In this document: positions 1-59,659 of the stretch, piece after piece
Layout of the letters: the number at the start of each line of letters is the position of its first letter
Position numbering within the stretch: position 1 is the first letter of the stretch
From: a virus
Length of the DNA: 59,659 nt
Strand: one strand, 5' to 3'
Virus record (IMG/VR): IMGVR_UViG_3300027889_000037
Coordinates: 1-59,659 of that record
Notes under the pieces: generated by a model
Told to the model about the DNA's origin: nothing
Database searches by the model: none
What the model saw: only the letters and a program-made list of their open reading frames with translations
Position numbers and translations under genes: made by a program

Positions 1-42
1 AATGGTCTAGCTTCTCTCGCACTCACGCCGTCGCCAGTACAG

Positions 43-651
43 ATGATCGGCCAAGTCCCGCCACTCGAACAGCAGGGCCTCACGATTGCAACTGGCCCAG
101 TCAAGGAACGCATCGACGACAAATTGTTTGCAACCTACCGCGACAACCTCCACAACATCCGCTTAGGCAACTGGAAACTTCCCGACACCCTGTTCCACCG
201 CGACCAAAATGGTGGCTACACCATCTTCGCCCATCAGATCGGTGCCATTGGCGGCCACTACCAGGGTAAGTGGAAGCTGAAAGATGCCCCCGGCTTCGGC
301 CCGTTCGGCTGGATAGCAGACAGCGAGCAGGAGGACTTCGACCCACGCATCTTCATTCCCGTCGCCGGCCCGTGCGAGGTCATGGTCTCGGGTGGCTCGG
401 TTGGCGGTCAGGTTGAGATTGTGGACGAGCAATCCGGTTTCAACGCGCGACCGATCCTGCCTCGCGAGACCGATCAAGGCACCATCGTCTCCGTCAACCT
501 GCCGGGTAACGTCGCGTACCGGACGATTCGCATCAACATGAGTACGCCCGGTTGCGTGTTCTACGGCATTCGAACCCGTGACGAGCAGCCGCGCGTGACT
601 AACTGGAAGTTCGACTGGAATACTTTGCCGCATGGGAGGATGGAGCTATGA
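43..651 (+). CDS. Hypothetical protein, possibly partial at left edge
   Basis: A 202-residue soluble protein with many Gly, Pro and aromatic residues and no signal peptide or membrane segment. I do not recognise the family. The frame stays open to the first base of the window with no ATG, GTG or TTG before position 43, so the gene may continue beyond the edge. If the two window ends are joined (circular genome) an in-frame TGA falls directly before base 1, which would make ATG 43 the true start. The ribosome site before ATG 43 is weak. The stop overlaps the next start (ATGA-type coupling), placing it in the same operon as the zinc-ribbon gene. Confidence 0.7.
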   Translation: MIGQVPPLEQQGLTIATGPVKERIDDKLFATYRDNLHNIRLGNWKLPDTLFHRDQNGGYTIFAHQIGAIGGHYQGKWKLKDAPGFGPFGWIADSEQEDFDPRIFIPVAGPCEVMVSGGSVGGQVEIVDEQSGFNARPILPRETDQGTIVSVNLPGNVAYRTIRINMSTPGCVFYGIRTRDEQPRVTNWKFDWNTLPHGRMEL

Positions 652-875
652 GCCTTTTTACGCGGATGGCCTGCGGCGAATGTGGTATTGAATTCGATGT
701 GCCGGAACATTTTTACAAAGAGAGAAAAGAGAACGGTAAAGGTTGGTACTGTCCGAATGGCCACTCTCGCGTGTTCCGAGAATCCGATCTGGATAAAATG
801 CGTCGCGAGCGCGATCAAGCCAAGCAGCAGTTGGCTCGTGTTGAGGAAGAAAAGCGTCTTGAATTTGGCGGCTAA
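648..875 (+). CDS. Zinc-ribbon protein, N-terminal part of a frameshifted gene
   Basis: 75 residues with a treble-clef-like zinc ribbon (CGEC near residues 10-13 and a later C/H pair in WYCPNGH) followed by a charged coiled coil (residues 47-72). Phages commonly encode a protein with this layout that continues through the coil into a C-terminal CPCC...H...H finger. Here the frame stops at TAA 873-875, while the expected C-terminal finger continues in the next forward frame up to 1035. The two halves together would make about 128 residues, the usual size as I remember it. It is therefore either a frameshift mutation, a sequencing error, or a programmed +1 shift near 855-866. Confidence 0.7.
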   Translation: MSLFTRMACGECGIEFDVPEHFYKERKENGKGWYCPNGHSRVFRESDLDKMRRERDQAKQQLARVEEEKRLEFGG

Positions 876-894
876 GGAGCGCGAGATTAAGCGT

Positions 895-1035
895 ATGAAG
901 AAGCGCTCGGCAGCGGGGACCTGCCCCTGCTGTTCACGAACCTTTTCCAACATGGCAACACACATGAAACGACAACATCCCGATTTCATCCGAGATACGG
1001 GCGCAAAAGTGATTCCGATGAAGGCTGTAAAATGA
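895..1035 (+). CDS. C2H2-like zinc finger, C-terminal half of the split gene
   Basis: This frame carries the conserved C-terminal module CPCCSRTF followed by HMKRQHPD, a C2H2-type phage zinc finger. ATG 895 could start it separately, with AAGGAG at 874-879 lying rather far upstream (15 nt). The frame is open upstream of 895 and its residues just after position 857 (LNLAAKEREIKRMKK) continue the coiled coil of the preceding frame, which favours one split gene over two. The stop overlaps the epimerase start. Function is probably nucleic-acid or protein binding; unknown in detail. Confidence 0.55.
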   Translation: MKKRSAAGTCPCCSRTFSNMATHMKRQHPDFIRDTGAKVIPMKAVK

Positions 1036-2042
1036 AGGTACTCCTGACGGGCGGACTGGGGTTCATCGGAAGGGCGTTTGCGAAACGCTTGCTGGATGCC
1101 GGCCACATAGTAACCATCGTGGACAACATGTATTCCGGTGTCGAGCTGGTCGATTGGATGTTTAAGCCCAACGCCTACGACCCGCAGACCAGATCCGTCC
1201 CCAACCTCCAGCTTATGATCGGCGACTGCCGCAGCTTCTTTGCCAGCGCGCCACCAGGTAGTCTCTGGTCCGCCTCCCGCTTCGACCTGATCATCCACTG
1301 TGCGGCAATCGTCGGCGGTCGGATCAAGATCGAGGACGATCCGCTTGAAGTGGCAACCGACCTTTCCATCGACTCGGAGTTTTTCCGCTGGGTGACCAAG
1401 GCAAATCCATCCCCGAAAGTGGTATATTTCTCATCGTCCGCGGTATATCCGTTGGAGCTGCAAACCCGCGAGAAGCATGTCGCACTGGCCGAAGCTTTCG
1501 TTGACCTCAACCAGAATCGTTGGAGTAAGCCGGATCAGACCTACGGCTTCGTGAAGTTTGCCGGCGAGTACCTGGCGAAGTTCGCGCACGAGAAATATGG
1601 CCTCGACGTTGCGATCTACCGGCCGTTCGGAGGGTACGGCGAAGACCAATCTCTGCACTATCCGTTCCCGAGCATCATCAAGCGCGTCGCGGACGGCGAG
1701 AACCCGGTGATGGTGTGGGGCTCGGGTTATCAGGAGCGCGACTTCATTCACGTCGATGACATCGTGGAGGCGGTGCTGACGACTTACGACAAGCTCAGCG
1801 GTAAGGTGCTGAATCTCGGCACCGGCATCCCGATTTCGTTCTTCAAATTGGCTGAGCTGGTCGTGGACAATTGGCGTACCAGCATGATGGATTCGCCAAG
1901 TGTTCGTAACGATCCTCTCAAACCTGGGGGGGTGTTCAGTCGCGTGGCCGACGTGCATGAAATGCACAAATTCTACAAGCACAAAATTCACTTGCCTGTT
2001 GGTATCAAGCGGGCACTTGACAGGGCCAAAGCGAAGGTGTAG
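1032..2042 (+). CDS. NAD-dependent sugar epimerase/dehydratase (extended SDR)
   Basis: 336 residues with a Rossmann dinucleotide motif at the N-terminus (GGLGFIG, residues 7-13), an NNMYSG-type loop after strand 2, and the SDR catalytic Tyr-x3-Lys (YGFVK, about residues 171-175). This is the size and layout of nucleotide-sugar epimerases, dehydratases and GDP-fucose synthase-like enzymes; the exact sugar cannot be told. The start overlaps the previous stop. It stands with a glycosyltransferase-like gene and an FkbM methyltransferase, so it probably supplies or modifies a sugar for host surface or virion glycans. Confidence 0.85.
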   Translation: MKVLLTGGLGFIGRAFAKRLLDAGHIVTIVDNMYSGVELVDWMFKPNAYDPQTRSVPNLQLMIGDCRSFFASAPPGSLWSASRFDLIIHCAAIVGGRIKIEDDPLEVATDLSIDSEFFRWVTKANPSPKVVYFSSSAVYPLELQTREKHVALAEAFVDLNQNRWSKPDQTYGFVKFAGEYLAKFAHEKYGLDVAIYRPFGGYGEDQSLHYPFPSIIKRVADGENPVMVWGSGYQERDFIHVDDIVEAVLTTYDKLSGKVLNLGTGIPISFFKLAELVVDNWRTSMMDSPSVRNDPLKPGGVFSRVADVHEMHKFYKHKIHLPVGIKRALDRAKAKV

Positions 2043-2069
2043 TTGATTGAACTACATTGGGAGGCGGTG

Positions 2070-2765
2070 ATGTTTTTCATTTACGGCAGGACAAGCACGC
2101 TGGAACAGGCCGAAGCTGGCGCCGTTTCCATTCCCGAGCAGCTTCGCAAAGGCAAGGCGCTGGCGCAACTTCGCGGTGTTGCGGGAAAAGATTGCGTGAC
2201 CTTCGTGGATAAGGGCGTTTCCGGCTCGACGCCGCTCGCCTTTCGCCCGCAAGGTAAGGAGATGCTGGAGGCTGCGCAGCAAGGCGATTGTATTGTTAGT
2301 TCGAAGATGGACCGCCTGTTCCGTTCTGCTATTGATGCGCTCCAGACTGCCGACGATCTCAAGCAGCGCGGTGTTGATCTTATTCTAATCGACGTTTCGG
2401 CCGATCCGGTGACTAGCAACGGCACTGGCAAGCTCTTTTTCTCGATCCTTGCCGTCATGGCCGAGTTCGAGCGCGACCGCATCCGCGAGCGAACCGAGGA
2501 AGGCCGGCGCGGCAAGCGCGCCCGCCGCGGCTTCATGGGTGGTGGCGTGCCGATCGGGTTCAAGGTGCAAGGCAAAGGTCGCGAGGCCCAGCTTGAGGAA
2601 GACGAGCGCGAGCAGGCGGCGATTGCCAAGGCGCGCGAACTGGCCGAGGGTGGTCACGCGCCGGGTCGGATCGGGCGATATCTGACGAAATACTACCCGA
2701 CGAGATCGGGTCGCAAATGGCAATGCGTTCAGGTGCAGCGCATTTTGGCGCGAGTGGAGGCATGA
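2070..2765 (+). CDS. Serine recombinase (resolvase/invertase family)
   Basis: 231 residues. The resolvase N-terminal domain is clear: YGRTS with Ser9 as likely nucleophile, DKGVSGS, SKMDRLFRS (the conserved DRLxRS block), and FERDRIRERT before the long helix. The C-terminal part holds a short DNA-binding region but not the large zinc/coiled-coil domain of big serine integrases, so it is of the small resolvase/invertase type. ATG 2070 is chosen over an upstream TTG because GGGAGG lies 5 nt before it. It could resolve multimers, invert a segment or act in integration; a tyrosine integrase is also present at 39.9-40.9 kb. Confidence 0.85.
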   Translation: MFFIYGRTSTLEQAEAGAVSIPEQLRKGKALAQLRGVAGKDCVTFVDKGVSGSTPLAFRPQGKEMLEAAQQGDCIVSSKMDRLFRSAIDALQTADDLKQRGVDLILIDVSADPVTSNGTGKLFFSILAVMAEFERDRIRERTEEGRRGKRARRGFMGGGVPIGFKVQGKGREAQLEEDEREQAAIAKARELAEGGHAPGRIGRYLTKYYPTRSGRKWQCVQVQRILARVEA

Positions 2766-2875
2766 TGAGCGGATTTCCGCGCGCATCTTATTATTTTGCG
2801 CTGTTTTGGGGTTGCATCATGATAGTTGGCGGCTTGGCGGCATTGGTTTTTGCCGTTTCTGTAATTATGCACTAA
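2762..2875 (+). CDS. Small single-span membrane protein
   Basis: 37 residues with one long hydrophobic segment (about residues 10-35, aromatic then Ile/Val/Ala-rich). ATG 2762 overlaps the recombinase stop (ATGA), suggesting translational coupling. The segment would be a single inner-membrane helix. Function unknown; small membrane proteins next to surface-sugar genes in phages often have roles in envelope modification, but nothing here proves it. Confidence 0.55.
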   Translation: MMSGFPRASYYFALFWGCIMIVGGLAALVFAVSVIMH

Positions 2876-2884
2876 GGAATAAAA

Positions 2885-4309
2885 ATGGGCGATCGCGCGA
2901 GTTCAATCAAAATGTACAACGCCGCGTTCGACGCGGTGCGCAACCAGAATTACAAGGACTGGGCCACCCACGCTTTCGGTCTCCTGCAATCCGCCTGCAT
3001 CGTCGATCCGACCATGGGGCAGGCGTGGGCCGACAACGCCAATTCCAACGGCGACATCAACCGGCTTCATGCGGCTGTTGCCTGCTACCGCCGCGCGCTA
3101 GACGGCGATCTTGGCACCGACAAGCAGATCGAAGTGCTGTCCAACATCTCCTGGCGCCTCAATCAGCTTGGCGAGCTTGAGGAAGCTCTGAAGTTCGCCC
3201 AGATGGCCGTCGAGCTAGGCCCGCACGAGGCGTACCCGTGGGTGAATCTGTCGCAAGCTCACGGCGCCTTTGGCCAGCGCCTAGCCGCGGTCGAGACGGC
3301 GCGCGAGGGCCATCGCCTCAAGCCCAACGATACCGCGACCCAGTTCAATCTCGCATTTGCGCTCCTGTTCAACGAGGAATACGCTGAGGGCTTCAAGTTT
3401 CTGGAGTCGCGGTTCGAGCATCGGCTGAAGAACTATCTCACCTATCCGTACCCGAAGTGGGAGGGCGAGAAGGACGCGATCGTGTTTCTCGTGGCCGATC
3501 AGGGCATGGGCGATACTCTTAGCTTCGCCCGCTTCCTCGACGCTGCGGCAAAGCGGGCCAAGTACATCCACGCCATGGTGCAACCGGTCCTGCTGCGCGC
3601 GTTCACCGAGGCGTTCGTGCATCTGCCCAACGTGAATTTCACGCCGACCTCGACCTCCTACCCGCCTGCCGATGCATGGACTACGTTCGTCTCGCTGCCC
3701 TACGCGCTCAAACTGACCGATCAAGAGATCAAGGACGCGCCGCATCCGAAGCTCCCGGTCTACGGCATGGCCGACACATGGAAGATGCCGGATATAAAGC
3801 TGCATATCGGCATCGCCTGGGCTGGCTCCGCGTTCAACGATCTCGACAAGTGGCGCTCATTTCCGCTCACTCATTTCCTCGATCTCTACAAGGTGCCCGG
3901 TATCCAGCTTTACTCGCTGCAAAAAGACGAGCGCACCCGAGATTTGAATGATTTTTGCTGCGAATCGCTTGTTCGGGATATGAGCCCGTGGATATCCGAT
4001 GCTGTCGATACAATATCTGTGCTCCAGAAGCTCGATCTTGTCATTTGCGCCGAGTCATTTCTCGCACATATTTGCGGCGCAATCGGCAAGGAGGTGTGGA
4101 TCCCGTATTCGTTCCACGCCCATGATTATCGTCTCGGTCACGACGGCAAATCGATGCTGTGGTACGGCAAGACGCACCGGTTGTTCTTGCAGGATCGCGA
4201 CATGCGGTGGGATAAAGTTTTTCAGCGCATCACACTGGCGCTAAGGGAGAAGGTCAATGGACTTGCCGTTGTTGATCCGCAAGCTAAAAGAAAAGTCGCG
4301 ATACGCTGA
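2885..4309 (+). CDS. TPR protein with glycosyltransferase-like C-terminus
   Basis: 474 residues. The N-terminal 190 or so residues form helical TPR repeats (for example WRLNQLGELEEALKFAQMAV and the following WVNLSQAH block). The C-terminal half contains the DQGMGDTLSFARFL block and a HIGIAWAGS block, seen in bacterial TPR proteins with a GT9/GT41-like glycosyltransferase fold. AAGGA lies before ATG 2885. Its position between an epimerase and an FkbM methyltransferase suggests a role in glycan transfer, perhaps O-antigen change after infection. The acceptor is unknown. Confidence 0.75.
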   Translation: MGDRASSIKMYNAAFDAVRNQNYKDWATHAFGLLQSACIVDPTMGQAWADNANSNGDINRLHAAVACYRRALDGDLGTDKQIEVLSNISWRLNQLGELEEALKFAQMAVELGPHEAYPWVNLSQAHGAFGQRLAAVETAREGHRLKPNDTATQFNLAFALLFNEEYAEGFKFLESRFEHRLKNYLTYPYPKWEGEKDAIVFLVADQGMGDTLSFARFLDAAAKRAKYIHAMVQPVLLRAFTEAFVHLPNVNFTPTSTSYPPADAWTTFVSLPYALKLTDQEIKDAPHPKLPVYGMADTWKMPDIKLHIGIAWAGSAFNDLDKWRSFPLTHFLDLYKVPGIQLYSLQKDERTRDLNDFCCESLVRDMSPWISDAVDTISVLQKLDLVICAESFLAHICGAIGKEVWIPYSFHAHDYRLGHDGKSMLWYGKTHRLFLQDRDMRWDKVFQRITLALREKVNGLAVVDPQAKRKVAIR

Positions 4310-4493
4310 ATTGGCGTGGCAGGACGAGCGCAAGCCCGAATTCCTCGATCTGCACATTGTTCTGAAAGAGGCTGCGGAGCGGTTGTGCTATCCACCGCCC
4401 CTTATGGTTTCTGAAGGGATGGATGACGGGATTCTACACAACTACCGAGCGGTGGGCTACATTCACTACGGACCAGATGCCCCAAACCGTTGA
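4257..4493 (+). CDS. Small hypothetical protein between TPR protein and methyltransferase
   Basis: 78 residues, soluble, with a helical charged N-terminus (KLKEKSRYAEL). GGGAGAAGG lies just before ATG 4257. It overlaps the end of the TPR gene by 53 nt and the start of the methyltransferase by 71 nt if that gene begins at 4423; it is shorter if the methyltransferase begins at ATG 4477. Not recognised. Confidence 0.55.
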   Translation: MDLPLLIRKLKEKSRYAELAWQDERKPEFLDLHIVLKEAAERLCYPPPLMVSEGMDDGILHNYRAVGYIHYGPDAPNR

Positions 4494-5289
4494 CATCAAT
4501 TTCGAGATCAACAAGCGCAAGTTTGCGTTCAAGATGACGCATGACCCGTCGTCCCTGCCCGACCGCGACATGATGCTGTGCATGGACCAGTTCGGTTGTC
4601 CCGAGCCCGAGGTCATGCATCTTCTGGTCCGCGTTTTTCGCCCCGGCGACTTCGCGATTGATGGTGGCGCCAACATTGGCTTCTTCACCATCGTCATGTC
4701 GAAGCTCGTCGATACGAACGGCATTGTGTTGGCGGTCGAACCGGGTGAGAACAACCTGCCCAAGCTGCGCGATAATCTCAAGCTCAACGGTCTAAAGAAC
4801 TTCGAGATTTGCAACCGTCCACTCTGGTCCTCCAACGAGGACGTAACGCTGCACTACAGCCAGCACGGCGGCATGAACTCGCTGAGCGCTCACCAGCCGA
4901 TGATGGGCAAGAAAATCCTGCAAGGCATCACGTTGAGTACGTGGCACACCACGCCACGCTTGATCAAGCTGGACATCGAGGGTGCCGAGGAACACGCATT
5001 GCGCGGCGCGCAGAAGCATCTGGTCAATGGCGTGCCTTACATTGTCTGTGAGTTGAACCTACCGGCGCTTAAGGGCCTCGGCTCGACCCAGGAGTCGCTC
5101 CGCAAGTTCATGCGCGAGTGGGGCTACTCAACCTTCATTCTGTTCCGCGATGGGCAACTGCCCTGCCTGATCCCGGAGAAGACCCAGATATTCGAGGCTG
5201 AGGACTACAATGGCACAGTTAACGTGCTATTCTCGACGGTCGAGGCGGTGAGCAATGTGTGGCCGAGAGCGGTGTTGAGATATGCCTGA
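4423..5289 (+). CDS. FkbM-family SAM-dependent methyltransferase
   Basis: 288 residues. The SAM-binding loop DGGANIGFFT lies near residues 79-88, followed by AVEPGENN (acidic residue that would hold the ribose) and the family block LIKLDIEGAEEHAL. These are diagnostic of FkbM-type O-methyltransferases, which commonly methylate sugars or polyketides. GAAGGG precedes ATG 4423; ATG 4477 is an alternative. With the epimerase and TPR/glycosyltransferase-like genes it forms a sugar-modification set. The target (lipopolysaccharide, capsule or a virion glycan) is inference. Confidence 0.88.
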   Translation: MTGFYTTTERWATFTTDQMPQTVDINFEINKRKFAFKMTHDPSSLPDRDMMLCMDQFGCPEPEVMHLLVRVFRPGDFAIDGGANIGFFTIVMSKLVDTNGIVLAVEPGENNLPKLRDNLKLNGLKNFEICNRPLWSSNEDVTLHYSQHGGMNSLSAHQPMMGKKILQGITLSTWHTTPRLIKLDIEGAEEHALRGAQKHLVNGVPYIVCELNLPALKGLGSTQESLRKFMREWGYSTFILFRDGQLPCLIPEKTQIFEAEDYNGTVNVLFSTVEAVSNVWPRAVLRYA

Positions 5290-5800
5290 CAATATTTCGG
5301 ACGATGAGTTCACCTGTTTGGAGATCATGTCGCGCGGCGAAGCGATGCTGGCGATCAGCCGTTGGGAAAGGCCGTTGAAAAACCTTGCTGCTAAAGGAAT
5401 GGCTGATCCCCAAGATGGATTCAATTACATCATTACCGAGAAGGGCCGGGCGGCACTGGGTGGCCACAAGCAAGAGGTTGACACCGACTGGGCAAATTCT
5501 TTCATCAAGGTGAATAACACGCGCTATTTCGAGCGCACGTCGAAGGCAAAGCCGGCTGGCGCCTACGTTATTGAAGGCGTATTATTTTTTAAGCTGTTGG
5601 ACGGCTCGACGCTGACGTGCAACTGCATTAAAGACCCTTACGCTTCCAAGATCGTGGAGTTGTTCAATGGTCGTAACGCTGGTCAAGAACGACCCGGATT
5701 CCCAGTGGTTCCACAGTTATCCAGACCGGCAGAGCCACATTCGGAATCCGATCAAGATTCTGATGACGGACAAGCAAAGGGGGACTCACTACGTCGATGA
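5282..5800 (+). CDS. Hypothetical protein overlapping next gene
   Basis: 172 residues, not recognised; the first 125 residues look like a normal helical, possibly winged-helix protein (TCLEIMSRGEAML...ITEKGRAALGG). The last 45 residues are low-complexity, rich in Pro, Ser and Asp, and run over the start of the following gene in another frame (5667-5800). That tail may be non-native, left by loss of an earlier stop. The start overlaps the methyltransferase stop. Confidence 0.6.
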   Translation: MPDNISDDEFTCLEIMSRGEAMLAISRWERPLKNLAAKGMADPQDGFNYIITEKGRAALGGHKQEVDTDWANSFIKVNNTRYFERTSKAKPAGAYVIEGVLFFKLLDGSTLTCNCIKDPYASKIVELFNGRNAGQERPGFPVVPQLSRPAEPHSESDQDSDDGQAKGDSLRR

Positions 5801-6023
5801 ATTGGCCGGCGAGTTCTGGTCGCTCGGCGACCACAACAAGGATCGTCGCCGCATCCTGCTGTGGAAGGTGCCGCCGGACAATCCGTTCTACGATCCGAAG
5901 AAGCCTGCGATTTTGAAGGTGCCATTTTTACTCTTTGGAGATGAAAGTGTGGAGGACACAGATGCCGTGCTCCTCCCCATTTTACATGAAATTATGACCG
6001 ACGCTGCGAGGAAAACGCGATGA
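5667..6023 (+). CDS. Conserved-type phage hypothetical protein
   Basis: 118 residues. The N-terminal block DPDSQWFHSYPDRQSHIR looks like genuine coding sequence, which supports ATG 5667 although it overlaps the previous gene by 134 nt; ATG 5763 would remove that block. Rich in Asp, Pro and aromatic residues, soluble. Function unknown. Confidence 0.6.
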   Translation: MVVTLVKNDPDSQWFHSYPDRQSHIRNPIKILMTDKQRGTHYVDELAGEFWSLGDHNKDRRRILLWKVPPDNPFYDPKKPAILKVPFLLFGDESVEDTDAVLLPILHEIMTDAARKTR

Positions 6024-6232
6024 CCTGGGAAAAATCAGTCTACTCGACGATGGCCAGTTCCATCGGCTACGATGCCGAGAAGGAAGAAATGTACGTGACC
6101 TGGGCCAACGGTCGCGTGTCGATCTACTCGGGCGTGCCGGAAGGTGTCGCGCTGGAGGCGTCCACCGCGGCCTCGGTCGGGCAGTTTCTCAATTCGGAGG
6201 TGAAGCCAATCTATGCCCACCGATACGGCTGA
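6020..6232 (+). CDS. KTSC-domain protein
   Basis: 70 residues that match the KTSC domain: a short beta-rich start (SSIGYDAEKEEMYVTW), then YSGVP and the hallmark SVGQFLNSEVKPIYAHRY. KTSC domains are small folds found alone or fused to lysyl-tRNA-synthetase-like and phage proteins; their role is poorly known and nucleic-acid binding has been proposed. ATG 6020 overlaps the previous stop. Confidence 0.8.
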   Translation: MTWEKSVYSTMASSIGYDAEKEEMYVTWANGRVSIYSGVPEGVALEASTAASVGQFLNSEVKPIYAHRYG

Positions 6233-6458
6233 GCCTTTCGCCAAGATGGCGGAACGGATTGTTCATAATACCGGTGCGACCTTCGGCGGCGCTTGCGTGA
6301 TCGTGCCTCCGGGCGAGACTACGCCGATCGAGATGTATGTTCTCGACTCGGCGCAGGATCCCGGTCAGTTCTGGTCCACTTTGAAGACCCGCATCGAGAT
6401 GGCGATCTTGGAGATCGACACTAAGAAGCGGATGGAGATGGGCTACGGCCGGCGCTAG
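6213..6458 (+). CDS. Small hypothetical protein
   Basis: 81 residues, soluble, with a central beta stretch (GACVIVPPG...IEMYVLD) and a C-terminal helix ending in basic residues. Overlaps the KTSC gene by 20 nt and ends convergent with the reverse-strand coiled-coil gene (4 nt overlap). Not recognised. Confidence 0.6.
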   Translation: MPTDTAEPFAKMAERIVHNTGATFGGACVIVPPGETTPIEMYVLDSAQDPGQFWSTLKTRIEMAILEIDTKKRMEMGYGRR

Positions 6459-6910
6459 ACCGCTGCTGGGTTCGGCGCCGGCTGTCCGGAAAATATGCCT
6501 CCCGCGGGCTTGACCGGTTCGACAACCGGTTTCTCGGCTGCCAGCGGCAATACCGGCTTCGGCGCTTCGGCACGCTTCCACATCTTGGAGCCAACTGCAC
6601 CCTCGACCGCGGTAACGCGCTTCTCCAATTCCTCGACCTTCTTGGCATCGGCCGCCGGCTGGGCGACGACGGTGGCGAGCTGCTCGGCGTGGGTCTGGCG
6701 GTCCTGGGCGAGCGAGCCGATCGAGACGCCATGTGATTTCGTTTCGGCGTCCAGTGTTGAGATCGCCTGCCTGGTGCCGAGACTGGCGGCTTCGAGGTTT
6801 TTGATGCGCTCGTTCTGTTCGGTCACGATATCAAGAACTTGCAGCATGGTGGGGGATTCGAAATTTTCGGCTTTGAGGGCGGCGATACCGTCCTCGAATT
6901 TGGTCGGCAT
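6455..6910 (-). CDS. Coiled-coil protein on the reverse strand
   Basis: 151 residues: helical coiled coil (about residues 20-105, heptad-like runs such as LQVLDIVTEQNERIKNLEAA and VEELEKRVTAVEGAV) followed by a Pro/Ala-rich tail. AAAGGA stands 6 nt before ATG 6910. It is the first reverse-strand gene among forward neighbours and converges on the 6213-6458 gene. Function unknown; a structural, scaffolding or tail-associated role is possible. Confidence 0.65.
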   Translation of the reverse strand: MPTKFEDGIAALKAENFESPTMLQVLDIVTEQNERIKNLEAASLGTRQAISTLDAETKSHGVSIGSLAQDRQTHAEQLATVVAQPAADAKKVEELEKRVTAVEGAVGSKMWKRAEAPKPVLPLAAEKPVVEPVKPAGGIFSGQPAPNPAAV

Positions 6911-7037
6911 GGGGTTTCCTTTTCGGGGTTATAGCTTTGGGTCTTCGTCAACGCGCGGAATGCTTTTTGGTTCCGGGAACTTATTTCAAACTGCTGCGTT
7001 GTCCGACGCGCGCCTTGTGGGCGCAGGAGTTAACGTC

Positions 7038-7256
7038 ATGGCCGGCATTGCACTCGATCTGCTTTGGGCACTGTTTTGGATTATCGTCTGCGCAGGCGTT
7101 CTTTTTCTCTTTATCTATGGGATCAAAACCTACGTTTATCCTATCCCGCCTCGCCTCGAAGGTGGCATCTGGTTTCTGTTCCTCATTCTTTGCCTGATCG
7201 CCACGATCACCATTTTTGCCGGTGGGGGTGGCATGCACATGCCGTCCTTTCGGTAG
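7038..7256 (+). CDS. Small two-span membrane protein
   Basis: 72 residues with two hydrophobic helices (about residues 5-28 and 43-62) separated by a short PIPPRLEGG loop. AGGAG at 7025-7029 sits 8 nt before ATG 7038; the open frame further upstream runs antisense through the coiled-coil gene and is not used. Probably inner membrane. Function unknown. Confidence 0.6.
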   Translation: MAGIALDLLWALFWIIVCAGVLFLFIYGIKTYVYPIPPRLEGGIWFLFLILCLIATITIFAGGGGMHMPSFR

Positions 7257-7322
7257 CCGCGAGAGCCGCGTAGCGCCCATCCCGCCTGACAGGGAACCCT
7301 TGCCGAGTATCTGTCGGGGGTG

Positions 7323-7350
7323 TTGACTTTCAATTAAGTTAAATGCTAGT
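7323..7350 (+). promoter_or_regulatory. Putative sigma70-like promoter before HNH/terminase genes
   Basis: TTGACT at 7323-7328 is followed about 15-16 nt later by a weak -10-like TGCTAG/GCTAGT. The A/T-rich stretch between is distinct from its surroundings. It would drive the HNH endonuclease gene and, through the 1-nt overlap, the terminase. The -10 match is poor, so this is tentative. Confidence 0.35.
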
Positions 7351-7358
7351 CATGCGAG

Positions 7359-7997
7359 ATGGCACGCGCCAATCTCACCGGGCGGTCTTTTGGCCGCTGG
7401 CAAGTTATTGCTTTCCACAGTACTATAAAAGAGCGGGCGCGCTGGACGTGCCGCTGCTCCTGTGGAACTGAGCGTATTGTTACTGCTGGTGCTCTTAACT
7501 CGGGAAGATCGCAAAGCTGTGGGTGCGCGCGGAACGAAAAGCTTAGTCAGATGCGAACTACGCACGGCGCGTCTATGGCGCCAACGCTTACCTTGCGCTC
7601 ATATTATTCCATGATTAGCCGTTGTTATTGCGAAGGAAGCACTCAGTTTGAGTGGTACGGAGAGCGTGGAATTATGGTTTGTCGTCGCTGGCGCGGCAAA
7701 AATGGGTTCGCGAATTTTCTAGCGGACATGGGCGAGCGTCCGTCTAAGAAACACACCATTGATAGGCGTGACCCAAATGGTAACTATACTCCTAAGAATT
7801 GTCGCTGGGCCACGTGGAAAGAGCAGCAACGCAATCGGCGGAATACAATTTTTGTGGAAGTTGGTGGCCAGAAAGTTAGCCTGAAAGAAGCGTGTGAAAC
7901 AGCGGGCGTTAATTATATGCGGACGTGGGAACGTGTAATGCGTAAGAATTGGAATATTGAAGACGCCTTGCGGGTTCCAGCTTTTGGTAGGCCATAA
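7359..7997 (+). CDS. HNH homing-type endonuclease
   Basis: 212 residues. N-terminal zinc-binding module typical of phage homing enzymes (LTGRSFGRWQV, CRCSCG, SCGCARNEK), then an HNH-like core (ERGIMVCRRW, FLADMGERPSKKHTIDRRD, GNYTPKNCRWATWKEQQRN), and a C-terminal helix-turn-helix-like DNA-binding stretch (SLKEACETAGV). The bases are richer in A+T than the neighbours, a sign of recent arrival. It abuts the terminase gene, a common position for free-standing homing endonucleases, which nick a cognate site in phages lacking them. Confidence 0.85.
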   Translation: MARANLTGRSFGRWQVIAFHSTIKERARWTCRCSCGTERIVTAGALNSGRSQSCGCARNEKLSQMRTTHGASMAPTLTLRSYYSMISRCYCEGSTQFEWYGERGIMVCRRWRGKNGFANFLADMGERPSKKHTIDRRDPNGNYTPKNCRWATWKEQQRNRRNTIFVEVGGQKVSLKEACETAGVNYMRTWERVMRKNWNIEDALRVPAFGRP

Positions 7998-9916
7998 TGA
8001 GTGGCGCTTGGTCGACCAAAAAGAGAGATGCTGTCGAAACGGCATTTTATCAGTTTTTGAATTGTAGCTATATAAATTCAAAGGACGCCGGCCGAATTTG
8101 TTTAGGAAAAAGTCTCTACGAAGGGCAGCGTCGCACCATCACGGAAATTTTCGACGCGCTGGAAAATGACCTTCACGACATTTACATTTTGAAAAGTCGG
8201 CAGTTGGGCATCTCGACTTTGGTTCGGGCGTTGTCTATTTTTATGATTGGCATCCATCCGGGTTTGAAGGGTGCCATCATATTTGATTCTGCTGAAAATA
8301 AGAATGAGGCGCGGGCTGAAGTGGAGGTCATGATTGAAGACCTTCCTAAAACTTTGAAATTTCCGGGCATTAAAGGCAACAATCGCAGCGGGCTAACTTT
8401 GGATAATGATGCCAAAGTTCTTTTTATGTCGGCTGGCGTGAAAAAAACCAAAACGAGCGGTACACTTGGCCGTTCGGTTGGTATCGCTTTTTCCCACGCA
8501 TCTGAAATTTGTTCGTGGGATAACGATGAGGGTTTAGAATCGTACAGGAACTCCCTATCCGACATAAACCCAGATCGTCTGTACATCTGGGAATCTACCG
8601 CACGCGGGTTCAATGCGTGGGAGACTATTTGGCAAGAAGCGCGCAATGATCCTTACCATTGCAAGTGTATTTTCTTAGGGTGGTGGTCCAAGGAAACGCA
8701 GATGATCCCGCGCGATCATCGCGATTTCAAGCTGTATGGCGAAGCACCGCCTAGTGAAGAAGAAGCGCGGAAAATTGCACAAGTCAAGGAATTGTATGGG
8801 CATCAAATTACGCCGGAACAATTGGCGTGGGCCAGAAGGAAATATGACCCTACTGCGTTGCCCGAAGGTGATGCTGAAGTAAAGTTTGAGGGCAATCCTA
8901 ATCGAGTGCAGGAACAGCCATACACGGAATCTGAGGCGTTCCAGCAAACTGGCTCCGTCTTTTTCGCTCCCGAGAAATTGACGGATCAGTTCAATGCAAA
9001 TGTAACTGATAAATTTCAAACCTATATGTATATCGTGCTGGACGAGTTCGTGTACACGCAGGTTTTGAAGGCTCCCAACGCGAAAATGGTGGAGCTTAAA
9101 GTCTGGGACGCACCCGCCGCAAACGATGGTGTGTACGTGATCGGCTGCGATCCCGCTTTCGGCACTTCCGAATCGAACGCGCGCTCGTGCATTCAGGTCT
9201 GTCGGTGTTACGCCGATGGCATAGATCAAGTGGCGGAATATGCATGGCCTTTGATCACGGCTCAACACCTCGCGTGGGTGCTGGCCAGCTTGCTGGGCTG
9301 GTACGGATCGAACAACTCGACGGTGCAATATGCTCTTGAGCTGAACGGTCCCGGCATGGCGGTATTTACGGCGCTCAAGAGCCTAAAGTTTCAATTGGAG
9401 AATGGCCAGCAGTCCAAAGAAGTGAAGGAAAAAGGGTTGCAAGACGTGTTCCGAAATGTTCGTACCTACGTCTACAATCGAGCCGATTCCATGGGCTCGG
9501 GGGCTAACTACCACATCAAAACGACCCGGCAGACGAAAAGCTCCATGCTGGAGCAGTTGCGGAACGCGGTTTCCGCTGGTAAATTGCGGATCAAGTCGGC
9601 GGAATTGCTCAAGGAGATGACGCGAGTTACGCGGGACAAGGATGATGGCGACATCATTGGCGTTCCGTCAGGCTCGAAAGACGACCGCGTTATGGCGATG
9701 GCTTTCGCGGTCCACTGCTGGGAAGAAAAAGTACGACGGACGTTGATAAATACCAATCGGACGAGAGACGCGGAAGCGGCGCGGCAGAGGTTGACCTTGA
9801 CCGATCAGGTGTACCTGTTCCAGCAGAACCAGTTGGGCCAGTTCTTCAAGGCGAAGCGGATGGAGCGATTGGTTACGGCACGCGCGCAGAATTACCGGGG
9901 CTGGAGATATCGCTAG
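7997..9916 (+). CDS. terL: Terminase large subunit
   Basis: 639 residues. The ATPase half has a Walker A variant KSRQLGIST (residues 66-74), a FSHASEI block after a conserved GRSVG turn, and the coupling motif YIWESTARGF. The nuclease half starts at YVIGCDPAFG (Asp near residue 384) and has later acidic clusters (DKDDGD, SKDDRVMAMA). It powers packaging of DNA into the prohead through the portal and cuts the concatemer. No small subunit is recognised upstream; one of the small genes or the HNH protein may serve. The start overlaps the HNH stop (TAATG). Confidence 0.93.
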   Translation: MSGAWSTKKRDAVETAFYQFLNCSYINSKDAGRICLGKSLYEGQRRTITEIFDALENDLHDIYILKSRQLGISTLVRALSIFMIGIHPGLKGAIIFDSAENKNEARAEVEVMIEDLPKTLKFPGIKGNNRSGLTLDNDAKVLFMSAGVKKTKTSGTLGRSVGIAFSHASEICSWDNDEGLESYRNSLSDINPDRLYIWESTARGFNAWETIWQEARNDPYHCKCIFLGWWSKETQMIPRDHRDFKLYGEAPPSEEEARKIAQVKELYGHQITPEQLAWARRKYDPTALPEGDAEVKFEGNPNRVQEQPYTESEAFQQTGSVFFAPEKLTDQFNANVTDKFQTYMYIVLDEFVYTQVLKAPNAKMVELKVWDAPAANDGVYVIGCDPAFGTSESNARSCIQVCRCYADGIDQVAEYAWPLITAQHLAWVLASLLGWYGSNNSTVQYALELNGPGMAVFTALKSLKFQLENGQQSKEVKEKGLQDVFRNVRTYVYNRADSMGSGANYHIKTTRQTKSSMLEQLRNAVSAGKLRIKSAELLKEMTRVTRDKDDGDIIGVPSGSKDDRVMAMAFAVHCWEEKVRRTLINTNRTRDAEAARQRLTLTDQVYLFQQNQLGQFFKAKRMERLVTARAQNYRGWRYR

Positions 9917-10546
9917 ATGGCTCGCTTCCAAATCCGTTGCCCTGGCTGCCGCAAAGCTTTCCCGTGGGACCCGGCTATCGACCTGCCCGAGCGCTGCCCG
10001 CTCAAGGGTTGTGGCTATGTGTCTAAGAAGCGCGAACCGGAAGTAGACGAGGATGGGGTAATTGTCATCGCCGCGCCGTTCCTACGCAGCTCGACGATGA
10101 AGGCCAACGACGATTGCTACCGCCAGCTCGAAGACTCATCGCGGGTTCGCGCTCAGATGGCAGCCGAGATGGCTGGCGTGCCCGAGTCGGAGATGTCACA
10201 TCTCAAGGTAACAAACATCCGCGACACGCGAGCGGGTGAAGTGGCTGCTATGCCGATCGTGAACGACGTGACCCGGCAGATGGATTTCTTGAAGGCGCGT
10301 GGTGGTAATGTTGGGTTTGGTGCTGATGCGAGTCAGTTCGGGGCGAGCATTATGTCGGGCAGTATTGAATTGAACGGGCGTCCCTTGGTGAATGCCATAG
10401 GCCAGCCGGTTGTTGTGCAACCCAGTGCTGGAGCGCACATGCGCAAGGCGCTGCACCAGCACCACGAGACGCTAAGTCATGGCTCGGCGACGAGCGATAT
10501 GCCCGCGTTGGAGACTCAGCAGCCGGGGTATAGGAGCCGCGCTTGA
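9917..10546 (+). CDS. Hypothetical zinc-ribbon protein between terminase and portal
   Basis: 209 residues. The first 40 residues contain paired cysteines (CPGC and CPLKGC) that fit a zinc ribbon; the rest is polar with a Gly-rich middle and a His-rich tail. Begins at the base after the terminase stop and overlaps the portal TTG by 4 nt. Position suggests a packaging or head role, but the family is not recognised. Confidence 0.7.
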   Translation: MARFQIRCPGCRKAFPWDPAIDLPERCPLKGCGYVSKKREPEVDEDGVIVIAAPFLRSSTMKANDDCYRQLEDSSRVRAQMAAEMAGVPESEMSHLKVTNIRDTRAGEVAAMPIVNDVTRQMDFLKARGGNVGFGADASQFGASIMSGSIELNGRPLVNAIGQPVVVQPSAGAHMRKALHQHHETLSHGSATSDMPALETQQPGYRSRA

Positions 10547-12297
10547 TACTCCCTGGAGGGATTCCGAGCGACCACCAGAAGCTCATCACGCAAGTCAATG
10601 AGTGGATCGAGATTTGCCGCGTCAGCGTTGGGATGCGCAAGTCGTACTACCGCCTGCTGAACGCCATCACCGAGACCGGCAAGTACGACGGCACCAAGGC
10701 GCTCGTGAACATGATGGCGCCGAGCCTCAAACGCACAGCGGCACACCTTTTCAGTCCGGTCGAGCTGAAGTTCGCCATGAGCTTCGACCATCCGCAGCCC
10801 GATCCGACTTATTCTCGCGGCCAGCAGGTGGCAAAGCAGCTCACGTTGAATTGGGAGCGCAACGGCACTGGCAACACGTTCGGCCGCGGCACTTACGAAG
10901 CCCTAAAGTACGGCGCCGCTTTTCTCAAGCAGTGGACCGAGCGCGATTCCGAGGATCATCTTGTTCTTAAAGACCGTCTGGTGATGCCGTGGAACCTCGG
11001 TGTTTATCGCGAGGATCGCGGGCTCGACGAGCAACCGATCATCTGCGAGACGACCACGCTCACCATGCCCGAGGTGTGGCAGAAAATCTGGAAGTTTCCG
11101 AACGCTGAAGACCTTTTCAACCGGGTCAAGTCGCACACGGCTCGCGGTGATGCCGGTTCGGAGCCGAACAGCTTTTTTCATCAGGTGCTCTCCACCTCGC
11201 AACTGAATACCGGCGTGCAAGGCATGGTCAGCCCGGTGCCTGGTGGTATCGTTCAGCTCAACAGCGATCCGAACTATGCGCTGATGGGGCCGACGATCGC
11301 AGCCGAAGTGGTCGAATTCCACGAATTGTGGGTGCAGGACGAGCACGATTACATCACCATTCAGATGATCATGCCCGATATCCTCATCACACCGCTGTTC
11401 TCCCGGATTGAGAAGCGCGATGTGATGATGAAAAAGCAGAATTTGCTCGGCGCGAACAGCCGTTTGCAGCCCTATCGCATCATCCAGCCCAACGAGACGA
11501 CCGATTGGATATGGGGTCGCTCCGAATTGGTCGATGTGATCGAGCCGCAGCAGCTTCTGGCGGCGTGGTGCGACGATGCCAAGCGCCTTGTAGGCTTGCA
11601 GATAGACAAATTCCTCGGTTTTTCCGGCGAGAACGGCATGACCGACGAGCTTTACGCTCAAGCGCGCATGTCGGGCTTCATCAACCAAGGTCCGAACTCG
11701 AAAATCGAGGATTTGACGCCTAAATTCCCCGACCAACTGTTGCCGATGGTCAAATGGTTGATGGAGCAGATCAATGTGATCCTAGGTTTCCCGCCGATCA
11801 TGCAAGGCCAAGGTGAACCGGGCGTGCGCGCCGGCTCGCACGCCAACACTTTGATGAAAACCGCCTCGCCGGACTTGCGGGATCGGTCTTTGCTGGTCGA
11901 ACAGCAGTGCGCGGCTGCCGCGGACCTCACTTTGACCTTGATGGAGCTGAAGGACGACCGGTTTTACTGGACCAAGGCCGACAACCCGATCGAGGACATC
12001 GAGAAGACCAAGTTTTTGCTGTCAGACCTGCCGGATGACTGGCGCGTCACGGTCGATAGCCACTCGTCGTCGCCGATCTTCGCTGACGAGAACGCTCAAT
12101 TGGTGCTCGCGCTCAACGGACGAGGCATTGTCGATGGAGAGTACGTCATCAACAACACGGATGCCCCCAACAAGGAGACCGCTATACAGGCGTTCCGAAA
12201 GAAACAAGAAAAAGAGGCTGAGATGTTTCAGATGTTGCTTAAGGTTGACCCGGAAGCGGCGATCAAGACCCTAAAGGGTGGCGGTCACCACAAGTGA
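10543..12297 (+). CDS. Portal protein (head-to-tail connector)
   Basis: 584 residues, the size of podovirus connectors. It sits directly after the terminase and before the scaffold and capsid genes. Features include the RSYYRLLNAI-type N-terminal helices, a large mixed alpha/beta body and a long helical C-terminus (residues about 540-580, KKQEKEAEMFQML). Twelve copies would form the ring through which DNA enters and leaves. It starts with TTG: AGGAG ends 6 nt before it and the TTGA overlaps the previous stop. Assigned by position, size and general portal-like features. Confidence 0.85.
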   Translation: MILPGGIPSDHQKLITQVNEWIEICRVSVGMRKSYYRLLNAITETGKYDGTKALVNMMAPSLKRTAAHLFSPVELKFAMSFDHPQPDPTYSRGQQVAKQLTLNWERNGTGNTFGRGTYEALKYGAAFLKQWTERDSEDHLVLKDRLVMPWNLGVYREDRGLDEQPIICETTTLTMPEVWQKIWKFPNAEDLFNRVKSHTARGDAGSEPNSFFHQVLSTSQLNTGVQGMVSPVPGGIVQLNSDPNYALMGPTIAAEVVEFHELWVQDEHDYITIQMIMPDILITPLFSRIEKRDVMMKKQNLLGANSRLQPYRIIQPNETTDWIWGRSELVDVIEPQQLLAAWCDDAKRLVGLQIDKFLGFSGENGMTDELYAQARMSGFINQGPNSKIEDLTPKFPDQLLPMVKWLMEQINVILGFPPIMQGQGEPGVRAGSHANTLMKTASPDLRDRSLLVEQQCAAAADLTLTLMELKDDRFYWTKADNPIEDIEKTKFLLSDLPDDWRVTVDSHSSSPIFADENAQLVLALNGRGIVDGEYVINNTDAPNKETAIQAFRKKQEKEAEMFQMLLKVDPEAAIKTLKGGGHHK

Positions 12298-12639
12298 TTA
12301 GCTTGTAAGTCCGCCATTGAACGGCGTCATCACCGCCGGTCCGCGCCGCGTAGCATTTAACGCCGGATCGCTTTGTGCTCGATGTTGCGCGGCTGCTTGA
12401 ACCCGCGTGTTGTGCAACATTAGTTCAACCTGGGCCAACTTCGCTTGATCCATGTCCTCGATGATGATGCCGTGGATCGACGTGGCCTTGATCTCGGCGT
12501 GCTGGCCGAAATCGTCGTCGATGGTCAGGTCCTGGGTGGGATGATCAGTCTTGAAATTCTTGTGGGCTTCCGCTTTTTCTTTGGTCTTGAACATGAAGCC
12601 GAGCGCGGTGGGGCCTAAGACGACAGTAACTCTGTGCAT
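12298..12639 (-). CDS. Reverse-strand hypothetical protein in head module
   Basis: 113 residues from ATG 12639, chosen because AGAGGA lies 4 nt before it and a longer frame from 12672 would run into the upstream gene. Contains a short beta-rich start (TVVLGPTALGFMF), a helical centre and an Ala/Arg-rich tail. Its stop is one base from the portal stop on the other strand. Likely co-transcribed with the excisionase-like gene. Not recognised. Confidence 0.65.
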   Translation of the reverse strand: MHRVTVVLGPTALGFMFKTKEKAEAHKNFKTDHPTQDLTIDDDFGQHAEIKATSIHGIIIEDMDQAKLAQVELMLHNTRVQAAAQHRAQSDPALNATRRGPAVMTPFNGGLTS

Positions 12640-12647
12640 GTAATCCT

Positions 12648-12851
12648 CTAGCGGTTGTCGGTTGTCTCGCACCAGTCCTCGAACTTCTGGCGCGGTATCA
12701 GGATTTTTTTGCCGATACGTTTGATTGGGAAGCAGCCAACTTTATTTTCTCGCGCCCATTTCCAGAGTGTCCATGGACCGATGCTGAGTTCGTGCGCGGC
12801 TTCCTTGACGGTGATGAATCGACTTTTCTTTTTTGATTCGCCCGCCGGCAT
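12648..12851 (-). CDS. Excisionase/MerR-like helix-turn-helix protein
   Basis: 67 residues; the core FITVKEAAHELSIGPWTLWK followed by FPIKRIGKKILIPRQKFEDW matches the HTH_17/excisionase-type winged helix. GGAAGGA precedes ATG 12851 by 6 nt. Such proteins bind DNA as recombination directionality factors or small regulators. It is unusually placed, on the reverse strand inside the head module and far from either recombinase. Confidence 0.75.
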   Translation of the reverse strand: MPAGESKKKSRFITVKEAAHELSIGPWTLWKWARENKVGCFPIKRIGKKILIPRQKFEDWCETTDNR

Positions 12852-13011
12852 GGCAATCCTTCCAGGTAGCCCGCACCAATTTGCTATAACCAAAATACAC
12901 TATAGTTCAGAGAAGTAAACTGGGTTTTTCATGCTCTGTCGGAGGATAGTGCAGCAGTCGGTGCCTAATGGTGGGCCTGACGCGACGCAACCTCGCAACA
13001 GGGAGAACGCA

Positions 13012-13056
13012 ATGTTCACTCGCAGCAAGCGCAAGCATCGCAAGGGCCGCAAGTAA
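13012..13056 (+). CDS. Very basic 14-residue peptide
   Basis: ATG 13012 follows GGGAGA by 5 nt and encodes MFTRSKRKHRKGRK, nine of whose fourteen residues are Lys, Arg or His. It ends 4 nt before the next start. It could be a leader peptide, a tiny nucleic-acid-binding peptide, or chance. The 118-bp gap before it holds AT-rich promoter-like sequence but no strong match. Confidence 0.4.
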   Translation: MFTRSKRKHRKGRK

Positions 13057-13060
13057 GCCC

Positions 13061-13453
13061 ATGCCTGATGGCACCCCCGGCCAAGTTCCTGGCCAACCGC
13101 AGCAACCACAAGCCCCATTCGGATCGACGCCGGCCGTTTCGCCGTCGCCGAACCGAGGCCACGAAGCGGCTGGGTTACAAAAGCTGGGGGTTGCACTTCA
13201 GAGTCTCACCGATGCACTGCCCCTGGTCGGCGCCAGCTCCGAACCGGGTCAGGCCATTCTCGACATGATCAAGAAGCTGGCCAAGTTCGTTCCGCCCGGC
13301 ACGATGACGCCGGCCGCCAACCGCAACCAGCTCGAAGCTACGGCGATGAAGCAGGGACAGAACAATCAGCAGATGCAGCAGCTCAAGGCAATGAAGGCCG
13401 GTGGCGGTGGCCAGCCTCAACCGGGCGCGCAACCGCAGCCGGCTGCCGCATGA
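13061..13453 (+). CDS. Pro/Gln-rich structural-type protein
   Basis: 130 residues from ATG 13061; the frame is open further left but those codons overlap the basic peptide. N- and C-termini are Pro/Gln/Gly-rich and likely disordered, with a helical centre (LQKLGVALQSLTDALPLVG...AILDMIKKLAKFV). Proteins of this composition often follow portal genes in podoviruses. Head-associated role by position only. Confidence 0.65.
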   Translation: MPDGTPGQVPGQPQQPQAPFGSTPAVSPSPNRGHEAAGLQKLGVALQSLTDALPLVGASSEPGQAILDMIKKLAKFVPPGTMTPAANRNQLEATAMKQGQNNQQMQQLKAMKAGGGGQPQPGAQPQPAAA

Positions 13454-13629
13454 GCATCTTCAAGACTGAAGTGCCTGAAGGAATTTGCTGCACGATGGAT
13501 CAAGTCGTGCGGACCAACAACGCGGACGACTTCAGCACCGAGAAACTGCCGTGGCTGGGTAAGGCCGCGAAGATGGATGTGCAGAATACGCAGCGCGGGG
13601 CTGTTCGAAGAAAGTCAGGAGAAAACTGA
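13450..13629 (+). CDS. Small hypothetical protein
   Basis: 59 residues starting at ATG 13450, overlapping the previous stop (ATGA), and ending TGATG with the next gene. Contains GICCTMDQVV and a C-terminal basic stretch. Overlapping starts and stops on both sides argue that it is translated as part of the head operon. Not recognised. Confidence 0.6.
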   Translation: MSIFKTEVPEGICCTMDQVVRTNNADDFSTEKLPWLGKAAKMDVQNTQRGAVRRKSGEN

Positions 13630-13814
13630 TGGTCAATATTTTTCAGAATCCGGCTAAGACGGTCCCGATGAAAGCCGACGACCAGACCATTCGCGTCGAT
13701 CTCGACGTGAACGAGATCGGTGGCCGGAAAAGCCATCTGCCGGCTGCGGACAAGTCATCGGCACTGCCGATCAGTCACGTTCCGAACGCTGGCTCCAGCA
13801 TCGGTGGGAAGTAA
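13629..13814 (+). CDS. Small hypothetical protein
   Basis: 61 residues, soluble, with a short acidic beta stretch (TIRVDLDVNEIGG) and a Ser/Gly-rich end. Coupled to the gene before it (TGATG) and 3 nt from the scaffold candidate. Not recognised. Confidence 0.6.
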   Translation: MVNIFQNPAKTVPMKADDQTIRVDLDVNEIGGRKSHLPAADKSSALPISHVPNAGSSIGGK

Positions 13815-13817
13815 TCC

Positions 13818-14414
13818 ATGGCCAAGATGATCGAGGTCGATGAGACTGAGTTTGCCAACGGCCAGGAAACCATCAAGGCCGTTCGGGAGATGTTGGCCCA
13901 TCCCGACGCGGCGCTGCTCGTCGAGCGAGCGCGCAAGCTGGTGAAGCCGGACGTGCCGACCCCGCGGCTCGACGCTCACAAGCAGGCGAATGAGCCGATC
14001 GAGAAGCTTCACACCGAGATTGCCGACCTGAAGAAGTCGCTCGCCGACAAGGAAGCCGAGAACGAGAAGAACGCCAAGCTGTCCGCACTCGCCAAGCGGG
14101 TCGAGGACGGCAACAGCGCGTTGCTCCGCGAAGGTTGGACCAAAGACGGCCTCAAGGCACTCGACGAATTCCGCGAGAAGGAAGGCATTCTCGATCCGAT
14201 CCATGCCGCTGCTGTGTACGAGAAATTGCACGGCTCGCAGGTCGCACCGGTTACGCCGTCCAGCCACACGGGCGGCTGGGACTTCACGCAGCCTTCGACG
14301 CAGGACGAGGACTACACCAAAAAGCTCTTGGAGACTCGCGGCGAGAGCGAGTCGCTTGTCATGCAGCAGGCGAACAAATCGCTGATGGATTTTCGCGGCA
14401 ACAACCGGCGCTGA
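13818..14414 (+). CDS. Probable scaffolding protein
   Basis: 198 residues, highly charged and mostly helical, with a coiled coil around residues 55-100 (EKLHTEIADLKKSLADKEAE). It lies between the portal group and the major capsid gene, the standard place for a scaffold that guides prohead assembly and is later removed. Size and composition fit; there is no sequence signature that proves it. Confidence 0.65.
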   Translation: MAKMIEVDETEFANGQETIKAVREMLAHPDAALLVERARKLVKPDVPTPRLDAHKQANEPIEKLHTEIADLKKSLADKEAENEKNAKLSALAKRVEDGNSALLREGWTKDGLKALDEFREKEGILDPIHAAAVYEKLHGSQVAPVTPSSHTGGWDFTQPSTQDEDYTKKLLETRGESESLVMQQANKSLMDFRGNNRR

Positions 14415-14429
14415 GCCAGTTTCTGATAT

Positions 14430-14443
14430 AGGAGGCTACCATT
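14430..14443 (+). promoter_or_regulatory. Ribosome site pointing to an ATT start for the capsid gene
   Basis: AGGAGG at 14430-14435 is a perfect Shine-Dalgarno core. Exactly 5 nt further is ATT 14441-14443, in frame with the capsid protein. The same 5-nt spacing is used by this phage for TTG 23231 and GTG 17682. The frame is closed by TAG at 14429 and has no ATG or GTG before residue 15; the only usual start codon nearby is TTG 14483, which has no properly spaced ribosome site. Confidence 0.65.
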
Positions 14444-15481
14444 CCGCTCCCAGGCATAGGTGTTGCCCCCGCAGCAGGCGGGTTGTATACCGAGCTTGCT
14501 GCAACCACAAGACGCGCATTCGTTCCGCGTTTGTTCGTGCAAATTTATTTCGGAAGCCCCACGCTTTTCTACATGATGGGCAACGCCCAGAAAGCTGCGG
14601 GCGGCCTCAACCAAATCACCGTACCCATGCAAGCGCAAAGCATGGTTCAAGGCCAGTTCACTGGCTACGGTGGCGGCTTCAACTCACCGCAGATCATTCC
14701 CGCGATTCAGAACGGCCAATGGAATCTGGCGTACTGGGTCGTGCCGGTCCCGCTGCCCTTCGGTGAAACGATCATCCAGGCAACCGACCGCGAGATCAGC
14801 CTGCTCAAAGCTCGCATGAACGACGTTGCGGCGGTGACCAAGCAGAATTTCGCCAATCTGCTGTTCACCAACAACACCGCGAACTCGCTCTACCCGAACA
14901 GCTTCTACGATGCGTTTGACGACGGCACGAACGTTCCGAATTACGGCGGCATCAACCGCAACGCGCAGGGCAATACGGCCTTCAAGGGCCAGTACATCAA
15001 CACCAACAACGCCGCGCTGTTCTCCTTCTCGTCCGGCTTCACGCGCCAGAATATGGCAACGATGCTGTCCTACATCACCAACCAGGCCGGCGGCGAAGCG
15101 CCGACCTTCGTGGTCATGTCGCCCGGCGATTACGCGACGCTGAACCTGTCGTTCATTGGAACGGAAAACACGTACATCGTGCCGGGCAATACCTACACGA
15201 TGGATACCGCGGTACGGTCGAGCTTCCCGAACCTCAACGTCTCGGGCATCCCGATCTTTCAGGATCACTTCTGTCCGACCGGTACGGCCTACGCGATCAG
15301 CACCAAATACACCGCGATGTATTTGTCCGAGGATGCCGCGTTCGACTTCAGCGGGTTCTACTCGCTGGTGCCTTTGGGGCAGATCGGTCAGCAAGGCGTC
15401 GTGGTCGTCGGCTACGATGTGGTGTCCGCGAAGTCGGTGTCCGGCGCGCACATTTACAACATCCAGAACAACCAGTTCTAA
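14441..15481 (+). CDS. Major capsid protein, apparent AUU start
   Basis: 346 residues if read from ATT 14441 (332 from TTG 14483). It follows the scaffold candidate and precedes a decoration-like gene, is rich in Asn, Gly and aromatic residues, and has the length expected for a podovirus coat subunit. It has no cysteines in the N-terminal half and a long beta-rich C-terminus. Hundreds of copies would form the icosahedral shell. The ATT start extends the protein by a 14-residue Pro/Gly/Ala-rich leader. Assignment rests on position, size and composition. Confidence 0.82.
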   Translation: MPLPGIGVAPAAGGLYTELAATTRRAFVPRLFVQIYFGSPTLFYMMGNAQKAAGGLNQITVPMQAQSMVQGQFTGYGGGFNSPQIIPAIQNGQWNLAYWVVPVPLPFGETIIQATDREISLLKARMNDVAAVTKQNFANLLFTNNTANSLYPNSFYDAFDDGTNVPNYGGINRNAQGNTAFKGQYINTNNAALFSFSSGFTRQNMATMLSYITNQAGGEAPTFVVMSPGDYATLNLSFIGTENTYIVPGNTYTMDTAVRSSFPNLNVSGIPIFQDHFCPTGTAYAISTKYTAMYLSEDAAFDFSGFYSLVPLGQIGQQGVVVVGYDVVSAKSVSGAHIYNIQNNQF

Positions 15482-15493
15482 GGAGAGACCAAC

Positions 15494-16642
15494 GTGAATC
15501 AGCCTCTCGCAGGTCCGGGCCTTGGACTGCCGCCGCCCCAAAACCTGTATCCTTCCGAACTGAACAACGCGCCCTACGATTTCGCGACCAACCACGTTTG
15601 CCTCGCGCCCGGCGAGAACATCGTCATTCCGGCGGGCGATTGGTTCCTCGGCATGGGCGGGTATTTGGTCCTTCAATGGCGCGACCCGATCACCAATCTG
15701 TGGGTCTTCGGTTCTGGCGGCGCCTACAATCGCACCAAGTTCGTCAAGAGCGACGGTTTCAACGTTCGCATCGCAAACCTGACGGGCTGTCCGGTATCGG
15801 CGTTCATCGCCAGCCAGGGCTCGGCTTACGTCCAGTCCACGACGACTGTGACCGCGACCGGCGGCACCTCGACCTGGCAGCCGATCGTTGGCGGCGCGCT
15901 CGCGTTTGTCGGCGGCTCGGTGGCTTCGGTCGGCGGTGGCTATGGCATCGCACCGCTGTTGATCATCCCGGCACCGCCCGGCCCCTCGAATAACGCGAAT
16001 GGCGTTGGCGGCGTGGCGGCGTCCGGTTATGTCGGTATCTCCAGCGGCACGGTTGTTCTGACCGGTGTGACTTTCACCAATCAGGGCGCCGGCTATCCGA
16101 CCGCGCCTGCTAACATCGCACTGTTGCCGGTGCCGACCGATCCGAACCTCTCGGTCGGTATCACGCTCGCCACTGTCGCGTTCAGTCTGACCAATTCGGG
16201 CCTCCTGACCGCGGTGCTCTGCACCAATCCGGGCGCTCCGCTCGCCACGCCGACCGCCATCACCTTGGCGGTGACCGGCGCGGGCGTGACCGGCACGGTG
16301 TCGGCGGTGGTCATGCAGACCATCACGGCGGCGTCCGTGGCTGGTGCGGGTATTGGTTATGCGGCGTCCTCGCCGGTCATCACGGCCGGTGGCGTGCCGT
16401 CGCAGGGCACCATCACCGGTTCGCCGAACAACAAGTACCTGTCGTGGTTCCCGCGGCCGGCGAACATTGCCATCACTGGTTCGACGCAGGGTGCTCCCGG
16501 CACGATCTACGACGGCGGCTTGTTCCTCGCTGCGCCCATTGCTTCGTGGCCGCCGACACTTGGCGCCACCGGCACCGTTGGCACCGTCTCGCTGGTCATG
16601 GGTAGCGCGCCCGATATCGCGGTCATCCAGCCGGCTCCGTAA
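15494..16642 (+). CDS. Decoration/head-fibre-like beta-rich structural protein
   Basis: 382 residues, starting at GTG 15494 with AAGGAGAG upstream. The N-terminal 110 residues form a compact unit; the rest is low in charge and rich in Gly, Ala, Thr and Val. It carries several copies of a beta module marked by GxGY and a following Pro (GGGYGIAP, GAGYPTAP, GIGYAASP). The same module recurs in the connector paralogue at 17.7-18.7 kb and the nozzle protein at 20.3-22.6 kb. Likely a capsid-surface or head-completion protein. Confidence 0.65.
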   Translation: MNQPLAGPGLGLPPPQNLYPSELNNAPYDFATNHVCLAPGENIVIPAGDWFLGMGGYLVLQWRDPITNLWVFGSGGAYNRTKFVKSDGFNVRIANLTGCPVSAFIASQGSAYVQSTTTVTATGGTSTWQPIVGGALAFVGGSVASVGGGYGIAPLLIIPAPPGPSNNANGVGGVAASGYVGISSGTVVLTGVTFTNQGAGYPTAPANIALLPVPTDPNLSVGITLATVAFSLTNSGLLTAVLCTNPGAPLATPTAITLAVTGAGVTGTVSAVVMQTITAASVAGAGIGYAASSPVITAGGVPSQGTITGSPNNKYLSWFPRPANIAITGSTQGAPGTIYDGGLFLAAPIASWPPTLGATGTVGTVSLVMGSAPDIAVIQPAP

Positions 16643-16893
16643 TGGCGACGTACTCGCTGAGCGCAACGGGGGTCGTGGCGGGCGGGTTTCAGTTGAACAC
16701 CGCCAAGATCTACGACATCCCCGATCTTAGCTCGTCGAGCGTCATGACCGGCGTGGACGAGGGTCGCAAGCAGGCCATGCGGCTTGGCGATCCGATCTTG
16801 GTCAAGCAGCCGGACGGGTCGCAGCGGTGGATGAAGCTTGACGCCGAGCGATCGACGGGGGCAGCCCCCATTCTCGTGCCGGTGGGGCCGTGA
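16642..16893 (+). CDS. Small structural-operon protein
   Basis: 83 residues, soluble, with a beta-rich C-terminal half (DPILVKQPDGSQRWMKL). Its start overlaps the previous stop by one base (TAATG). Position suggests a head or connector accessory. Not recognised. Confidence 0.6.
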   Translation: MATYSLSATGVVAGGFQLNTAKIYDIPDLSSSSVMTGVDEGRKQAMRLGDPILVKQPDGSQRWMKLDAERSTGAAPILVPVGP

Positions 16894-16918
16894 TATAACG
16901 CGGCAGAGGTAGCTTGCC

Positions 16919-17692
16919 GTGTTGACTCAATATCTCACGCTTACGCAGAACTTGCTTCAGGCGCCGGGTGCGCCTGTCTCGCTGTATCCTACGGCGTTGC
17001 TCACGTCATATGTGAATATTGCCCGCGGTCAAGTGGCCGGTGAGGGTCGCTGCGTTCGTGCAATTGGCACGATCTCGACGGTGATCGGGCAGCGTGCGTA
17101 TAATTTTTCCGGCATTAGTTTTGGAACGGTAGCTACCACCGGCATCCAAGGTGCGATCAACGTTCGCCGGATTCAATACGTAGTGGGGCAAGGCCAAAAA
17201 TGGGTGAAGGGCAAGAGTTGGCCTTGGTACGACTTCCAACGGTTTAACAACCCTGTTCCAGTAAATGGGGCACCGACCGAATGGGCGCAGTATGGTCAGG
17301 GATCGGCAGGCGAAGGTTCGATTACGGGTGTTGGGACCGGCACAATGTCGAGCGGCAGCTTTTACATTGATCCTCCACCGGACATGGTTTATCAATTGAA
17401 TTGCGATTGTGTTTGTTATCCGCAGGCGCTTGCCGCCGATACCGATGTTGAAGCACTTCCATATCTTTTTACAGATTCAGTAAGCTACTTTGCCGCGTAT
17501 CTAGCGCTCATGTCTGCACAGACCTCGACGCGCATACAGCAGGCTCAACAGTTGTTCGCGTTGTACGAACAGTTCATGGCTCGTGCGCGAGACTTCTCTA
17601 ATCCCGATCTTAATAACTTTGCGTTCGAGCAGAGCCAAGACCCAACTAAGGCGAATCGATTTGGTTCGAGCGGAGGCACCCGTGCTCAATAG
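16919..17692 (+). CDS. Head-tail connector/adaptor-like protein 1
   Basis: 257 residues from GTG 16919 (AGAGG 9 nt upstream; TTG 16922 is adjacent). N-terminal helices, a central beta region, then a conserved C-terminal block: a Tyr-x-x-Asp-Cys strand, DVEALP, and a helical pair (DSVSYFAAYLALM...QQLFALYEQF). The following gene has the same C-terminal block, so the two are paralogues. This layout fits podovirus adaptor proteins such as T7 gp11 or P22 gp4 that join portal to tail. Bases are richer in A+T than in the capsid genes. Confidence 0.6.
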   Translation: MLTQYLTLTQNLLQAPGAPVSLYPTALLTSYVNIARGQVAGEGRCVRAIGTISTVIGQRAYNFSGISFGTVATTGIQGAINVRRIQYVVGQGQKWVKGKSWPWYDFQRFNNPVPVNGAPTEWAQYGQGSAGEGSITGVGTGTMSSGSFYIDPPPDMVYQLNCDCVCYPQALAADTDVEALPYLFTDSVSYFAAYLALMSAQTSTRIQQAQQLFALYEQFMARARDFSNPDLNNFAFEQSQDPTKANRFGSSGGTRAQ

Positions 17693-18677
17693 CTATATTG
17701 CTGGCGTGCAGCGCTTCGCTCGTGACCAGAAGCAGCAATTTTTAGATGTGGGCAACCTCACGGATTATATTAATAGGGCGCGACGTGAGATCGCGATGCG
17801 CTGCCAGTGCATAAGAGTCGTGCCCCCAGTTAGTGGCTCGATTATATCGTGGGCTGTGACGAATGAAGGTAGCGGGTATTCGAATAATCCGACACTGACA
17901 ATCACGCCTCCTGATTTTCCCAGCGGACAGTTGCCTAGTCCAAATGGCGCGCAGGCTACCGCGAACTGCATCGTGTCTGGTGGCAAGATCGTTTCTATCT
18001 TCAGCACCTTCGGCGGTTACGGCTATTTTCAGCCGCAGATGACAATTACCGATGCAACTGGGCATGGTGCAACAGCAACGCCGGTTATGTCGCCTATGAA
18101 TTTATTGAACGCAAATCAGGAAGAATATTTATTTAGTAATGTTGATCTTAGTAGTTTTCCTGGCGTGGAAAGTATTTTCAATGTGCGCGGTGTCACAATC
18201 ACCTATGCGAACTATAACTATTCACTTCCTTGCTACGCCTACTCGGTTTATCGCGCACAAATTGCCCAATTTCCGTTCCAGTACACCTATGTCCCAACTT
18301 TTTACACGCAGAAGGGCCAAGGAGTTTCTGGTTCGTTGCTGTTTTATCCTTGGCCTTCGCAAACGTACCAAATGAGTTGGGATTGTTGCTGCACACCAAT
18401 TGATTTGATTGACGATCAAAGTGTCGAAGCGATTCCGCAACCGTGGCAAGATGCTGTGATCTACTATGCTGCTGGTATGGCCTACGAGGAACTACAAAAC
18501 CTTAATAGTGCCCGCTGGTTCTACGACCAATTCGATAAGCGCGTACTAGGATATTCTCAGTACGCTCGTATCGGGCGAGCAACAAATCCATACGGCAGGT
18601 ACGTTTTGCCATTCATCCTGGGAGGCTTAGAACTAGCCCAGCATATTTTGTCGAGTGGTGTTCAACAATGGCTTTAG
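17682..18677 (+). CDS. Head-tail connector/adaptor-like protein 2 with inserted beta module
   Basis: 331 residues from GTG 17682, with GGAGG exactly 5 nt upstream; it overlaps gene 1 by 11 nt. Residues near the N-terminus (YINRARREIAMRCQ) and the C-terminal block (YQMSWDCCC, DQSVEAIPQPWQDAVIYYAAG) match the preceding paralogue. Between them lies an extra beta insertion of about 80 residues with the GSGYSNNP and GGYGYFQP signatures. The last 65 nt are overlapped by a reverse-strand HNH gene. Confidence 0.6.
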   Translation: MLNSYIAGVQRFARDQKQQFLDVGNLTDYINRARREIAMRCQCIRVVPPVSGSIISWAVTNEGSGYSNNPTLTITPPDFPSGQLPSPNGAQATANCIVSGGKIVSIFSTFGGYGYFQPQMTITDATGHGATATPVMSPMNLLNANQEEYLFSNVDLSSFPGVESIFNVRGVTITYANYNYSLPCYAYSVYRAQIAQFPFQYTYVPTFYTQKGQGVSGSLLFYPWPSQTYQMSWDCCCTPIDLIDDQSVEAIPQPWQDAVIYYAAGMAYEELQNLNSARWFYDQFDKRVLGYSQYARIGRATNPYGRYVLPFILGGLELAQHILSSGVQQWL

Positions 18678-19344
18678 CAATTTTCAGCATGTCAGCATCC
18701 GTGCTCACATGTTTAAATTGGTTTACGGCCCATAGTACAAACCGGCAATTGTCTGGTTCGTATCCTTTTGAGTTGTCGATTCTATCTAAACTTGGGGAGA
18801 ATGGATGGCGCACAGACGCGTTCAGGATAAACTCAATATCGGTAACTTCGCATCTGCCGGTCCATTTCGCGGCACACCAATTTCGCGTCAAATTGAATGT
18901 TCTTTTAAAAGTTTTTGCGCGATGCCTGGCTCCAGTCAGTAGCGCGATCCATGGGTAACGACTTTTTACATACTTGGATTCTTTGCCGCGCTCGTCGCGC
19001 ATTTGTGCCCACGTTAGGCGATCGCGCCTTCGGCAGTAAGCCAGTTGTTTTCGGCGCAAGCGTTTCATTTTATCGCGGTGCTTTTGCGGATTTTCTTTAT
19101 ATTTTTTTCGATCCCAGCAACGTTTTGAACAGCAATCTTGCGATTTGCGTTTCGGCAAAAAAACGGTGGGACACATTATACATTTTATTTTCTCCGTTGG
19201 CAGCGGGTAGAAAATTTTTCGAGAGTTTTTTAGCGCATAAAATCTATTTCTGCATGGAAATGAACAGAATTTTTGCCGCGCACCACGACGTTTTTGTACA
19301 AATACAGCATTGCATCGTGGATTTATGCAAACAACTTCGCTCAC
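18613..19344 (-). CDS. HNH endonuclease (reverse strand)
   Basis: 243 residues from GTG 19344. Two N-terminal zinc-ribbon-like cysteine groups (CINPRCNAVF, CSFPCR; then CIMC and CCSKRC), a very basic linker, and an HNH-like core SPSLDRIDNSKGYEPDNCRF in the C-terminal third. This is a mobile phage endonuclease family. It overlaps the end of the connector gene by 65 nt on the opposite strand and is the last gene of a three-gene reverse cassette. Low G+C relative to flanks suggests transfer. Confidence 0.82.
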   Translation of the reverse strand: MSEVVCINPRCNAVFVQKRRGARQKFCSFPCRNRFYALKNSRKIFYPLPTEKIKCIMCPTVFLPKRKSQDCCSKRCWDRKKYKENPQKHRDKMKRLRRKQLAYCRRRDRLTWAQMRDERGKESKYVKSRYPWIALLTGARHRAKTFKRTFNLTRNWCAAKWTGRCEVTDIEFILNASVRHPFSPSLDRIDNSKGYEPDNCRFVLWAVNQFKHVSTDADMLKIAKAIVEHHSTKYAGLVLSLPG

Positions 19345-19613
19345 GGCGCAATATGTCCCTGCCGATCCAGCAGTCGATCAGTGTGCCAAGGATGGAAGTT
19401 GTTTATTGGAAAGTCGGTAAAATCTTCCGGTGTCAGCACACGGCCAATCCTCTTTTCGAGGCAACCGACGCACAGAAAGCCGTCCGTCATGCCAGCCGCT
19501 TTCCAAATAGTGTTGTGAACCATGTAATGCTCCCAGCGACCTTTGTGCCGGCATCCTCGTTTGCCCGAGCAAGGCGTGGTGTCGATACCGCAATCTTTGC
19601 AGATGTAGCTCAT
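19341..19613 (-). CDS. Zinc-binding hypothetical protein
   Basis: 90 residues with CKDCGID and CVGCLEKR cysteine pairs and conserved His/Trp around a WEHYMVHNTIW block. Its stop overlaps the HNH start and its start overlaps the RHH stop, so all three are one transcript. Small proteins of this pattern occur in many phages; function unknown, probably zinc-dependent binding or nuclease support. Confidence 0.7.
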   Translation of the reverse strand: MSYICKDCGIDTTPCSGKRGCRHKGRWEHYMVHNTIWKAAGMTDGFLCVGCLEKRIGRVLTPEDFTDFPINNFHPWHTDRLLDRQGHIAP

Positions 19614-19822
19614 TTCGCGATCCTCTTGTACACTCGCGGTAGCATTGTCTCGCGCGTCGTTTTGATAAGCATCTTGCGCGTGGTAGTGTCGTACTTGAGC
19701 CCCCTGCGGGCGTCGTCCACGACACGGCGAACGACCTCGCTTGTGGTGAGGCCGAGCGCCTTGGCTTCCTCTTGGAGCCAGTCGAATTGGGGGTCGCTGA
19801 AAGTTACGGACTGTCTAGCCAT
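19610..19822 (-). CDS. Ribbon-helix-helix regulator
   Basis: 70 residues; SVTFSDPQFDWLQEEAKALG then TTSEVVRRVVDDARRG matches the CopG/Arc ribbon-helix-helix fold (beta strand, two helices). It probably represses its own cassette as a dimer of dimers. Upstream on the reverse strand is a TTGACA (at about 19853-19858) with a weak -10 17 nt on, which would place the transcript start almost at the ATG. Confidence 0.75.
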   Translation of the reverse strand: MARQSVTFSDPQFDWLQEEAKALGLTTSEVVRRVVDDARRGLKYDTTTRKMLIKTTRETMLPRVYKRIAK

Positions 19823-19868
19823 GTGGCGCAGTGTTGCACCACTTTATGCCGTTGTCAAGGAGTAAAAA

Positions 19869-20318
19869 ATGCCCGCCACCGCCGAAAAACTCGAAACCCC
19901 AATCTCAACCTTACGCCGCTTCGCGCTCCCCGACCTGGACACCCACGGCGCCTTCCTCCTGGAGCGCCTGAAGACCTCATACGTCCATCTGAATGACCGC
20001 GCGATTCTAGGCTGGATCAGATCGTTGCTCTACGACAACGCCAACCTGTTTCTATACCAAGACCACAGCGTCGCGCTGTTCCAGCTCACCAACATCTACT
20101 CGCTGGCTCCTAAGCCCGAGATCATCGAACGTTTCGTTTTCTGCCAGGAAGGTTTCCAGAAGGAAGGTGGCGCGTTCTACGCGGAGGTGGCGCGTTGGGC
20201 GAAGCCACAGGGGATCGAGAAAATCTGGGTCGAGGAAATGAGCGACGTTCCTCACGATACGATCAAGGAAAACATTGGCCGTATCTTCACGAGGCAGCAG
20301 CAGTTTGCGCGGGTGTAG
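19869..20318 (+). CDS. Hypothetical virion-operon protein
   Basis: 149 residues with a good ribosome site (AGGAG) before ATG 19869. Predicted mixed alpha/beta; blocks RAILGWIRSLLYDN, ALFQLTNIYSL and VEEMSDVPHDTIKENIGRIF give a GNAT-like impression similar to small internal-virion proteins of podoviruses. This is a weak resemblance only. It resumes the forward operon after the reverse cassette. Confidence 0.6.
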   Translation: MPATAEKLETPISTLRRFALPDLDTHGAFLLERLKTSYVHLNDRAILGWIRSLLYDNANLFLYQDHSVALFQLTNIYSLAPKPEIIERFVFCQEGFQKEGGAFYAEVARWAKPQGIEKIWVEEMSDVPHDTIKENIGRIFTRQQQFARV

Positions 20319-20321
20319 TGA

Positions 20322-22649
20322 ATGCCCCCTAACCAGCAACAACAGCCTCAACAGGGCGATCTTGCTGGCCTGACCTTCAACCAGTTTGCCGGCGTCAATA
20401 CGGCCACGACTCGTCCGGGCGTACCGGATGAGATGGCGTACTGGCTCGACGGTTTCATACCGCTCGCACCGGGCAATCTGCGCACGCTATACGGCATCGG
20501 CAGCGCGCTCTATACGGCGACCGGCGGCAAGACCATTGTCTGCTTCTATTTCTATAATCTGGGCGCCACGCCCTACGCCATCGTCTTCCTATCGGACGGC
20601 TCCGCGATCCAGGTTAACACGAATACCGGTGGGGCGACGACGGTCCTGACGGCCGGCACGATCGTCCTTCCAAGCATTCTCAATCTTGGAATCACCCAGT
20701 ACGGTTCTCAATACCTGATCATCGTTGCGAACCAGCCCAACGGCTACTGGCTTTGGGACGGTTCCTTGCTTTACACAGGCGGCACGCTCGCCCCCCAAGT
20801 GGATCTGACCAACGTCGGCAGCGCCTATCAAACGCCGCCCTCAGTGACCGCGAGCGGCGGCCACGGTTCAGGCGCAACGTTTGTCGCTACGATCGGTGGC
20901 GGCATCGTGACCAACGTTACCGAGACCAATCCAGGGTTGGGCTACTTGCCGGGCGACGTGGTGACGCTGACTTTTACGGGCGGCACGCTTGCCGGCAGCG
21001 GCGCGTCTCTTACCGCCGTTCTTACTCACGTTGTTGCGGGTTCGGGTGGCGTACTCACGCCGAATTTTGTTCTAGTTAGCTCTGGCGGCGGGAAAAGCGT
21101 TTATCAATGCACGGGCATTACGATCACGAGTGCCGGTTCTTCCTACACTACAAATATTGCCGCCGGGTTCAACGCAACACCGGCCGGGTCGTTCTGGGGA
21201 GTAAACGTATTGGCACCCACGCCCGGCGTATCGGTCACCGAAACTACCGGCGCTATAACAGGTGCTGTTCTTACTGCTAATCCAAGCAATCCCAACAATT
21301 TTTACGAGACGCCAACCGCGTCGCCGGCTTTTCCTACGATCTCGGTGACCGATACCAGCTATTACTATGTGTCAAGCGTTACGATCAGCAACGGTGGAAC
21401 GAATTACAGTCCAGGCACGACGATCACGGCGTCAAGCGGTGGTTCGCCGGTAACGCAAGCATCGATTTTGCCCATTATTTCGTCTGGCGTCATTACCGGC
21501 ACGAATATCACAAATGGCGGGGTGTACGATTCCAACTCGGCACCAACCTTGACCGTGACCGACACCGCCGTCAGTGCAGCCGGCACCGTCACCCTCATGC
21601 CGTTTGGTATCCAAGGCACTGCTGCCGAGACCTATCAGGGCCACGTCTGGGTGGTGAACGGCACACTGATCAATTTCAGCGCTCCAGGTTCAGTCTCTAA
21701 CTTCGCCACGAGCGCGGGCGGCGGCTCGGACCAGACCAACAACTCCTACACCAAGGTCGGCTACACCCAACTCGTCTCGACCAACGGCTTTCTGTTCCTC
21801 ATCGGTGACAACTCGATGGATTACATATCGGGCGTCGTCACCAACACGCCGCAGGGTGGCAATCCGACGACTACTTACACGCAAAACAACAGCGATCCCG
21901 AGGTCGGGACGCCTTATCCGGCTGCGGTGACGACGCTGGGGCAGGAGATTCTTGCCGCCAACTCGGCCGGTATCTTCGTGTCCTCGGGCGGCGCGTTCGT
22001 CAAGAAGTCCGAGCCGCTCGATGGCGTGTACAACACGGTGCCCAACTTCGGTGGTAGCCAGTTGAGTGCCGCGAAGGCGACGATCTTCGGCAAGCGGGTG
22101 TGGATGGTGCTTGCCTCGATCATCGACCCGGTTACGAATGGCCAGCAACGCAAGATTCTGATGTATAACGGCCAGCGCTGGTGGGCATCGCTGCAAGACG
22201 TGACGCTGACGTTCATCGGCGGGCAGGAGATCAACTCGGTTTACACAGCGTGGGGGACAGACGGAACGAGTCTCTACCCGCTGTTCAATCAGCCTTCGAC
22301 GGCGTTCGTGAAAACTTTCCAGACCAAGCTGTGGGACGATCCGGGCGGGATCGAGTCAACAAAGGCCGACTCGCGGTTTTGGAGCGTATGGCAGTGCTAT
22401 ACGATCACCGCGGGGCAAATCAATTTGTACATCGATGGGGTTGGTATCGACGGCAGCGGTAATCAGTACACCAACCAGCAGCAATATGGAATCGCGGGCG
22501 TGTCTGCCGCACTTGGCTATTTCGTTTCGCCACCTCTGGCGATAGGGCAGCAAGGTATTTTGACTGGTTTCACAGTTACGACTTCATCCGGCGATATCGC
22601 GTTGATCAACGCCAAGATCGCAGCCGAGAACACCGGATACCGCGGATGA
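20322..22649 (+). CDS. Tail nozzle/stabilisation protein with inserted beta modules
   Basis: 775 residues. The start (LTFNQFAGVNTATTRPGVP, then DGFIPLAPGNLRTLYG) and the later repeats (YQGHVWVVNGTLINFSAPGS, YNGQRWWASLQ) fit the beta-propeller nozzle proteins of the P22 gp10 and T7 gp12 type that close the tail tube. Between about residues 165 and 425 there is an insertion rich in Gly, Thr and Ser with GxGY-type motifs (GLGYLPGD, GSSYTTN, GTNYSPG), similar to the modules in two upstream proteins. Low charge throughout. Overlaps the next gene by 4 nt. Confidence 0.72.
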   Translation: MPPNQQQQPQQGDLAGLTFNQFAGVNTATTRPGVPDEMAYWLDGFIPLAPGNLRTLYGIGSALYTATGGKTIVCFYFYNLGATPYAIVFLSDGSAIQVNTNTGGATTVLTAGTIVLPSILNLGITQYGSQYLIIVANQPNGYWLWDGSLLYTGGTLAPQVDLTNVGSAYQTPPSVTASGGHGSGATFVATIGGGIVTNVTETNPGLGYLPGDVVTLTFTGGTLAGSGASLTAVLTHVVAGSGGVLTPNFVLVSSGGGKSVYQCTGITITSAGSSYTTNIAAGFNATPAGSFWGVNVLAPTPGVSVTETTGAITGAVLTANPSNPNNFYETPTASPAFPTISVTDTSYYYVSSVTISNGGTNYSPGTTITASSGGSPVTQASILPIISSGVITGTNITNGGVYDSNSAPTLTVTDTAVSAAGTVTLMPFGIQGTAAETYQGHVWVVNGTLINFSAPGSVSNFATSAGGGSDQTNNSYTKVGYTQLVSTNGFLFLIGDNSMDYISGVVTNTPQGGNPTTTYTQNNSDPEVGTPYPAAVTTLGQEILAANSAGIFVSSGGAFVKKSEPLDGVYNTVPNFGGSQLSAAKATIFGKRVWMVLASIIDPVTNGQQRKILMYNGQRWWASLQDVTLTFIGGQEINSVYTAWGTDGTSLYPLFNQPSTAFVKTFQTKLWDDPGGIESTKADSRFWSVWQCYTITAGQINLYIDGVGIDGSGNQYTNQQQYGIAGVSAALGYFVSPPLAIGQQGILTGFTVTTSSGDIALINAKIAAENTGYRG

Positions 22650-23221
22650 GTCTGCCCGCCCTCTACGCGCAACCGACCGATCCTGCCTCGTGGCAGGCGT
22701 GGGCCTGGAATCATCAGGCCAACCATTTCGATATCGTGCAGGCGGGGATGCGCTACCAGAACACATCGCTCACTATCGCGACGAATATCGCTTCGCTGTC
22801 CGGCGGCTTCGTGCTCAGCTTTGCCTCGACAACTGGTGTCAAGGTCGGCATGGCGGTGAGCGATACGACCGCGCCTTCGTCGATTGCTGCCGGCAGTGAG
22901 GTGAACGGGCTCAACGCGACCGAGGTTCAGATCAGCATTGCGCTGGCGGGGAACGTAGGGAGTAGCGATAGCATCTTCTTCGGGCCGGGGGCGAACGTCC
23001 TCCCGCTCACGCAGTACCAGCTTAGTCCGGTGGACCCGGATAATCTCGGTATGTGGCTATATTTGCATTCCGTCATGCATCAGCAGATAAATCAGGTCCT
23101 TGGCACCCAAGGGTTCAATCTGCTAGACTTGGATTGGGAAGATCCGGATCAGTTCCAGCAATGGATAAATGAAAATGCTTCGGAACACCAAATGATCTGC
23201 ACTGCTTTAGGCATCGGGTAG
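22646..23221 (+). CDS. Tail-associated hypothetical protein
   Basis: 191 residues; helical ends (WAWNHQANHFDIVQAGM and MHQQINQVLGTQG) surround a small Ser/Thr/Ala-rich beta domain. ATG 22646 overlaps the nozzle stop. Its position between the nozzle and the ejection-type proteins suggests a minor virion component. Confidence 0.65.
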   Translation: MSLPALYAQPTDPASWQAWAWNHQANHFDIVQAGMRYQNTSLTIATNIASLSGGFVLSFASTTGVKVGMAVSDTTAPSSIAAGSEVNGLNATEVQISIALAGNVGSSDSIFFGPGANVLPLTQYQLSPVDPDNLGMWLYLHSVMHQQINQVLGTQGFNLLDLDWEDPDQFQQWINENASEHQMICTALGIG

Positions 23222-23230
23222 GAGGCAGCT

Positions 23231-24400
23231 TTGTCTTTTCTGAGTGACCTCGTAGAAGGCAAAACCGGCAACCTGACCAAGGACCTGTCCAACCCCTTCG
23301 ACGATGCCGGCAGCGATTTCGCCAAGCAGCCCGCCTGGGCCAAAGACCTCGAAATCGCGGCACCGGCCGTGATCGGCACGGCGTTAACCTTTGGCGGCGA
23401 TCTCCCCTTCCTGGCTGGCGGCGCGGGGCTTCTTGGTGGTGCCGACGCGGCGGCCGGCGGCGTGGCCGCGGGAGCCGACGCCCTGGGCTTCGCAGGCGAC
23501 GTGGGCGCGGATACTGCCGCGGCAGGCGGCACGGACGCCCTGAGCGCCATCGACACGGCCATAGGCGCTGGAGGGGCCGCACCGGGCGGCGCGCTCTCCC
23601 TGGCTGCTCCTGACGTGGCTGCTGCGGCCCCTGCTGGGGCTGGAGCTGCGTGGCCTGCCAGCCTTGACCTTGGGACGGGTACGGCTGCGGACGTGGGCGG
23701 TACAGCGGGTGCCCCCCTAAGCCTTACCGGTGGGGTTACGGCCACAGCAGGCTCGACCGGTCCCGGCGGCGTCCTTTCCAGCCTCACCAGCGGCTTGAAG
23801 ACCGCGGCCCCCTTCGTTGGCGCCGCCGGTTTGGGCGCCAGTCTCTACTCGGGCTACGAGCAAAAGGAACAGCTCAACTCCCTGAACAAGCAGGAAGCGG
23901 CCAACGCGCTCAACGCTGGCAACATCGCCGCCACCGCCCAGTCGATTGCCGCACCACTTCTCAACAACGGCCAAGCGCTGACCACCTACCTGACCAGCGG
24001 CACGCTTCCCCCGCAATTCCAGACCCAGGTCGATCAGACCATCGCGAGCCAGAAGGCCGGCATCATCCAGGGCTACGCCTCGCGTGGCATGTCCACCGAC
24101 CCGAAGCAGAACTCGCAGCTTCAGCAAGACCTGGCCGCGGTCGATAACTCGAAGAACGAGTTGATGACCTCGCTCGAAAGCACCTTGGCAACAGCCGGCA
24201 ACCAGATGATCACGACGGCGAATAACTTGCTGAGCCAAGGCTTGAGCGCGACGCAGCTTGAAGCGCAAATCCCGATCCAGATTTCGCAGCTCAACCAAGA
24301 ACTGAACCAGTCGATGTCGCAGGCCATCTCGAACTTCGCCGCGGCGATCAACGGCGGGCAATCGGGCGGTCAGAAGTTTAGCCTTGTGAGTACGGGATGA
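23231..24400 (+). CDS. Probable DNA-ejection/internal virion protein 1
   Basis: 389 residues from TTG 23231, with AGGAGG exactly 5 nt upstream. The first 220 residues are extremely Ala/Gly-rich and hydrophobic, with glycine-zipper-like stretches; the rest is a Gln/Asn/Ser-rich helical region. This pattern is common in podovirus ejection proteins that enter the host envelope with the DNA. It precedes two larger proteins, matching the usual set of three. No catalytic motif seen. Confidence 0.6.
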   Translation: MSFLSDLVEGKTGNLTKDLSNPFDDAGSDFAKQPAWAKDLEIAAPAVIGTALTFGGDLPFLAGGAGLLGGADAAAGGVAAGADALGFAGDVGADTAAAGGTDALSAIDTAIGAGGAAPGGALSLAAPDVAAAAPAGAGAAWPASLDLGTGTAADVGGTAGAPLSLTGGVTATAGSTGPGGVLSSLTSGLKTAAPFVGAAGLGASLYSGYEQKEQLNSLNKQEAANALNAGNIAATAQSIAAPLLNNGQALTTYLTSGTLPPQFQTQVDQTIASQKAGIIQGYASRGMSTDPKQNSQLQQDLAAVDNSKNELMTSLESTLATAGNQMITTANNLLSQGLSATQLEAQIPIQISQLNQELNQSMSQAISNFAAAINGGQSGGQKFSLVSTG

Positions 24401-24582
24401 ACGAACAGTGGCGTCGATACCAACTAGCGTACATAGAGCGCGACCTTGGATTAACCGGGGCGGCGGCAGAAGCTTTGTTGTCGGAACGTGCTCGGGCGTG
24501 CAGATACGCCGCCCAATTCACTAAGGCGCGGCAGAAAGCGGGCATTAAATCCGTGCGCTGGGAGGATTTTGAACGTGCCTGA
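24397..24582 (+). CDS. Small basic hypothetical protein
   Basis: 61 residues, helical and basic (YIERDLGLTG...RARACRYAAQFTKARQKAG). Overlaps the previous stop by 4 nt and the next start by 8 nt. Tightly embedded in the virion operon; function unknown. Confidence 0.6.
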   Translation: MNEQWRRYQLAYIERDLGLTGAAAEALLSERARACRYAAQFTKARQKAGIKSVRWEDFERA

Positions 24583-26149
24583 ACCGGCTTTTGACGTACC
24601 GGATTCTCCCCCGCCGCTTCCAGTGGTGAGCGGAGCTACGGGTAAAGGCGATTCACCCGCCGCAGGCGGGCCGGCAAAAAGCCTCGACGACCTGACCGGC
24701 GGCAGCGACGCGCAGTATGACGCCATCACCAAGGCCGACCTCGCGCTGACCAAGCAGAAGATCGGCGCCGAGGGCGGCATGGCTGCGATCCAGAAGCGGC
24801 AGGACGATGCTTACGCACAGCGCCAGGAGCGAATGCTGGGCGCCGAAGGCGCAACCATGGACGATCTCAAGCCGTGGAACGCCGAGAAGGAGATGGCGAA
24901 GCGGGAAACCAATCTTTGGGAACAGTTCGGCTCGCCGGGCTTCGTGATCTCGATGCTGGCTTCCGCGTTCACGGCCATGCCGATGAACTCCGCGCTCAAT
25001 GCCGGTGCCGCTGCGATGAACGCGATCAACCAGGGCAAGATGGAGGACTATCACAAGGCGTTCGATGCCTGGAAGGAGAACTCGAACCTGACCTTGAAGC
25101 GCCTCGATATCGAGGAACACGAGTTCAACCAGATCGGCGACCTTCGCTCGAAGAACATGGAGTCGTGGCGGGCGCAGGCGACGGCTTTGGCGGCGCGGTT
25201 CAACGACAAGCGGCTGCAAATTCTGTTGGAGAACGGCATGGACGCACAGGCGCTCGATGCCATCGATGCCAAGGCGAAGTCGAAGGTCGAGTTGGCGGAT
25301 GCGACCAAGCGGCTGGAGCAGAATAATCTCGAACTCCAGATCGCGACGGCGTTGCGCGGCGATAGCAAGGACCCGATGAAGCTGGTGGAGGCTAAGCGAA
25401 TTGCTGAGACGATTACGGAGCCTGGACCGAAGACGCCGGAACAGCAGGCGATCATAACCGTGATGTCAGAACCAGGTTTCATTGATTTGTCGAGCGCAGA
25501 GAAGCAGAAAAAGCTCAACGAGGCGGTTGCGGGCGTGTCTCAAGCCAAATTTTTCGGCCACGGTGGCGTTCCGTCGATGGCCAAGGAGGAAACGCAGCTC
25601 GTCGAGGAATACGTCAAGCAAGGCATGTCGCGCGAGGATGCCATCAAGAAAGCAAAAGCTGCCGCTGCGCCTCCGATCACCGGCAATAAGCGCGTCGATC
25701 TGGAATCGCACCTCGGCCAGTATGACGATGCGCTCAAGATTATCGATGGTATTGACAAGACGCTGAATAAGTATGCTGGCGCTGCTGGTGTGGCCGGTCG
25801 CGCGACGCGCATGGGCGAGCGGGTTGGCAATATCCTGGGCTCGAACAACACCGACCGTGTGCAGATGATGCGCGACATTGAGCAATTGCAAGTCATGGGG
25901 CCACGCTTGTTGCTCGACCAGAAGACTGGGCGCCCGCTGTCGATTGAGGCCGGTAAAATCAGCGATATTATCGCTGGCCTGAACATGGGCGACACCACGG
26001 CGAACACTTTGCGTGCGATGAAAGAGATCAAGGAGCGACTGACGACGATCCGTGACCGCGACAAGGCGCAGATGGGTGGTGCTGCCGTTGCCGACCCGCC
26101 ACCCGTGACCGAAGACAAGCCTTGGGAAAACGACCCTATTCAAAAGTGA
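24575..26149 (+). CDS. Probable internal virion/ejection protein 2
   Basis: 524 residues from GTG 24575, which has GGAGG upstream; an ATG further left in frame runs through the previous gene and is not favoured. Mostly helical and strongly charged with long coiled-coil-like stretches (residues about 60-330), no membrane segment and a disordered Pro/Gly N-terminus. Sits between the Ala/Gly-rich protein and the 984-residue protein. An ejection role is inferred from position. Confidence 0.6.
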   Translation: MPEPAFDVPDSPPPLPVVSGATGKGDSPAAGGPAKSLDDLTGGSDAQYDAITKADLALTKQKIGAEGGMAAIQKRQDDAYAQRQERMLGAEGATMDDLKPWNAEKEMAKRETNLWEQFGSPGFVISMLASAFTAMPMNSALNAGAAAMNAINQGKMEDYHKAFDAWKENSNLTLKRLDIEEHEFNQIGDLRSKNMESWRAQATALAARFNDKRLQILLENGMDAQALDAIDAKAKSKVELADATKRLEQNNLELQIATALRGDSKDPMKLVEAKRIAETITEPGPKTPEQQAIITVMSEPGFIDLSSAEKQKKLNEAVAGVSQAKFFGHGGVPSMAKEETQLVEEYVKQGMSREDAIKKAKAAAAPPITGNKRVDLESHLGQYDDALKIIDGIDKTLNKYAGAAGVAGRATRMGERVGNILGSNNTDRVQMMRDIEQLQVMGPRLLLDQKTGRPLSIEAGKISDIIAGLNMGDTTANTLRAMKEIKERLTTIRDRDKAQMGGAAVADPPPVTEDKPWENDPIQK

Positions 26150-26152
26150 TTT

Positions 26153-29107
26153 ATGGTTGATCTTGCCAGTGTAGGACCCGAAGGCGTCACCGCGGACCTG
26201 GAGAAAGCGCCTCCAGCCGTGACCGATGCCGATTCCTATGAGAAGATCGCTGCCGGCACCGACTACCTCGATCCCAAGGGCAACAAGCGGACCAAGCCGT
26301 ATCGGGTGAAGGACGCGGACGAATATGCCGCGCTCCCCGAAGGCGTGCCGTACATCGACCCCGAGGGCAACTCGCGCACGTCGCCGAAGTACGAAGACCT
26401 CGATTTCACCACTCAAACGCTCTATAACATGAGCGTGAACGACGCCGAGCGCAAGAAAGCGCTGGAGCGCGGCTACCCCGGCAAGGTCAAGACCAACAAG
26501 CAAACCGGCGAGATGTACGTCGATGAGGACGGCACCTTGCGCCGTTCGCGCGGTTACAACAAGTCGCCGATGTCGTTTATCACCTCGCAGGCGGCGCCCG
26601 TCGCTGGTTCAATCACAGGCGAGATTGGCGGCGGGATTGCAGGCGGCATAGGCGGGTCGGTCGTGCCCGGAGCAGGTACGGCAGCAGGCGCAACAGTTGG
26701 TGCGATTGCCGGCGGTGCTGCCGGCGGTGCTGCCGGGCAAGGCTTCAACGACGCGATCCTGGAACTGGCCGGCGTGTACGATAGAACCAAGACCGAGGAA
26801 GCGGGCGAGCTGGGCATGGCTGGCCTGTTTGGCGGGGTCGGCACGGCTGCCGGGCGCGGCTTGGCGGCGGCAGCGCCTGCCATTAAGGGCGCGGTCAAGA
26901 ATGCACTGCCGAAGGTAGTGGGCGATTTCTTAGGCGAGACGCCGGAAAATATCTCACAAGCCAGTGCCCTGCGGGACAAGGGCGTCATGGTGCCGCCATC
27001 GGCCCACATGAAAGAGGCGCCGCATGTCATCAACGTGTCCGAGCGCTTCGATCCTGCGTTTCGCACCCAGGACCCGTTGCTGCAATCGGCGACCGAGCAT
27101 TACGAGAAGTCGGGTAAGGATATCCTCAACACGCTTTCCGGCGATGCTGGGCCTCCCAACGTCAAGTCGCTGACCGATCCGAAGGCGGCAGTGTCCACCG
27201 AGCGAGCGGGCGAGGCTGTGCTGGGTCGCACGCGCGACGAGTTGCGCAAGGCGGATGAAGCATTGCGCCAGGCGCTCGAAGCTAAGCGCGCAAACCTGGC
27301 TGGCTCGATGCAGGAGCGCGTCGCAGCGCAGGAGTCGCAAACCCGGCAGCTCGAAACGGCGGCGGCCGAGGCGCGCAAGGCGGCGCAAGGGGTGATCGAT
27401 GCCGGGTTCCAGGAGATCGACAAGTCCAGCCAAGCCGCGATGGATGCCGTTAAGGCCGGACATAATGGCGGAACCCTTTGGCAGCAGGTTGCCGAGAAAA
27501 TACAGAAGGTGCGCGCCGGTATCATGGGCCGCGCCAACAAGATGTATTCCGAAGCGGACTCGCTGGCCGGCGGGTTGAAGCCGGACATTAGCGGCCTGCC
27601 AGAACGCGCGCAGGCATTTCTCGATCAGTTGCCGGAGGGCTTTGAGGGCAAGTATCCGACCATCATCAAGCAGCTCCGCGACATGGCGGGCGAAGTGGAC
27701 GAGGAAGGCAAGGTTGTTCGCGAACCGGCACAACCGACGTGGGCGCAGTTGCATAATCTGCGTTCGGTGATGCGGCAGAACTATAACCGCCTCGACCTGA
27801 CGCCCGACGTGAAGCAAGGCACGTTCAAGTTTTTTGCTAATCGCGTCGATGAAATCCTTAATGATGCAAACGCCGTGCCCGAGTTGAAGGCAGCGGCCAA
27901 GCAGCTCCGCGAAGCCGACAACTTTTATCGCGAGAACATGGGTGCGTTCAACGACAAGCGCATCCAGGCGGTGATGGATGGCCTAGACGCCGGTCTGCCC
28001 GCTGATCCGAAAGTGCTGTTCGACACCATCGTCAAGGAAGGCCGCTCGGATCTGACGAGGAAAGTGTCCGAGATGGTCGGTCCCAACCTGTGGGCCGGGG
28101 TCAAGGCGGCCGACGTGCGCGAGATGCTGGAACAATCCAAGTCGGTCACGGGCGAGATCGACGGCAAGCGGTTCGTGTCACAAGTGCTGGAGCGCTACCG
28201 CAGCGGGATGCTGGAAGCGGTTCACGGCAAAGAAGTCACGCAGAAATTGCTTCAGCAGGCGCAGAACATCGAGGCGTTGGCTGGGCGCCTGAACATTCCG
28301 GTTCGTCCCGGCGACACGATTCGTGATGTGATCGAGACCGCGCGTGCCGCAGGCGAGGCTGCCAAGGCCGCCGCCAAGCAGGACCCGCTGGGCACTTTGA
28401 CCCGTGAGATGAAGGGTATCGAACGGCAACTTGCAGCGACCAAGCAGACCGCGCGCAAGAATTTGAAGACCAACAATGCGCTCGACTTCCTCTACGATGA
28501 GTCGGTTGGCGCGTCCGAGGCTGTGGACAAGATTCTCGGCAGCGAGGATTTGATTATTGCCGCTGCCTCTAAGTTTGGGCCGAGTTCGCCTGAATTCAAC
28601 CTATTGCGCCAGACGTGGGCGCAAAAGCTGCTCACTGGTACGCTGACGCCGAGTAGCAAGTTGGCGAAGGTTTCCGAGGAAGTGCAACGTATCATGTTTC
28701 CCGGCGTCAGCCTCGATCAGATGAAGACGCTGGCGAAAGAGATGGACTTTCTCATGGGCACACGCGGCAGCATGGGTCAGAGCATGGCCGGCGGCCTCGC
28801 GGCGATGTCCAAGGTCGAGCATCCGTGGTCCAGTATCATCGGAAAAGGTGGCGAATATCTGCCCAAGATACCGTTTGCCGATGCTGGTGGCCGTTACGTG
28901 TTGGGCAAGTATTTCAAGTTTGTCACCAACATCGCGAACAACCCCGCATTCTTGCGTTGGATCGAGAAGGGGCTTAAGGGTGACGATCGGGCACGCGAGA
29001 TGGTCAAGGAATTGGTGCAGCGGCGCATGAAGATCGGCGGCGCGATGGGCGCGGGCGTCGGCGAATCGCAATTCCAGACGCCAAACCAAAACACGATGCT
29101 GCAATGA
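26153..29107 (+). CDS. Large internal virion/ejection protein 3
   Basis: 984 residues. Near the N-terminus there are two copies of a GTDYLDPKGNKRTKPY / GVPYIDPEGNSRTSPKY motif, seen in very large phage ejection proteins. Residues about 145-200 form a glycine-zipper hydrophobic stretch (GEIGGGIAGGIGG and following) able to enter a membrane. The rest is helical with coiled coils. Size and place match podovirus gp16-like core proteins, but I see no transglycosylase motif. It overlaps the next gene by 4 nt. Confidence 0.65.
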   Translation: MVDLASVGPEGVTADLEKAPPAVTDADSYEKIAAGTDYLDPKGNKRTKPYRVKDADEYAALPEGVPYIDPEGNSRTSPKYEDLDFTTQTLYNMSVNDAERKKALERGYPGKVKTNKQTGEMYVDEDGTLRRSRGYNKSPMSFITSQAAPVAGSITGEIGGGIAGGIGGSVVPGAGTAAGATVGAIAGGAAGGAAGQGFNDAILELAGVYDRTKTEEAGELGMAGLFGGVGTAAGRGLAAAAPAIKGAVKNALPKVVGDFLGETPENISQASALRDKGVMVPPSAHMKEAPHVINVSERFDPAFRTQDPLLQSATEHYEKSGKDILNTLSGDAGPPNVKSLTDPKAAVSTERAGEAVLGRTRDELRKADEALRQALEAKRANLAGSMQERVAAQESQTRQLETAAAEARKAAQGVIDAGFQEIDKSSQAAMDAVKAGHNGGTLWQQVAEKIQKVRAGIMGRANKMYSEADSLAGGLKPDISGLPERAQAFLDQLPEGFEGKYPTIIKQLRDMAGEVDEEGKVVREPAQPTWAQLHNLRSVMRQNYNRLDLTPDVKQGTFKFFANRVDEILNDANAVPELKAAAKQLREADNFYRENMGAFNDKRIQAVMDGLDAGLPADPKVLFDTIVKEGRSDLTRKVSEMVGPNLWAGVKAADVREMLEQSKSVTGEIDGKRFVSQVLERYRSGMLEAVHGKEVTQKLLQQAQNIEALAGRLNIPVRPGDTIRDVIETARAAGEAAKAAAKQDPLGTLTREMKGIERQLAATKQTARKNLKTNNALDFLYDESVGASEAVDKILGSEDLIIAAASKFGPSSPEFNLLRQTWAQKLLTGTLTPSSKLAKVSEEVQRIMFPGVSLDQMKTLAKEMDFLMGTRGSMGQSMAGGLAAMSKVEHPWSSIIGKGGEYLPKIPFADAGGRYVLGKYFKFVTNIANNPAFLRWIEKGLKGDDRAREMVKELVQRRMKIGGAMGAGVGESQFQTPNQNTMLQ

Positions 29108-29355
29108 CCACCCTCGCCGATATCGAGAAACTGGTGCAAACTACCGCTCAGAAGGCGCTAGAAGACGCTACTCCGCTGCAAGAGCGGATAGACGCCTTAC
29201 GCGCGATCGGTCCCTACTATACCGCGCTGAAGAAAGCCGCCGGCCAGGAGTCTCCCGATTCGGGGGGCGACCCGACCATGGACGATATGCGTTCGCAAAT
29301 CGAGGAGTCAGGGAATGGCAGAGCCGTTCAAACTCGAAGTCGTTCCCGAAACTGA
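29104..29355 (+). CDS. Small helical hypothetical protein
   Basis: 83 residues; helical first 50 residues (DIEKLVQTTAQKALED) then a disordered Asp/Gly/Ser tail ending in Arg/Ser repeats. Coupled to the 984-residue protein by ATGA overlap. Similar small proteins often follow ejection genes. Not recognised. Confidence 0.6.
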   Translation: MTTLADIEKLVQTTAQKALEDATPLQERIDALRAIGPYYTALKKAAGQESPDSGGDPTMDDMRSQIEESGNGRAVQTRSRSRN

Positions 29356-29587
29356 TTCTGAGCAGTCGGATAAGTCCGATGCCGGCATGGCGATGCTGAT
29401 GATGGGGCTGAAGGCTCTGTCGCAGCGAGCGTTGATCGCCTTGTCAGCGTGTTTTACGCTGATCACGGTCGGTTCCTGCTTTTGGTTGTACATGAGCCGA
29501 TCGACGCTCGATCCGCAGGAATTGATCCTGTGCGGCATGTACGCACTGTTCGTTCTCGCAGCGAATGCGATCGTGAGGCGGGCATGA
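29315..29587 (+). CDS. Two-span membrane protein
   Basis: 90 residues with hydrophobic helices at about residues 38-60 and 70-86. GAGGAG is upstream of ATG 29315, and the gene overlaps the previous one by 41 nt. Probably inner membrane; could belong to lysis or exclusion. Function unknown. Confidence 0.6.
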   Translation: MAEPFKLEVVPETDSEQSDKSDAGMAMLMMGLKALSQRALIALSACFTLITVGSCFWLYMSRSTLDPQELILCGMYALFVLAANAIVRRA

Positions 29588-30048
29588 TCAGGATTCTGGT
29601 TTTTCTTGCTGCGCTGTTTACTTCTACCGCTGCTTGGGCACAGCAGCCAGTTCAGATGCAGTGCCTCGATCCCAATGGTGGGGCCGGATCGCAATGGGTG
29701 CCGTGTCAACCGAGCAATGCCGCAGCGCTCGGCAATCTCATCTCAGGCACTGGTATGACGACCAGCTCAGGCGCAACAACGATCATCGCCGCGCAAGGCG
29801 CCGGGATAAAAATGCGGATTACCGGCGTGCAGTGCGGGCGGGACGATGCCGGCACGACGGCCATCCATGTGACGCTCAGCGATACAGTATCGACGGTTCT
29901 GGTGATTCCCAACAACGGCGGCGGTGGCGGCAATAATGCCGTATTTTCAAACCCGCTTGTCGTGGCCGCCAACGCAGCATTCACCTACACACCGTCGAGC
30001 GGTATCACCAATACCTACTGCAACGCTCAAGGCTATCAGAGCAAATGA
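29584..30048 (+). CDS. Signal-peptide-bearing phage protein
   Basis: 154 residues from ATG 29584 (ATGA overlap with the previous stop). The first 20 residues are a clear Sec signal peptide with an AWAQ-type cleavage site. The mature part is a small beta protein with three to four cysteines, rich in Gly, Ala and Thr. A secretion signal is unusual for a gene lying between ejection and fibre genes. It may be exported to the periplasm or cell surface. Confidence 0.65.
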   Translation: MIRILVFLAALFTSTAAWAQQPVQMQCLDPNGGAGSQWVPCQPSNAAALGNLISGTGMTTSSGATTIIAAQGAGIKMRITGVQCGRDDAGTTAIHVTLSDTVSTVLVIPNNGGGGGNNAVFSNPLVVAANAAFTYTPSSGITNTYCNAQGYQSK

Positions 30049-30995
30049 ACCGGTTGCTGCTCGTCGCCACGCTCCTGCTTGGCATCGTCGGCGCGCATGC
30101 GCAGAGCGACTTGCTGCTGATGGGTGTTGGGACGGCACCTAAGAGCGGAACACCTGCCGGTTTTCAAGGCCCCGGCGACATAACTTCTGGCGCCATCGCG
30201 TTCTACAGTGCGGGTCGTGCGTACAACGCAGCCTACGCCGCCGCGCAAAGCCCGCTCACCGACATAGTGGACACCGCGACGGGATTGGCGACGTGCACGA
30301 TCAAAGTCGGTACGAACGGCTTTGCCAATGTGAGTGCCGTCGTTTGTCCTACCGGCGCACCTGTTGTCAGCGTGACAACGTTCTGCACGGTGACGCACAT
30401 TGGATGTAGCATCGCCAAGCTCTACGACCAGACCGGCAACGGCAATCACGTCGTACAGGCGACGCTCGCCAATATGCCGGGGCTAACGCTTAGCGCACAG
30501 AATGGATTGCCGTGTGCGGTCGGAACCGGGGCTGGATATCTGGTCAGTGCAGGAAATATCACACAGGCTGTTCCCTATACAGTAACGGCTGTTGGAGAAC
30601 GAACTAACAACGTCACTACCGCACAGAGGATAATTACAAACGGCGCGAATATCGGACGCCACACTTGGACCCCCGCGGCCAATACAGTTGCCTATGATGC
30701 CACGACTGCGGTTTCGTTGACCGCAGCAGATGGCGCGTTTCATGCCATGCTTGGGATAACCAGTGCGTCGGCGCCATTGTTTGCTGTCGATAGTAGCGCA
30801 AATACCAGTACGTCAACCAATGGTACGACCGCTTTAAGCAGCACAGAGGAAGTCATGGCGACTGGCGTTGCCGGCAGTCCTATACTACCCGGAAACTTCT
30901 TTTGCGAAGCCGGCATCTGGCCCGCCGATCTCAACGCATCCTATCAAGCGATACTCGCCAATATGCGCAGCGCCGTCTATGGGTGGAATTTCTGA
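30045..30995 (+). CDS. Secreted arabinofuranosidase-B-like protein
   Basis: 316 residues. A Sec signal peptide (residues 1-20, ending AHAQ) precedes a beta-jelly-roll-like region. The block CSIAKLYDQTGNGNH is the hallmark of the catalytic domain of alpha-L-arabinofuranosidase B (GH54) and related LamG-like folds in tail fibres. It could bind or cut arabinose-containing or similar surface sugars. It lies in a row of fibre-like genes, coupled by overlaps on both sides. Whether it is part of the virion or exported is unclear. Confidence 0.68.
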   Translation: MNRLLLVATLLLGIVGAHAQSDLLLMGVGTAPKSGTPAGFQGPGDITSGAIAFYSAGRAYNAAYAAAQSPLTDIVDTATGLATCTIKVGTNGFANVSAVVCPTGAPVVSVTTFCTVTHIGCSIAKLYDQTGNGNHVVQATLANMPGLTLSAQNGLPCAVGTGAGYLVSAGNITQAVPYTVTAVGERTNNVTTAQRIITNGANIGRHTWTPAANTVAYDATTAVSLTAADGAFHAMLGITSASAPLFAVDSSANTSTSTNGTTALSSTEEVMATGVAGSPILPGNFFCEAGIWPADLNASYQAILANMRSAVYGWNF

Positions 30996-31492
30996 TGCCA
31001 AGCGGCAACCCGGTCCTTCAGTCCGGCAACAATATCACCCCCCAGCACCTCGCGAGCTGGACCACGGATGGCGTGATCCAGGATTCGGGCGTCAGCTTCA
31101 ATAATACGCAAGCCTTTTTCCGCTCCGACATTCTCAACGTCAACTTCAACCTGACCAGTTCCGACAACCAGATTCTGATCAATTTGCCGGTTGGGTTTAC
31201 GCGGTGGCGGCCTTCGGTAATATTTATCTCGGGCGCATCAGGGACATTGACGACGGCGACGTGTAGCGTTTACACGCAACCGGCGGCCGGGGGGTTTGCC
31301 ATCGTGTCAAGTGGAACGGCTATTACTGTGACCAATGGATCGATCGACACCAACAATAACATGCAGGCGTTAAGCTTAAACGACGCCAATACGATGGCGC
31401 TGAGCGATACCGCGATCTATTTTCGAGTTCAGAACCCGCAAGGCGCGCCGGCAACGGCCAACATCACGGTTTTTTATGAACCGCTTCCTTAG
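30995..31492 (+). CDS. Fibre-associated beta protein with shared TPxH...WTTDG motif
   Basis: 165 residues from ATG 30995 (TGATG overlap). Near the N-terminus it has GNNITPQHLASWTTDGVIQD; the next gene has the matching GGNVTPTHVGAWTTNGVLQD behind its signal peptide. This shared block suggests a common attachment or assembly motif. The rest is beta-rich, Thr/Asn/Ser-rich and low in charge, as in receptor-binding or fibre-tip domains. No signal peptide of its own. Confidence 0.62.
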   Translation: MPSGNPVLQSGNNITPQHLASWTTDGVIQDSGVSFNNTQAFFRSDILNVNFNLTSSDNQILINLPVGFTRWRPSVIFISGASGTLTTATCSVYTQPAAGGFAIVSSGTAITVTNGSIDTNNNMQALSLNDANTMALSDTAIYFRVQNPQGAPATANITVFYEPLP

Positions 31493-33752
31493 CATTATTG
31501 TTGCGCTATTCTGCTCGCCCGCGCTGGCGCAAAATGGTGCGCCGGTCAAGCAGGGAGGTAACGTCACTCCTACGCATGTCGGCGCGTGGACAACGAACGG
31601 CGTTCTTCAGGACGGCGGAACCGCGGCAATTCCCTTTCTCACCTCGATCGGCACCGTCTACAACGGCCCCTCGATCTGCGCCTGGAGTGCCTTGTCTACG
31701 TCAGGAGCGGCGCAGGAGCTGTGCCTGGGCGCGACCAATGCCGGCGGCGCCACGATCACCGTGCAGAACTTCGGCTCGGCTACGGCACTGCCTCTCTCGC
31801 TCAGCCTCAATGGTACGATATACCAGTTTCCCTTTTCCACGAGCGGCGTGATTGGGCCGGTCACCACGATCATCAACGACGGCGCCTGCTGGGGCAATAC
31901 AACCGGCACGCTCCTGAAAGAGTGCGCGCCGCTGGTTTTACTGAATGGCACATCAAATGGCGTTTGGTGGAAAAACGTCAGTGGGACGCCAGACGCGTCG
32001 ATTGCTGAATCGTCGGGTAACAGCCTCCTTATAAAAACTCCAAGTGCGACAAATACCGGTGTCATTACCGATTCGCTCGGTAACCCTATGCTGACTATGT
32101 ACGGGGAGCAACCCAGCAATGGTGCATGGTCGTTCAACCTCACCAGCGGTCATTGCGGTATCGGCGATGAAGATCTGACTGTTACTGGGACGCCTACAGC
32201 GACCGAACAGCCAGGGTTTACCTACACGATTGGCTCAACAACTGCGACTGTGACATACACGGTCCAGCCGGGCGATACCAATAATAGCATCGCAACCGGT
32301 CTAGCGGCGGCGGCACAAGCAAACACGATTTTCAAATCACTCGTCAACGGCACTTGCCCGGACGGAAACACCTACAATGGTGCGATCACAGCCGTATTTC
32401 TTGGTAACGCGCAGATGGGGTTTGACCCTATCTGGTCCGCCAATCCAACCGCAGGCGGAAATAGTTTTAGCGGTATCAACTCGACGCACACGACAATCAC
32501 GACTTTCCCGATCAATGAATTGACCGGTGCGCTTTATCGTTCGGATAATTCGTTCGTCGCAGGACGCAATGCCGCAGTAAATGATAACCCGTTTCAGTAC
32601 CAACTTCTTTACCAAGACAGTACCGGCGCTTCCGCCGTCTATTGGTCCGAAACGGTTCTTGCCCATAGCGTGACTCCGGGGGCGACCACACCAGATGTGA
32701 ACTGGAGTTTTGGCGGTGTCTGCGCGTATGATTGGCTGGTAAATACCGGACAAGCGTTTTTCGAAGCCAGCGCTGGCTGCGATCTAAATCTCGTCGCCAA
32801 CGATTCTACAACTAACAACGTTAATGTTGCGACCGGCAGCGCTGGAGCGATTAATCTTCGTGCCGGGAGCGGGGGGGTAATCGCTGGCAATGGTACTATC
32901 GTCGGCCAATATTGTGTGACCAACGCAACGTCAGGCTCGATTTGCCTCAAACCGCCAACCGGCGCACTCGGCACCCAGACCCTCACACTGCCCGACGCAA
33001 CGGACACGCTGACCGGCAAGGCGACGACCGACACGCTGACCAACAAGACCATCGTTTCCTCGACCGACACGCTGGGCGGCGTGACCATGGGGCTTGGATC
33101 GGACGCGACCGGCGACATCTACTACCGCAATTCGGGTGGTCAGCTTGCCCGGTTGCCGATCGGTTCGACCAACCAACAGCTCGCCGTGGCTGGCGGGCTC
33201 CCGGCATGGACAGCAAGCACTAATTCGATGGCCTATCTCTGCACCATCACCGCCAGCAATTCCACGTCCCTTAACAACGCCTCGCCCACATCCGGCTCGT
33301 GTCCGCTTAATGGCACCTATACATCTTATGAGCTTCGTTTTCATAATATCGTTCCGGCGAGCAATGAAAAAATCCTGGAAATTCAAGTTCACTCCAGCGG
33401 TTCCTACCAGGCTACGGGCTATATCACTTCGCAAAATTTTTGCGCGAACAGTACCTGTGCGGGTGGCAACCCGACGACGTACATTCCGCTTTCCTACCCG
33501 TCCGATGCCAACGCCGCGGCTCTACAAAATGCCGCACCTGGATTTACCGGTACCGTCACGATTACAACTCCGTCAATCAGCGGACTGATAAGCGTAGTTA
33601 CCTACGGTGGCTATCTTGATGGTGGTGGGCTTGCCGGTACTAGCACGGGGTTCGGCTATTGGAATACCCCCGGTGTCGTTGATGGCTTCCAAGTCCTGAT
33701 GGACTCTGGTAATATCGCCTCTGGTTCGATCTTCGTGTATGGGATTCAGTGA
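31476..33752 (+). CDS. Tail fibre/spike protein with signal peptide
   Basis: 758 residues. After a signal-peptide-like start (residues 1-18, ending PALAQ) comes GGNVTPTHVGAWTTNGVLQD, then a long low-charge beta-rich body with Asn/Thr/Gly bias. Around residues 500-560 there is the fibre signature LTLPDATDTLTGKATTDTLT followed by NKTIVSS, common in phage tail fibres, and the C-terminus is a compact receptor-binding-like domain. It probably binds the host surface. An N-terminal secretion signal on a fibre is odd and deserves a check. Confidence 0.72.
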   Translation: MNRFLSIIVALFCSPALAQNGAPVKQGGNVTPTHVGAWTTNGVLQDGGTAAIPFLTSIGTVYNGPSICAWSALSTSGAAQELCLGATNAGGATITVQNFGSATALPLSLSLNGTIYQFPFSTSGVIGPVTTIINDGACWGNTTGTLLKECAPLVLLNGTSNGVWWKNVSGTPDASIAESSGNSLLIKTPSATNTGVITDSLGNPMLTMYGEQPSNGAWSFNLTSGHCGIGDEDLTVTGTPTATEQPGFTYTIGSTTATVTYTVQPGDTNNSIATGLAAAAQANTIFKSLVNGTCPDGNTYNGAITAVFLGNAQMGFDPIWSANPTAGGNSFSGINSTHTTITTFPINELTGALYRSDNSFVAGRNAAVNDNPFQYQLLYQDSTGASAVYWSETVLAHSVTPGATTPDVNWSFGGVCAYDWLVNTGQAFFEASAGCDLNLVANDSTTNNVNVATGSAGAINLRAGSGGVIAGNGTIVGQYCVTNATSGSICLKPPTGALGTQTLTLPDATDTLTGKATTDTLTNKTIVSSTDTLGGVTMGLGSDATGDIYYRNSGGQLARLPIGSTNQQLAVAGGLPAWTASTNSMAYLCTITASNSTSLNNASPTSGSCPLNGTYTSYELRFHNIVPASNEKILEIQVHSSGSYQATGYITSQNFCANSTCAGGNPTTYIPLSYPSDANAAALQNAAPGFTGTVTITTPSISGLISVVTYGGYLDGGGLAGTSTGFGYWNTPGVVDGFQVLMDSGNIASGSIFVYGIQ

Positions 33753-33753
33753 C

Positions 33754-34323
33754 ATGACCGACCGCTTCTCGATCTGCCTACCGTTTACGATGCAGCAGGA
33801 ATGCAACGTCCATACGGGGACGGCTGCGGACTGGTCTAACCCGCGCAACTTCGATGACGATCCGCACGATCCGGGCGGCGAAACTCAATGCGGCATCACG
33901 GGCAATGAGTACGACGTGTGGCTGCGACAGCAGGGATTGCCGGCGGTCGATGTGCGTAAGATAACTCAGGTCCAAGGTGAGGCCATTTACGATGGCTCGT
34001 ATTGGCAACCTAATTGCCCGAAGTGCCCGGCCGGTGTCGATATGTGCGTGTTCGATGAGAACGTAAACGCCGGCCCGCGGACATCCACCATTTTGCTGCA
34101 ACGGGCACTGGGCATTACCGCGGATGGCGCGTGGGGGTCGAATACCGATAAAGCGGTTGCGGCAATTGCCAACCCGGCAGCGATCGTCAACGCCTTCACA
34201 GCCGAGCGCGAAGCTTACTATCGTTCGCTTTCGACATTCAAATACTTTGGCACCGATTGGATACGGCGGTCGCAAAAAATCGGTGCGGAATCCCTCAAGA
34301 TGGCAACAGGAGCAACGTCATGA
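33754..34323 (+). CDS. Endolysin, GH108-type lysozyme
   Basis: 189 residues from ATG 33754 (33739 is possible but overlaps the fibre gene). The core QQECNVHTG followed by DDPHDPGGETQCGITGNEY matches the glycosyl hydrolase 108 family, where Glu in the first block is catalytic and DPGGxTxxGIT lines the site. The C-terminal half (ALGITADGAWGSNTDKA) resembles the peptidoglycan-binding domain that normally follows. It would cut the glycan chain of murein at lysis. It heads the lysis group with a holin-like gene coupled behind it. Confidence 0.83.
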   Translation: MTDRFSICLPFTMQQECNVHTGTAADWSNPRNFDDDPHDPGGETQCGITGNEYDVWLRQQGLPAVDVRKITQVQGEAIYDGSYWQPNCPKCPAGVDMCVFDENVNAGPRTSTILLQRALGITADGAWGSNTDKAVAAIANPAAIVNAFTAEREAYYRSLSTFKYFGTDWIRRSQKIGAESLKMATGATS

Positions 34324-34655
34324 GTTTCAGTCCCAGAACGCGGTTCATCATCCAGCTCGTGGTGTTCGTATGCGTTGGCATCACCCAGGGCACTGTCCAC
34401 CTCACCAATATGGTTCCTGAAGGCTGGATCCCGGCAGCTCTTGCCTACGCAGGTTTCATCGCTTTCCTCGGCACCGGCTTTACCACGCTGTTGAGCGGGT
34501 ACGGCATGACCACGCAAAACCGCATTGACGCGGCGGCGTCGCTTCCCGAGGTCAAGGCCATGCTGACCACAGAAGATGTGGCCAAGGCGGCGCCCAGCGA
34601 TAAGGTGGTTTCCACTGTGCAAGCCGCTCAGGCGGTCTCACAAAAGGCCGCATAA
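34320..34655 (+). CDS. Holin-like membrane protein
   Basis: 111 residues from ATG 34320 (ATGA overlap with the endolysin). Two hydrophobic helices (about residues 10-28 and 38-60) and a cytoplasmic-type charged C-terminus. Size, topology and its place directly behind the endolysin fit a holin that forms membrane holes to time lysis. No family signature was recognised. Confidence 0.62.
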   Translation: MSFSPRTRFIIQLVVFVCVGITQGTVHLTNMVPEGWIPAALAYAGFIAFLGTGFTTLLSGYGMTTQNRIDAAASLPEVKAMLTTEDVAKAAPSDKVVSTVQAAQAVSQKAA

Positions 34656-34825
34656 TGGACCTCTCAGCCATCTTCCAATTCCTGCCCTACGCCTCCCGGC
34701 TAGCGGCAGCAGCACAAACCATCGAACGCCTGGAAAAAGATCCCGGTGTTCAGGACATCATCAAACTGGTTGAAGAACTTGGACCGCTGTTGGCGAAGGC
34801 AGCGGCGCCTGCGCAACATGGCTAA
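34655..34825 (+). CDS. Small amphipathic helical protein
   Basis: 56 residues, overlapping the holin stop (TAATG). Predicted helices (LPYASRLAAAAQTIERLEK and DIIKLVEELGPLLAKAA) with no full membrane span. Possibly an antiholin or lysis accessory; inference from place only. Confidence 0.55.
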   Translation: MDLSAIFQFLPYASRLAAAAQTIERLEKDPGVQDIIKLVEELGPLLAKAAAPAQHG

Positions 34826-34907
34826 CGAACTTTTAACTTTGGCGATGTTTCTGATCCCGGCCTTGGTGCTTTTCGCCATGGGGCGCGGGCCAGACGGCGG
34901 CGGTTGA
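34818..34907 (+). CDS. Tiny single-span membrane peptide
   Basis: 29 residues, LLTLAMFLIPALVLFAMG forming one membrane helix and a short Gly-rich end. Overlaps the previous gene by 8 nt. Likely part of the lysis group if translated. Confidence 0.45.
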   Translation: MANELLTLAMFLIPALVLFAMGRGPDGGG

Positions 34908-34991
34908 ATTTGGTTGCTGAGTGTGGCGGACTTACCACACCAAGTTGTGGCATCTTGCGAGGGCAAATGCACCACATTCAGGAGAGTTGAC

Positions 34992-35672
34992 ATGCGTGGC
35001 TTGCTTTTCGTTCTTGCCCTAGCGGCGCTCACTGGTTCGGCATTCGCAGCCGACCTCCCCCTTAAGGCCCCTCCCCTCGCGCCCCAGCCGGTGCTCTGCA
35101 CAACGAACCAGTGCTCCGTTCTGTTTGGCGGTATCACCCTGCTCGGGCAGGGCTCGAACGTCGATATCATCGGGCAGGGCATCAGCAATTCGGTGTTCTC
35201 GAACGGTGGCATGGTCGCTGGAACGATCGGCGGCCAATACTGGAATAGCGGCGTGTTCCTCGGCGTCGAAAACCTGGCGGGTTGGTCTTTTGGGGCGCCT
35301 TCCAGCGTCAACGGCGTTGGCGTCGCACAGACCGGCGGCCTCGATATCTTCTGGTTCGAGGCGGGCGGAAGCCTGGGCGACCTGTTCGGCAGTGGCGCGC
35401 AGCCCGTCACCATCAATAGCGCGCTGGCATCAGACCTGATTTCGCTCTACTTCGGCACCGGCCCGGCCCAGCCATTCGGTAATTCATCGCTCGGCACCAA
35501 GAGCTTCTGGACCAGTGGCGCGGGCGCTCGCTATCTGCTTCCCAACACCACGCGGCCGATCCTGCTCGACATCAAATACATCTACGGTAACAACCAGAAC
35601 AACGTTGGCCTGACGACCAACAAGAACGTGCAGTTCGTCGGCGCCACGCTGTCTGTGCCGTTCAAGTACTGA
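34992..35672 (+). CDS. Rhizobiales-type outer-membrane beta-barrel protein
   Basis: 226 residues from ATG 34992 with AGGAG upstream. A signal peptide (residues 1-20) is followed by AADLPLKAPPLAP, the start typical of Omp25/Omp31-like barrels in Bradyrhizobium and relatives. Alternating aromatic/hydrophobic strands run to a C-terminal LSVPFKY, which ends in an aromatic residue like barrels recognised by the BAM complex. Its own leader (34908-34991), with a GTGTGG/CCACAC hairpin, suggests separate expression. It may mask receptors and block superinfection, or alter the lysogen surface. Confidence 0.75.
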   Translation: MRGLLFVLALAALTGSAFAADLPLKAPPLAPQPVLCTTNQCSVLFGGITLLGQGSNVDIIGQGISNSVFSNGGMVAGTIGGQYWNSGVFLGVENLAGWSFGAPSSVNGVGVAQTGGLDIFWFEAGGSLGDLFGSGAQPVTINSALASDLISLYFGTGPAQPFGNSSLGTKSFWTSGAGARYLLPNTTRPILLDIKYIYGNNQNNVGLTTNKNVQFVGATLSVPFKY

Positions 35673-35675
35673 GCC

Positions 35676-35762
35676 ATGCAGATTGCGTTTGACATCGTTG
35701 TAGGGCTCATTCTTGCAGGTTTCGTGTTGCGGTTTCTAGCCGCCTGTCTTAGCCGGCAGTGA
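35676..35762 (+). CDS. Tiny single-span membrane peptide
   Basis: 28 residues with one hydrophobic helix (FDIVVGLILAGFVLRFLAACL). Starts 3 nt after the outer-membrane gene and has no strong ribosome site, so translation would rely on coupling. Function unknown. Confidence 0.35.
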   Translation: MQIAFDIVVGLILAGFVLRFLAACLSRQ

Positions 35763-35771
35763 TCCTTTCGG

Positions 35772-35794
35772 ATGGGGGCCTGACCAGCCCCCAT
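35772..35794 (+). terminator. Strong hairpin, terminator-like
   Basis: ATGGGGGC (35772-35779) and GCCCCCAT (35787-35794) form an 8-bp stem with a 7-nt loop. No long T-run follows (ACTTTCG), so termination may be weak or factor-assisted. It separates the outer-membrane gene from the spanin-like genes. Confidence 0.45.
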
Positions 35795-35865
35795 ACTTTC
35801 GTACCGGTACTAAAGGATGACAATGCGTGTTGCAGAAACTCTCAACGCAAGGATGGAGGCTACGC

Positions 35866-36204
35866 ATGACGTTGCAGGAATTTGTCGCAACTAAAGAGCG
35901 GGCAACGGCATGGGTTTTTCGTCTTGCAATTACAATCATTGGCGCCACGACATCGGCAGCCATCTGGTTGGCGTGGGGCGTTCTGTCGGACGTAAAGGCC
36001 AAGTCGGAAACCGGCATCCAGTTGCAGTGGACGGCGATCGGCAAGATCAATGATGCCCAGCAGAGCGCATCGCGTGACTTGGGCGTTCTCACCACCAAAC
36101 TGGACGATCATATCAGGACCGAATCCGACATTGACATGCAGCTAAAAGATATAACCAAAGACCACGAGCAACGCATTCGCGGGCTTGAAAGACCGCATGG
36201 CTGA
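35866..36204 (+). CDS. Membrane-anchored coiled-coil protein (spanin-like)
   Basis: 112 residues from ATG 35866, which has GGAGG upstream; a longer frame begins at 35827. One membrane helix (about residues 17-40) and a long charged helical domain, the layout of inner-membrane spanins (Rz type) that bridge to the outer membrane. A 23-codon open frame (35823-35894) with a good ribosome site overlaps its start and could be a leader. Followed directly by another protein of the same layout. Confidence 0.5.
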   Translation: MTLQEFVATKERATAWVFRLAITIIGATTSAAIWLAWGVLSDVKAKSETGIQLQWTAIGKINDAQQSASRDLGVLTTKLDDHIRTESDIDMQLKDITKDHEQRIRGLERPHG

Positions 36205-36488
36205 TGGACTATCAGCTCGTCATTGCAATTGGAGCATTGGCGATCTCTGTATTGGTCGCATTAACCAGGGCATTGGATAAGTCTCTTTCCATTCGAGAGC
36301 ATGAAGAATTCAGCAAAAACACCAAAGAACAAATTGAGAGACTGCGGCAGGATGCCATCAGAGATACACAAGGACTTAAGACGGATTTTAATCGCGATGT
36401 TGACCGCATTGAGAAGCGGCTCGATTACATCGAACAGACGCGACCAACAACGGGAGAACTTGAGGCCAGACTTGACAAGAAGCCATGA
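36204..36488 (+). CDS. Membrane-anchored coiled-coil protein (spanin-like) 2
   Basis: 94 residues; membrane helix at residues 4-22, then a coiled coil (EHEEFSKNTKEQIERLRQDA...DRIEKRLDYIEQT). ATG 36204 overlaps the previous stop. With its neighbour it could form an i-spanin pair, but no lipoprotein o-spanin with a lipobox is seen, so the lysis role is uncertain. Confidence 0.5.
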   Translation: MDYQLVIAIGALAISVLVALTRALDKSLSIREHEEFSKNTKEQIERLRQDAIRDTQGLKTDFNRDVDRIEKRLDYIEQTRPTTGELEARLDKKP

Positions 36489-36667
36489 GTTCCATCGAGC
36501 TTCCCGCCAACGGCAAGTGCCCCATCTGCGGGACCGCCATACCAAAGGCCAGGATCGTAGCGCACGATACCAAGCCCGAGGCGCTGCACTATTACGATTG
36601 CCCGAAATGCAACAGGCCGGTCCTGGTCAAGGTGTGGGATATTGCGATCAAGAAGGATTCCGGTTGA
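36485..36667 (+). CDS. Small zinc-ribbon protein
   Basis: 60 residues with CPICG and CPKC pairs 20-odd residues apart, a typical four-cysteine zinc ribbon. It overlaps the previous stop by 4 nt and the end of the convergent reverse-strand gene by 20 nt. It is the last gene of the forward late block. Function unknown. Confidence 0.62.
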   Translation: MSSIELPANGKCPICGTAIPKARIVAHDTKPEALHYYDCPKCNRPVLVKVWDIAIKKDSG

Positions 36668-37013
36668 ACACCACCACGCTCGGCGGCGGATCATCGCCCA
36701 AAGCGGCCAACCTGACCTGTTTCCGGCGGCGTTCTGTCCTGCGAGCTATGGTTTCTTTTGCAATCGCAGCCACGCTTTCCCACTGCTTGTGCATGAATTC
36801 TTCGCACTCGCCATGTTCATCCCGGTCGCGTTCGCTTTCCTCGGTGCGATTCCGCCAGTAGTCGCGTTCCATAGCCATTGCATCAAGCGCAACCCGCAGA
36901 GATTCGGCTTCGGCCTTGAATTGTGCGCGATCCGCAAATGCTTGCGCTACTTTGGTTTCGAGGATACCGGCGATCTTGACCGTTTCCTCGGGGGTAACAT
37001 CTTCGATGGTCAT
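36648..37013 (-). CDS. Hypothetical helical protein, end of reverse operon
   Basis: 121 residues, strongly helical and charged (KVAQAFADRAQFKAEAESLRVAL...ERDYWRNRTEESERDRDEHG). It is the last gene of the long reverse-strand early block and converges on the forward late genes, overlapping by 20 nt. AGCTGGGA lies before its start. Not recognised. Confidence 0.62.
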   Translation of the reverse strand: MTIEDVTPEETVKIAGILETKVAQAFADRAQFKAEAESLRVALDAMAMERDYWRNRTEESERDRDEHGECEEFMHKQWESVAAIAKETIARRTERRRKQVRLAALGDDPPPSVVVFNRNPS

Positions 37014-37028
37014 TCCCAGCTCCTTTGG

Positions 37029-37487
37029 TTATTGAACGTGTGCCCAGCTTTTGCCGGCGTATATATCTCTGATCGTTGCGTCAGTGACGCCAAATTGCGT
37101 GGCAATCTCGCGCTGAGTTTTTGTTCCCTTCATGTCTCGTATCTCACGCACTTTGTCTGGCGTTAATTTCGGCCGATGTTTGTAATAGCCGAGAGATTTT
37201 GTGCCATGTTGGGCGCGGTCTAGTTGATTGTGTGTTCGCGTTTTCCAAGACAGATGCTTAGGGTGAACGCATCCGAACTTTCCTCGCCCACAGGAATGCG
37301 CTGCCTCATGGTCAGGCGGACAGGGGCCGTTTACCAGTTCGCACATGACCCGGTGCGCCCAGAGTATCTTGCGGTTCTTCCCCACTCGGCCATAATGCTT
37401 CGCTGCTACGATGATGGCTGATCGAACATCCGAACTCGCGAGGTCCACGATGATCTGTTCGGTTTTCTGTTCACTGACTTGCGCCAT
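37029..37487 (-). CDS. HNH endonuclease with HTH (NUMOD-like)
   Basis: 152 residues. HNH core: AHRVMCELVNGPCPPDHEAA, then HSCGRGKFGCVHPKHLSW and THNQLDRAQHG, with zinc cysteines and the catalytic His. The C-terminus (LTPDKVREIRDMKGTKTQRE, FGVTDATIRDIYAGKSW) is a helix-turn-helix of the homing-endonuclease DNA-binding type. The third HNH gene in this genome. Probably a mobile homing element within the early operon. Confidence 0.85.
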   Translation of the reverse strand: MAQVSEQKTEQIIVDLASSDVRSAIIVAAKHYGRVGKNRKILWAHRVMCELVNGPCPPDHEAAHSCGRGKFGCVHPKHLSWKTRTHNQLDRAQHGTKSLGYYKHRPKLTPDKVREIRDMKGTKTQREIATQFGVTDATIRDIYAGKSWAHVQ

Positions 37488-37510
37488 TTAAGTCTCCTGC
37501 TGTTGTGATG

Positions 37511-37759
37511 TTAATAGTTGAAACAGCGACGCTGATCGAGTTGCGTCTGCCAATCGTCCGATAGCTTATAGACCTCCATGAGTTTGGTCATGTTTGGTCC
37601 ATTGTTTTCGTCCGCGCGCTTGCGGGCATCTTCTCCCGGCATCACGAACACGGGGTAGTCGGACCAATCGAAAGTGTCGCATACGACCAGGACATGAGTC
37701 GCGCCCTTGGCTTGGCCTCGATGAAGCCAATCGGTAATGTCGTCTCTCGTGGTCGTCAT
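37511..37759 (-). CDS. Small early hypothetical protein
   Basis: 82 residues; HVLVVCDTFDWSDYPVFV and the following MPGEDARKRA pattern are shared by small phage proteins of unknown role. Soluble, alpha/beta. GGGAGAAAACC upstream of ATG 37759 gives a good ribosome site. Confidence 0.68.
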   Translation of the reverse strand: MTTTRDDITDWLHRGQAKGATHVLVVCDTFDWSDYPVFVMPGEDARKRADENNGPNMTKLMEVYKLSDDWQTQLDQRRCFNY

Positions 37760-37776
37760 GGTTTTCTCCCGACAGC

Positions 37777-38067
37777 CTACTGATTAGCGCCTATTGCATC
37801 ATTTTCAATCGCTTCGGCGATTGCTCTTGCCGTTCCTGCGGCTAGGTCCGTTGTGCAGTACGCCGCAGCGAAACGCGCGATCTTGGCGCAGCGTTCGCGT
37901 TCAGCAGCCGCAGCATCGAGGCCGATCAGAGTAACGAGCGCGCGGATGTGATCGTCGGCAACCCATATCTCGCCGGGCTTGAGCATGGCACTAAAGCCGG
38001 GATGTTCGGGACACGTTGCAAACCGATAGCCGTTGCCGCGATCTTCGATCTTGAAAAGGTCAACCAC
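37777..38067 (-). CDS. Small early hypothetical protein
   Basis: 96 residues from GTG 38067, which has AGGGAG 6 nt upstream; the longer frame from 38211 runs through the next gene's terminus without support. Contains FATCPEHPGF and a C-terminal Ala-rich helix (AAAERERCAKIARFAAAY). Not recognised. Confidence 0.6.
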   Translation of the reverse strand: MVDLFKIEDRGNGYRFATCPEHPGFSAMLKPGEIWVADDHIRALVTLIGLDAAAAERERCAKIARFAAAYCTTDLAAGTARAIAEAIENDAIGANQ

Positions 38068-38104
38068 GTTTTTCTCCCTGCTTTGGACGGGTATGTCGGC
38101 TACT

Positions 38105-38440
38105 TCACCAAGTGATGTCGGAGGAAAGCAGCTTGCGGCTAGCGTCGCGCCATTCTCTGCCGATCTGGCCCGAATCCATAGCGAGCTGCCGTGCTTCGTC
38201 CCGAGTGACAAACCGTCCGGTTGTCGTCAGGAAACCCTCAGTGTCGTGCAGATTGCTGGTCGTGGGATTTTCATCGCCGAGAGAGGCGCGAATCCTCCAA
38301 TGCTCTTTAAAGCCGCCGCTGTGAGTTTCCTCATTGCGGATGATGGCAGCGCAAGCCAAGCGCTCTTTGTTATGGTGTCTTTGCGTTGCCAGCGCCGCGT
38401 CTCTTGCTCGTCTCAATCCCGCACCCATAATTTTCTCCAT
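38105..38440 (-). CDS. Early hypothetical protein
   Basis: 111 residues, with AAIIRNEETHSGGFKEHWRI and the block GFLTTTGRFVTRDEARQLAM near the C-terminus, a pattern I associate with small conserved phage proteins. Soluble. Function unknown. Confidence 0.65.
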   Translation of the reverse strand: MEKIMGAGLRRARDAALATQRHHNKERLACAAIIRNEETHSGGFKEHWRIRASLGDENPTTSNLHDTEGFLTTTGRFVTRDEARQLAMDSGQIGREWRDASRKLLSSDITW

Positions 38441-38452
38441 GCTGTTCGGCGG

Positions 38453-38710
38453 TTAGTCGTCCAGTTCATCTTGCATGTCGGCGTCGGTCATTTCTCGCCA
38501 TGCCTCGCAGTGTTTGCAGACCATAATTGGCTCGCCTTCGCTGTCGCACTCCGCAAGCCAGTGGTGGTCGTAGCCTTCACAGACGGTGCAGTGGCGAGCG
38601 CAAGGCTGCAACGCCATCGCGGCGCCGGCCATCGTGCGATATTCATCGTCGGGCTTTGCGCCCGCGATTGCAGCATTGATTTTGTCTAGGCCAAATGGGT
38701 CATCGCTCAT
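38453..38710 (-). CDS. Small zinc-binding protein
   Basis: 85 residues from ATG 38710. Two cysteine pairs (CTVCEG and CKHCEAW) around an acidic middle give a zinc-ribbon layout. Its ATG overlaps the previous gene's stop (ATGA). Function unknown. Confidence 0.62.
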   Translation of the reverse strand: MSDDPFGLDKINAAIAGAKPDDEYRTMAGAAMALQPCARHCTVCEGYDHHWLAECDSEGEPIMVCKHCEAWREMTDADMQDELDD

Positions 38711-38892
38711 GGCGACATACGTCCTGACTGTCGGCTGTTTTCTGATTTGCTTTCGCATAGGGCTACAAGCAAATGAGCAATTGCCCTGAGATACCACTGA
38801 GTAGCTTCGCCTTGATGCCCGGTTTCAGCGTGCGAACGCTCCGCAAGATTGAGAAGGCGCTTACCTTCATCCAGTTCTGTTTTCAGTCCCAT
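38707..38892 (-). CDS. Small helical early protein
   Basis: 61 residues from ATG 38892 (AAAGGCGG upstream). Mostly helical: KTELDEGKRLLNLAERS and WYLRAIAHLLVALCE. Not recognised; coupled to the zinc-binding gene downstream. Confidence 0.58.
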   Translation of the reverse strand: MGLKTELDEGKRLLNLAERSHAETGHQGEATQWYLRAIAHLLVALCESKSENSRQSGRMSP

Positions 38893-38894
38893 TG

Positions 38895-39092
38895 CTATGC
38901 CGCCTTTACTTCGCGGGCACATTCATCGCAGACGACAAGCCCATAAAGGCCATGACCGAGTGCATCCACTTCAAGGGCGATTATTCCGCCGTCCTCAAAT
39001 TCAAACCGCCAGATATTGCAGGCGCTCGAATCCACCCGCTTGATGGTGCGACCTACAAAGTCTTTTTTTCGTGGATGCAGACGGTGGCTCAT
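38895..39092 (-). CDS. Small early hypothetical protein
   Basis: 65 residues with a beta-rich centre (RFEFEDGGIIALEVDALG) and a C-terminal CDEC pair. Two bases separate its stop from the next gene's start. Not recognised. Confidence 0.6.
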   Translation of the reverse strand: MSHRLHPRKKDFVGRTIKRVDSSACNIWRFEFEDGGIIALEVDALGHGLYGLVVCDECAREVKAA

Positions 39093-39116
39093 TTTTCGCT
39101 CCCGATTAACCCCGTG

Positions 39117-39680
39117 TTACTCTGCTGCCGTCAGTTCAAGATCGGGATCGCCTGGAAAGCTAAGCACGGTGCGTGCGATCTTCCCGGCCTTCTCAATTTC
39201 GATTGCGTGCGTGATGTGCCAGCCGCCGGTGGCGCGCGGATATTGCGCGGTTAGGTACGGCACGATCACCAAAACCCAGTCGTCCAGGGAGCACCACCCG
39301 GTGCCGTTGTTCATGCAGTTGATGTCGAAGATACCGGTGGTCTGGCTCTTACAGACGCCCACCCAATGGGTGTAGCGATAGCGGGCGCGCATCGGCACGC
39401 CGGGCTTCGTCCATGGGCCTTCCCATTGAATTCGGGCTAGGCCGAAACGCGGCCACTCCGCTCCGATCTTGCGCCACGGGCGCCCGATGCTTCGCAGCGC
39501 GGCATTCATCAGGCTCGGATTGGTGTAGTGCTTGCGCTCAAAGTCGCCCATGTGCGGCCGGACCTCATCGAACGTCATGCCCATGACTGCCGCGAGCGCG
39601 CTAGGACCGCAATTCATGCCCCATTCTTCATAGGCGCGGTCGGCGTCGGCGGGAGTGAAGCGCGGAGGATTGACGGTCAT
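39117..39680 (-). CDS. Papain-like (C39-type) cysteine-protease-fold protein
   Basis: 188 residues from ATG 39680. NCGPSALAAVMG is the active-cysteine helix of the C39/papain-like fold; THWVGV would carry the catalytic His and FDINC the Asp/Asn. Phages encode such proteins in early regions, with unclear targets; they may cleave a host peptide or act as an amidase. The triad is visible by order and spacing only. Confidence 0.65.
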   Translation of the reverse strand: MTVNPPRFTPADADRAYEEWGMNCGPSALAAVMGMTFDEVRPHMGDFERKHYTNPSLMNAALRSIGRPWRKIGAEWPRFGLARIQWEGPWTKPGVPMRARYRYTHWVGVCKSQTTGIFDINCMNNGTGWCSLDDWVLVIVPYLTAQYPRATGGWHITHAIEIEKAGKIARTVLSFPGDPDLELTAAE

Positions 39681-39714
39681 AGTTAGCCTCGTGAAGTTGG
39701 CGAGTAACGACGCA

Positions 39715-39903
39715 TCATTCGGCAACAACGGTTTCAAGAGCGCGTAAAGCATATCGCGCGTTTATTTCGCGCGTCGAAGCCTCGTTCACGGCTTTGTTTG
39801 CTGCCTGCAATTCCGCGATCACCTTAGATTGGTATTCGACCATGGCGGCATATGAGCGCTCGGCACATTCTAGTTCCAGTCTGGCGGCTTCAAGTTTTGT
39901 CAT
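39715..39903 (-). CDS. Small coiled-coil protein
   Basis: 62 residues from ATG 39903, which overlaps the integrase stop (TGATG). Nearly all helical: KLEAARLELECAERSYAAMV then KVIAELQAANKAVNEAST. Function unknown. Confidence 0.58.
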   Translation of the reverse strand: MTKLEAARLELECAERSYAAMVEYQSKVIAELQAANKAVNEASTREINARYALRALETVVAE

Positions 39904-40901
39904 CACGCCACCTTCTCGCTGCTCTTTTCCATCCGCATCCGCTGCACGGTATGGGTGTTCTCCCGGCTGGCGCGGCTGTAGTCCATTGTCTGCGATACGT
40001 CGCTGTGTGTAGCGGCATCGCGGACATGCGCAGCCTGGGCGCCCATGGCGATGGCTTCGCTGATCGCACCGGCCCGCGCGTCGCGGTTTTGCACATTCAA
40101 CGGCACGCCACACTCGGTCGCGATGATCCGCCATTCTTCGCGGAAGTCATCGGCTTTATATGGGAAGCCGGTGTATTCATCGATAATCACGGGGCCGCTC
40201 GCCGGCAGCAATAATCGATCGGCAGAGCATCCCGGCCACATATGCTCAAGCTCGGCCATGACCAGCGGCGCCAATGTCAGGTCCGGCTCGGATAGTTTCT
40301 TGCGCTTGCTCGTGACGTGATGGACGACAAAATCAGCGCCGATTTCTTCCCAGCGCAGACCCTTGAGCCACTTCATTGGACCTTTTCGCGGGTGCATCGA
40401 GCAAACGTCCGACAGGCCCGGTTCGCCAATCGGCAGCCATTCGCCGAGAACGTCCTTCTGCCGCCAAGTGCATTCAAATTGGAGGGCCTGTGCGAGCCCG
40501 ACCATCGGGAGGCGCGGGCGCGCGGCGTTGCAAATCGCGGTTGCTTGCTCGCGGGTGATGTGGACCGTTCGCGGCTTGCCGTTGGCGAAGCGGCCTTTGC
40601 TCAGTAGCAGCCCGAGGCGCTGGCAGGCTTCGTCATCGAGCGCGAAGAAGCCGAAGTTGGCGAGCGTGCGCAGCATCCCGATCAGCGCATGGCCCATCGA
40701 AACCTTCCGGCCGCCGTCGCTCCATTGCTGATGCCATTCGTAGATCGTCCGGCCCTTGATGGTCGCCACATCTACGTCGCCGTGGGCGCGCTCGATCTGT
40801 GTCATGAGCCGGACGTAGTATTGCCGCGTGCAGTATTCGAGCTTGGCGAAGTTCGATACTGGGTCGGTGCGGTAAGCGGACATGAGTTCATTGAGACGCA
40901 T
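39903..40901 (-). CDS. int: Tyrosine recombinase (integrase)
   Basis: 332 residues. N-terminal SAM-like core-binding region, then a catalytic domain with Arg147 (ECTWRQKD), Lys near 199 (TSKRKK), Arg276 (RDARAGA), His299 (THSDVSQ) and the nucleophile Tyr308 (TMDYSR). The usual HxxR box reads RDAR, so the first catalytic His is replaced. It would integrate or excise the phage genome, or resolve multimers. It overlaps a small upstream gene by 14 nt. The flanking gap at 41.08-41.32 kb could hold an attachment site, but I cannot identify one. Confidence 0.85.
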   Translation of the reverse strand: MRLNELMSAYRTDPVSNFAKLEYCTRQYYVRLMTQIERAHGDVDVATIKGRTIYEWHQQWSDGGRKVSMGHALIGMLRTLANFGFFALDDEACQRLGLLLSKGRFANGKPRTVHITREQATAICNAARPRLPMVGLAQALQFECTWRQKDVLGEWLPIGEPGLSDVCSMHPRKGPMKWLKGLRWEEIGADFVVHHVTSKRKKLSEPDLTLAPLVMAELEHMWPGCSADRLLLPASGPVIIDEYTGFPYKADDFREEWRIIATECGVPLNVQNRDARAGAISEAIAMGAQAAHVRDAATHSDVSQTMDYSRASRENTHTVQRMRMEKSSEKVA

Positions 40902-41079
40902 AACCAGCCCTCACAGTAGCTCGATTTTGTATGCGACCGCGACGCAGGCGGGGTAACTCTGCCATTGCCTCAGCCTTGGCAATGATCTTATCCAGTCGCG
41001 CCAGTTCGCGCTTTTCCTCTGGCGTTAGATACGCCCGCCAGTCGCGTGCATTGGTTTTTGCCCTGCGTAAATCGCTCAT
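40888..41079 (-). CDS. Small basic early protein behind control module A
   Basis: 63 residues from ATG 41079 (a longer frame reaches 41217 but crosses the promoter module). Helical and basic: DWRAYLTPEEKRELARLDKI and LPRLRRGRIQNRATV. It is the first gene leftward of divergent module A, with the operator-like palindrome about 31 nt upstream and no clear ribosome site in between. It stands where the HTH protein stands in module B, but the two proteins are not obviously related. Confidence 0.6.
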   Translation of the reverse strand: MSDLRRAKTNARDWRAYLTPEEKRELARLDKIIAKAEAMAELPRLRRGRIQNRATVRAGYASQ

Positions 41080-41109
41080 GTGAGTAACGTGAACCTCGCT
41101 AGAGGATAA

Positions 41110-41149
41110 GTCAATAGGGGCTTGCAAATTATTTTGAGGGGTGTATATT
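41110..41149. promoter_or_regulatory. Divergent promoter/operator, module A
   Basis: GTCAAT-AGGGG-CTTGCA (41110-41126) is an imperfect version of the 17-bp palindrome in module B. Rightward, TTGCAA (41122-41127), a 16-nt gap and TATATT (41144-41149) make a good sigma70-type promoter for the small RNA. Leftward, TTGACT (complement of 41109-41114) faces the 63-residue gene, with only a poor -10 17 nt on. The palindrome covers both -35 boxes, as in module B. Confidence 0.6.
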
Positions 41150-41150
41150 G

Positions 41151-41292
41151 CTCTGATCGATCTACCCCTGCCGGTGGTCACGGCAATACCCAGGAGGCGG
41201 CCATGAAGTAACCCCATCCCTTTTCAGAATCTTGCAAGGTTTTGGAGTTTTAATCGGGCCGCTCGGAATGACCACCGGGCGGCCCTTGGTTT
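41151..41292 (+). ncRNA. Structured small RNA with two-codon minigene, copy A
   Basis: Predicted transcript of about 140 nt. In order: hairpin TGCCG/CGGCA (41169-41185, 5 bp, 7-nt loop); CAGGAGG (41191-41197); ATG-AAG-TAA (41203-41211, Met-Lys-stop) 5 nt after it; a linker with CTTTTCAGAATCTTG; an 11-bp GC helix (41256-41266 with 41275-41285) and TTGGTTTT. All these parts recur in copy B at 53.4 kb, with base changes that keep the pairs. No longer gene is possible here. It resembles neither a leader of a downstream gene (the next gene is convergent) nor any RNA family I recognise. Confidence 0.6.
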
Positions 41293-41320
41293 TGGCCGCT
41301 GCTACGCTCCCGACAGTACC

Positions 41321-41767
41321 TCAGTTAACCGCCAACTCCCACAGCGGCGGAAATAGATCGTCGGGTATGGCGAACATCCCCTGCTGGCCCCTATATGGAA
41401 TTGGCTCGGTCAGCAGATGAAAGTCGCTGCGCTCCCAAGCATAGCGGCCTTCCGAAAAATCTCCGCACTCGCGATCATCGTCATTCGCTGCTGTACACCC
41501 AAACAGTTCATGCACTGTCGGCTTGCAGGCAACGATCTTGACCGCGCCAATGATAGCGCCGCGCGGCAATTCCAGGCCCCAATGATTTCCCCAAATACCA
41601 TCACAGATTTCATCAAGGCGGTCGCCGCTGAAATCATCGATCCGGCGCTTGGCGGCATGAACGGCAAGCCATCCGCGATGCGAAGTGGGCCAGTGGCGCG
41701 TCTCATGGACTTTGGCGTCGGATAGCCAAAGCGACGCCCACGGTTGCCAGAGTGAAATTGCCTTCAT
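41321..41767 (-). CDS. ASCH-domain protein
   Basis: 148 residues. MKAISLWQPWASLW, then HETRHWPTSHRGWLAVHAAK and GAIIGAVKIV are the classic ASCH (PUA-like) blocks, followed by the C-terminal strand PYRGQQGMFAIPD. ASCH proteins bind RNA or modified nucleotides; some are RNases. In phages they are common early proteins. Its stop faces the terminator of small RNA A. Confidence 0.85.
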   Translation of the reverse strand: MKAISLWQPWASLWLSDAKVHETRHWPTSHRGWLAVHAAKRRIDDFSGDRLDEICDGIWGNHWGLELPRGAIIGAVKIVACKPTVHELFGCTAANDDDRECGDFSEGRYAWERSDFHLLTEPIPYRGQQGMFAIPDDLFPPLWELAVN

Positions 41768-41803
41768 CGTTTTCCCGACATTGCAGAAGTATGTCGGCTT
41801 TCC

Positions 41804-42862
41804 TTAAGCCGCAGCCTCTTTACGTGCGGCGATCATGCCGCGCAGTTCTTGTTTACTCTCTGGGGACATCGAATAGCCGCGACCCCAATGGGTCTCAATT
41901 TGCAACCCATGCGGTTCAATCTTTGCTCTGATTTTGCAAACGAACACGTCCACAATTTTAATCTCTGGCGCATCATCCGCCCGATCCGAATAAAGGGCAG
42001 TCAAGATCGCCTCTTTGGACATGATGTCGCGCGAGAGCAACGCGGACACGACACGTTCCTCGCTTGCAGTCAGCTTTAGTTCCGGCGGCAACAGTTCTTT
42101 GCCGTTCATTGTTTCTTCAAGCATTCTAACACGTTCGCGCAATTCTTCATTTTCTTCCTCTACCAGAGAGCGACGCAAGGCAGGATCATGCTTGAAGCGT
42201 CCGAAACTCTCCCACGATTCGTTGATGGCCTCTGCCATATATTTGATGTGTTCGCCTAGCAGAGCAGAAGCCGAAACGGCTTCTTCATTGCTGTATTTTT
42301 GAACCCACTCGACAAGCTCACCAAGCGCACCATTTATTGGAATAGGCGCTGCATCGGCCAAGTCTGCGCGAAACTCGGCCACCTGATTGAAGATCGGAAC
42401 CAAGAACGACTTTGCGTTTTGAAACGCTGCAAGATGAGAATACTTGACCCGCCACGCGTCCACTTCGCGGAGTGCAGCCAAGATTTCATCGTTCGGCGAG
42501 CGGACAATTTCAATTGACCGCTCGTCCTCGTCCCAACCGGCCGCGTCGCCTTCGTGCTGCTTAACCGCAACACGGTAGGCTCGTGTCGCATATTCCTTGC
42601 CTTCGCTGACAAAGCGCACGCGCACAGCGTTTATCATGTGGTTGGCTTGGCCGACGCGATATTGATGGGCGGCTTTTTTATCGTCCCACTCAAAATAGCC
42701 GCGTAGCGGGCTGTTGGCGGAGTGGGCAGCCTGCACAACAGCTTCCGCCGTCACATCGCCATCTGTCGCAATCTCTTGGAGCACAGGGCCAATGGCCCGC
42801 GCATCGTCGTTGGAGAACGACGATCCAGTTAGGGCAAAGTATTCTTTGATCGATATAGTCAT
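41804..42862 (-). CDS. Protein with CtrA-like winged-helix DNA-binding domain
   Basis: 352 residues. The C-terminal part (about residues 260-335) matches the OmpR-type winged helix and most closely the alphaproteobacterial cell-cycle regulator CtrA: LTASEERVVSALL, SKEAILTALYSD, PEIKIVDVFVCKIRAKI and the wing THWGRGYSM. There is no receiver domain; instead a coiled coil (residues 235-255) and a helical N-terminus with EWDDKKAAHQYRV. It may bind CtrA-type sites to alter host cell-cycle genes or control the phage. The iteron-like repeats lie directly upstream of its start. Confidence 0.72.
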   Translation of the reverse strand: MTISIKEYFALTGSSFSNDDARAIGPVLQEIATDGDVTAEAVVQAAHSANSPLRGYFEWDDKKAAHQYRVGQANHMINAVRVRFVSEGKEYATRAYRVAVKQHEGDAAGWDEDERSIEIVRSPNDEILAALREVDAWRVKYSHLAAFQNAKSFLVPIFNQVAEFRADLADAAPIPINGALGELVEWVQKYSNEEAVSASALLGEHIKYMAEAINESWESFGRFKHDPALRRSLVEEENEELRERVRMLEETMNGKELLPPELKLTASEERVVSALLSRDIMSKEAILTALYSDRADDAPEIKIVDVFVCKIRAKIEPHGLQIETHWGRGYSMSPESKQELRGMIAARKEAAA

Positions 42863-42924
42863 GTCATTTCGATTGTCGTGTCGGCATTGCTACGCGCGTC
42901 TCTGCAACTCAAATCGGCTCTTTT

Positions 42925-43192
42925 GGTAAAGGGCCAAACAAAACATTTCTTCTCAGTTGTTCGGTTGTCCATTGTCGTCGCATGTAAGCTTTTCTTATCA
43001 AATGACAAAGGGACAAAACTTTTCATTTCATCGGTCGTGTCGTCTTTGCATCGGTTCTCGCGTGTCATCGGCTCGGCGGTTCTCGCTTCTGCTCTTATGA
43101 TAAATGGACAAACAATTCATTTGCTTTCGGATGTTTTGTCATCGGCTCTTCTCTCAGCAAGTCTCCTGGTAAATGGACAAACATTTCATTTC
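42925..43192. repeat. Four iteron-like repeats in a 444-bp non-coding gap
   Basis: The gap 42863-43306 holds no convincing gene. Four imperfect copies of a 25-33 bp unit lie at about 42925-42949, 42996-43029, 43093-43122 and 43162-43192; the shared core reads GGTAAATGGACAAACATTTC. Spacing is about 78, 95 and 69 bp. A second short repeat, CATCGG(C/T)TC, lies between copies. On the reverse strand each copy contains an ATG-led mini-frame (for example MKCLSIYQETC), so the array might also encode tiny peptides. Location upstream of a DNA-binding protein gene fits an origin or operator array. Confidence 0.65.
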
Positions 43193-43306
43193 AGTTGACC
43201 GCTCGTCCTTTCAAAGCACATCAGGGATTTTGGCCTCTTTTCTTATATCTCGTCTGAGGTCTTCTGGTCGGTTCAACGCATAGCAAATCGACTCTGCTCT
43301 TGTGTT

Positions 43307-43936
43307 TTATCCCGCCTTGGCCCGCACTTTCGAATGGACTTCGGTGGAATCCTTCAAAACGAACTGGCCGAACACGCCGTTAAGCTCGGGGCGCCATGCG
43401 CCGAACCCTACCGCGAATCCGGCAATCTGGAAAAGGTTGAGAATCTGCGCCGGGCCGATGATGCCCGCGTTATACACAACCGGGATTTCCATTTCCCACG
43501 GCCAGAACGAGGGCCGATAGGCGATGCTGGTCACGCCACCTTGGAGGCGCACGGTGTCGGTTCGCATGGTCGGCGGCGGGGATTTGATTTCGATCAAGCT
43601 GCCCAGGATATTGATGGCGCCGCGAAGGTGCGTCATCTTTTCGTCGGCGAACCGTCCGCCGGCAACCACGAGGCACTTTTTGATGCCGATGGACGGATAG
43701 CCGAACGTGCCGTCAAGATCAGTCTTGCCCGCCTTGATGACGTGCAGCTTTTCAACAAACTCAGCGTGCGGGTCGCGGGCTTCCTTGACGCCCTTGGCTT
43801 TCTTTTGCTGCTTGTTCTCAATCGACGTGATGGCATTCTCGCCAAATCGATTAGTCAAAAGCGGGCTGGTGCCGACCACCTTGACGGTAATTCGGTCCAA
43901 TTTGATCTCTGGAATTTCAATCGTCCGTTCGGCCAT
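43307..43936 (-). CDS. Early hypothetical protein, beta-rich
   Basis: 209 residues. The N-terminus EIKLDRITVKVVGTSPLLTN looks like a ferredoxin/RAMP-like start strand pair, and the region AINILGSLIEIKSPP to the C-terminus is mostly beta. Similar proteins occur in other phages without a known role; a nucleic-acid-binding job is possible. GGAGGG stands before ATG 43936. Confidence 0.68.
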   Translation of the reverse strand: MAERTIEIPEIKLDRITVKVVGTSPLLTNRFGENAITSIENKQQKKAKGVKEARDPHAEFVEKLHVIKAGKTDLDGTFGYPSIGIKKCLVVAGGRFADEKMTHLRGAINILGSLIEIKSPPPTMRTDTVRLQGGVTSIAYRPSFWPWEMEIPVVYNAGIIGPAQILNLFQIAGFAVGFGAWRPELNGVFGQFVLKDSTEVHSKVRAKAG

Positions 43937-43977
43937 TCTACCCTCCTGTTTTTAGGCACTAATCTGTCATTATTCGG

Positions 43978-44547
43978 CTACGTTTGCGGATGGACACGGA
44001 TGCCAACGCCAAATGATCCCGGCTCTATTCTGATGACCTTCATTGGTGCCATCGGATCAAACCGGCCATCGGCGTATAGCGTGCCGCAAGAGACAAACCG
44101 AACATCCGGGCGTGGCTTCCCGACTGGCTCATAGTTTGGATTGTCCTCCAGCCATGCTACTTGGACTGGCGTCATGTCGCCGCGACTAAACTCCTGTCTC
44201 ATAATTCTGGCAGTTGTGACGGCGCTCTCTACGACGTGATCTACTCTGTCGCGCATAGCATGTAGCAACGACCAGAGCGTTTTGGACGACACATTGAGTT
44301 CGGGGACAAGCGCACACTCGGCTCGCCATCGCCCGCGCTCGTGGTAGATCGCAATGACCGAATTGGGATGCCGATAAACCGGAACCCCACCTCGGTCGCC
44401 TCGCGCACATACAATCCAGCACGCATTGTCAGTGCCAGCATCAACCTCGCGCAAATAGGCAAGGGGCTCGGGATATTCCTGCCTTAGCATTTCATCGCGT
44501 TCCTCAACCGTCGGAACGTCATAAATGGCGGGGTCTTTCACTTCCAA
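43978..44547 (-). CDS. Early hypothetical protein
   Basis: 189 residues, soluble alpha/beta, with CWIVCARGDRGGVPVY near residue 45 and a C-terminal beta region (KVIRIEPGSFGVGIRV). GGGAGATT upstream of ATG 44547. No family recognised. Confidence 0.63.
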   Translation of the reverse strand: MEVKDPAIYDVPTVEERDEMLRQEYPEPLAYLREVDAGTDNACWIVCARGDRGGVPVYRHPNSVIAIYHERGRWRAECALVPELNVSSKTLWSLLHAMRDRVDHVVESAVTTARIMRQEFSRGDMTPVQVAWLEDNPNYEPVGKPRPDVRFVSCGTLYADGRFDPMAPMKVIRIEPGSFGVGIRVHPQT

Positions 44548-44574
44548 TCTCCCTGCTGTTTCCGTATCAGTCGC

Positions 44575-44928
44575 TCACGCAGCGCGCATCGCTAGGTGCC
44601 AGTTTGGCTTTCCGGTTCTCAGGAATCGACGCAGAGCGTTCGCAGCATGATTGCGTTTCGCGCTATACGGGTCGCACCCTTTCTTGGCGCTCGGATAGAA
44701 AAGCGCGAAAGTCGGGTTCTTATCTGAAAGTCCCTCGAAGCCATGTGGAACAATTGTCCGAGCCCATCCCCGTATGCAGCCGGGGACTCCGCATTCTGGC
44801 GCGCCGCTGGTTCCCATATCAAAAAGTTTTGCTGGAATTTTTCGTGTTTCGAGTTTGTCTAAAACGGCAATTAGAGCATTGCGCTCCCCGGCAGTGATCT
44901 TCAATTCTCTTGCGGTCTTGAACTTCAT
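44575..44928 (-). CDS. Early hypothetical protein
   Basis: 117 residues, helical N-terminus (TAGERNALIAVLDKLETRK) and a middle with CGVPGCIRGWA, a pattern seen in several small phage proteins. AGGAGG stands before ATG 44928. Function unknown. Confidence 0.65.
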   Translation of the reverse strand: MKFKTARELKITAGERNALIAVLDKLETRKIPAKLFDMGTSGAPECGVPGCIRGWARTIVPHGFEGLSDKNPTFALFYPSAKKGCDPYSAKRNHAANALRRFLRTGKPNWHLAMRAA

Positions 44929-44976
44929 GGTGTCCTCCTACCTCTAAGTTGGCGACATACTTGTTGTTTGTCGCCG

Positions 44977-45285
44977 CTAAAGTTGGCGTTCGATATAGTT
45001 TGCTATTTCCTTAAATGTCTTGCCATCGTCGTTCATTTTGGCAACCTCGCCCATTTGCGCGCCATCCATTCCTACATGCGCTAGCAACGGGAGTGGCAGT
45101 TCCAGCGCGTCGATTTCGCCGTCCCAGATAAAGGCTTCACCGTCTCGCTCTGCGCGGACCACGCGACACAGCACGCCGAGGCAGCAATGGGCGTCGATAC
45201 GCGCATCATAGAGTTGACTGTCGGTCTGTTTGTAGCGACCGCTGCGAAGGGCCTTAACCCATTTCTTTTTTATCGTCGCATCCAT
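44977..45285 (-). CDS. Conserved-type small phage protein
   Basis: 102 residues. KKKWVKALRSGRYKQTDSQL, then AHCCLGVLCRVV and a C-terminal DDGKTFKEIANYIE. This WVxALRSGxYxQ...CCLGVLC pattern is widespread in phages of Gram-negative and actinobacterial hosts; its role is unknown. AGGGAGA precedes the start. Confidence 0.72.
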   Translation of the reverse strand: MDATIKKKWVKALRSGRYKQTDSQLYDARIDAHCCLGVLCRVVRAERDGEAFIWDGEIDALELPLPLLAHVGMDGAQMGEVAKMNDDGKTFKEIANYIERQL

Positions 45286-45298
45286 CGAAATCTCCCTG

Positions 45299-45577
45299 CT
45301 AACCTGTCGAAAGCGCCCGAAGCTCTTTCAGATATGCAATGCGCTTGCGCGGCGACAGGCGCGGCACCGGGAACTTGGAGTTCTTCGCGATCAGCTTCTC
45401 CAACTTGTCCAGCGTCGCCCATGCCATCGCTGCATCCATCGGCCCCGCCCCTGGTTCGACCCCCTGCTCCACCCAGGATCTCATGGTCGGATGTGGGCGA
45501 TCGAACCAGCGAGCCAGATCGGCAACCGTGAGGTTGCCATCCTTCTGGCATTTTTGGAGTCGGGACTGGAAGGTCAT
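45299..45577 (-). CDS. Putative helix-turn-helix protein
   Basis: 92 residues; NLTVADLARWFDRPHPTMRS is a plausible helix-turn-helix (Cro/XRE-like), with a basic C-terminal helix (RLSPRKRIAYLKELRAL). Its ATG overlaps the stop of the gene above it. May regulate replication genes. The HTH call rests on pattern only. Confidence 0.6.
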   Translation of the reverse strand: MTFQSRLQKCQKDGNLTVADLARWFDRPHPTMRSWVEQGVEPGAGPMDAAMAWATLDKLEKLIAKNSKFPVPRLSPRKRIAYLKELRALSTG

Positions 45578-46518
45578 GACTTGAAGAAAGCGTTCAGATC
45601 GTTGGCCAGATCAGCCGGCGGTGCTGCCGGCTGCTCGATGCCGAAGGTTGGCGCGGCCTCGGGGCGGAAGGGGGCCATCGTTGTCTGGCCGTTCTCGGGG
45701 GCTGCCGGCGCGGCTTCCTTGGGCTTGGGGCCGCGTTTCTTGGGACCTTCAAGAACAGGTGCTTTTTCTTGCGGCTGAGTTTGTGTGCCGCTAAGCCCCG
45801 TGTTCGTTGCAGCGGTGGGTGCTGCCAGCACCCCCTGAATCGGCTGATCCAGCCGGCCCACGATGCCATCGGTCGCCTTCGAGGTCACGAGCTTGTTGCG
45901 TAGCGCGGTCATCTCCGGGGTCAGCCAGTTGGCCGGCGTAAACGTGACAACGCCGTTCTTGTCCTTCTCGAACTGCATCCGGGTGATCACGTCGCGGATA
46001 TCGAACGGCTGCTTCTTGAATTTCTCCGAGTAGGCCGACCAGTTTTTGAAGGAGCCGGGAGTGACGCGGAACTGGAAGATCAGGTCCTTGTAGCCGTCCA
46101 CAAGCACCGCCAGCCACTTCTCATCGCGGCAGGCTTTGATTGAGGCGCCGCTGAGCTTGCTCACCGCCGAGCCACGCACGTTGTTTGGGCACTGCTGGCA
46201 CGTTGGCGCCTGCGGCGTCATGGCTTCCTTGGACGGGCCGATGCCGTTAGCGGACCAGCAGATGGGCGGGTCCTTCGAATCGGGGGTCCACTCGTTGCCG
46301 TAGTAGAGTTTGCTCATGACATCGCCCAAATCTATAATGGCGACATCCAGATGTTTGGTGTCGATCGACGTTTCCTCGCCGGACGTATCGACCAGCGTGA
46401 ACTCGTTGCCGCGGATCGAGATATGCGGCGGCATCGCCGATCCCATGCCTTCGGTGGCACGGTCGGAGAGGCGGGGTAGAGTCGTTTTGGTCAGGTAGTC
46501 GGGTAACTGCGTAGCCAT
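45574..46518 (-). CDS. Single-stranded DNA-binding protein candidate
   Basis: 314 residues. The N-terminal 215 residues form a beta-rich domain with a CQQCPNN...C zinc-like pattern; then a disordered Pro/Ala/Lys linker and a short acidic-hydrophobic tip (DLANDLNAFFKS) like the protein-binding tail of SSBs. It lies within the replication gene group beside helicase and polymerase. The fold is not proven; other phage proteins of this kind are simply listed as hypothetical. Confidence 0.5.
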   Translation of the reverse strand: MATQLPDYLTKTTLPRLSDRATEGMGSAMPPHISIRGNEFTLVDTSGEETSIDTKHLDVAIIDLGDVMSKLYYGNEWTPDSKDPPICWSANGIGPSKEAMTPQAPTCQQCPNNVRGSAVSKLSGASIKACRDEKWLAVLVDGYKDLIFQFRVTPGSFKNWSAYSEKFKKQPFDIRDVITRMQFEKDKNGVVTFTPANWLTPEMTALRNKLVTSKATDGIVGRLDQPIQGVLAAPTAATNTGLSGTQTQPQEKAPVLEGPKKRGPKPKEAAPAAPENGQTTMAPFRPEAAPTFGIEQPAAPPADLANDLNAFFKS

Positions 46519-46520
46519 GG

Positions 46521-46688
46521 TTACTCCTTAGTCTTGGGTTGTTCAAAAATTTCTTTGGGCAACGTCTTTTCGTAAATAATGTGATCGCCGTAGCCCATCC
46601 AGATCACATCAACTGTCGTTTCGCCAACTGCTTTTACCGTCATCCGGGATGAACCGGAAGGAAGTGCAAGCACGTCTCCAACTTTCAT
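46521..46688 (-). CDS. DUF2158/YodC-like small protein
   Basis: 55 residues starting at ATG 46688. MKVGDVLALPSGSSRMTVKA followed by VDVIWMG is the DUF2158 (YodC) pattern, a small beta barrel that reads KVGDVVxLKSGGPxMTV in its usual form. Its ATG shares a base with the stop of the gene upstream. Role unknown. Confidence 0.72.
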   Translation of the reverse strand: MKVGDVLALPSGSSRMTVKAVGETTVDVIWMGYGDHIIYEKTLPKEIFEQPKTKE

Positions 46689-47083
46689 CACGACCTCCTG
46701 ATATTCACCCTATTAAAATAGCTGACCTCAATACCAGGAGGCGGCTGGTTCTTGTTGTCTTCCAGATACTGCTTGAGCGCGTCCTTCTGCGGTGCGCCGA
46801 CTTGCAGCAGCTCATTGCCGATGGCGTCCCAGTTCTCGTTCACGAAATCGAGGTACTTGTCGCGGTCGATCACCTTGGGAGTGGTGATGGTCGAGATGTA
46901 CGCGGTGCCATTGTCCGTAGACATAGAGTTTTGCTTCTGTTCGTGCATCATGCCGAGCAGGATGCCCTTGATCTCGTCCATGCGCTTCTTGTGCGGGGCA
47001 AGGTGTTCGGCGAAGCGCTTGGACTCAGCAGCGCACCAATCGTCCAGCTTGGTGTGTTCGGCGATAAGTTCAGCGGCATTCAT
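46688..47083 (-). CDS. Replication-region helical protein
   Basis: 131 residues, helical N-terminal 60 residues (AELIAEHTKLDDWCAAESKR...RMDEIKGILLGMM) and a charged C-terminus. Its layout is similar to small phage proteins of the Gam/Gp157 kind that sit beside recombination nucleases, but I cannot assign it. Overlaps the helicase stop by 4 nt. Confidence 0.6.
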   Translation of the reverse strand: MNAAELIAEHTKLDDWCAAESKRFAEHLAPHKKRMDEIKGILLGMMHEQKQNSMSTDNGTAYISTITTPKVIDRDKYLDFVNENWDAIGNELLQVGAPQKDALKQYLEDNKNQPPPGIEVSYFNRVNIRRS

Positions 47084-48702
47084 AGCGCGTTCGCTTTCAC
47101 TAGGTCGAGCAAAGCGCCTTGAAGCGCCAGATTGTTCTCAAGTCTCCGGAAGATTTCTCTTTCGAGAGGGTTGCTGACAAGTTGGACGACGGTGGTTGGG
47201 AAGCGCTGTCCGGGTCTCTGCATCCTAGCGTTTGCTTGAGCGTACAATTCCGGTTTTTCCGTAACGCCGAACCAAATGGACAGCCGAGCGCGCCACAAAT
47301 CAAGGCCATGCGCCATAGTTTGCGGATCAGCAACAATATCGTCAAGCTCATCGCTTTCCTGGAAAGCCCTAAAAATCTCGCTGCGTTGCTTCTGGCTAAC
47401 ATCGCCGTTCACGATGGCTATGGATCGGTATTTCTTGACGTTCTTATAGATGATGTTGATAACACTTGTCAACGGGCAAAATATCAGCGACTTTCCAGGG
47501 GCTTGCTGTAGCACTTCCTCCAGCTCGGCGTGGCGAGGACTGGCGTCGATCACATGGACCTTGTGATTCTGGTCGTAGATCGCGCCGAGGCTGATTTGGA
47601 CTAACTTGATGCGAGCAGCAGCCTCGTTGACCGCCGAGATGGCAGCGCCAGATTTGACCGTAACCACGAAATCCTTCTTGAGATCGGCCATCAGCTTCTT
47701 TTGTTCTGCTGTTAACTCCACCTCGCGTTGCTGCGTAGTGAGTTTAGGGCCGTCCCAAACATCCTCAATAGCGAAGCGAATAGACGGCTTCAATAGCGCG
47801 CGGGCTCTCTCGTAACCGTCCTTGCGCGGGACCCATTTGAAGCTCTTGGGCGCGACCTGATACATCGTCTCCATCTGGAACGACTGCTTTGATTTGCCAA
47901 AAGCGTTGTTCAGGAGCTTGGCGAGGCCATACGCATCGGTAGGCGCATTAGGGGTGGGGGTTCCGGTAAGCAACCAAAGATACCCCTTTCGTCCAAACAC
48001 TGCTCTGGCAATTCGATGGCGCTTGGTGGTCGAGTCCTTATAGGCGGAAGCCTCATCGATGATACAAATTGCGATGTCGCCCCGTTCCGAGAGTTGCTTA
48101 GAAAAACCATCAAGCTCGAAACGTTTCCTTGTATGTGCTCCCACCCCAACTCCATCGAAGTTGACGATATAGAAGTCGGCAGGTCTTGCCAGAGCCTTAC
48201 TGCGAGCAGCGGCATCGCCGTGGAGGATTTCAACCGTGCGCGCGCCGAGGAAGTTTTTAAATATCCCATCGCTCCACACCCTCTGCATGATCGACAACGG
48301 ACAGACGATAAGCGCCCGACACGTTCCAGGCTTGTGCATTCGCATAACCGCGTCGGCCGCCCACAAGGTCGAGAGCGTCTTACCCACGCCCATATCGGAC
48401 AGCACGAAGCACCGCGGGTGCAGAATCATGAAATTGGTGGTCAGCTTCTGGGACTCGTAGGGATGGCCGATGGAAGGGTGACGGGGCCAGGAATAATTGG
48501 AGTCGGTCAGGACTGGCGGGACTGGGAAGTTGAAGTGCCGAAGGACCTGCGACGTGTGCAGGTTGCGCGGCACCGCCAGATACGAGCCATTCACTTCCCT
48601 GGCCTCGGGGATCGCCTGGCGCAACTGGTCGGTCAGGAATTGCGAGATGCTCCTGTAGATGAGCAAATTCCGAGTCTTGTCGTGGTAGAATTCGCTAGGC
48701 AT
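47080..48702 (-). CDS. SNF2/DEAD-like superfamily 2 helicase
   Basis: 540 residues. Motif I SDMGVGKTLST (about residues 100-110), motif II IIDEAS (about 212), motif III LTGTPTPN, then the second domain with FCPLTS, IVNGDVSQKQR and the final QANARMQRPGQ. This is a compact SNF2-type ATPase common in phage replication clusters. It probably remodels DNA at forks or helps recombination. Its stop and start overlap neighbours (4 and 8 nt). Confidence 0.88.
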   Translation of the reverse strand: MPSEFYHDKTRNLLIYRSISQFLTDQLRQAIPEAREVNGSYLAVPRNLHTSQVLRHFNFPVPPVLTDSNYSWPRHPSIGHPYESQKLTTNFMILHPRCFVLSDMGVGKTLSTLWAADAVMRMHKPGTCRALIVCPLSIMQRVWSDGIFKNFLGARTVEILHGDAAARSKALARPADFYIVNFDGVGVGAHTRKRFELDGFSKQLSERGDIAICIIDEASAYKDSTTKRHRIARAVFGRKGYLWLLTGTPTPNAPTDAYGLAKLLNNAFGKSKQSFQMETMYQVAPKSFKWVPRKDGYERARALLKPSIRFAIEDVWDGPKLTTQQREVELTAEQKKLMADLKKDFVVTVKSGAAISAVNEAAARIKLVQISLGAIYDQNHKVHVIDASPRHAELEEVLQQAPGKSLIFCPLTSVINIIYKNVKKYRSIAIVNGDVSQKQRSEIFRAFQESDELDDIVADPQTMAHGLDLWRARLSIWFGVTEKPELYAQANARMQRPGQRFPTTVVQLVSNPLEREIFRRLENNLALQGALLDLVKANAL

Positions 48703-48988
48703 AGTCGTCGATCAGGCGTCTCAATTGCGGAATGACGCGCTCTGCTGTTCCCCAAACGGCGTAACCGCCGGCTTTGCGAATCTCGGCCATGCGCGTGTCT
48801 TGGAGCGCCGTAGGCGCTTTGCCTTCGCGCTTCACCTCGATGCTCACGAATCGCCCGTTAACACAGGCTACGATATCGGGCACGCCAGCTTTACCGTAAC
48901 CCGACATGAACGGCCGGAAATGCCAGCAACCTATGGAGTCGAGATACTTGCCGATGGCTACTTTCTCGTGTCCTTCGGGGCTACGCAC
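48695..48988 (-). CDS. VRR-NUC nuclease
   Basis: 97 residues from GTG 48988, which has GGAGG 7 nt upstream; longer frames to 49084 run over the exonuclease gene. HEKVAIGKYLDSIG, then GVPDIVACVNGRFVSIEVKR is the VRR-NUC PD-(D/E)xK core (Asp, then Glu-x-Lys). Small stand-alone VRR-NUCs act as structure-specific or Holliday-junction nucleases in phages. Overlaps the helicase by 8 nt. Confidence 0.87.
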   Translation of the reverse strand: MRSPEGHEKVAIGKYLDSIGCWHFRPFMSGYGKAGVPDIVACVNGRFVSIEVKREGKAPTALQDTRMAEIRKAGGYAVWGTAERVIPQLRRLIDDYA

Positions 48989-49688
48989 TGCGCGGCCTCC
49001 AATGCTCGCAATCAGAAACGGAACACCATGAGCAGAGGCCCGACTTGCGTTTTTCCCAGATGCCGCTCTTGCGCTTCTCGGCAATAAGCGCCATCAAGCG
49101 CCGCATCTCGCCCCACGTTCCTTTGAAATCCGACAGGTCGTACATCTGACCAGCACGATTTTCCTTGAGCCAGATGTAGCGGCCGACGACTTTCTTTACC
49201 TCGGGGAATTGAACTTTGAGCAAAACGGCGTTGGTCGCCAGCTCGAACGGATCCTCGTACTTGGATGACCCCGATTTCCAGTCAGTAAGCATCGCCTTCT
49301 CACCTTGGACAACAACAGCATCCGCTTTCCCGCGAAAATACACGTCGTTGTCGAAGAACCCGGTCTTGCGGGCTTGCTCGGTCATGCCCCACTTTTGCTC
49401 GACAAGGACATCGAACTTGTCGAACGGTTGCGCGAAATGATCCCAGTCCTTCATGTCGTCCGGTAGGACTTGGCCCTTACCAATTCGCTTCTCGAATGCG
49501 GTATGAACTGCGTTGCCCCACGCCATTTCTGGCGTTTCAACGTAGGGCTGGTCTTTCTTGATGTAGCGTCGCTGGAATTGTTCTTCGCACACATCGCGAA
49601 ACGTGTGCAAATTACTATAAGTGCCCACGAACGGCCGCCGATCAAGGAAAGCCGGGATGTCGCCTGGATCGGCGTCGATGAGGGTCAT
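48981..49688 (-). CDS. RecB/Cas4-like PD-(D/E)xK exonuclease
   Basis: 235 residues from ATG 49688 (AAGGAA upstream). TYSNLHTFRDVCEEQF, GNAVHTAFEK (His), GKADAVVVQG (Asp) and MLTDWKSGS (Asp-x-Lys) form the RecB-type nuclease core; the C-terminal CSWCSVSDCEHW with the early Cys suggests an iron-sulfur cluster as in Cas4/AddB. Likely resects DNA ends in phage recombination or degrades host DNA. Confidence 0.85.
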   Translation of the reverse strand: MTLIDADPGDIPAFLDRRPFVGTYSNLHTFRDVCEEQFQRRYIKKDQPYVETPEMAWGNAVHTAFEKRIGKGQVLPDDMKDWDHFAQPFDKFDVLVEQKWGMTEQARKTGFFDNDVYFRGKADAVVVQGEKAMLTDWKSGSSKYEDPFELATNAVLLKVQFPEVKKVVGRYIWLKENRAGQMYDLSDFKGTWGEMRRLMALIAEKRKSGIWEKRKSGLCSWCSVSDCEHWRPRSA

Positions 49689-49864
49689 CGGTATTCCTTG
49701 GACAGTGCAAAGCCGTCGCCGCAACCATCGCTTTGCAAAGTTGCCGGCCAATAACCAAACGGCCAGAAACCTGGATCAACCGGAAGATCACAATGCCCTT
49801 CCGGCGCCGTGTCGTCATCAGGGTTGAGTGCGGCCCAATGGCGACAGTTTCGACACCGGTTCAT
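49685..49864 (-). CDS. Small zinc-binding protein
   Basis: 59 residues from ATG 49864 with CRNCRHW, HC and GCGDGF, a CxxCxxW...C...C pattern common in small phage proteins. Both ends overlap neighbours (ATGA), so it is part of the replication operon. Too short to be noticed in many screens. Function unknown. Confidence 0.68.
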   Translation of the reverse strand: MNRCRNCRHWAALNPDDDTAPEGHCDLPVDPGFWPFGYWPATLQSDGCGDGFALSKEYR

Positions 49865-50202
49865 CCGAATATCTTCCCGAGTGCAGCGGCAATCTTCTGC
49901 CTCGACTTCTTCGGCAGCTTCTGCAAGCCCGAGCCGATCGAGAGCAGCGCGCCGGATTCTTCCTCGGACAAGCTGCCAATCTCCAGCAACATGCTAATGG
50001 GCAGTCTCATTTCCTTGGCGGCGCGGGGTTTGCGGGTTTTCTTCGGCTTCGGCGTATCCATGGTGGAAGCCGGCGCTGCTTCTTTCGCCTTGCCATTGGC
50101 GGCGGTTTTCTTCCCGCGCGACTTCTTCGGCTTGCCCTCCGCAGGCGGGTCGCCCTCAACTGGTGGCTGGCCTTGCTTGAATTCTGCAAAGGGATCACTC
50201 AT
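49861..50202 (-). CDS. Lys/Pro-rich DNA-binding-type protein
   Basis: 113 residues. The first 65 residues are disordered and very rich in Lys, Pro and Ala (GKPKKSRGKKTAANGKAKEA), like histone H1 tails; the last 45 form helices (SMLLEIGSLSEEESGALLSI). Probably binds DNA through charge. AAGGAG stands just upstream. Overlaps both neighbours. Confidence 0.63.
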   Translation of the reverse strand: MSDPFAEFKQGQPPVEGDPPAEGKPKKSRGKKTAANGKAKEAAPASTMDTPKPKKTRKPRAAKEMRLPISMLLEIGSLSEEESGALLSIGSGLQKLPKKSRQKIAAALGKIFG

Positions 50203-50389
50203 TCTTCAGCTCCTTCCGGTTAACGTCTTGAGCATCGGACTGATGCCCCTCGCCGATGTAAGTCGTCAGATCGTGCTCTTTACCCACGGCCCGCTCGCGC
50301 AGTTTATCAGCCAGTTCAAGCAACTCCTTGCGGGCTGTGATCACCGCGCGGATGTTGATCTCGTCGCCGTCGTCTACGATTGTGAACAT
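50195..50389 (-). CDS. Small early protein
   Basis: 64 residues from ATG 50389 (AGAGGTG 5 nt upstream). Beta hairpin start (FTIVDDGDEINIRAVI) and a helical acidic rest (ARKELLELADKLRERA). Not recognised. Confidence 0.58.
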   Translation of the reverse strand: MFTIVDDGDEINIRAVITARKELLELADKLRERAVGKEHDLTTYIGEGHQSDAQDVNRKELKNE

Positions 50390-50553
50390 GGTATCACCTC
50401 TTTGCAGGAACAGAGCCACGACATCCCGACCGACCATTGATGATGCGGCCAGCCAAGATCAGGCACGGATATGTGCCAACCGCACATAAGAAAGTCCAGA
50501 ACGTGCTCGTGGCGGACATAGCGGATCGTCCAGTTACTTCGAGTAGCGTTCAC
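50374..50553 (-). CDS. Small WHIS/WPHH-type phage protein overlapping the polymerase end
   Basis: 59 residues from GTG 50553 (GAAGG upstream), overlapping the polymerase stop by 20 nt and the next gene by 16 nt. The sequence RYVRHEHVLDFLMCGWHISV and the following DLGWPHHQWSVGMSWLC resembles a small protein widespread in alphaproteobacterial phages and prophages (VRHxxVxxxLxxGW...GPxHxxWSVLM). A competing frame (MSATSTFW..., 41 codons) is less convincing. Function unknown. Confidence 0.6.
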   Translation of the reverse strand: MNATRSNWTIRYVRHEHVLDFLMCGWHISVPDLGWPHHQWSVGMSWLCSCKEVIPCSQS

Positions 50554-52372
50554 CGAGACTACCTTCGCACGCTAATGGCAAACCCGGTAGCCATTCCGGT
50601 GTTCGAGACATCTCATCGCAGCATTCTTGTAGATGGTACTCTTTTTGTGGATCGTTGGCAACAAGAATCAGCAACTCGTCGTGCGTGGTGTTGAGAACGC
50701 GGTAACCGCGTTTAATGAGCCGCAGCATAGCTTGCGACATGACAATACGTGCGAGCCACTGAATGCAATTCTCCACTAATTTTCCGCTATAGAGTTTAGT
50801 CCAACCGTGACGTGTCCGGTAGCGCCAGTATTTATCGCCGCTCTCGGAATCAACATGCCACTGAAGGGTCTCAAAATGAAGCATGGTTCCGCCAGGGCCA
50901 AATATCTTATGGTCTCGAATTGTCATCGGTCCCCATTGACAGGTCTCGCCATTGGCAAGCCGTGGAATCATTCCGCCAGCAATTTTCCAGTAGCTGACAA
51001 CCATGGGATGCGTATCACGATAAAGGTCCCGCCACACAGTTGCTGTGTCGAGATCGATGCGCACAGGGGGGCCGTAGATACCCAGCCGAGCAGTGCTTTG
51101 AATCGTTTTCGCGCCGGCTTGGAAGCCGCAGGAAAGTTCAAGCTGCTTACCCGTTCCTCGCTCTTTGACGTGATCTTTCGTGACTTTGAAACCGTAGGCT
51201 TGCGAGGCAATGTTGACATATGGATCCTCCTTGTTGCGAAAACGTTCGATCACGTCGTCCTGACCAGCAAGATAGTTGAGGATGCGACACTCGATCTGGC
51301 TCAGGTCGATCGGCGCGAGCAATGACCCTTCGGGCGCCATGATGGCGCGTCGAATATCTGAACCACGTTTGAAGTTTTGCCAATTAGCTCCGTCGCCCCC
51401 GCTCCATCGTGTTGTATGAGCGCCAGCGTAACGGAGATAAACTGGCAAGCATCCTCTACAAGCCATCCAGCCCAAGGTCTCGGCCCTGGTTTGCAGTAAG
51501 GTGGATTTCTCACCTAGCCTCGCTTCTGCCAGCGTTCTAACGCGCGGCGAATCATCTTCCAGCAAGTCTCGCATGAACTGATCGGTTTTGGCAAACGCAT
51601 AGATTTCTCGCGGCTTGCCAGTCGCAGGATTAACCTTGCCATCCTTCGTAGCCGGCTCAACTCCTTCAGCTCGGAGCAGATCAGCAAACTTGTCTGCGGA
51701 GGCAAGATCGGTTTTCTCGACTCCCAGTTCGGCAAGCCGAAGTGCCTTGGCATTCGCTTCGTCCTCCCAGACTTTTGCCAAGAGGTCTATGTCGCCTCGC
51801 AGGCATGGCTCGCTGAACATCTTAACCGTGGCATCCACCACGTAAAGTTCTTCCTTCGGGAAACCATCCTTCATCAGCCGGCAAAAGATCGTCCAGATAC
51901 TTTCTACCTCGTCACAAGCGCCTTCGGCCATCTGCTGTTGCGTGGCATGGCTGAGTTCTTCCCATTTTTTTCCGTCAAAAGCTGAGTAAGGCGTAATCTT
52001 GCCGGGCATTCCGAAATGCTTGCGGACTTGCTCCAAGCTAACCGAGAGGTGGTTGCCCAGCATCAGCCGCGCCATGCTGAGCGTGCAACCGATCATCTTT
52101 GGATGGACATTGTAGTGGTGCGATTCGATCAAAGAATCAAAGTTGGCGTGGTGGTGAATTAGAAAGGTGTCCGACCAATCCTCTTGTGCAAGGATGTAAC
52201 GCGCCTGGCGCTCATCGTACCACCGTGCCGCGGTGTCGGACGACCACTTGATTGCGACGCCGTGCGCCTTGAACTGGGCGTCCCTAATGTACGCCTCGGT
52301 CGTCATCTTGCTGAGCGTGAAGCCGCTGGCGCTGCTGAATTCCGTTTCCCAGTCAGCGACGACGAACTTCAC
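50534..52372 (-). CDS. polA: Family A DNA polymerase with 3'-5' exonuclease motif
   Basis: 612 residues. N-terminal exonuclease-like motif ADWETEF (Asp7, Glu9) and HHHANFDS; polymerase motif A DLSQIECRI near residue 354, motif B GTGKQLELSCGF near 404, motif C THDEL near 562. The lengths and spacing fit phage Pol I-type enzymes. It replicates the phage genome, presumably with the primase-helicase at 54.1-56.5 kb and the SSB candidate. Overlaps its upstream wHTH gene by 4 nt. Confidence 0.93.
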   Translation of the reverse strand: MKFVVADWETEFSSASGFTLSKMTTEAYIRDAQFKAHGVAIKWSSDTAARWYDERQARYILAQEDWSDTFLIHHHANFDSLIESHHYNVHPKMIGCTLSMARLMLGNHLSVSLEQVRKHFGMPGKITPYSAFDGKKWEELSHATQQQMAEGACDEVESIWTIFCRLMKDGFPKEELYVVDATVKMFSEPCLRGDIDLLAKVWEDEANAKALRLAELGVEKTDLASADKFADLLRAEGVEPATKDGKVNPATGKPREIYAFAKTDQFMRDLLEDDSPRVRTLAEARLGEKSTLLQTRAETLGWMACRGCLPVYLRYAGAHTTRWSGGDGANWQNFKRGSDIRRAIMAPEGSLLAPIDLSQIECRILNYLAGQDDVIERFRNKEDPYVNIASQAYGFKVTKDHVKERGTGKQLELSCGFQAGAKTIQSTARLGIYGPPVRIDLDTATVWRDLYRDTHPMVVSYWKIAGGMIPRLANGETCQWGPMTIRDHKIFGPGGTMLHFETLQWHVDSESGDKYWRYRTRHGWTKLYSGKLVENCIQWLARIVMSQAMLRLIKRGYRVLNTTHDELLILVANDPQKEYHLQECCDEMSRTPEWLPGLPLACEGSLGERYSK

Positions 52373-52689
52373 AACCGCACCAACCGATAGATCGACCCAT
52401 GTCCTTTGGTCGAAACAATCTTGAGCGGCGGCTTGAACTGGGCAATTTTTTTGTTCACGTAGTGCGTGGTGACAGCCACGATATTGTGACAGTAGTCGTC
52501 GCCATTAGACCGCGACGGGAAAACGCGCTCGCGAATGGCTTCGTGGGAAAGTCCCTGCGGTGCCTTTTTCAGTAAATTGAACAGAGCTTGCTGGTTCGGC
52601 CCCATGTGGACGACCTTGCCCTCGAAGCCGACAAGATCCGGCGTGAGCTGGCCGCAGCACGGGCAGCGGTAGTTTTTCTTGCTGGCCAT
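52369..52689 (-). CDS. Zinc-ribbon winged-helix protein
   Basis: 106 residues from ATG 52689. YRCPCCGQLTPDL is a knuckle, followed by a winged-helix-like domain: LFNLLKKAPQGLSHEAIRER, then VAVTTHYVNKKIAQF and the wing VSTKGHGSIYRL. This resembles an OmpR-type DNA-binding domain. It is likely a regulator of early genes or the replication set. Confidence 0.68.
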   Translation of the reverse strand: MASKKNYRCPCCGQLTPDLVGFEGKVVHMGPNQQALFNLLKKAPQGLSHEAIRERVFPSRSNGDDYCHNIVAVTTHYVNKKIAQFKPPLKIVSTKGHGSIYRLVRL

Positions 52690-52690
52690 T

Positions 52691-52780
52691 CTAGTCTCGA
52701 CTGAACACAGCATGGCCGGCGAGGAAAACCAGACCAACCGCAGCGAAGTAGATCAGCGCGAGGACGAAGGGCGTGTACAT
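52691..52780 (-). CDS. Tiny single-span membrane peptide
   Basis: 29 residues, FVLALIYFAAVGLVFLAG as one membrane helix and a short charged end. Starts at ATG 52780, overlapping the next small frame by 28 nt in a different phase. Weak ribosome site (GGGG), so uncertain. Confidence 0.45.
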   Translation of the reverse strand: MYTPFVLALIYFAAVGLVFLAGHAVFSRD

Positions 52781-52851
52781 CGGAGATACCCCAGGACGGA
52801 GAGGACGACGAGGGTGGCGCTGATGAGGTGGGCAGACAAGAAATATAGCAT
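52753..52851 (-). CDS. Tiny single-span membrane peptide
   Basis: 32 residues with LSAHLISATLVVLSVLGYL as one membrane helix and a basic end. ATG 52851 is six bases from the stop of the gene above it. Overlapping tiny membrane frames in this gap look deliberate but are unproven. Confidence 0.4.
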   Translation of the reverse strand: MLYFLSAHLISATLVVLSVLGYLRCTRPSSSR

Positions 52852-52856
52852 GGAGG

Positions 52857-53066
52857 CTAATCCTTCGGTTGCGGAGGCCGGTAACCGAACTGCATTGCGA
52901 ATTCGACGAAGGCTCGCAGCACATCCGGCTCCAGGAACACTTCTTCGTCCGATCGCTCACGCGGCGCTCGAAGCTTAAACTGGTAGCCGTCGAACGAAGC
53001 ATAGAGGCCATCACCAAGATATGTCTCTCGCTTAGATAGCTCTTTCAGCGTCACGTCTACGGGCAT
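52857..53066 (-). CDS. Conserved-type small phage protein
   Basis: 69 residues from ATG 53066, with GGAG 7 nt upstream. RETYLGDGLYASFDGYQFKL, then APRERSDEEVFLEPDVLRAF is a pattern frequent in proteobacterial prophages. Function unknown; one of the first genes of the reverse operon. Confidence 0.7.
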   Translation of the reverse strand: MPVDVTLKELSKRETYLGDGLYASFDGYQFKLRAPRERSDEEVFLEPDVLRAFVEFAMQFGYRPPQPKD

Positions 53067-53068
53067 CG

Positions 53069-53320
53069 TCACTCTCCCCAATTAAACTGTTTCCCGTTCC
53101 GCAACTGGGCCTCGACGCCCGCACAGGTGTTGCGGTAGCGTTGCCAGACCGCGGGCTTGATCTTGCCAGACTTCTGCTTTCCCGCAATGTGCTTGGCGGT
53201 GCGGGGCGGGGTGAGCCCTTGTTCGGCCCACCAGATCGTCACAGCGCTATACCCGCTCAGTTTTGCCAACTCGGCCACCGACAGATTGAGAGATTCGCGC
53301 CATTGCTTCGCCTTGCTCAT
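53069..53320 (-). CDS. Helix-turn-helix regulator, switch repressor candidate
   Basis: 83 residues. LNLSVAELAKLSGYSAVTIW with a following WAEQGLTPP is an XRE-like helix-turn-helix, then a basic stretch (KHIAGKQKSGKIKPAVWQRYR). It heads the reverse operon right at a divergent promoter. The -10 ends 7 bp before the ATG, so the mRNA should be leaderless or nearly so, as for lambda cI from PRM. No oligomerisation or cleavage domain is present, so it may be Cro-like rather than CI-like. Confidence 0.7.
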   Translation of the reverse strand: MSKAKQWRESLNLSVAELAKLSGYSAVTIWWAEQGLTPPRTAKHIAGKQKSGKIKPAVWQRYRNTCAGVEAQLRNGKQFNWGE

Positions 53321-53327
53321 GGCTTAC

Positions 53328-53391
53328 TTTCTACAGTCCAATAACAACCCTGTCAAGTATGCCTTGACTTTTATTTTTAGGAGCGTAGCCT
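53328..53391. promoter_or_regulatory. Divergent promoters with palindromic operator, module B
   Basis: Leftward: TTGACA (complement of 53351-53356), 17-nt gap, TAGAAA (complement of 53328-53333), a near-consensus promoter for the HTH gene. Rightward: TTGACT (53364-53369), 16-nt gap, TAGCCT (53386-53391), for small RNA B. Across both -35 boxes lies a perfect inverted repeat GTCAAG-TATGC-CTTGAC (53352-53368). This is the layout of a lysis-lysogeny type switch. Confidence 0.7.
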
Positions 53392-53397
53392 AGTCGA

Positions 53398-53540
53398 GCA
53401 CAGTGCAAACCCCAAGCGGATGAAAGCCGCTGACCCAGGAGGCCGCCATGGTCAACTAACCCAGTTTAATTAAACCGGACTTTTGTAGAACTGAAATCTT
53501 GTGTGGGCGCTGCGGACTTTCACCGCGGCGCCCTTTGCAT
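53398..53540 (+). ncRNA. Structured small RNA with three-codon minigene, copy B
   Basis: Predicted transcript of about 140 nt. Hairpin AGCGG/CCGCT (53415-53431, 5 bp, 7-nt loop); CAGGAGG (53436-53442); ATG-GTC-AAC-TAA (53448-53459, Met-Val-Asn-stop) 5 nt later; a linker with CTTTTGTAGAACTGAAATCTTG; an 11-bp helix GGGCGCTGCGG/CCGCGGCGCCC (53505-53515 with 53523-53533) and TTT. Compared with copy A, two of five pairs in the first stem and about four of eleven in the second change while still pairing. Confidence 0.6.
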
Positions 53541-53542
53541 AA

Positions 53543-53579
53543 GAAAAGGCCCCAGACCGCCGCAGGGCGATCAGGGGCC
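53543..53579 (-). terminator. Reverse-strand terminator
   Basis: On the reverse strand GGCCCC (53574-53579) pairs with GGGGCC (53548-53553), with inner GCC/GGC pairing, followed by TTTTC. It would stop leftward transcription before small RNA B. The leftward frame from about 53610 (MTTPLRV, then stop) might be a leader peptide; a TTGACC (complement of 53647-53652) with a poor -10 could drive it. Confidence 0.5.
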
Positions 53580-53647
53580 AGTCACACTCGTAAGGGAGTA
53601 GTCATCACAGTTCGGACGGGCTGAGACTGTCGTAGGTTCTGGCCGGG

Positions 53648-53665
53648 GTCAAGCAAAACCTTGAC
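53648..53665. promoter_or_regulatory. Second GTCAAG/CTTGAC palindrome
   Basis: GTCAAG-CAAAAC-CTTGAC has the same half-sites as the switch operator at 53352-53368 but a 6-nt instead of 5-nt spacer. It overlaps TTGAC boxes on both strands, but the matching -10 elements are weak. Possibly a second operator for the HTH protein. Confidence 0.45.
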
Positions 53666-53689
53666 GGATTTGCGATTTGGGCTGAGTAT

Positions 53690-53748
53690 GAAAAACCCCG
53701 CCACGGGGGCGGGGCTGATCTGGTGAGCGGTTGAGGAAGGGCGGTCGC
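53690..53748 (-). ncRNA. Short reverse-strand RNA with its own promoter and terminator
   Basis: A near-consensus promoter (next entry) starts transcription near 53748. About 58 nt on, a perfect CCCCGCC/GGCGGGG stem (53696-53702 with 53708-53714, 5-nt loop) followed by five T residues ends it. No start codon with a ribosome site lies inside. The RNA contains CCCTTCCTCAACC, which is unpaired in simple folds and could pair with GA-rich ribosome sites. Target unknown. Confidence 0.55.
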
Positions 53749-53754
53749 ACCCCT

Positions 53755-53783
53755 GATTTAGCCGCACAGCCGAACTTTGTCAA
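53755..53783 (-). promoter_or_regulatory. Reverse-strand sigma70-like promoter
   Basis: TTGACA (complement of 53778-53783), exactly 17 nt, then TAAATC (complement of 53755-53760). It overlaps the ribosome site of the 53796 gene on the other strand and points to the short RNA ending at the terminator 53690-53714. Confidence 0.6.
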
Positions 53784-53795
53784 CAGGTTGTGCCC

Positions 53796-54128
53796 ATGTC
53801 CTTAACCGCGTTTCTCAATTCTAAAGAAGCTCTGGCCGCTACCGAACAAGCCCACATTGCCGATTCGGCGTGGTTCATTCGGCACCCAGATCGTAAATTT
53901 CACCTCCGCGAGCCTTTTGTTGGCGAGTTTCCCTTCAATATCACCCCGCCGCCCGGCATTCGGTGTGTTGTGGTCTCGCAAATCGCTACTGGCCACCGCT
54001 ACCGCCAGATTGTCTATGTGACCAAATTGCTCGATACCGAGGATATTGCCCGCCTCGCCGCCGAAACCGCCTTTAGCTCGATCGTGCTGGTCGATACGCA
54101 AGACCCTCCCTCGAACGCGCGGCACTAA
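53796..54128 (+). CDS. Hypothetical protein upstream of primase-helicase
   Basis: 110 residues from ATG 53796 (GTG 53790 is an alternative; AGG lies 8-10 nt before the ATG). Alpha/beta with FIRHPDRKFHLREPFVGEFP and a C-terminal VLVDTQDPP. Ends 2 nt before the primase-helicase gene. Not recognised; probably in one operon with the primase. Confidence 0.62.
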   Translation: MSLTAFLNSKEALAATEQAHIADSAWFIRHPDRKFHLREPFVGEFPFNITPPPGIRCVVVSQIATGHRYRQIVYVTKLLDTEDIARLAAETAFSSIVLVDTQDPPSNARH

Positions 54129-54130
54129 CC

Positions 54131-56521
54131 ATGCCAACCCCAATCGATTTTCTTCGCCTTATCCTCCCGCCGGTCGGCCCCTACGCCTATCTGGTCAAGC
54201 CGGCGGGCCGCACCAAGCCGCAGAACGAGTTCGCCCCCACGATCGAGGCCCTGTGGCAACAGATGGCCGCCTGGGACGCCCGCGGCGCCGAGACGTGGCA
54301 CGCCTGCGCCTCGTTCAAACGCGCAGAGAACGACCCCAGAGGCACCAAACAAGCCGACAAGCGCCTCGGGCGCACACACCATAATGTGGCGTTACTGAAA
54401 ACCCTGCGGCTCGACCTCGATGCCGGCAACGGCAAGCCTTACCAAGACGCCGCAGCGGCCGGCGCGCAAGCGGTGGCGTTCGCCAGCGCGGCGCAGCTCC
54501 CCATGCCCATGCTGGTCGCCTCGGGGGGCGGTGCTCACGTTTATTGGCCATTGCACGAAGCTATCATGCCGAGCCAATGGAAGGTCTTAGCCAACAAGCT
54601 CAAACTGTTGTGCCGGCAGCATAATCTGCAAGCCGACCCAGCCGTTACGGCCGACGTGACGCGGGTGCTCCGAACGCCAGGCACGCACAGCCAGAAGCGC
54701 GGCGGTAAGTTAGTTCGGTGTTTTCAACTAGTTAAGCCATATGACTTAAATGATTTTGTTGGCTTAAACGTGGATATCGCCCAACTGGCGCAAGTCCCTG
54801 TGAAGGTTGACGTTCGGGTGCCGGAATACCTGCGAATCGCGGGGTTGCCGCGGCTGGCCGATCGCGCAGCCGAAGGAATGCGCGGGAAGGACGTTTTTGC
54901 CGAGGAAATAGCGGGGCAGTGTGGGCAGTTAGCGGCATTTCGTGACAGCCGTGGCGAGGTGCCCGAGCCGCTGTGGTACGCCGCGCTGGGCGTGTTGGCG
55001 TGGTGCGCCGATGGCGACGAGGCCGGCCATGCTTGGTCGAAGGATTATGATGGCTACACGCCCGAAGAAACGCAAACCAAGCTCGACCGGGCGCGCGAGC
55101 TAAGCGGGGCGACGCTGTGCGAGCGGTTCCACGGCTTGGCACCGGCCGCGTGCGAGGCTTGCCCGCTGTGGGGCAAAGTCAATTCACCAATCGGCGCCAT
55201 GCGCGGGGTGGTCAAGGTTGACCGCCCGGAGTCAGGCGAGACTCTTAATGGTCACGACGCGCTGCCGCCCATGTTTGCGGACGCCTCGCCGCAAACCGAA
55301 TTCATCCGATTTCCCGATGTGGATGGCAAGGGAACCATCCTCAAAACCTGCCGCAACGCGCGGGCTGCGATCAAGGCGTTAGGCGTCACGTGCGAATACG
55401 ATACCTTCCATAACAAAATGCTTCTCGGCGGCCAACCCATAAACCAGTACGCGGGCGAGCTGAGCGACGAGGCCACGCAAATGCTCCGGGTTATGATCGG
55501 GGAGCAATTCAACTTCGACCCTGGCCAGCCAAACACGCACGACGCCGCAGTGCAAGAGTGCCTGCAACACGCTTACGACCCGATCTTGGACTATCTCAAC
55601 GAGGTGCAATGGGACGGTCGGCCGCGGCTGGGGACGTGGCTTGCCGACTATCTGGGCGCCGACCGATCGCCACTCAACGCCGAGATCGGCACCCTTTGTC
55701 TCGTTGCTGCTGTGCGCCGTGCGCGCGTGCCAGGCGCCAAGTTTGACCAGATAACGGTGCTCGAAGGCCGTGAGGGAACCAAGAAAAGCGGAGCGATCGA
55801 GATATTGGCCGGTAGCGAGAATTTCAGCGATCAAACGATTCTAGGGCTGGACGACAAAGCACAACAGGAAATGGTGCAAGGGGTTTGGCTTTACGAAATC
55901 GCGGATCTGGCCGGCATCACCAAGGCAGAGGTGGAACGGGTTAAGGCTTTTGCGTCGCGCAAGGTGGACCGCGCCAGGCCGGCATACGGCCGATCAAGGG
56001 TAGATAGGCCGCGGCGCTGCGTTTTCTTTGCCACCACCAATAACGACACCTATCTAAAATCTCAAACCGGCAATCGACGGTTCTGGCCGGTACGGGCGCC
56101 GCGCGTGAACCTCGACGCATTGACGCGGGACAGAGACCAATTGTGGGCGCAAGCGGCTTACATAGAGCGGAGCGGCGCGAGCGTGTTCTTGCGCGAGGCG
56201 ATGTGGGGCGAGGTCGGAGCACTACAGGATAGCCGGCGCGATCATGACCCTTGGGACGATATTTTAAGGCACGTCAAAGGGGCGTTAAACACCGAGCAAA
56301 CGGAGTACCGAATCAGCACGCGAGATATTTTTGAATTGTGGCTCAGGGTCGGTGGAGACAAGCTCACAGACACTAGCGCTAAGCGCCTCTGTTACACCAT
56401 GACTAGGCTTGGATGGAACGGGCCAAAGGCGTTACGAATTAACGATGAAGTGGTGCGCGGATATTCGCGACCCAGTAACAGCGACGAGCACGTTACGTTA
56501 CATGAGGGCGAAACACCATAA
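54131..56521 (+). CDS. Primase-helicase: prim-pol-like N-terminus plus VapE-type ATPase
   Basis: 796 residues. The N-terminal 230 residues resemble the archaeo-eukaryotic primase/RepB-type fold: LRLDLDAGNG, VASGGGAHVYW and the TADVTRVLRTPGTHSQKRGG block. A Cys-rich knot follows (CERFHGLAPAACEACPLWG). The C-terminal half is a virulence-associated-protein-E ATPase with Walker A EGREGTKKS (about residue 543), Walker B LYEIADL and FFATTNNDTYLKSQTGNRRF. It should prime and unwind DNA for the phage polymerase, from the opposite strand of the replication operon. Confidence 0.87.
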   Translation: MPTPIDFLRLILPPVGPYAYLVKPAGRTKPQNEFAPTIEALWQQMAAWDARGAETWHACASFKRAENDPRGTKQADKRLGRTHHNVALLKTLRLDLDAGNGKPYQDAAAAGAQAVAFASAAQLPMPMLVASGGGAHVYWPLHEAIMPSQWKVLANKLKLLCRQHNLQADPAVTADVTRVLRTPGTHSQKRGGKLVRCFQLVKPYDLNDFVGLNVDIAQLAQVPVKVDVRVPEYLRIAGLPRLADRAAEGMRGKDVFAEEIAGQCGQLAAFRDSRGEVPEPLWYAALGVLAWCADGDEAGHAWSKDYDGYTPEETQTKLDRARELSGATLCERFHGLAPAACEACPLWGKVNSPIGAMRGVVKVDRPESGETLNGHDALPPMFADASPQTEFIRFPDVDGKGTILKTCRNARAAIKALGVTCEYDTFHNKMLLGGQPINQYAGELSDEATQMLRVMIGEQFNFDPGQPNTHDAAVQECLQHAYDPILDYLNEVQWDGRPRLGTWLADYLGADRSPLNAEIGTLCLVAAVRRARVPGAKFDQITVLEGREGTKKSGAIEILAGSENFSDQTILGLDDKAQQEMVQGVWLYEIADLAGITKAEVERVKAFASRKVDRARPAYGRSRVDRPRRCVFFATTNNDTYLKSQTGNRRFWPVRAPRVNLDALTRDRDQLWAQAAYIERSGASVFLREAMWGEVGALQDSRRDHDPWDDILRHVKGALNTEQTEYRISTRDIFELWLRVGGDKLTDTSAKRLCYTMTRLGWNGPKALRINDEVVRGYSRPSNSDEHVTLHEGETP

Positions 56522-56691
56522 AATGCTGGTAATCCAATGTAGTAACACCTGTTATATCTTAATCTATATAACCAATGGAGAGAGGAAAAGAAGAAGGGAG
56601 AAGCACGCATATGTGCGATGGATGTGAGTCAGTTAGCCCTATAGGAGAGTGGTGTTAAACCCGTATCAGGTGTAACGCAGAAAATCCCCAC

Positions 56692-56720
56692 TTGACTCCC
56701 CCTCTAGTAGAGAGTAAAAG
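56692..56720 (+). promoter_or_regulatory. Right-end early promoter 1
   Basis: TTGACT (56692-56697), 17-nt gap, TAAAAG (56715-56720), preceded by the conserved block TAGAGAG. The gap 56522-56691 before it holds only short frames (for example 27 codons from ATG 56575 ending in a Cys-rich stretch) without firm support. Confidence 0.6.
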
Positions 56721-56750
56721 AAAAGACGGTTTCAGCAATGGGAGAGTGAA

Positions 56751-57173
56751 ATGGCGATGGCAGAGCAAGACAGATACGCGCACGCGCGGTCAAACGCTAA
56801 GGGCTGGTTTGAGTCCATCGAGGAAATGCTGGCCGCGCAGAATGCGGCTGCGAAAGATGGCGGGATAGCCGCTATCGAGGAGTCCGAGCGCGCGGTGCAT
56901 GAAAGCGTGCTTTCGATCGAGGTTCGATCGGCTTGGGTATCGTGCGGTGATTGGGATCGGTTTCACTCCGACCGCGTGGCGCCGGACGAATACTGCATCC
57001 TGCTGAGCACTGGCGGCCCGGCGCTCAGGATCGTGGGCCAGCTCGACCAATACGGCCAGCCGAGCTCGGCGGAAATGCAGATGCAAGACTGGGGGATCGT
57101 TTGGGAACGCTACCCGGCGCCTGAGGCGACGCTTTTGGAGTTTGTTAGTCAGTTTTGCTTCTACAACGGCTAG
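56751..57173 (+). CDS. Conserved-type right-end protein
   Basis: 140 residues. SVLSIEVRSAWVSCGD, then YCILLSTGGPALRIVGQLDQ and MQDWGIVWERYP is a pattern common in plasmid and phage accessory genes. Role unknown. It follows promoter 1 with leader GCAATGGGAGAGTGA, nearly the same leader as the 57541 gene. Confidence 0.75.
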   Translation: MAMAEQDRYAHARSNAKGWFESIEEMLAAQNAAAKDGGIAAIEESERAVHESVLSIEVRSAWVSCGDWDRFHSDRVAPDEYCILLSTGGPALRIVGQLDQYGQPSSAEMQMQDWGIVWERYPAPEATLLEFVSQFCFYNG

Positions 57174-57254
57174 GGGCCAAGTGCCAGGAAGCCCGCAAAA
57201 GCCTCTTGGCGCCCCTTAGAACGGGTTTGGAGAGGGTTTTAGGAGGGAAGGACT

Positions 57255-57476
57255 ATGACAATCCAGGTAGATCGAGCGAAGCAGCTCTTAGCGATTGCGG
57301 TACGGCAGAGCCGGGAAGGTCCGCGTTTCTTTGAGTGTGGCTGTTGCGGACACATGCACTCGCCTGACTTTTGGGGCGATTGCCGCCAAGATAGCGAACG
57401 CTTTACGTGCATGGAACTGGACGAGGTGTTCGGGGAGAATGCTTGGGAGGAAGTCGAGCAAGAGTCAGCGTGGTAG
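57255..57476 (+). CDS. Small Cys-rich protein
   Basis: 73 residues, with FFECGCCGHMH and a later DCRQDSERFTC, a four-cysteine zinc-ribbon layout, and an acidic C-terminus. AGGAGGGAAGG precedes ATG 57255. Role unknown. Confidence 0.63.
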   Translation: MTIQVDRAKQLLAIAVRQSREGPRFFECGCCGHMHSPDFWGDCRQDSERFTCMELDEVFGENAWEEVEQESAW

Positions 57477-57505
57477 TTGACAACCCCAATGATAGAGAGT
57501 AAAGA
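57477..57505 (+). promoter_or_regulatory. Right-end early promoter 2
   Basis: TTGACA (57477-57482), 17-nt gap, TAAAGA (57500-57505), with GATAGAGAG in the spacer just before the -10. It starts at the base after the previous stop codon. Drives the 57541 gene. Confidence 0.7.
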
Positions 57506-57540
57506 GTTAGGCGTGACGGATAAAGCAATGGGAGAGTGAC

Positions 57541-57882
57541 ATGCGGAAAGTCAGTTTTGAGCAAGCTTGCGCGCGTTTCGTCCATCGCTATACGATGGAT
57601 CATGTTCCACAATGGGCGCGGCGCGTGCGGGAGAACGGTAGTTTTTACGCGCCGCAGTTTGCCAGCGACCGCGAGTGGTATGAGCGCACGATTTTTCCAG
57701 GCGAGCCGGGCGTTCACGGCAACAGCTCGCATTGCTACACATCCGGGCAGACGTGGCCGCTCGGGCAATCGCTGGCGCGGCCCTATAGGGGCAAGGCGGC
57801 TTACTTGTCGCGCGATGTGGCGACTAATACGCCGCAGATGGTTATCGACCGCGCGAAAGAGGACTTGTGCCTAGCGCAATAA
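57541..57882 (+). CDS. Right-end hypothetical protein
   Basis: 113 residues, soluble, with FEQACARFVHRYTMDHVPQW and a middle rich in aromatic residues. Leader GCAATGGGAGAGTGAC directly before ATG. Ends 24 nt before a terminator. Not recognised. Confidence 0.66.
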   Translation: MRKVSFEQACARFVHRYTMDHVPQWARRVRENGSFYAPQFASDREWYERTIFPGEPGVHGNSSHCYTSGQTWPLGQSLARPYRGKAAYLSRDVATNTPQMVIDRAKEDLCLAQ

Positions 57883-57905
57883 GGGAAAGGACATAGGCCA
57901 GAAAG

Positions 57906-57929
57906 CCCGCCCTAGCCGGCGGGTTTTTT
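57906..57929 (+). terminator. Intrinsic terminator
   Basis: CCCGCC (57906-57911) and GGCGGG (57918-57923) form a 6-bp GC stem with a 6-nt loop, followed by six T residues (57924-57929). It ends the 57541 transcript right before promoter 3. Confidence 0.85.
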
Positions 57930-57933
57930 GTGC

Positions 57934-57967
57934 TTGACTTATGGTTTGGATTGGTAGAGAGTAAAGG
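57934..57967 (+). promoter_or_regulatory. Right-end early promoter 3 (variant spacing)
   Basis: Same block GTAGAGAGTAAAGG as the other copies (TAAAGG 57962-57967), but the TTGACT (57934-57939) is 22 nt away rather than 17; a poorer TTATGG is at the 17-nt distance. The conserved part is thus the -10 region, which may be recognised on its own or bind a regulator. Confidence 0.55.
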
Positions 57968-57993
57968 TCGCCTCAAACGATAGGAGACTCGTT

Positions 57994-58239
57994 ATGGCTG
58001 AGATTCGCAAAATTACTGGCGCCGCTTATTGGGCTAGCTATCTCATCAACGGTGACGCGAGCGGCCTAGAGCCGGAAGAGAAAGCCCTGTGTGATGCTTG
58101 GCTGGAACGCGAATTGTGCCTGGAGGAGTCGATCGTGGATTGCGAGGAAGAGTCGCGCTTTACATGGTCCTACGGGCTTTACACTGGCGCCGATTGCCGT
58201 GGCGGGGATGTATTCGAATACACGGTGCTGCGGCCATGA
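57994..58239 (+). CDS. Right-end hypothetical protein
   Basis: 81 residues; EIRKITGAAYWASYLINGDA then a C-terminal YGLYTGADCRGGDVFEYTVL is a pattern found in small proteobacterial plasmid and phage proteins of unknown role. TAGGAGAC stands before ATG 57994. Coupled to the next gene (ATGA). Confidence 0.7.
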   Translation: MAEIRKITGAAYWASYLINGDASGLEPEEKALCDAWLERELCLEESIVDCEEESRFTWSYGLYTGADCRGGDVFEYTVLRP

Positions 58240-58520
58240 GTAACCTTGACGAATTGCGTGCCGACTTTGAGCAAGTGCAAGTCGCATGGGAATCGCTGAT
58301 AGCGGACCATTTTCCAGGCGCCGACAAGTGGCAGTGGTATCGAGCGTTAAGCGCCGTGCGCGGTGAGGATGTTCGGCGCAATGACGACATGGCGCGCGAT
58401 GCCGAGCTGGCGGCGGATGACGCGATCCGCCAAGCGCACGACGATTATATCCGCAAGCTTCATGTTTTCTACCGTGCGCGTGATGGTGAGCATGGCGTTC
58501 TAGGTGGCCGCGGATTGTGA
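58236..58520 (+). CDS. Right-end hypothetical protein, helical
   Basis: 94 residues from ATG 58236, overlapping the previous stop. Helical and charged (NLDELRADFEQVQVAWESLI; RDAELAADDAIRQAHDDYIR). Not recognised. Confidence 0.63.
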   Translation: MSNLDELRADFEQVQVAWESLIADHFPGADKWQWYRALSAVRGEDVRRNDDMARDAELAADDAIRQAHDDYIRKLHVFYRARDGEHGVLGGRGL

Positions 58521-58523
58521 CGC

Positions 58524-58552
58524 TTGACTCTCGACCTGATAGAGAGTAAAGA
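58524..58552 (+). promoter_or_regulatory. Right-end early promoter 4
   Basis: TTGACT (58524-58529), 17-nt gap, TAAAGA (58547-58552) with GATAGAGAG in the spacer. It starts three bases after the previous stop and drives the last two forward genes. Confidence 0.7.
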
Positions 58553-58581
58553 GGGTTTGTCTTTAACCGATGGAGGGGATT

Positions 58582-58854
58582 ATGCCGGATTTAGCTAAAC
58601 TCTCGGCGCGGCAGATCGAAGCGTTGTATGCCAAGCGCCAAGAAGCGTGCAGCGTCAATTGCACGGCGCTTATTAACGCTGGCCGTGGCATGGAGCGGGG
58701 CAACGAGATTTACGCCAAGGGAATCGCTGGCGTCGATCCGTTGTCGGTTGAGTATGTGCGGCTTACTGATGCCGTGCAGTTAGTCATTGCGGAAATGGAA
58801 TCGCGCAAGCGCTGGCATGGTTCGCTGAAACCGATTCGGCGCAAAGCGGCTTAG
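58582..58854 (+). CDS. Right-end hypothetical protein
   Basis: 90 residues from ATG 58582 with GGAGGGG upstream. KLSARQIEALYAKRQEAC and a C-terminal basic tail. Helical, soluble. Not recognised. Confidence 0.63.
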   Translation: MPDLAKLSARQIEALYAKRQEACSVNCTALINAGRGMERGNEIYAKGIAGVDPLSVEYVRLTDAVQLVIAEMESRKRWHGSLKPIRRKAA

Positions 58855-58863
58855 GAGGCGAAA

Positions 58864-59046
58864 ATGATTTTAGGTCCGCTCACCGAATATATTTTGCCGG
58901 AAACGGATTTATACCACTCGAATCATCCGTTCCATTGGCTTGTACTTGAGGAAATTGAGGAATACGAACTGGTGATGGAATTGGACTCTACGTCAAAAGC
59001 GCACGTCGATTTCGGCGATAAGGTTGTGGGAGTGTTTGAAGCCTAG
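58864..59046 (+). CDS. Right-end small acidic protein
   Basis: 60 residues, acidic, with HWLVLEEIEEYELVMELDST. AGGAGGCG 4 nt before ATG. Last forward gene, ending 30 nt before the shared terminator. Not recognised. Confidence 0.6.
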   Translation: MILGPLTEYILPETDLYHSNHPFHWLVLEEIEEYELVMELDSTSKAHVDFGDKVVGVFEA

Positions 59047-59075
59047 CGCCGCGCGCCTGACGCGACTAGGCAACG

Positions 59076-59105
59076 AGGCCGGCCTAACCGCCGGCCTTTT
59101 TCTTT
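59076..59105. terminator. Bidirectional terminator
   Basis: AGGCCGGC (59076-59083) and GCCGGCCT (59090-59097) form a perfect 8-bp stem with a 6-nt loop; TTTTT follows on the forward strand. It separates the forward early genes from the convergent regulator, whose stop codon (59084-59086) lies inside the hairpin. Confidence 0.85.
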
Positions 59106-59497
59106 TCCGCGTCTGCGAGCGTTTGTGGGGCAAAGCGGCCGGCATATCCGCGCGGCATTCCCTGGTGTGGCTTGCGGCGCTCGACAACGGCATAGTGCAG
59201 TCGGATTCTGTGCGCCAGGATCATGCAAGCGTTGGCGCGTTCCTCTAGCTTTGCGATTAGCATTTCGCGCGCCCATTCTGGTGCCTCGCGCCGACCGCGG
59301 CGCCAATGTTTGATTGTGGAATAGCCGACTCGACCGTCGAATAGTCGGACGATTTCTGAGTGTTTGCGCGACGGGACCAGATGCAAAATTAGTTGCTCGA
59401 TCGGCGGGGGTGCAGCTGCGTTTGGGAGCGGTTCGGGGTGCTCTTGCGACGCGTCGCCTTCAGTGGCTTGCGGCAAATTCTGAGTTCCGTTTGTCAT
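59084..59497 (-). CDS. Putative DNA-binding regulator
   Basis: 137 residues from ATG 59497 (AGGAT about 9 nt upstream). The centre SEIVRLFDGRVGYSTIKHWR followed by RGRREAPEWAREML is a helix-turn-helix-like unit resembling small phage repressors; N- and C-termini are disordered and rich in Pro or Lys. Faces away from the right end, next to palindromes that could be its operators. The HTH call is moderate. Confidence 0.62.
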   Translation of the reverse strand: MTNGTQNLPQATEGDASQEHPEPLPNAAAPPPIEQLILHLVPSRKHSEIVRLFDGRVGYSTIKHWRRGRREAPEWAREMLIAKLEERANACMILAHRIRLHYAVVERRKPHQGMPRGYAGRFAPQTLADAEKKKAGG

Positions 59498-59518
59498 GTG
59501 CTTCGATCCTATCCCGGC

Positions 59519-59533
59519 CGCGACGCTATCGCG
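59519..59533. repeat. Inverted repeat CGCGA-N5-TCGCG
   Basis: A perfect 5-bp inverted repeat with 5-nt spacer, 22 bp upstream of the regulator start. Its spacing is like the module B operator, though its sequence is different. Possible operator for the regulator; GC-rich short palindromes can also occur by chance. Confidence 0.35.
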
Positions 59534-59621
59534 ACCTGGCACCAGCTCCGTACCCCGTTGCGTGCCTAGTGCTTTGAAGCGCCAATTTATTTGATCTCGG
59601 CGCTTAGGATCATAGTCCTTC

Positions 59622-59643
59622 TTACAGCCTTACAACACTGTAA
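59622..59643. repeat. Inverted repeat TTACAG-N10-CTGTAA near the right end
   Basis: A perfect 6-bp inverted repeat with 10-nt spacer in an A/T-rich stretch (59580-59659) that differs from the rest of the genome. It may be an operator, part of a promoter region for the regulator, or for the left-end gene if the genome is circular. Confidence 0.4.
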
Positions 59644-59659
59644 CTAACCATTGATTTGA

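What the first reader, a model, noticed from the sequence alone, without database searches (positions are those of the whole stretch)
41804..42862. CtrA-like DNA-binding domain without receiver in a phage protein
PEIKIVDVFVCKIRAKI and THWGRGYSM closely match the CtrA winged helix, yet the receiver domain is replaced by a helical N-terminus. It could occupy CtrA sites regardless of host phosphorylation state and thereby free or block the replication origin or cell division genes.
Basis: partly seen in the sequence, partly recalled or inferred. Interest (0 to 1): 0.66.

Follow-up and report, generated by a model that had tools for sequence, protein, structure and literature searches.

The report
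Phage RNA-guided-silencing partner with CtrA domain
The flagged phage protein is the accessory protein of a newly described RNA-guided gene-silencing system (VIPR): it carries the DNA-reading head of the bacterial cell-cycle regulator CtrA, and the 'repeats' beside it are guide-RNA genes, one of which spells out a site in a bacterial transposon gene.

Summary
In detail: 41804-42862(-) encodes 352 aa ending in an OmpR/CtrA-type winged helix. Its recognition helix and wing nearly match CtrA, and there is no receiver. The interpretation changes. Residues 27-152 are phrog_15946, a stand-alone phage protein whose gene lies directly beside a Vipr (RAMP) gene in 64 of 79 related viral loci. The upstream gene here (43307-43936) is that Vipr: HMM match to SUSP1 Vipr, and Csm3/Cas7 fold by AlphaFold/Foldseek. 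They have 5-nt periodicity, the strongest in the window, with units [GC][AC]NN[ACT]. Decoded by the published one-base-skip rule, the third guide matches IS1595 transposase genes (26/28 positions, codon frame; reversed controls 0). A guide of the sister phage L002 fits another in-frame site of the same genes (20/24). So this is a VIPR accessory gene (vap) fused to a CtrA reading head, not a simple cell-cycle hijacker. The fusion is conserved in L002 (86% identity, dN/dS about 0.05). What the CtrA head does is inferred: most likely it anchors or regulates the silencing complex on DNA. The window contains no TTAA-N7-TTAA sites; receiverless CtrA heads alone are common in phages (67 of 72).

The parts
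41804..42862 (-). vap gene: 352-aa fusion of a Vap domain (phrog_15946), a helical linker, a coiled coil and a CtrA-type winged helix
   Evidence: the same fusion in L002 at 86% identity, dN/dS about 0.05
42353..42862 (-). Vap domain, residues 1-170 (phrog_15946 core 27-152); H-H-H-hairpin topology in the model suggests a winged-helix-like fold
   Evidence: phrog_15946 E 1.1e-14; homologues beside vipr in 64 of 79 loci; pLDDT mostly 80-96 in residues 1-100 and 120-170, lower around 101-120
42095..42172 (-). coiled coil, residues 231-256, like that of short phage coil+CtrA-type winged-helix proteins
41858..42094 (-). CtrA/OmpR-type winged helix, residues 257-335
41909..41959 (-). recognition helix, residues 302-318
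   Evidence: alignment to 19 CtrA proteins; helix 302-318 in the model
43307..43936 (-). vipr gene: RAMP-fold Vipr protein, 209 aa
   Evidence: PDB 36pp SUSP1 Vipr E 8e-4; family HMM hits SUSP1 Vipr E 1.1e-19; AlphaFold pLDDT 89, Foldseek top 50 all CRISPR RAMP chains
42863..43306 (-). array of four vrRNAs between vipr and vap
   Evidence: period 5, z 5.5, against 6.2 in L002; strongest period-5 region of 1481 windows; column entropies
43183..43242 (-). vrRNA w1 guide units (NN: AA GG AA CC TG TT AA CG GG AC ...)
   Evidence: further units upstream are out of phase by 1 nt
43114..43168 (-). vrRNA w2 guide units (11)
43020..43099 (-). vrRNA w3 guide units (16 counting 2 tail-proximal constant ones); matches IS1595 transposase
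42945..43004 (-). vrRNA w4 guide units (12); the NN string is identical to that of L002 guide x5

Best explanation
The gene is the accessory gene (vap) of a phage-borne VIPR system, made of vipr (43307-43936), four vrRNA genes (42863-43306) and vap (41804-42862). Vipr subunits would coat a vrRNA, read double-stranded DNA through the NN dinucleotides with one base skipped, and block transcription of competing mobile elements; guide w3 spells a site in IS1595-family transposase genes. In this lineage the usual Vap domain has gained, through a coiled coil, the DNA-reading head of CtrA without its receiver. I infer that the fused protein is a constitutive DNA-binding helper that dimerises through the coil and tethers or stabilises the Vipr-vrRNA complex on DNA; control of the operon's own expression is the nearest alternative. 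Shown: gene identities, RAMP fold (predicted model), period-5 array, decoded transposase matches, conserved CtrA reading residues, purifying selection. Inferred: RNA expression, complex formation, repression, DNA binding by the winged helix, and its role.
For: Vipr identity. Vap slot: 64 of 79 phrog_15946 loci have the vipr-like gene just upstream on the same strand, and most show GGY/NN-type pentamer arrays nearby. Array here: period 5, units [GC][AC]NN[ACT] with entropies 1.16, 1.02, 2.00, 1.93, 1.76 bits. Guide logic: w4 and L002 x5 differ at four bases, all outside the NN columns. Target: w3 hits 2 of 385 genomes with 2 mismatches in 26 positions and 4 of 119 in a related family with up to 3 in 28, reversed-pattern controls 0; transposase gene context was read for the loci (Pfam PF12762 E 8e-39). 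Only skip = 1 works. L002 guide x3 independently fits the same genes at another in-frame site (20/24). Reading head. dN/dS 0.07 on the winged helix. Published mechanism, including that vap1 enhances protection and that several vaps are predicted DNA-binding proteins: PMC13142463.
Against: No RNA or protein data exist. The conserved triplet is [ACT][GC][AC], not GGY; the preprint allows 'a related consensus' but its supplement could not be read. No targets were found for w1, w2 or w4. phrog_15946 is not homologous by HMM to SUSP1 Vap1, so the VIPR type is unassigned. The winged helix has only moderate model confidence (pLDDT about 60), and its DNA sites are unknown. For w4/x5, four substitutions avoiding the NN columns could be chance (about 0.13).
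Confidence: 0.82

Rival explanations
1. The fused CtrA head is an autoregulator: the Vap protein binds DNA within or near its own locus and sets expression of vipr and the vrRNAs, rather than helping at guide targets.
For: Long non-coding region directly upstream of the gene with conserved repeated segments in both phages; OmpR-type winged helices usually regulate promoters.
Against: The repeats are explained as vrRNA tails and lack CtrA half-site spacing. No CtrA-site enrichment was seen near relatives' genes (22 one-mismatch sites against 27.5 expected). vipr itself is packed against the upstream gene, with only 41 bp between them.
Confidence: 0.3
2. One reading: the protein occupies host CtrA sites regardless of phosphorylation and reprograms the host cell cycle, with the Vap part incidental.
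For: Recognition-helix and wing residues are nearly those of CtrA. Receiverless CtrA-type proteins are widespread in phages, some beside phage GcrA homologues. Host CtrA is known to control phage genes (PMC9437464).
Against: The gene sits in a conserved VIPR slot with a conserved Vap domain under equal constraint, and the window itself carries no CtrA sites.
Confidence: 0.1
3. The repeats are origin iterons or operators and the protein is a replication initiator.
For: Direct repeats next to a DNA-binding protein gene.
Against: The spacers show pentamer periodicity with random NN columns, the neighbour is a RAMP protein, and decoded spacers match transposase genes. The phage has its own primase-helicase and polymerase elsewhere.
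Confidence: 0.02

Closest known systems
VIPR systems (Vipr + vap + vrRNA), PMC13142463; SUSP1 type II system, PDB 36pp
   Same: RAMP-fold Vipr of about 20 kDa, adjacent vap, array of vrRNAs with tandem pentamers and a 3' tail, NN code with one-base skip, mobile-element target in codon frame with the skip at the wobble base
   Different: Conserved triplet is [ACT][GC][AC] rather than GGY; the vap is phrog_15946, not Vap1, and is fused to a CtrA-type winged helix; the decoded target is an insertion-sequence transposase rather than a phage regulator or satellite
CtrA, alphaproteobacterial response regulator (NF045991)
   Same: Winged-helix DNA-binding domain with nearly identical recognition helix and wing
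   Different: No receiver domain, no phosphorylation site; fused to a Vap domain; no CtrA sites in the window
Short phage coiled-coil + CtrA-type winged-helix proteins (phrog_31800/phrog_731-like)
   Same: Same coil and winged-helix module, no receiver
   Different: Those are mostly 115-140 aa, often beside a ParB-like gene (28 loci), and none of the other loci examined carries a vipr

Membership tests
VIPR system | RAMP-fold Vipr protein | tested here: met
   HMM hit to SUSP1 Vipr E 1.1e-19; PDB 36pp; Foldseek top 50 all CRISPR RAMP chains
VIPR system | adjacent vap gene | tested here: met
   phrog_15946 protein beside vipr here and in 64 of 79 loci
VIPR system | vrRNAs of 9-16 pentamers alternating a conserved triplet (GGY or a related consensus) with hypervariable NN, plus a constant tail | tested here: met
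   11-16 units in w2-w4, entropies 2.00 and 1.93 bits at NN; the triplet is [ACT][GC][AC], which I count as a related consensus, not GGY
VIPR system | NN code with one-base skip matching mobile elements | tested here: met
   w3 and L002 x3 match IS1595 transposase genes in frame; other skips at background. No target found for w1, w2 or w4
VIPR system | expressed vrRNA bound to Vipr | not testable with these tools
   needs RNA sequencing and pull-down
VIPR system | assignment to one of types I-VII | not testable with these tools
   supplement with type definitions not available; not homologous to SUSP1 Vap1 by HMM
CtrA response regulator | receiver domain with phospho-acceptor Asp | tested here: not met
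   no receiver in Pfam, NCBIfam or PHROGs scans
OmpR/PhoB-type winged-helix domain (PF00486) | profile and fold match | tested here: met
   E 2.8e-9 over cutoff; fold match Z 7.8, rmsd 1.8, 69 residues
CtrA DNA-binding specificity | reading-head residues as in CtrA | tested here: met
   19-protein alignment; binding itself not tested

The most novel reading that the evidence does not exclude
A phage RNA-guided silencing system has captured the host's cell-cycle DNA-reading head, giving the guide complex a second, protein-coded address, so that silencing is focused on, or timed by, CtrA-controlled promoters.
Probability: 0.25. Interest if true: 0.9.

Novelty: new variant of a known kind. Interest (0 to 1): 0.74.

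Why it matters
VIPR was described only in 2026 and its accessory proteins are poorly understood. This locus gives a natural fusion that ties a guide-based DNA reader to a protein with known sequence preference, and it makes the role of Vap directly testable. It also provides an in silico check of the one-base-skip code in a system with a different repeat triplet, with a transposable-element target hit by guides of two related phages.

Tried and rejected
Repeats as CtrA sites or operators: rejected. Repeats as origin iterons: rejected once the NN code matched a gene. Viral contig L178 as w3 target: rejected, because flanking units do not match. w4 target in 385 genomes: 4 hits against 5 in the reversed control, chance. 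Exact w1, w2 and w4 searches of viral contigs gave nothing. phrog_15946 as a homologue of SUSP1 Vap1: no HMM match. A joint alignment of N-domain and winged-helix relatives (A3) misaligned and was not used for the model. The fold of the Vap domain was not searched on its own; whole-model hits cover only the C-terminal winged helix. The host genus could not be fixed. Literature searches found no description of phage-encoded receiverless CtrA proteins.

Full report
WHAT WAS CLAIMED AND WHAT IS THERE. The ORF exists on the minus strand, 352 aa. Residues 261-331 match Pfam Trans_reg_C (E 2.8e-9), and the CtrA model is the best NCBIfam match, through its C-terminal half only. Against 19 chromosomal CtrA proteins the domain is 38% identical overall, but the recognition helix and wing are nearly unchanged. 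Foldseek and VIA-align place OmpR-family DNA-binding domains on residues 256-338 (Z up to 7.8, rmsd 1.8). No receiver was found.

RECEIVERLESS CtrA HEADS ARE COMMON IN PHAGES. A profile search of viral contigs found 114 relatives, of which 80 were kept. After removing near-duplicates, 67 of 72 lack a receiver by motif. Most are 115-140 aa with a short N-terminus, usually a coiled coil. Others have a zinc ribbon, a ParB-like domain, or the helical N-terminus seen in Paracoccus and Roseobacter phages. In the 67, recognition-helix positions D, V, C, K, R and K are invariant. Their neighbourhoods often carry a ParB-like gene (28 loci) and sometimes a GcrA-like gene (6 loci; Pfam GcrA E 1.6e-36 for one). 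TTAA-N7-TTAA is not enriched in those loci (2 exact against 0.8 expected; 22 with up to one mismatch against 27.5) nor in the window (0 exact).

THE N-TERMINUS LED ELSEWHERE. Residues 27-152 match phrog_15946 (E 1.1e-14), a stand-alone protein of about 150-190 aa found in phages including those of Mycobacterium and Gordonia. In 64 of 79 such loci a gene of one family lies upstream on the same strand, mostly within 0-500 bp. The window's own upstream gene, 43307-43936, belongs to that family. Its only PDB sequence match is the SUSP1 Vipr protein (36pp, E 8e-4). An HMM of the family hits the annotated SUSP1 gene at 28474-29061 of KT454805.2 with E 1.1e-19. The AlphaFold model (pLDDT 89) is closest to CRISPR RAMPs, with the top 50 all Csm3/Cas7/Cmr-type chains. 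Vipr, vap and vrRNAs make up the VIPR systems described in PMC13142463. So the flagged gene is a vap.

THE REPEATS ARE GUIDE RNAs. The 444 bp between the two genes show 5-nt periodicity (z 5.5; 6.2 in the sister phage L002), and this is the strongest period-5 region of the whole window (0.115 against mean -0.002, sd 0.023, 1481 windows). Stacked upstream of the conserved tails, the units read [GC][AC]NN[ACT], with column entropies of 1.16, 1.02, 2.00, 1.93 and 1.76 bits. That is the vrRNA plan with a different conserved triplet. Four vrRNAs lie in the window and five in L002. Guides w4 and x5 have identical NN strings although four other bases differ; alone this could be chance (about 0.13). 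Other phrog_15946 loci show classic GGY/NN arrays and variants such as AGC, GCA, GTT and GAY.

A TARGET. By the published one-base-skip rule, w3 gives GC AG GA GC GC TG CG GA GA AA CG CG GA. Over 385 genomes of the class of the Shinella genome G001, two sites matched with 2 mismatches in 26, and reversed controls gave none. I estimate about 0.002 such sites by chance. Both lie in IS1595-type transposase ORFs, with NN at codon positions 1-2 (PF12762 E 8e-39 for one). The preceding unit TA (Tyr) also fits both. In the family of one of those genomes, 4 of 119 genomes (one of them already counted) matched within 3 of 28 (controls 0). Only skip 1 finds these sites; skip 3 finds the array itself. 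Guide x3 of L002 best fits the same transposase genes at another in-frame site (20/24; reversed control best 18). Guides w1, w2 and w4 have no target found so far.

THE FUSION. Only the window and L002 (86% identical) combine a Vap domain with a CtrA head among the loci retrieved; no other CtrA-head locus examined has a Vipr or Vap. The cassette vipr-array-vap is shared between two phages that match little elsewhere in the 13 kb compared (Vipr 98% identical). dN/dS between the two is about 0.05 overall, 0.04 on the Vap domain and 0.07 on the winged helix, so both halves are kept by selection. The Vap domain model (three helices, hairpin, then long helices) looks winged-helix-like, but its fold was not searched separately.

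MECHANISM. Shown: identities, folds by prediction, array logic, one target family, conserved reading head. Inferred: that RNAs are made, that Vipr uses them, and that the fused protein helps. The preprint reports that SUSP1 Vap1 enhances protection and that several vaps are predicted DNA-binding proteins. I therefore favour a constitutive DNA-binding helper that dimerises through the coil and anchors the complex. Autoregulation is the main rival. Cell-cycle hijacking is possible but secondary.

Noticed in passing
L027:4554-5309 and five other loci: GcrA-like gene (PF07750 E 1.6e-36 for L027) about 1.2 kb downstream of a receiverless CtrA-type protein: some phages carry DNA-binding parts of two host cell-cycle regulators.
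   Followed up: partly
28 viral loci, e.g. L030: Short coil+CtrA-head genes lie directly downstream of a ParB-like gene; in L021 the two are fused.
   Followed up: partly
L087: Viral-contig CtrA-like protein whose receiver half is degenerate: Pfam finds only the DNA-binding domain.
   Followed up: no
L099-L176: VIPR-like arrays with diverse conserved triplets (GGC, AGC, GCA, GTT, GAY) beside phrog_15946 genes; the array DNA yields false repetitive ORFs.
   Followed up: partly
window 46688-47083 (-): Mu Gam-like end-protection protein next to a DNA helicase gene at 47080-48702.
   Followed up: no
window 39903-40901 (-): Divergent tyrosine integrase (phrog_1 E 2.6e-7; Pfam below cutoff), suggesting a temperate phage or one derived from it.
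   Followed up: no
window 41321-41767 (-): ASCH-like protein (phrog_3193 E 5e-30; Pfam ASCH below cutoff) directly downstream of the vap gene.
   Followed up: no
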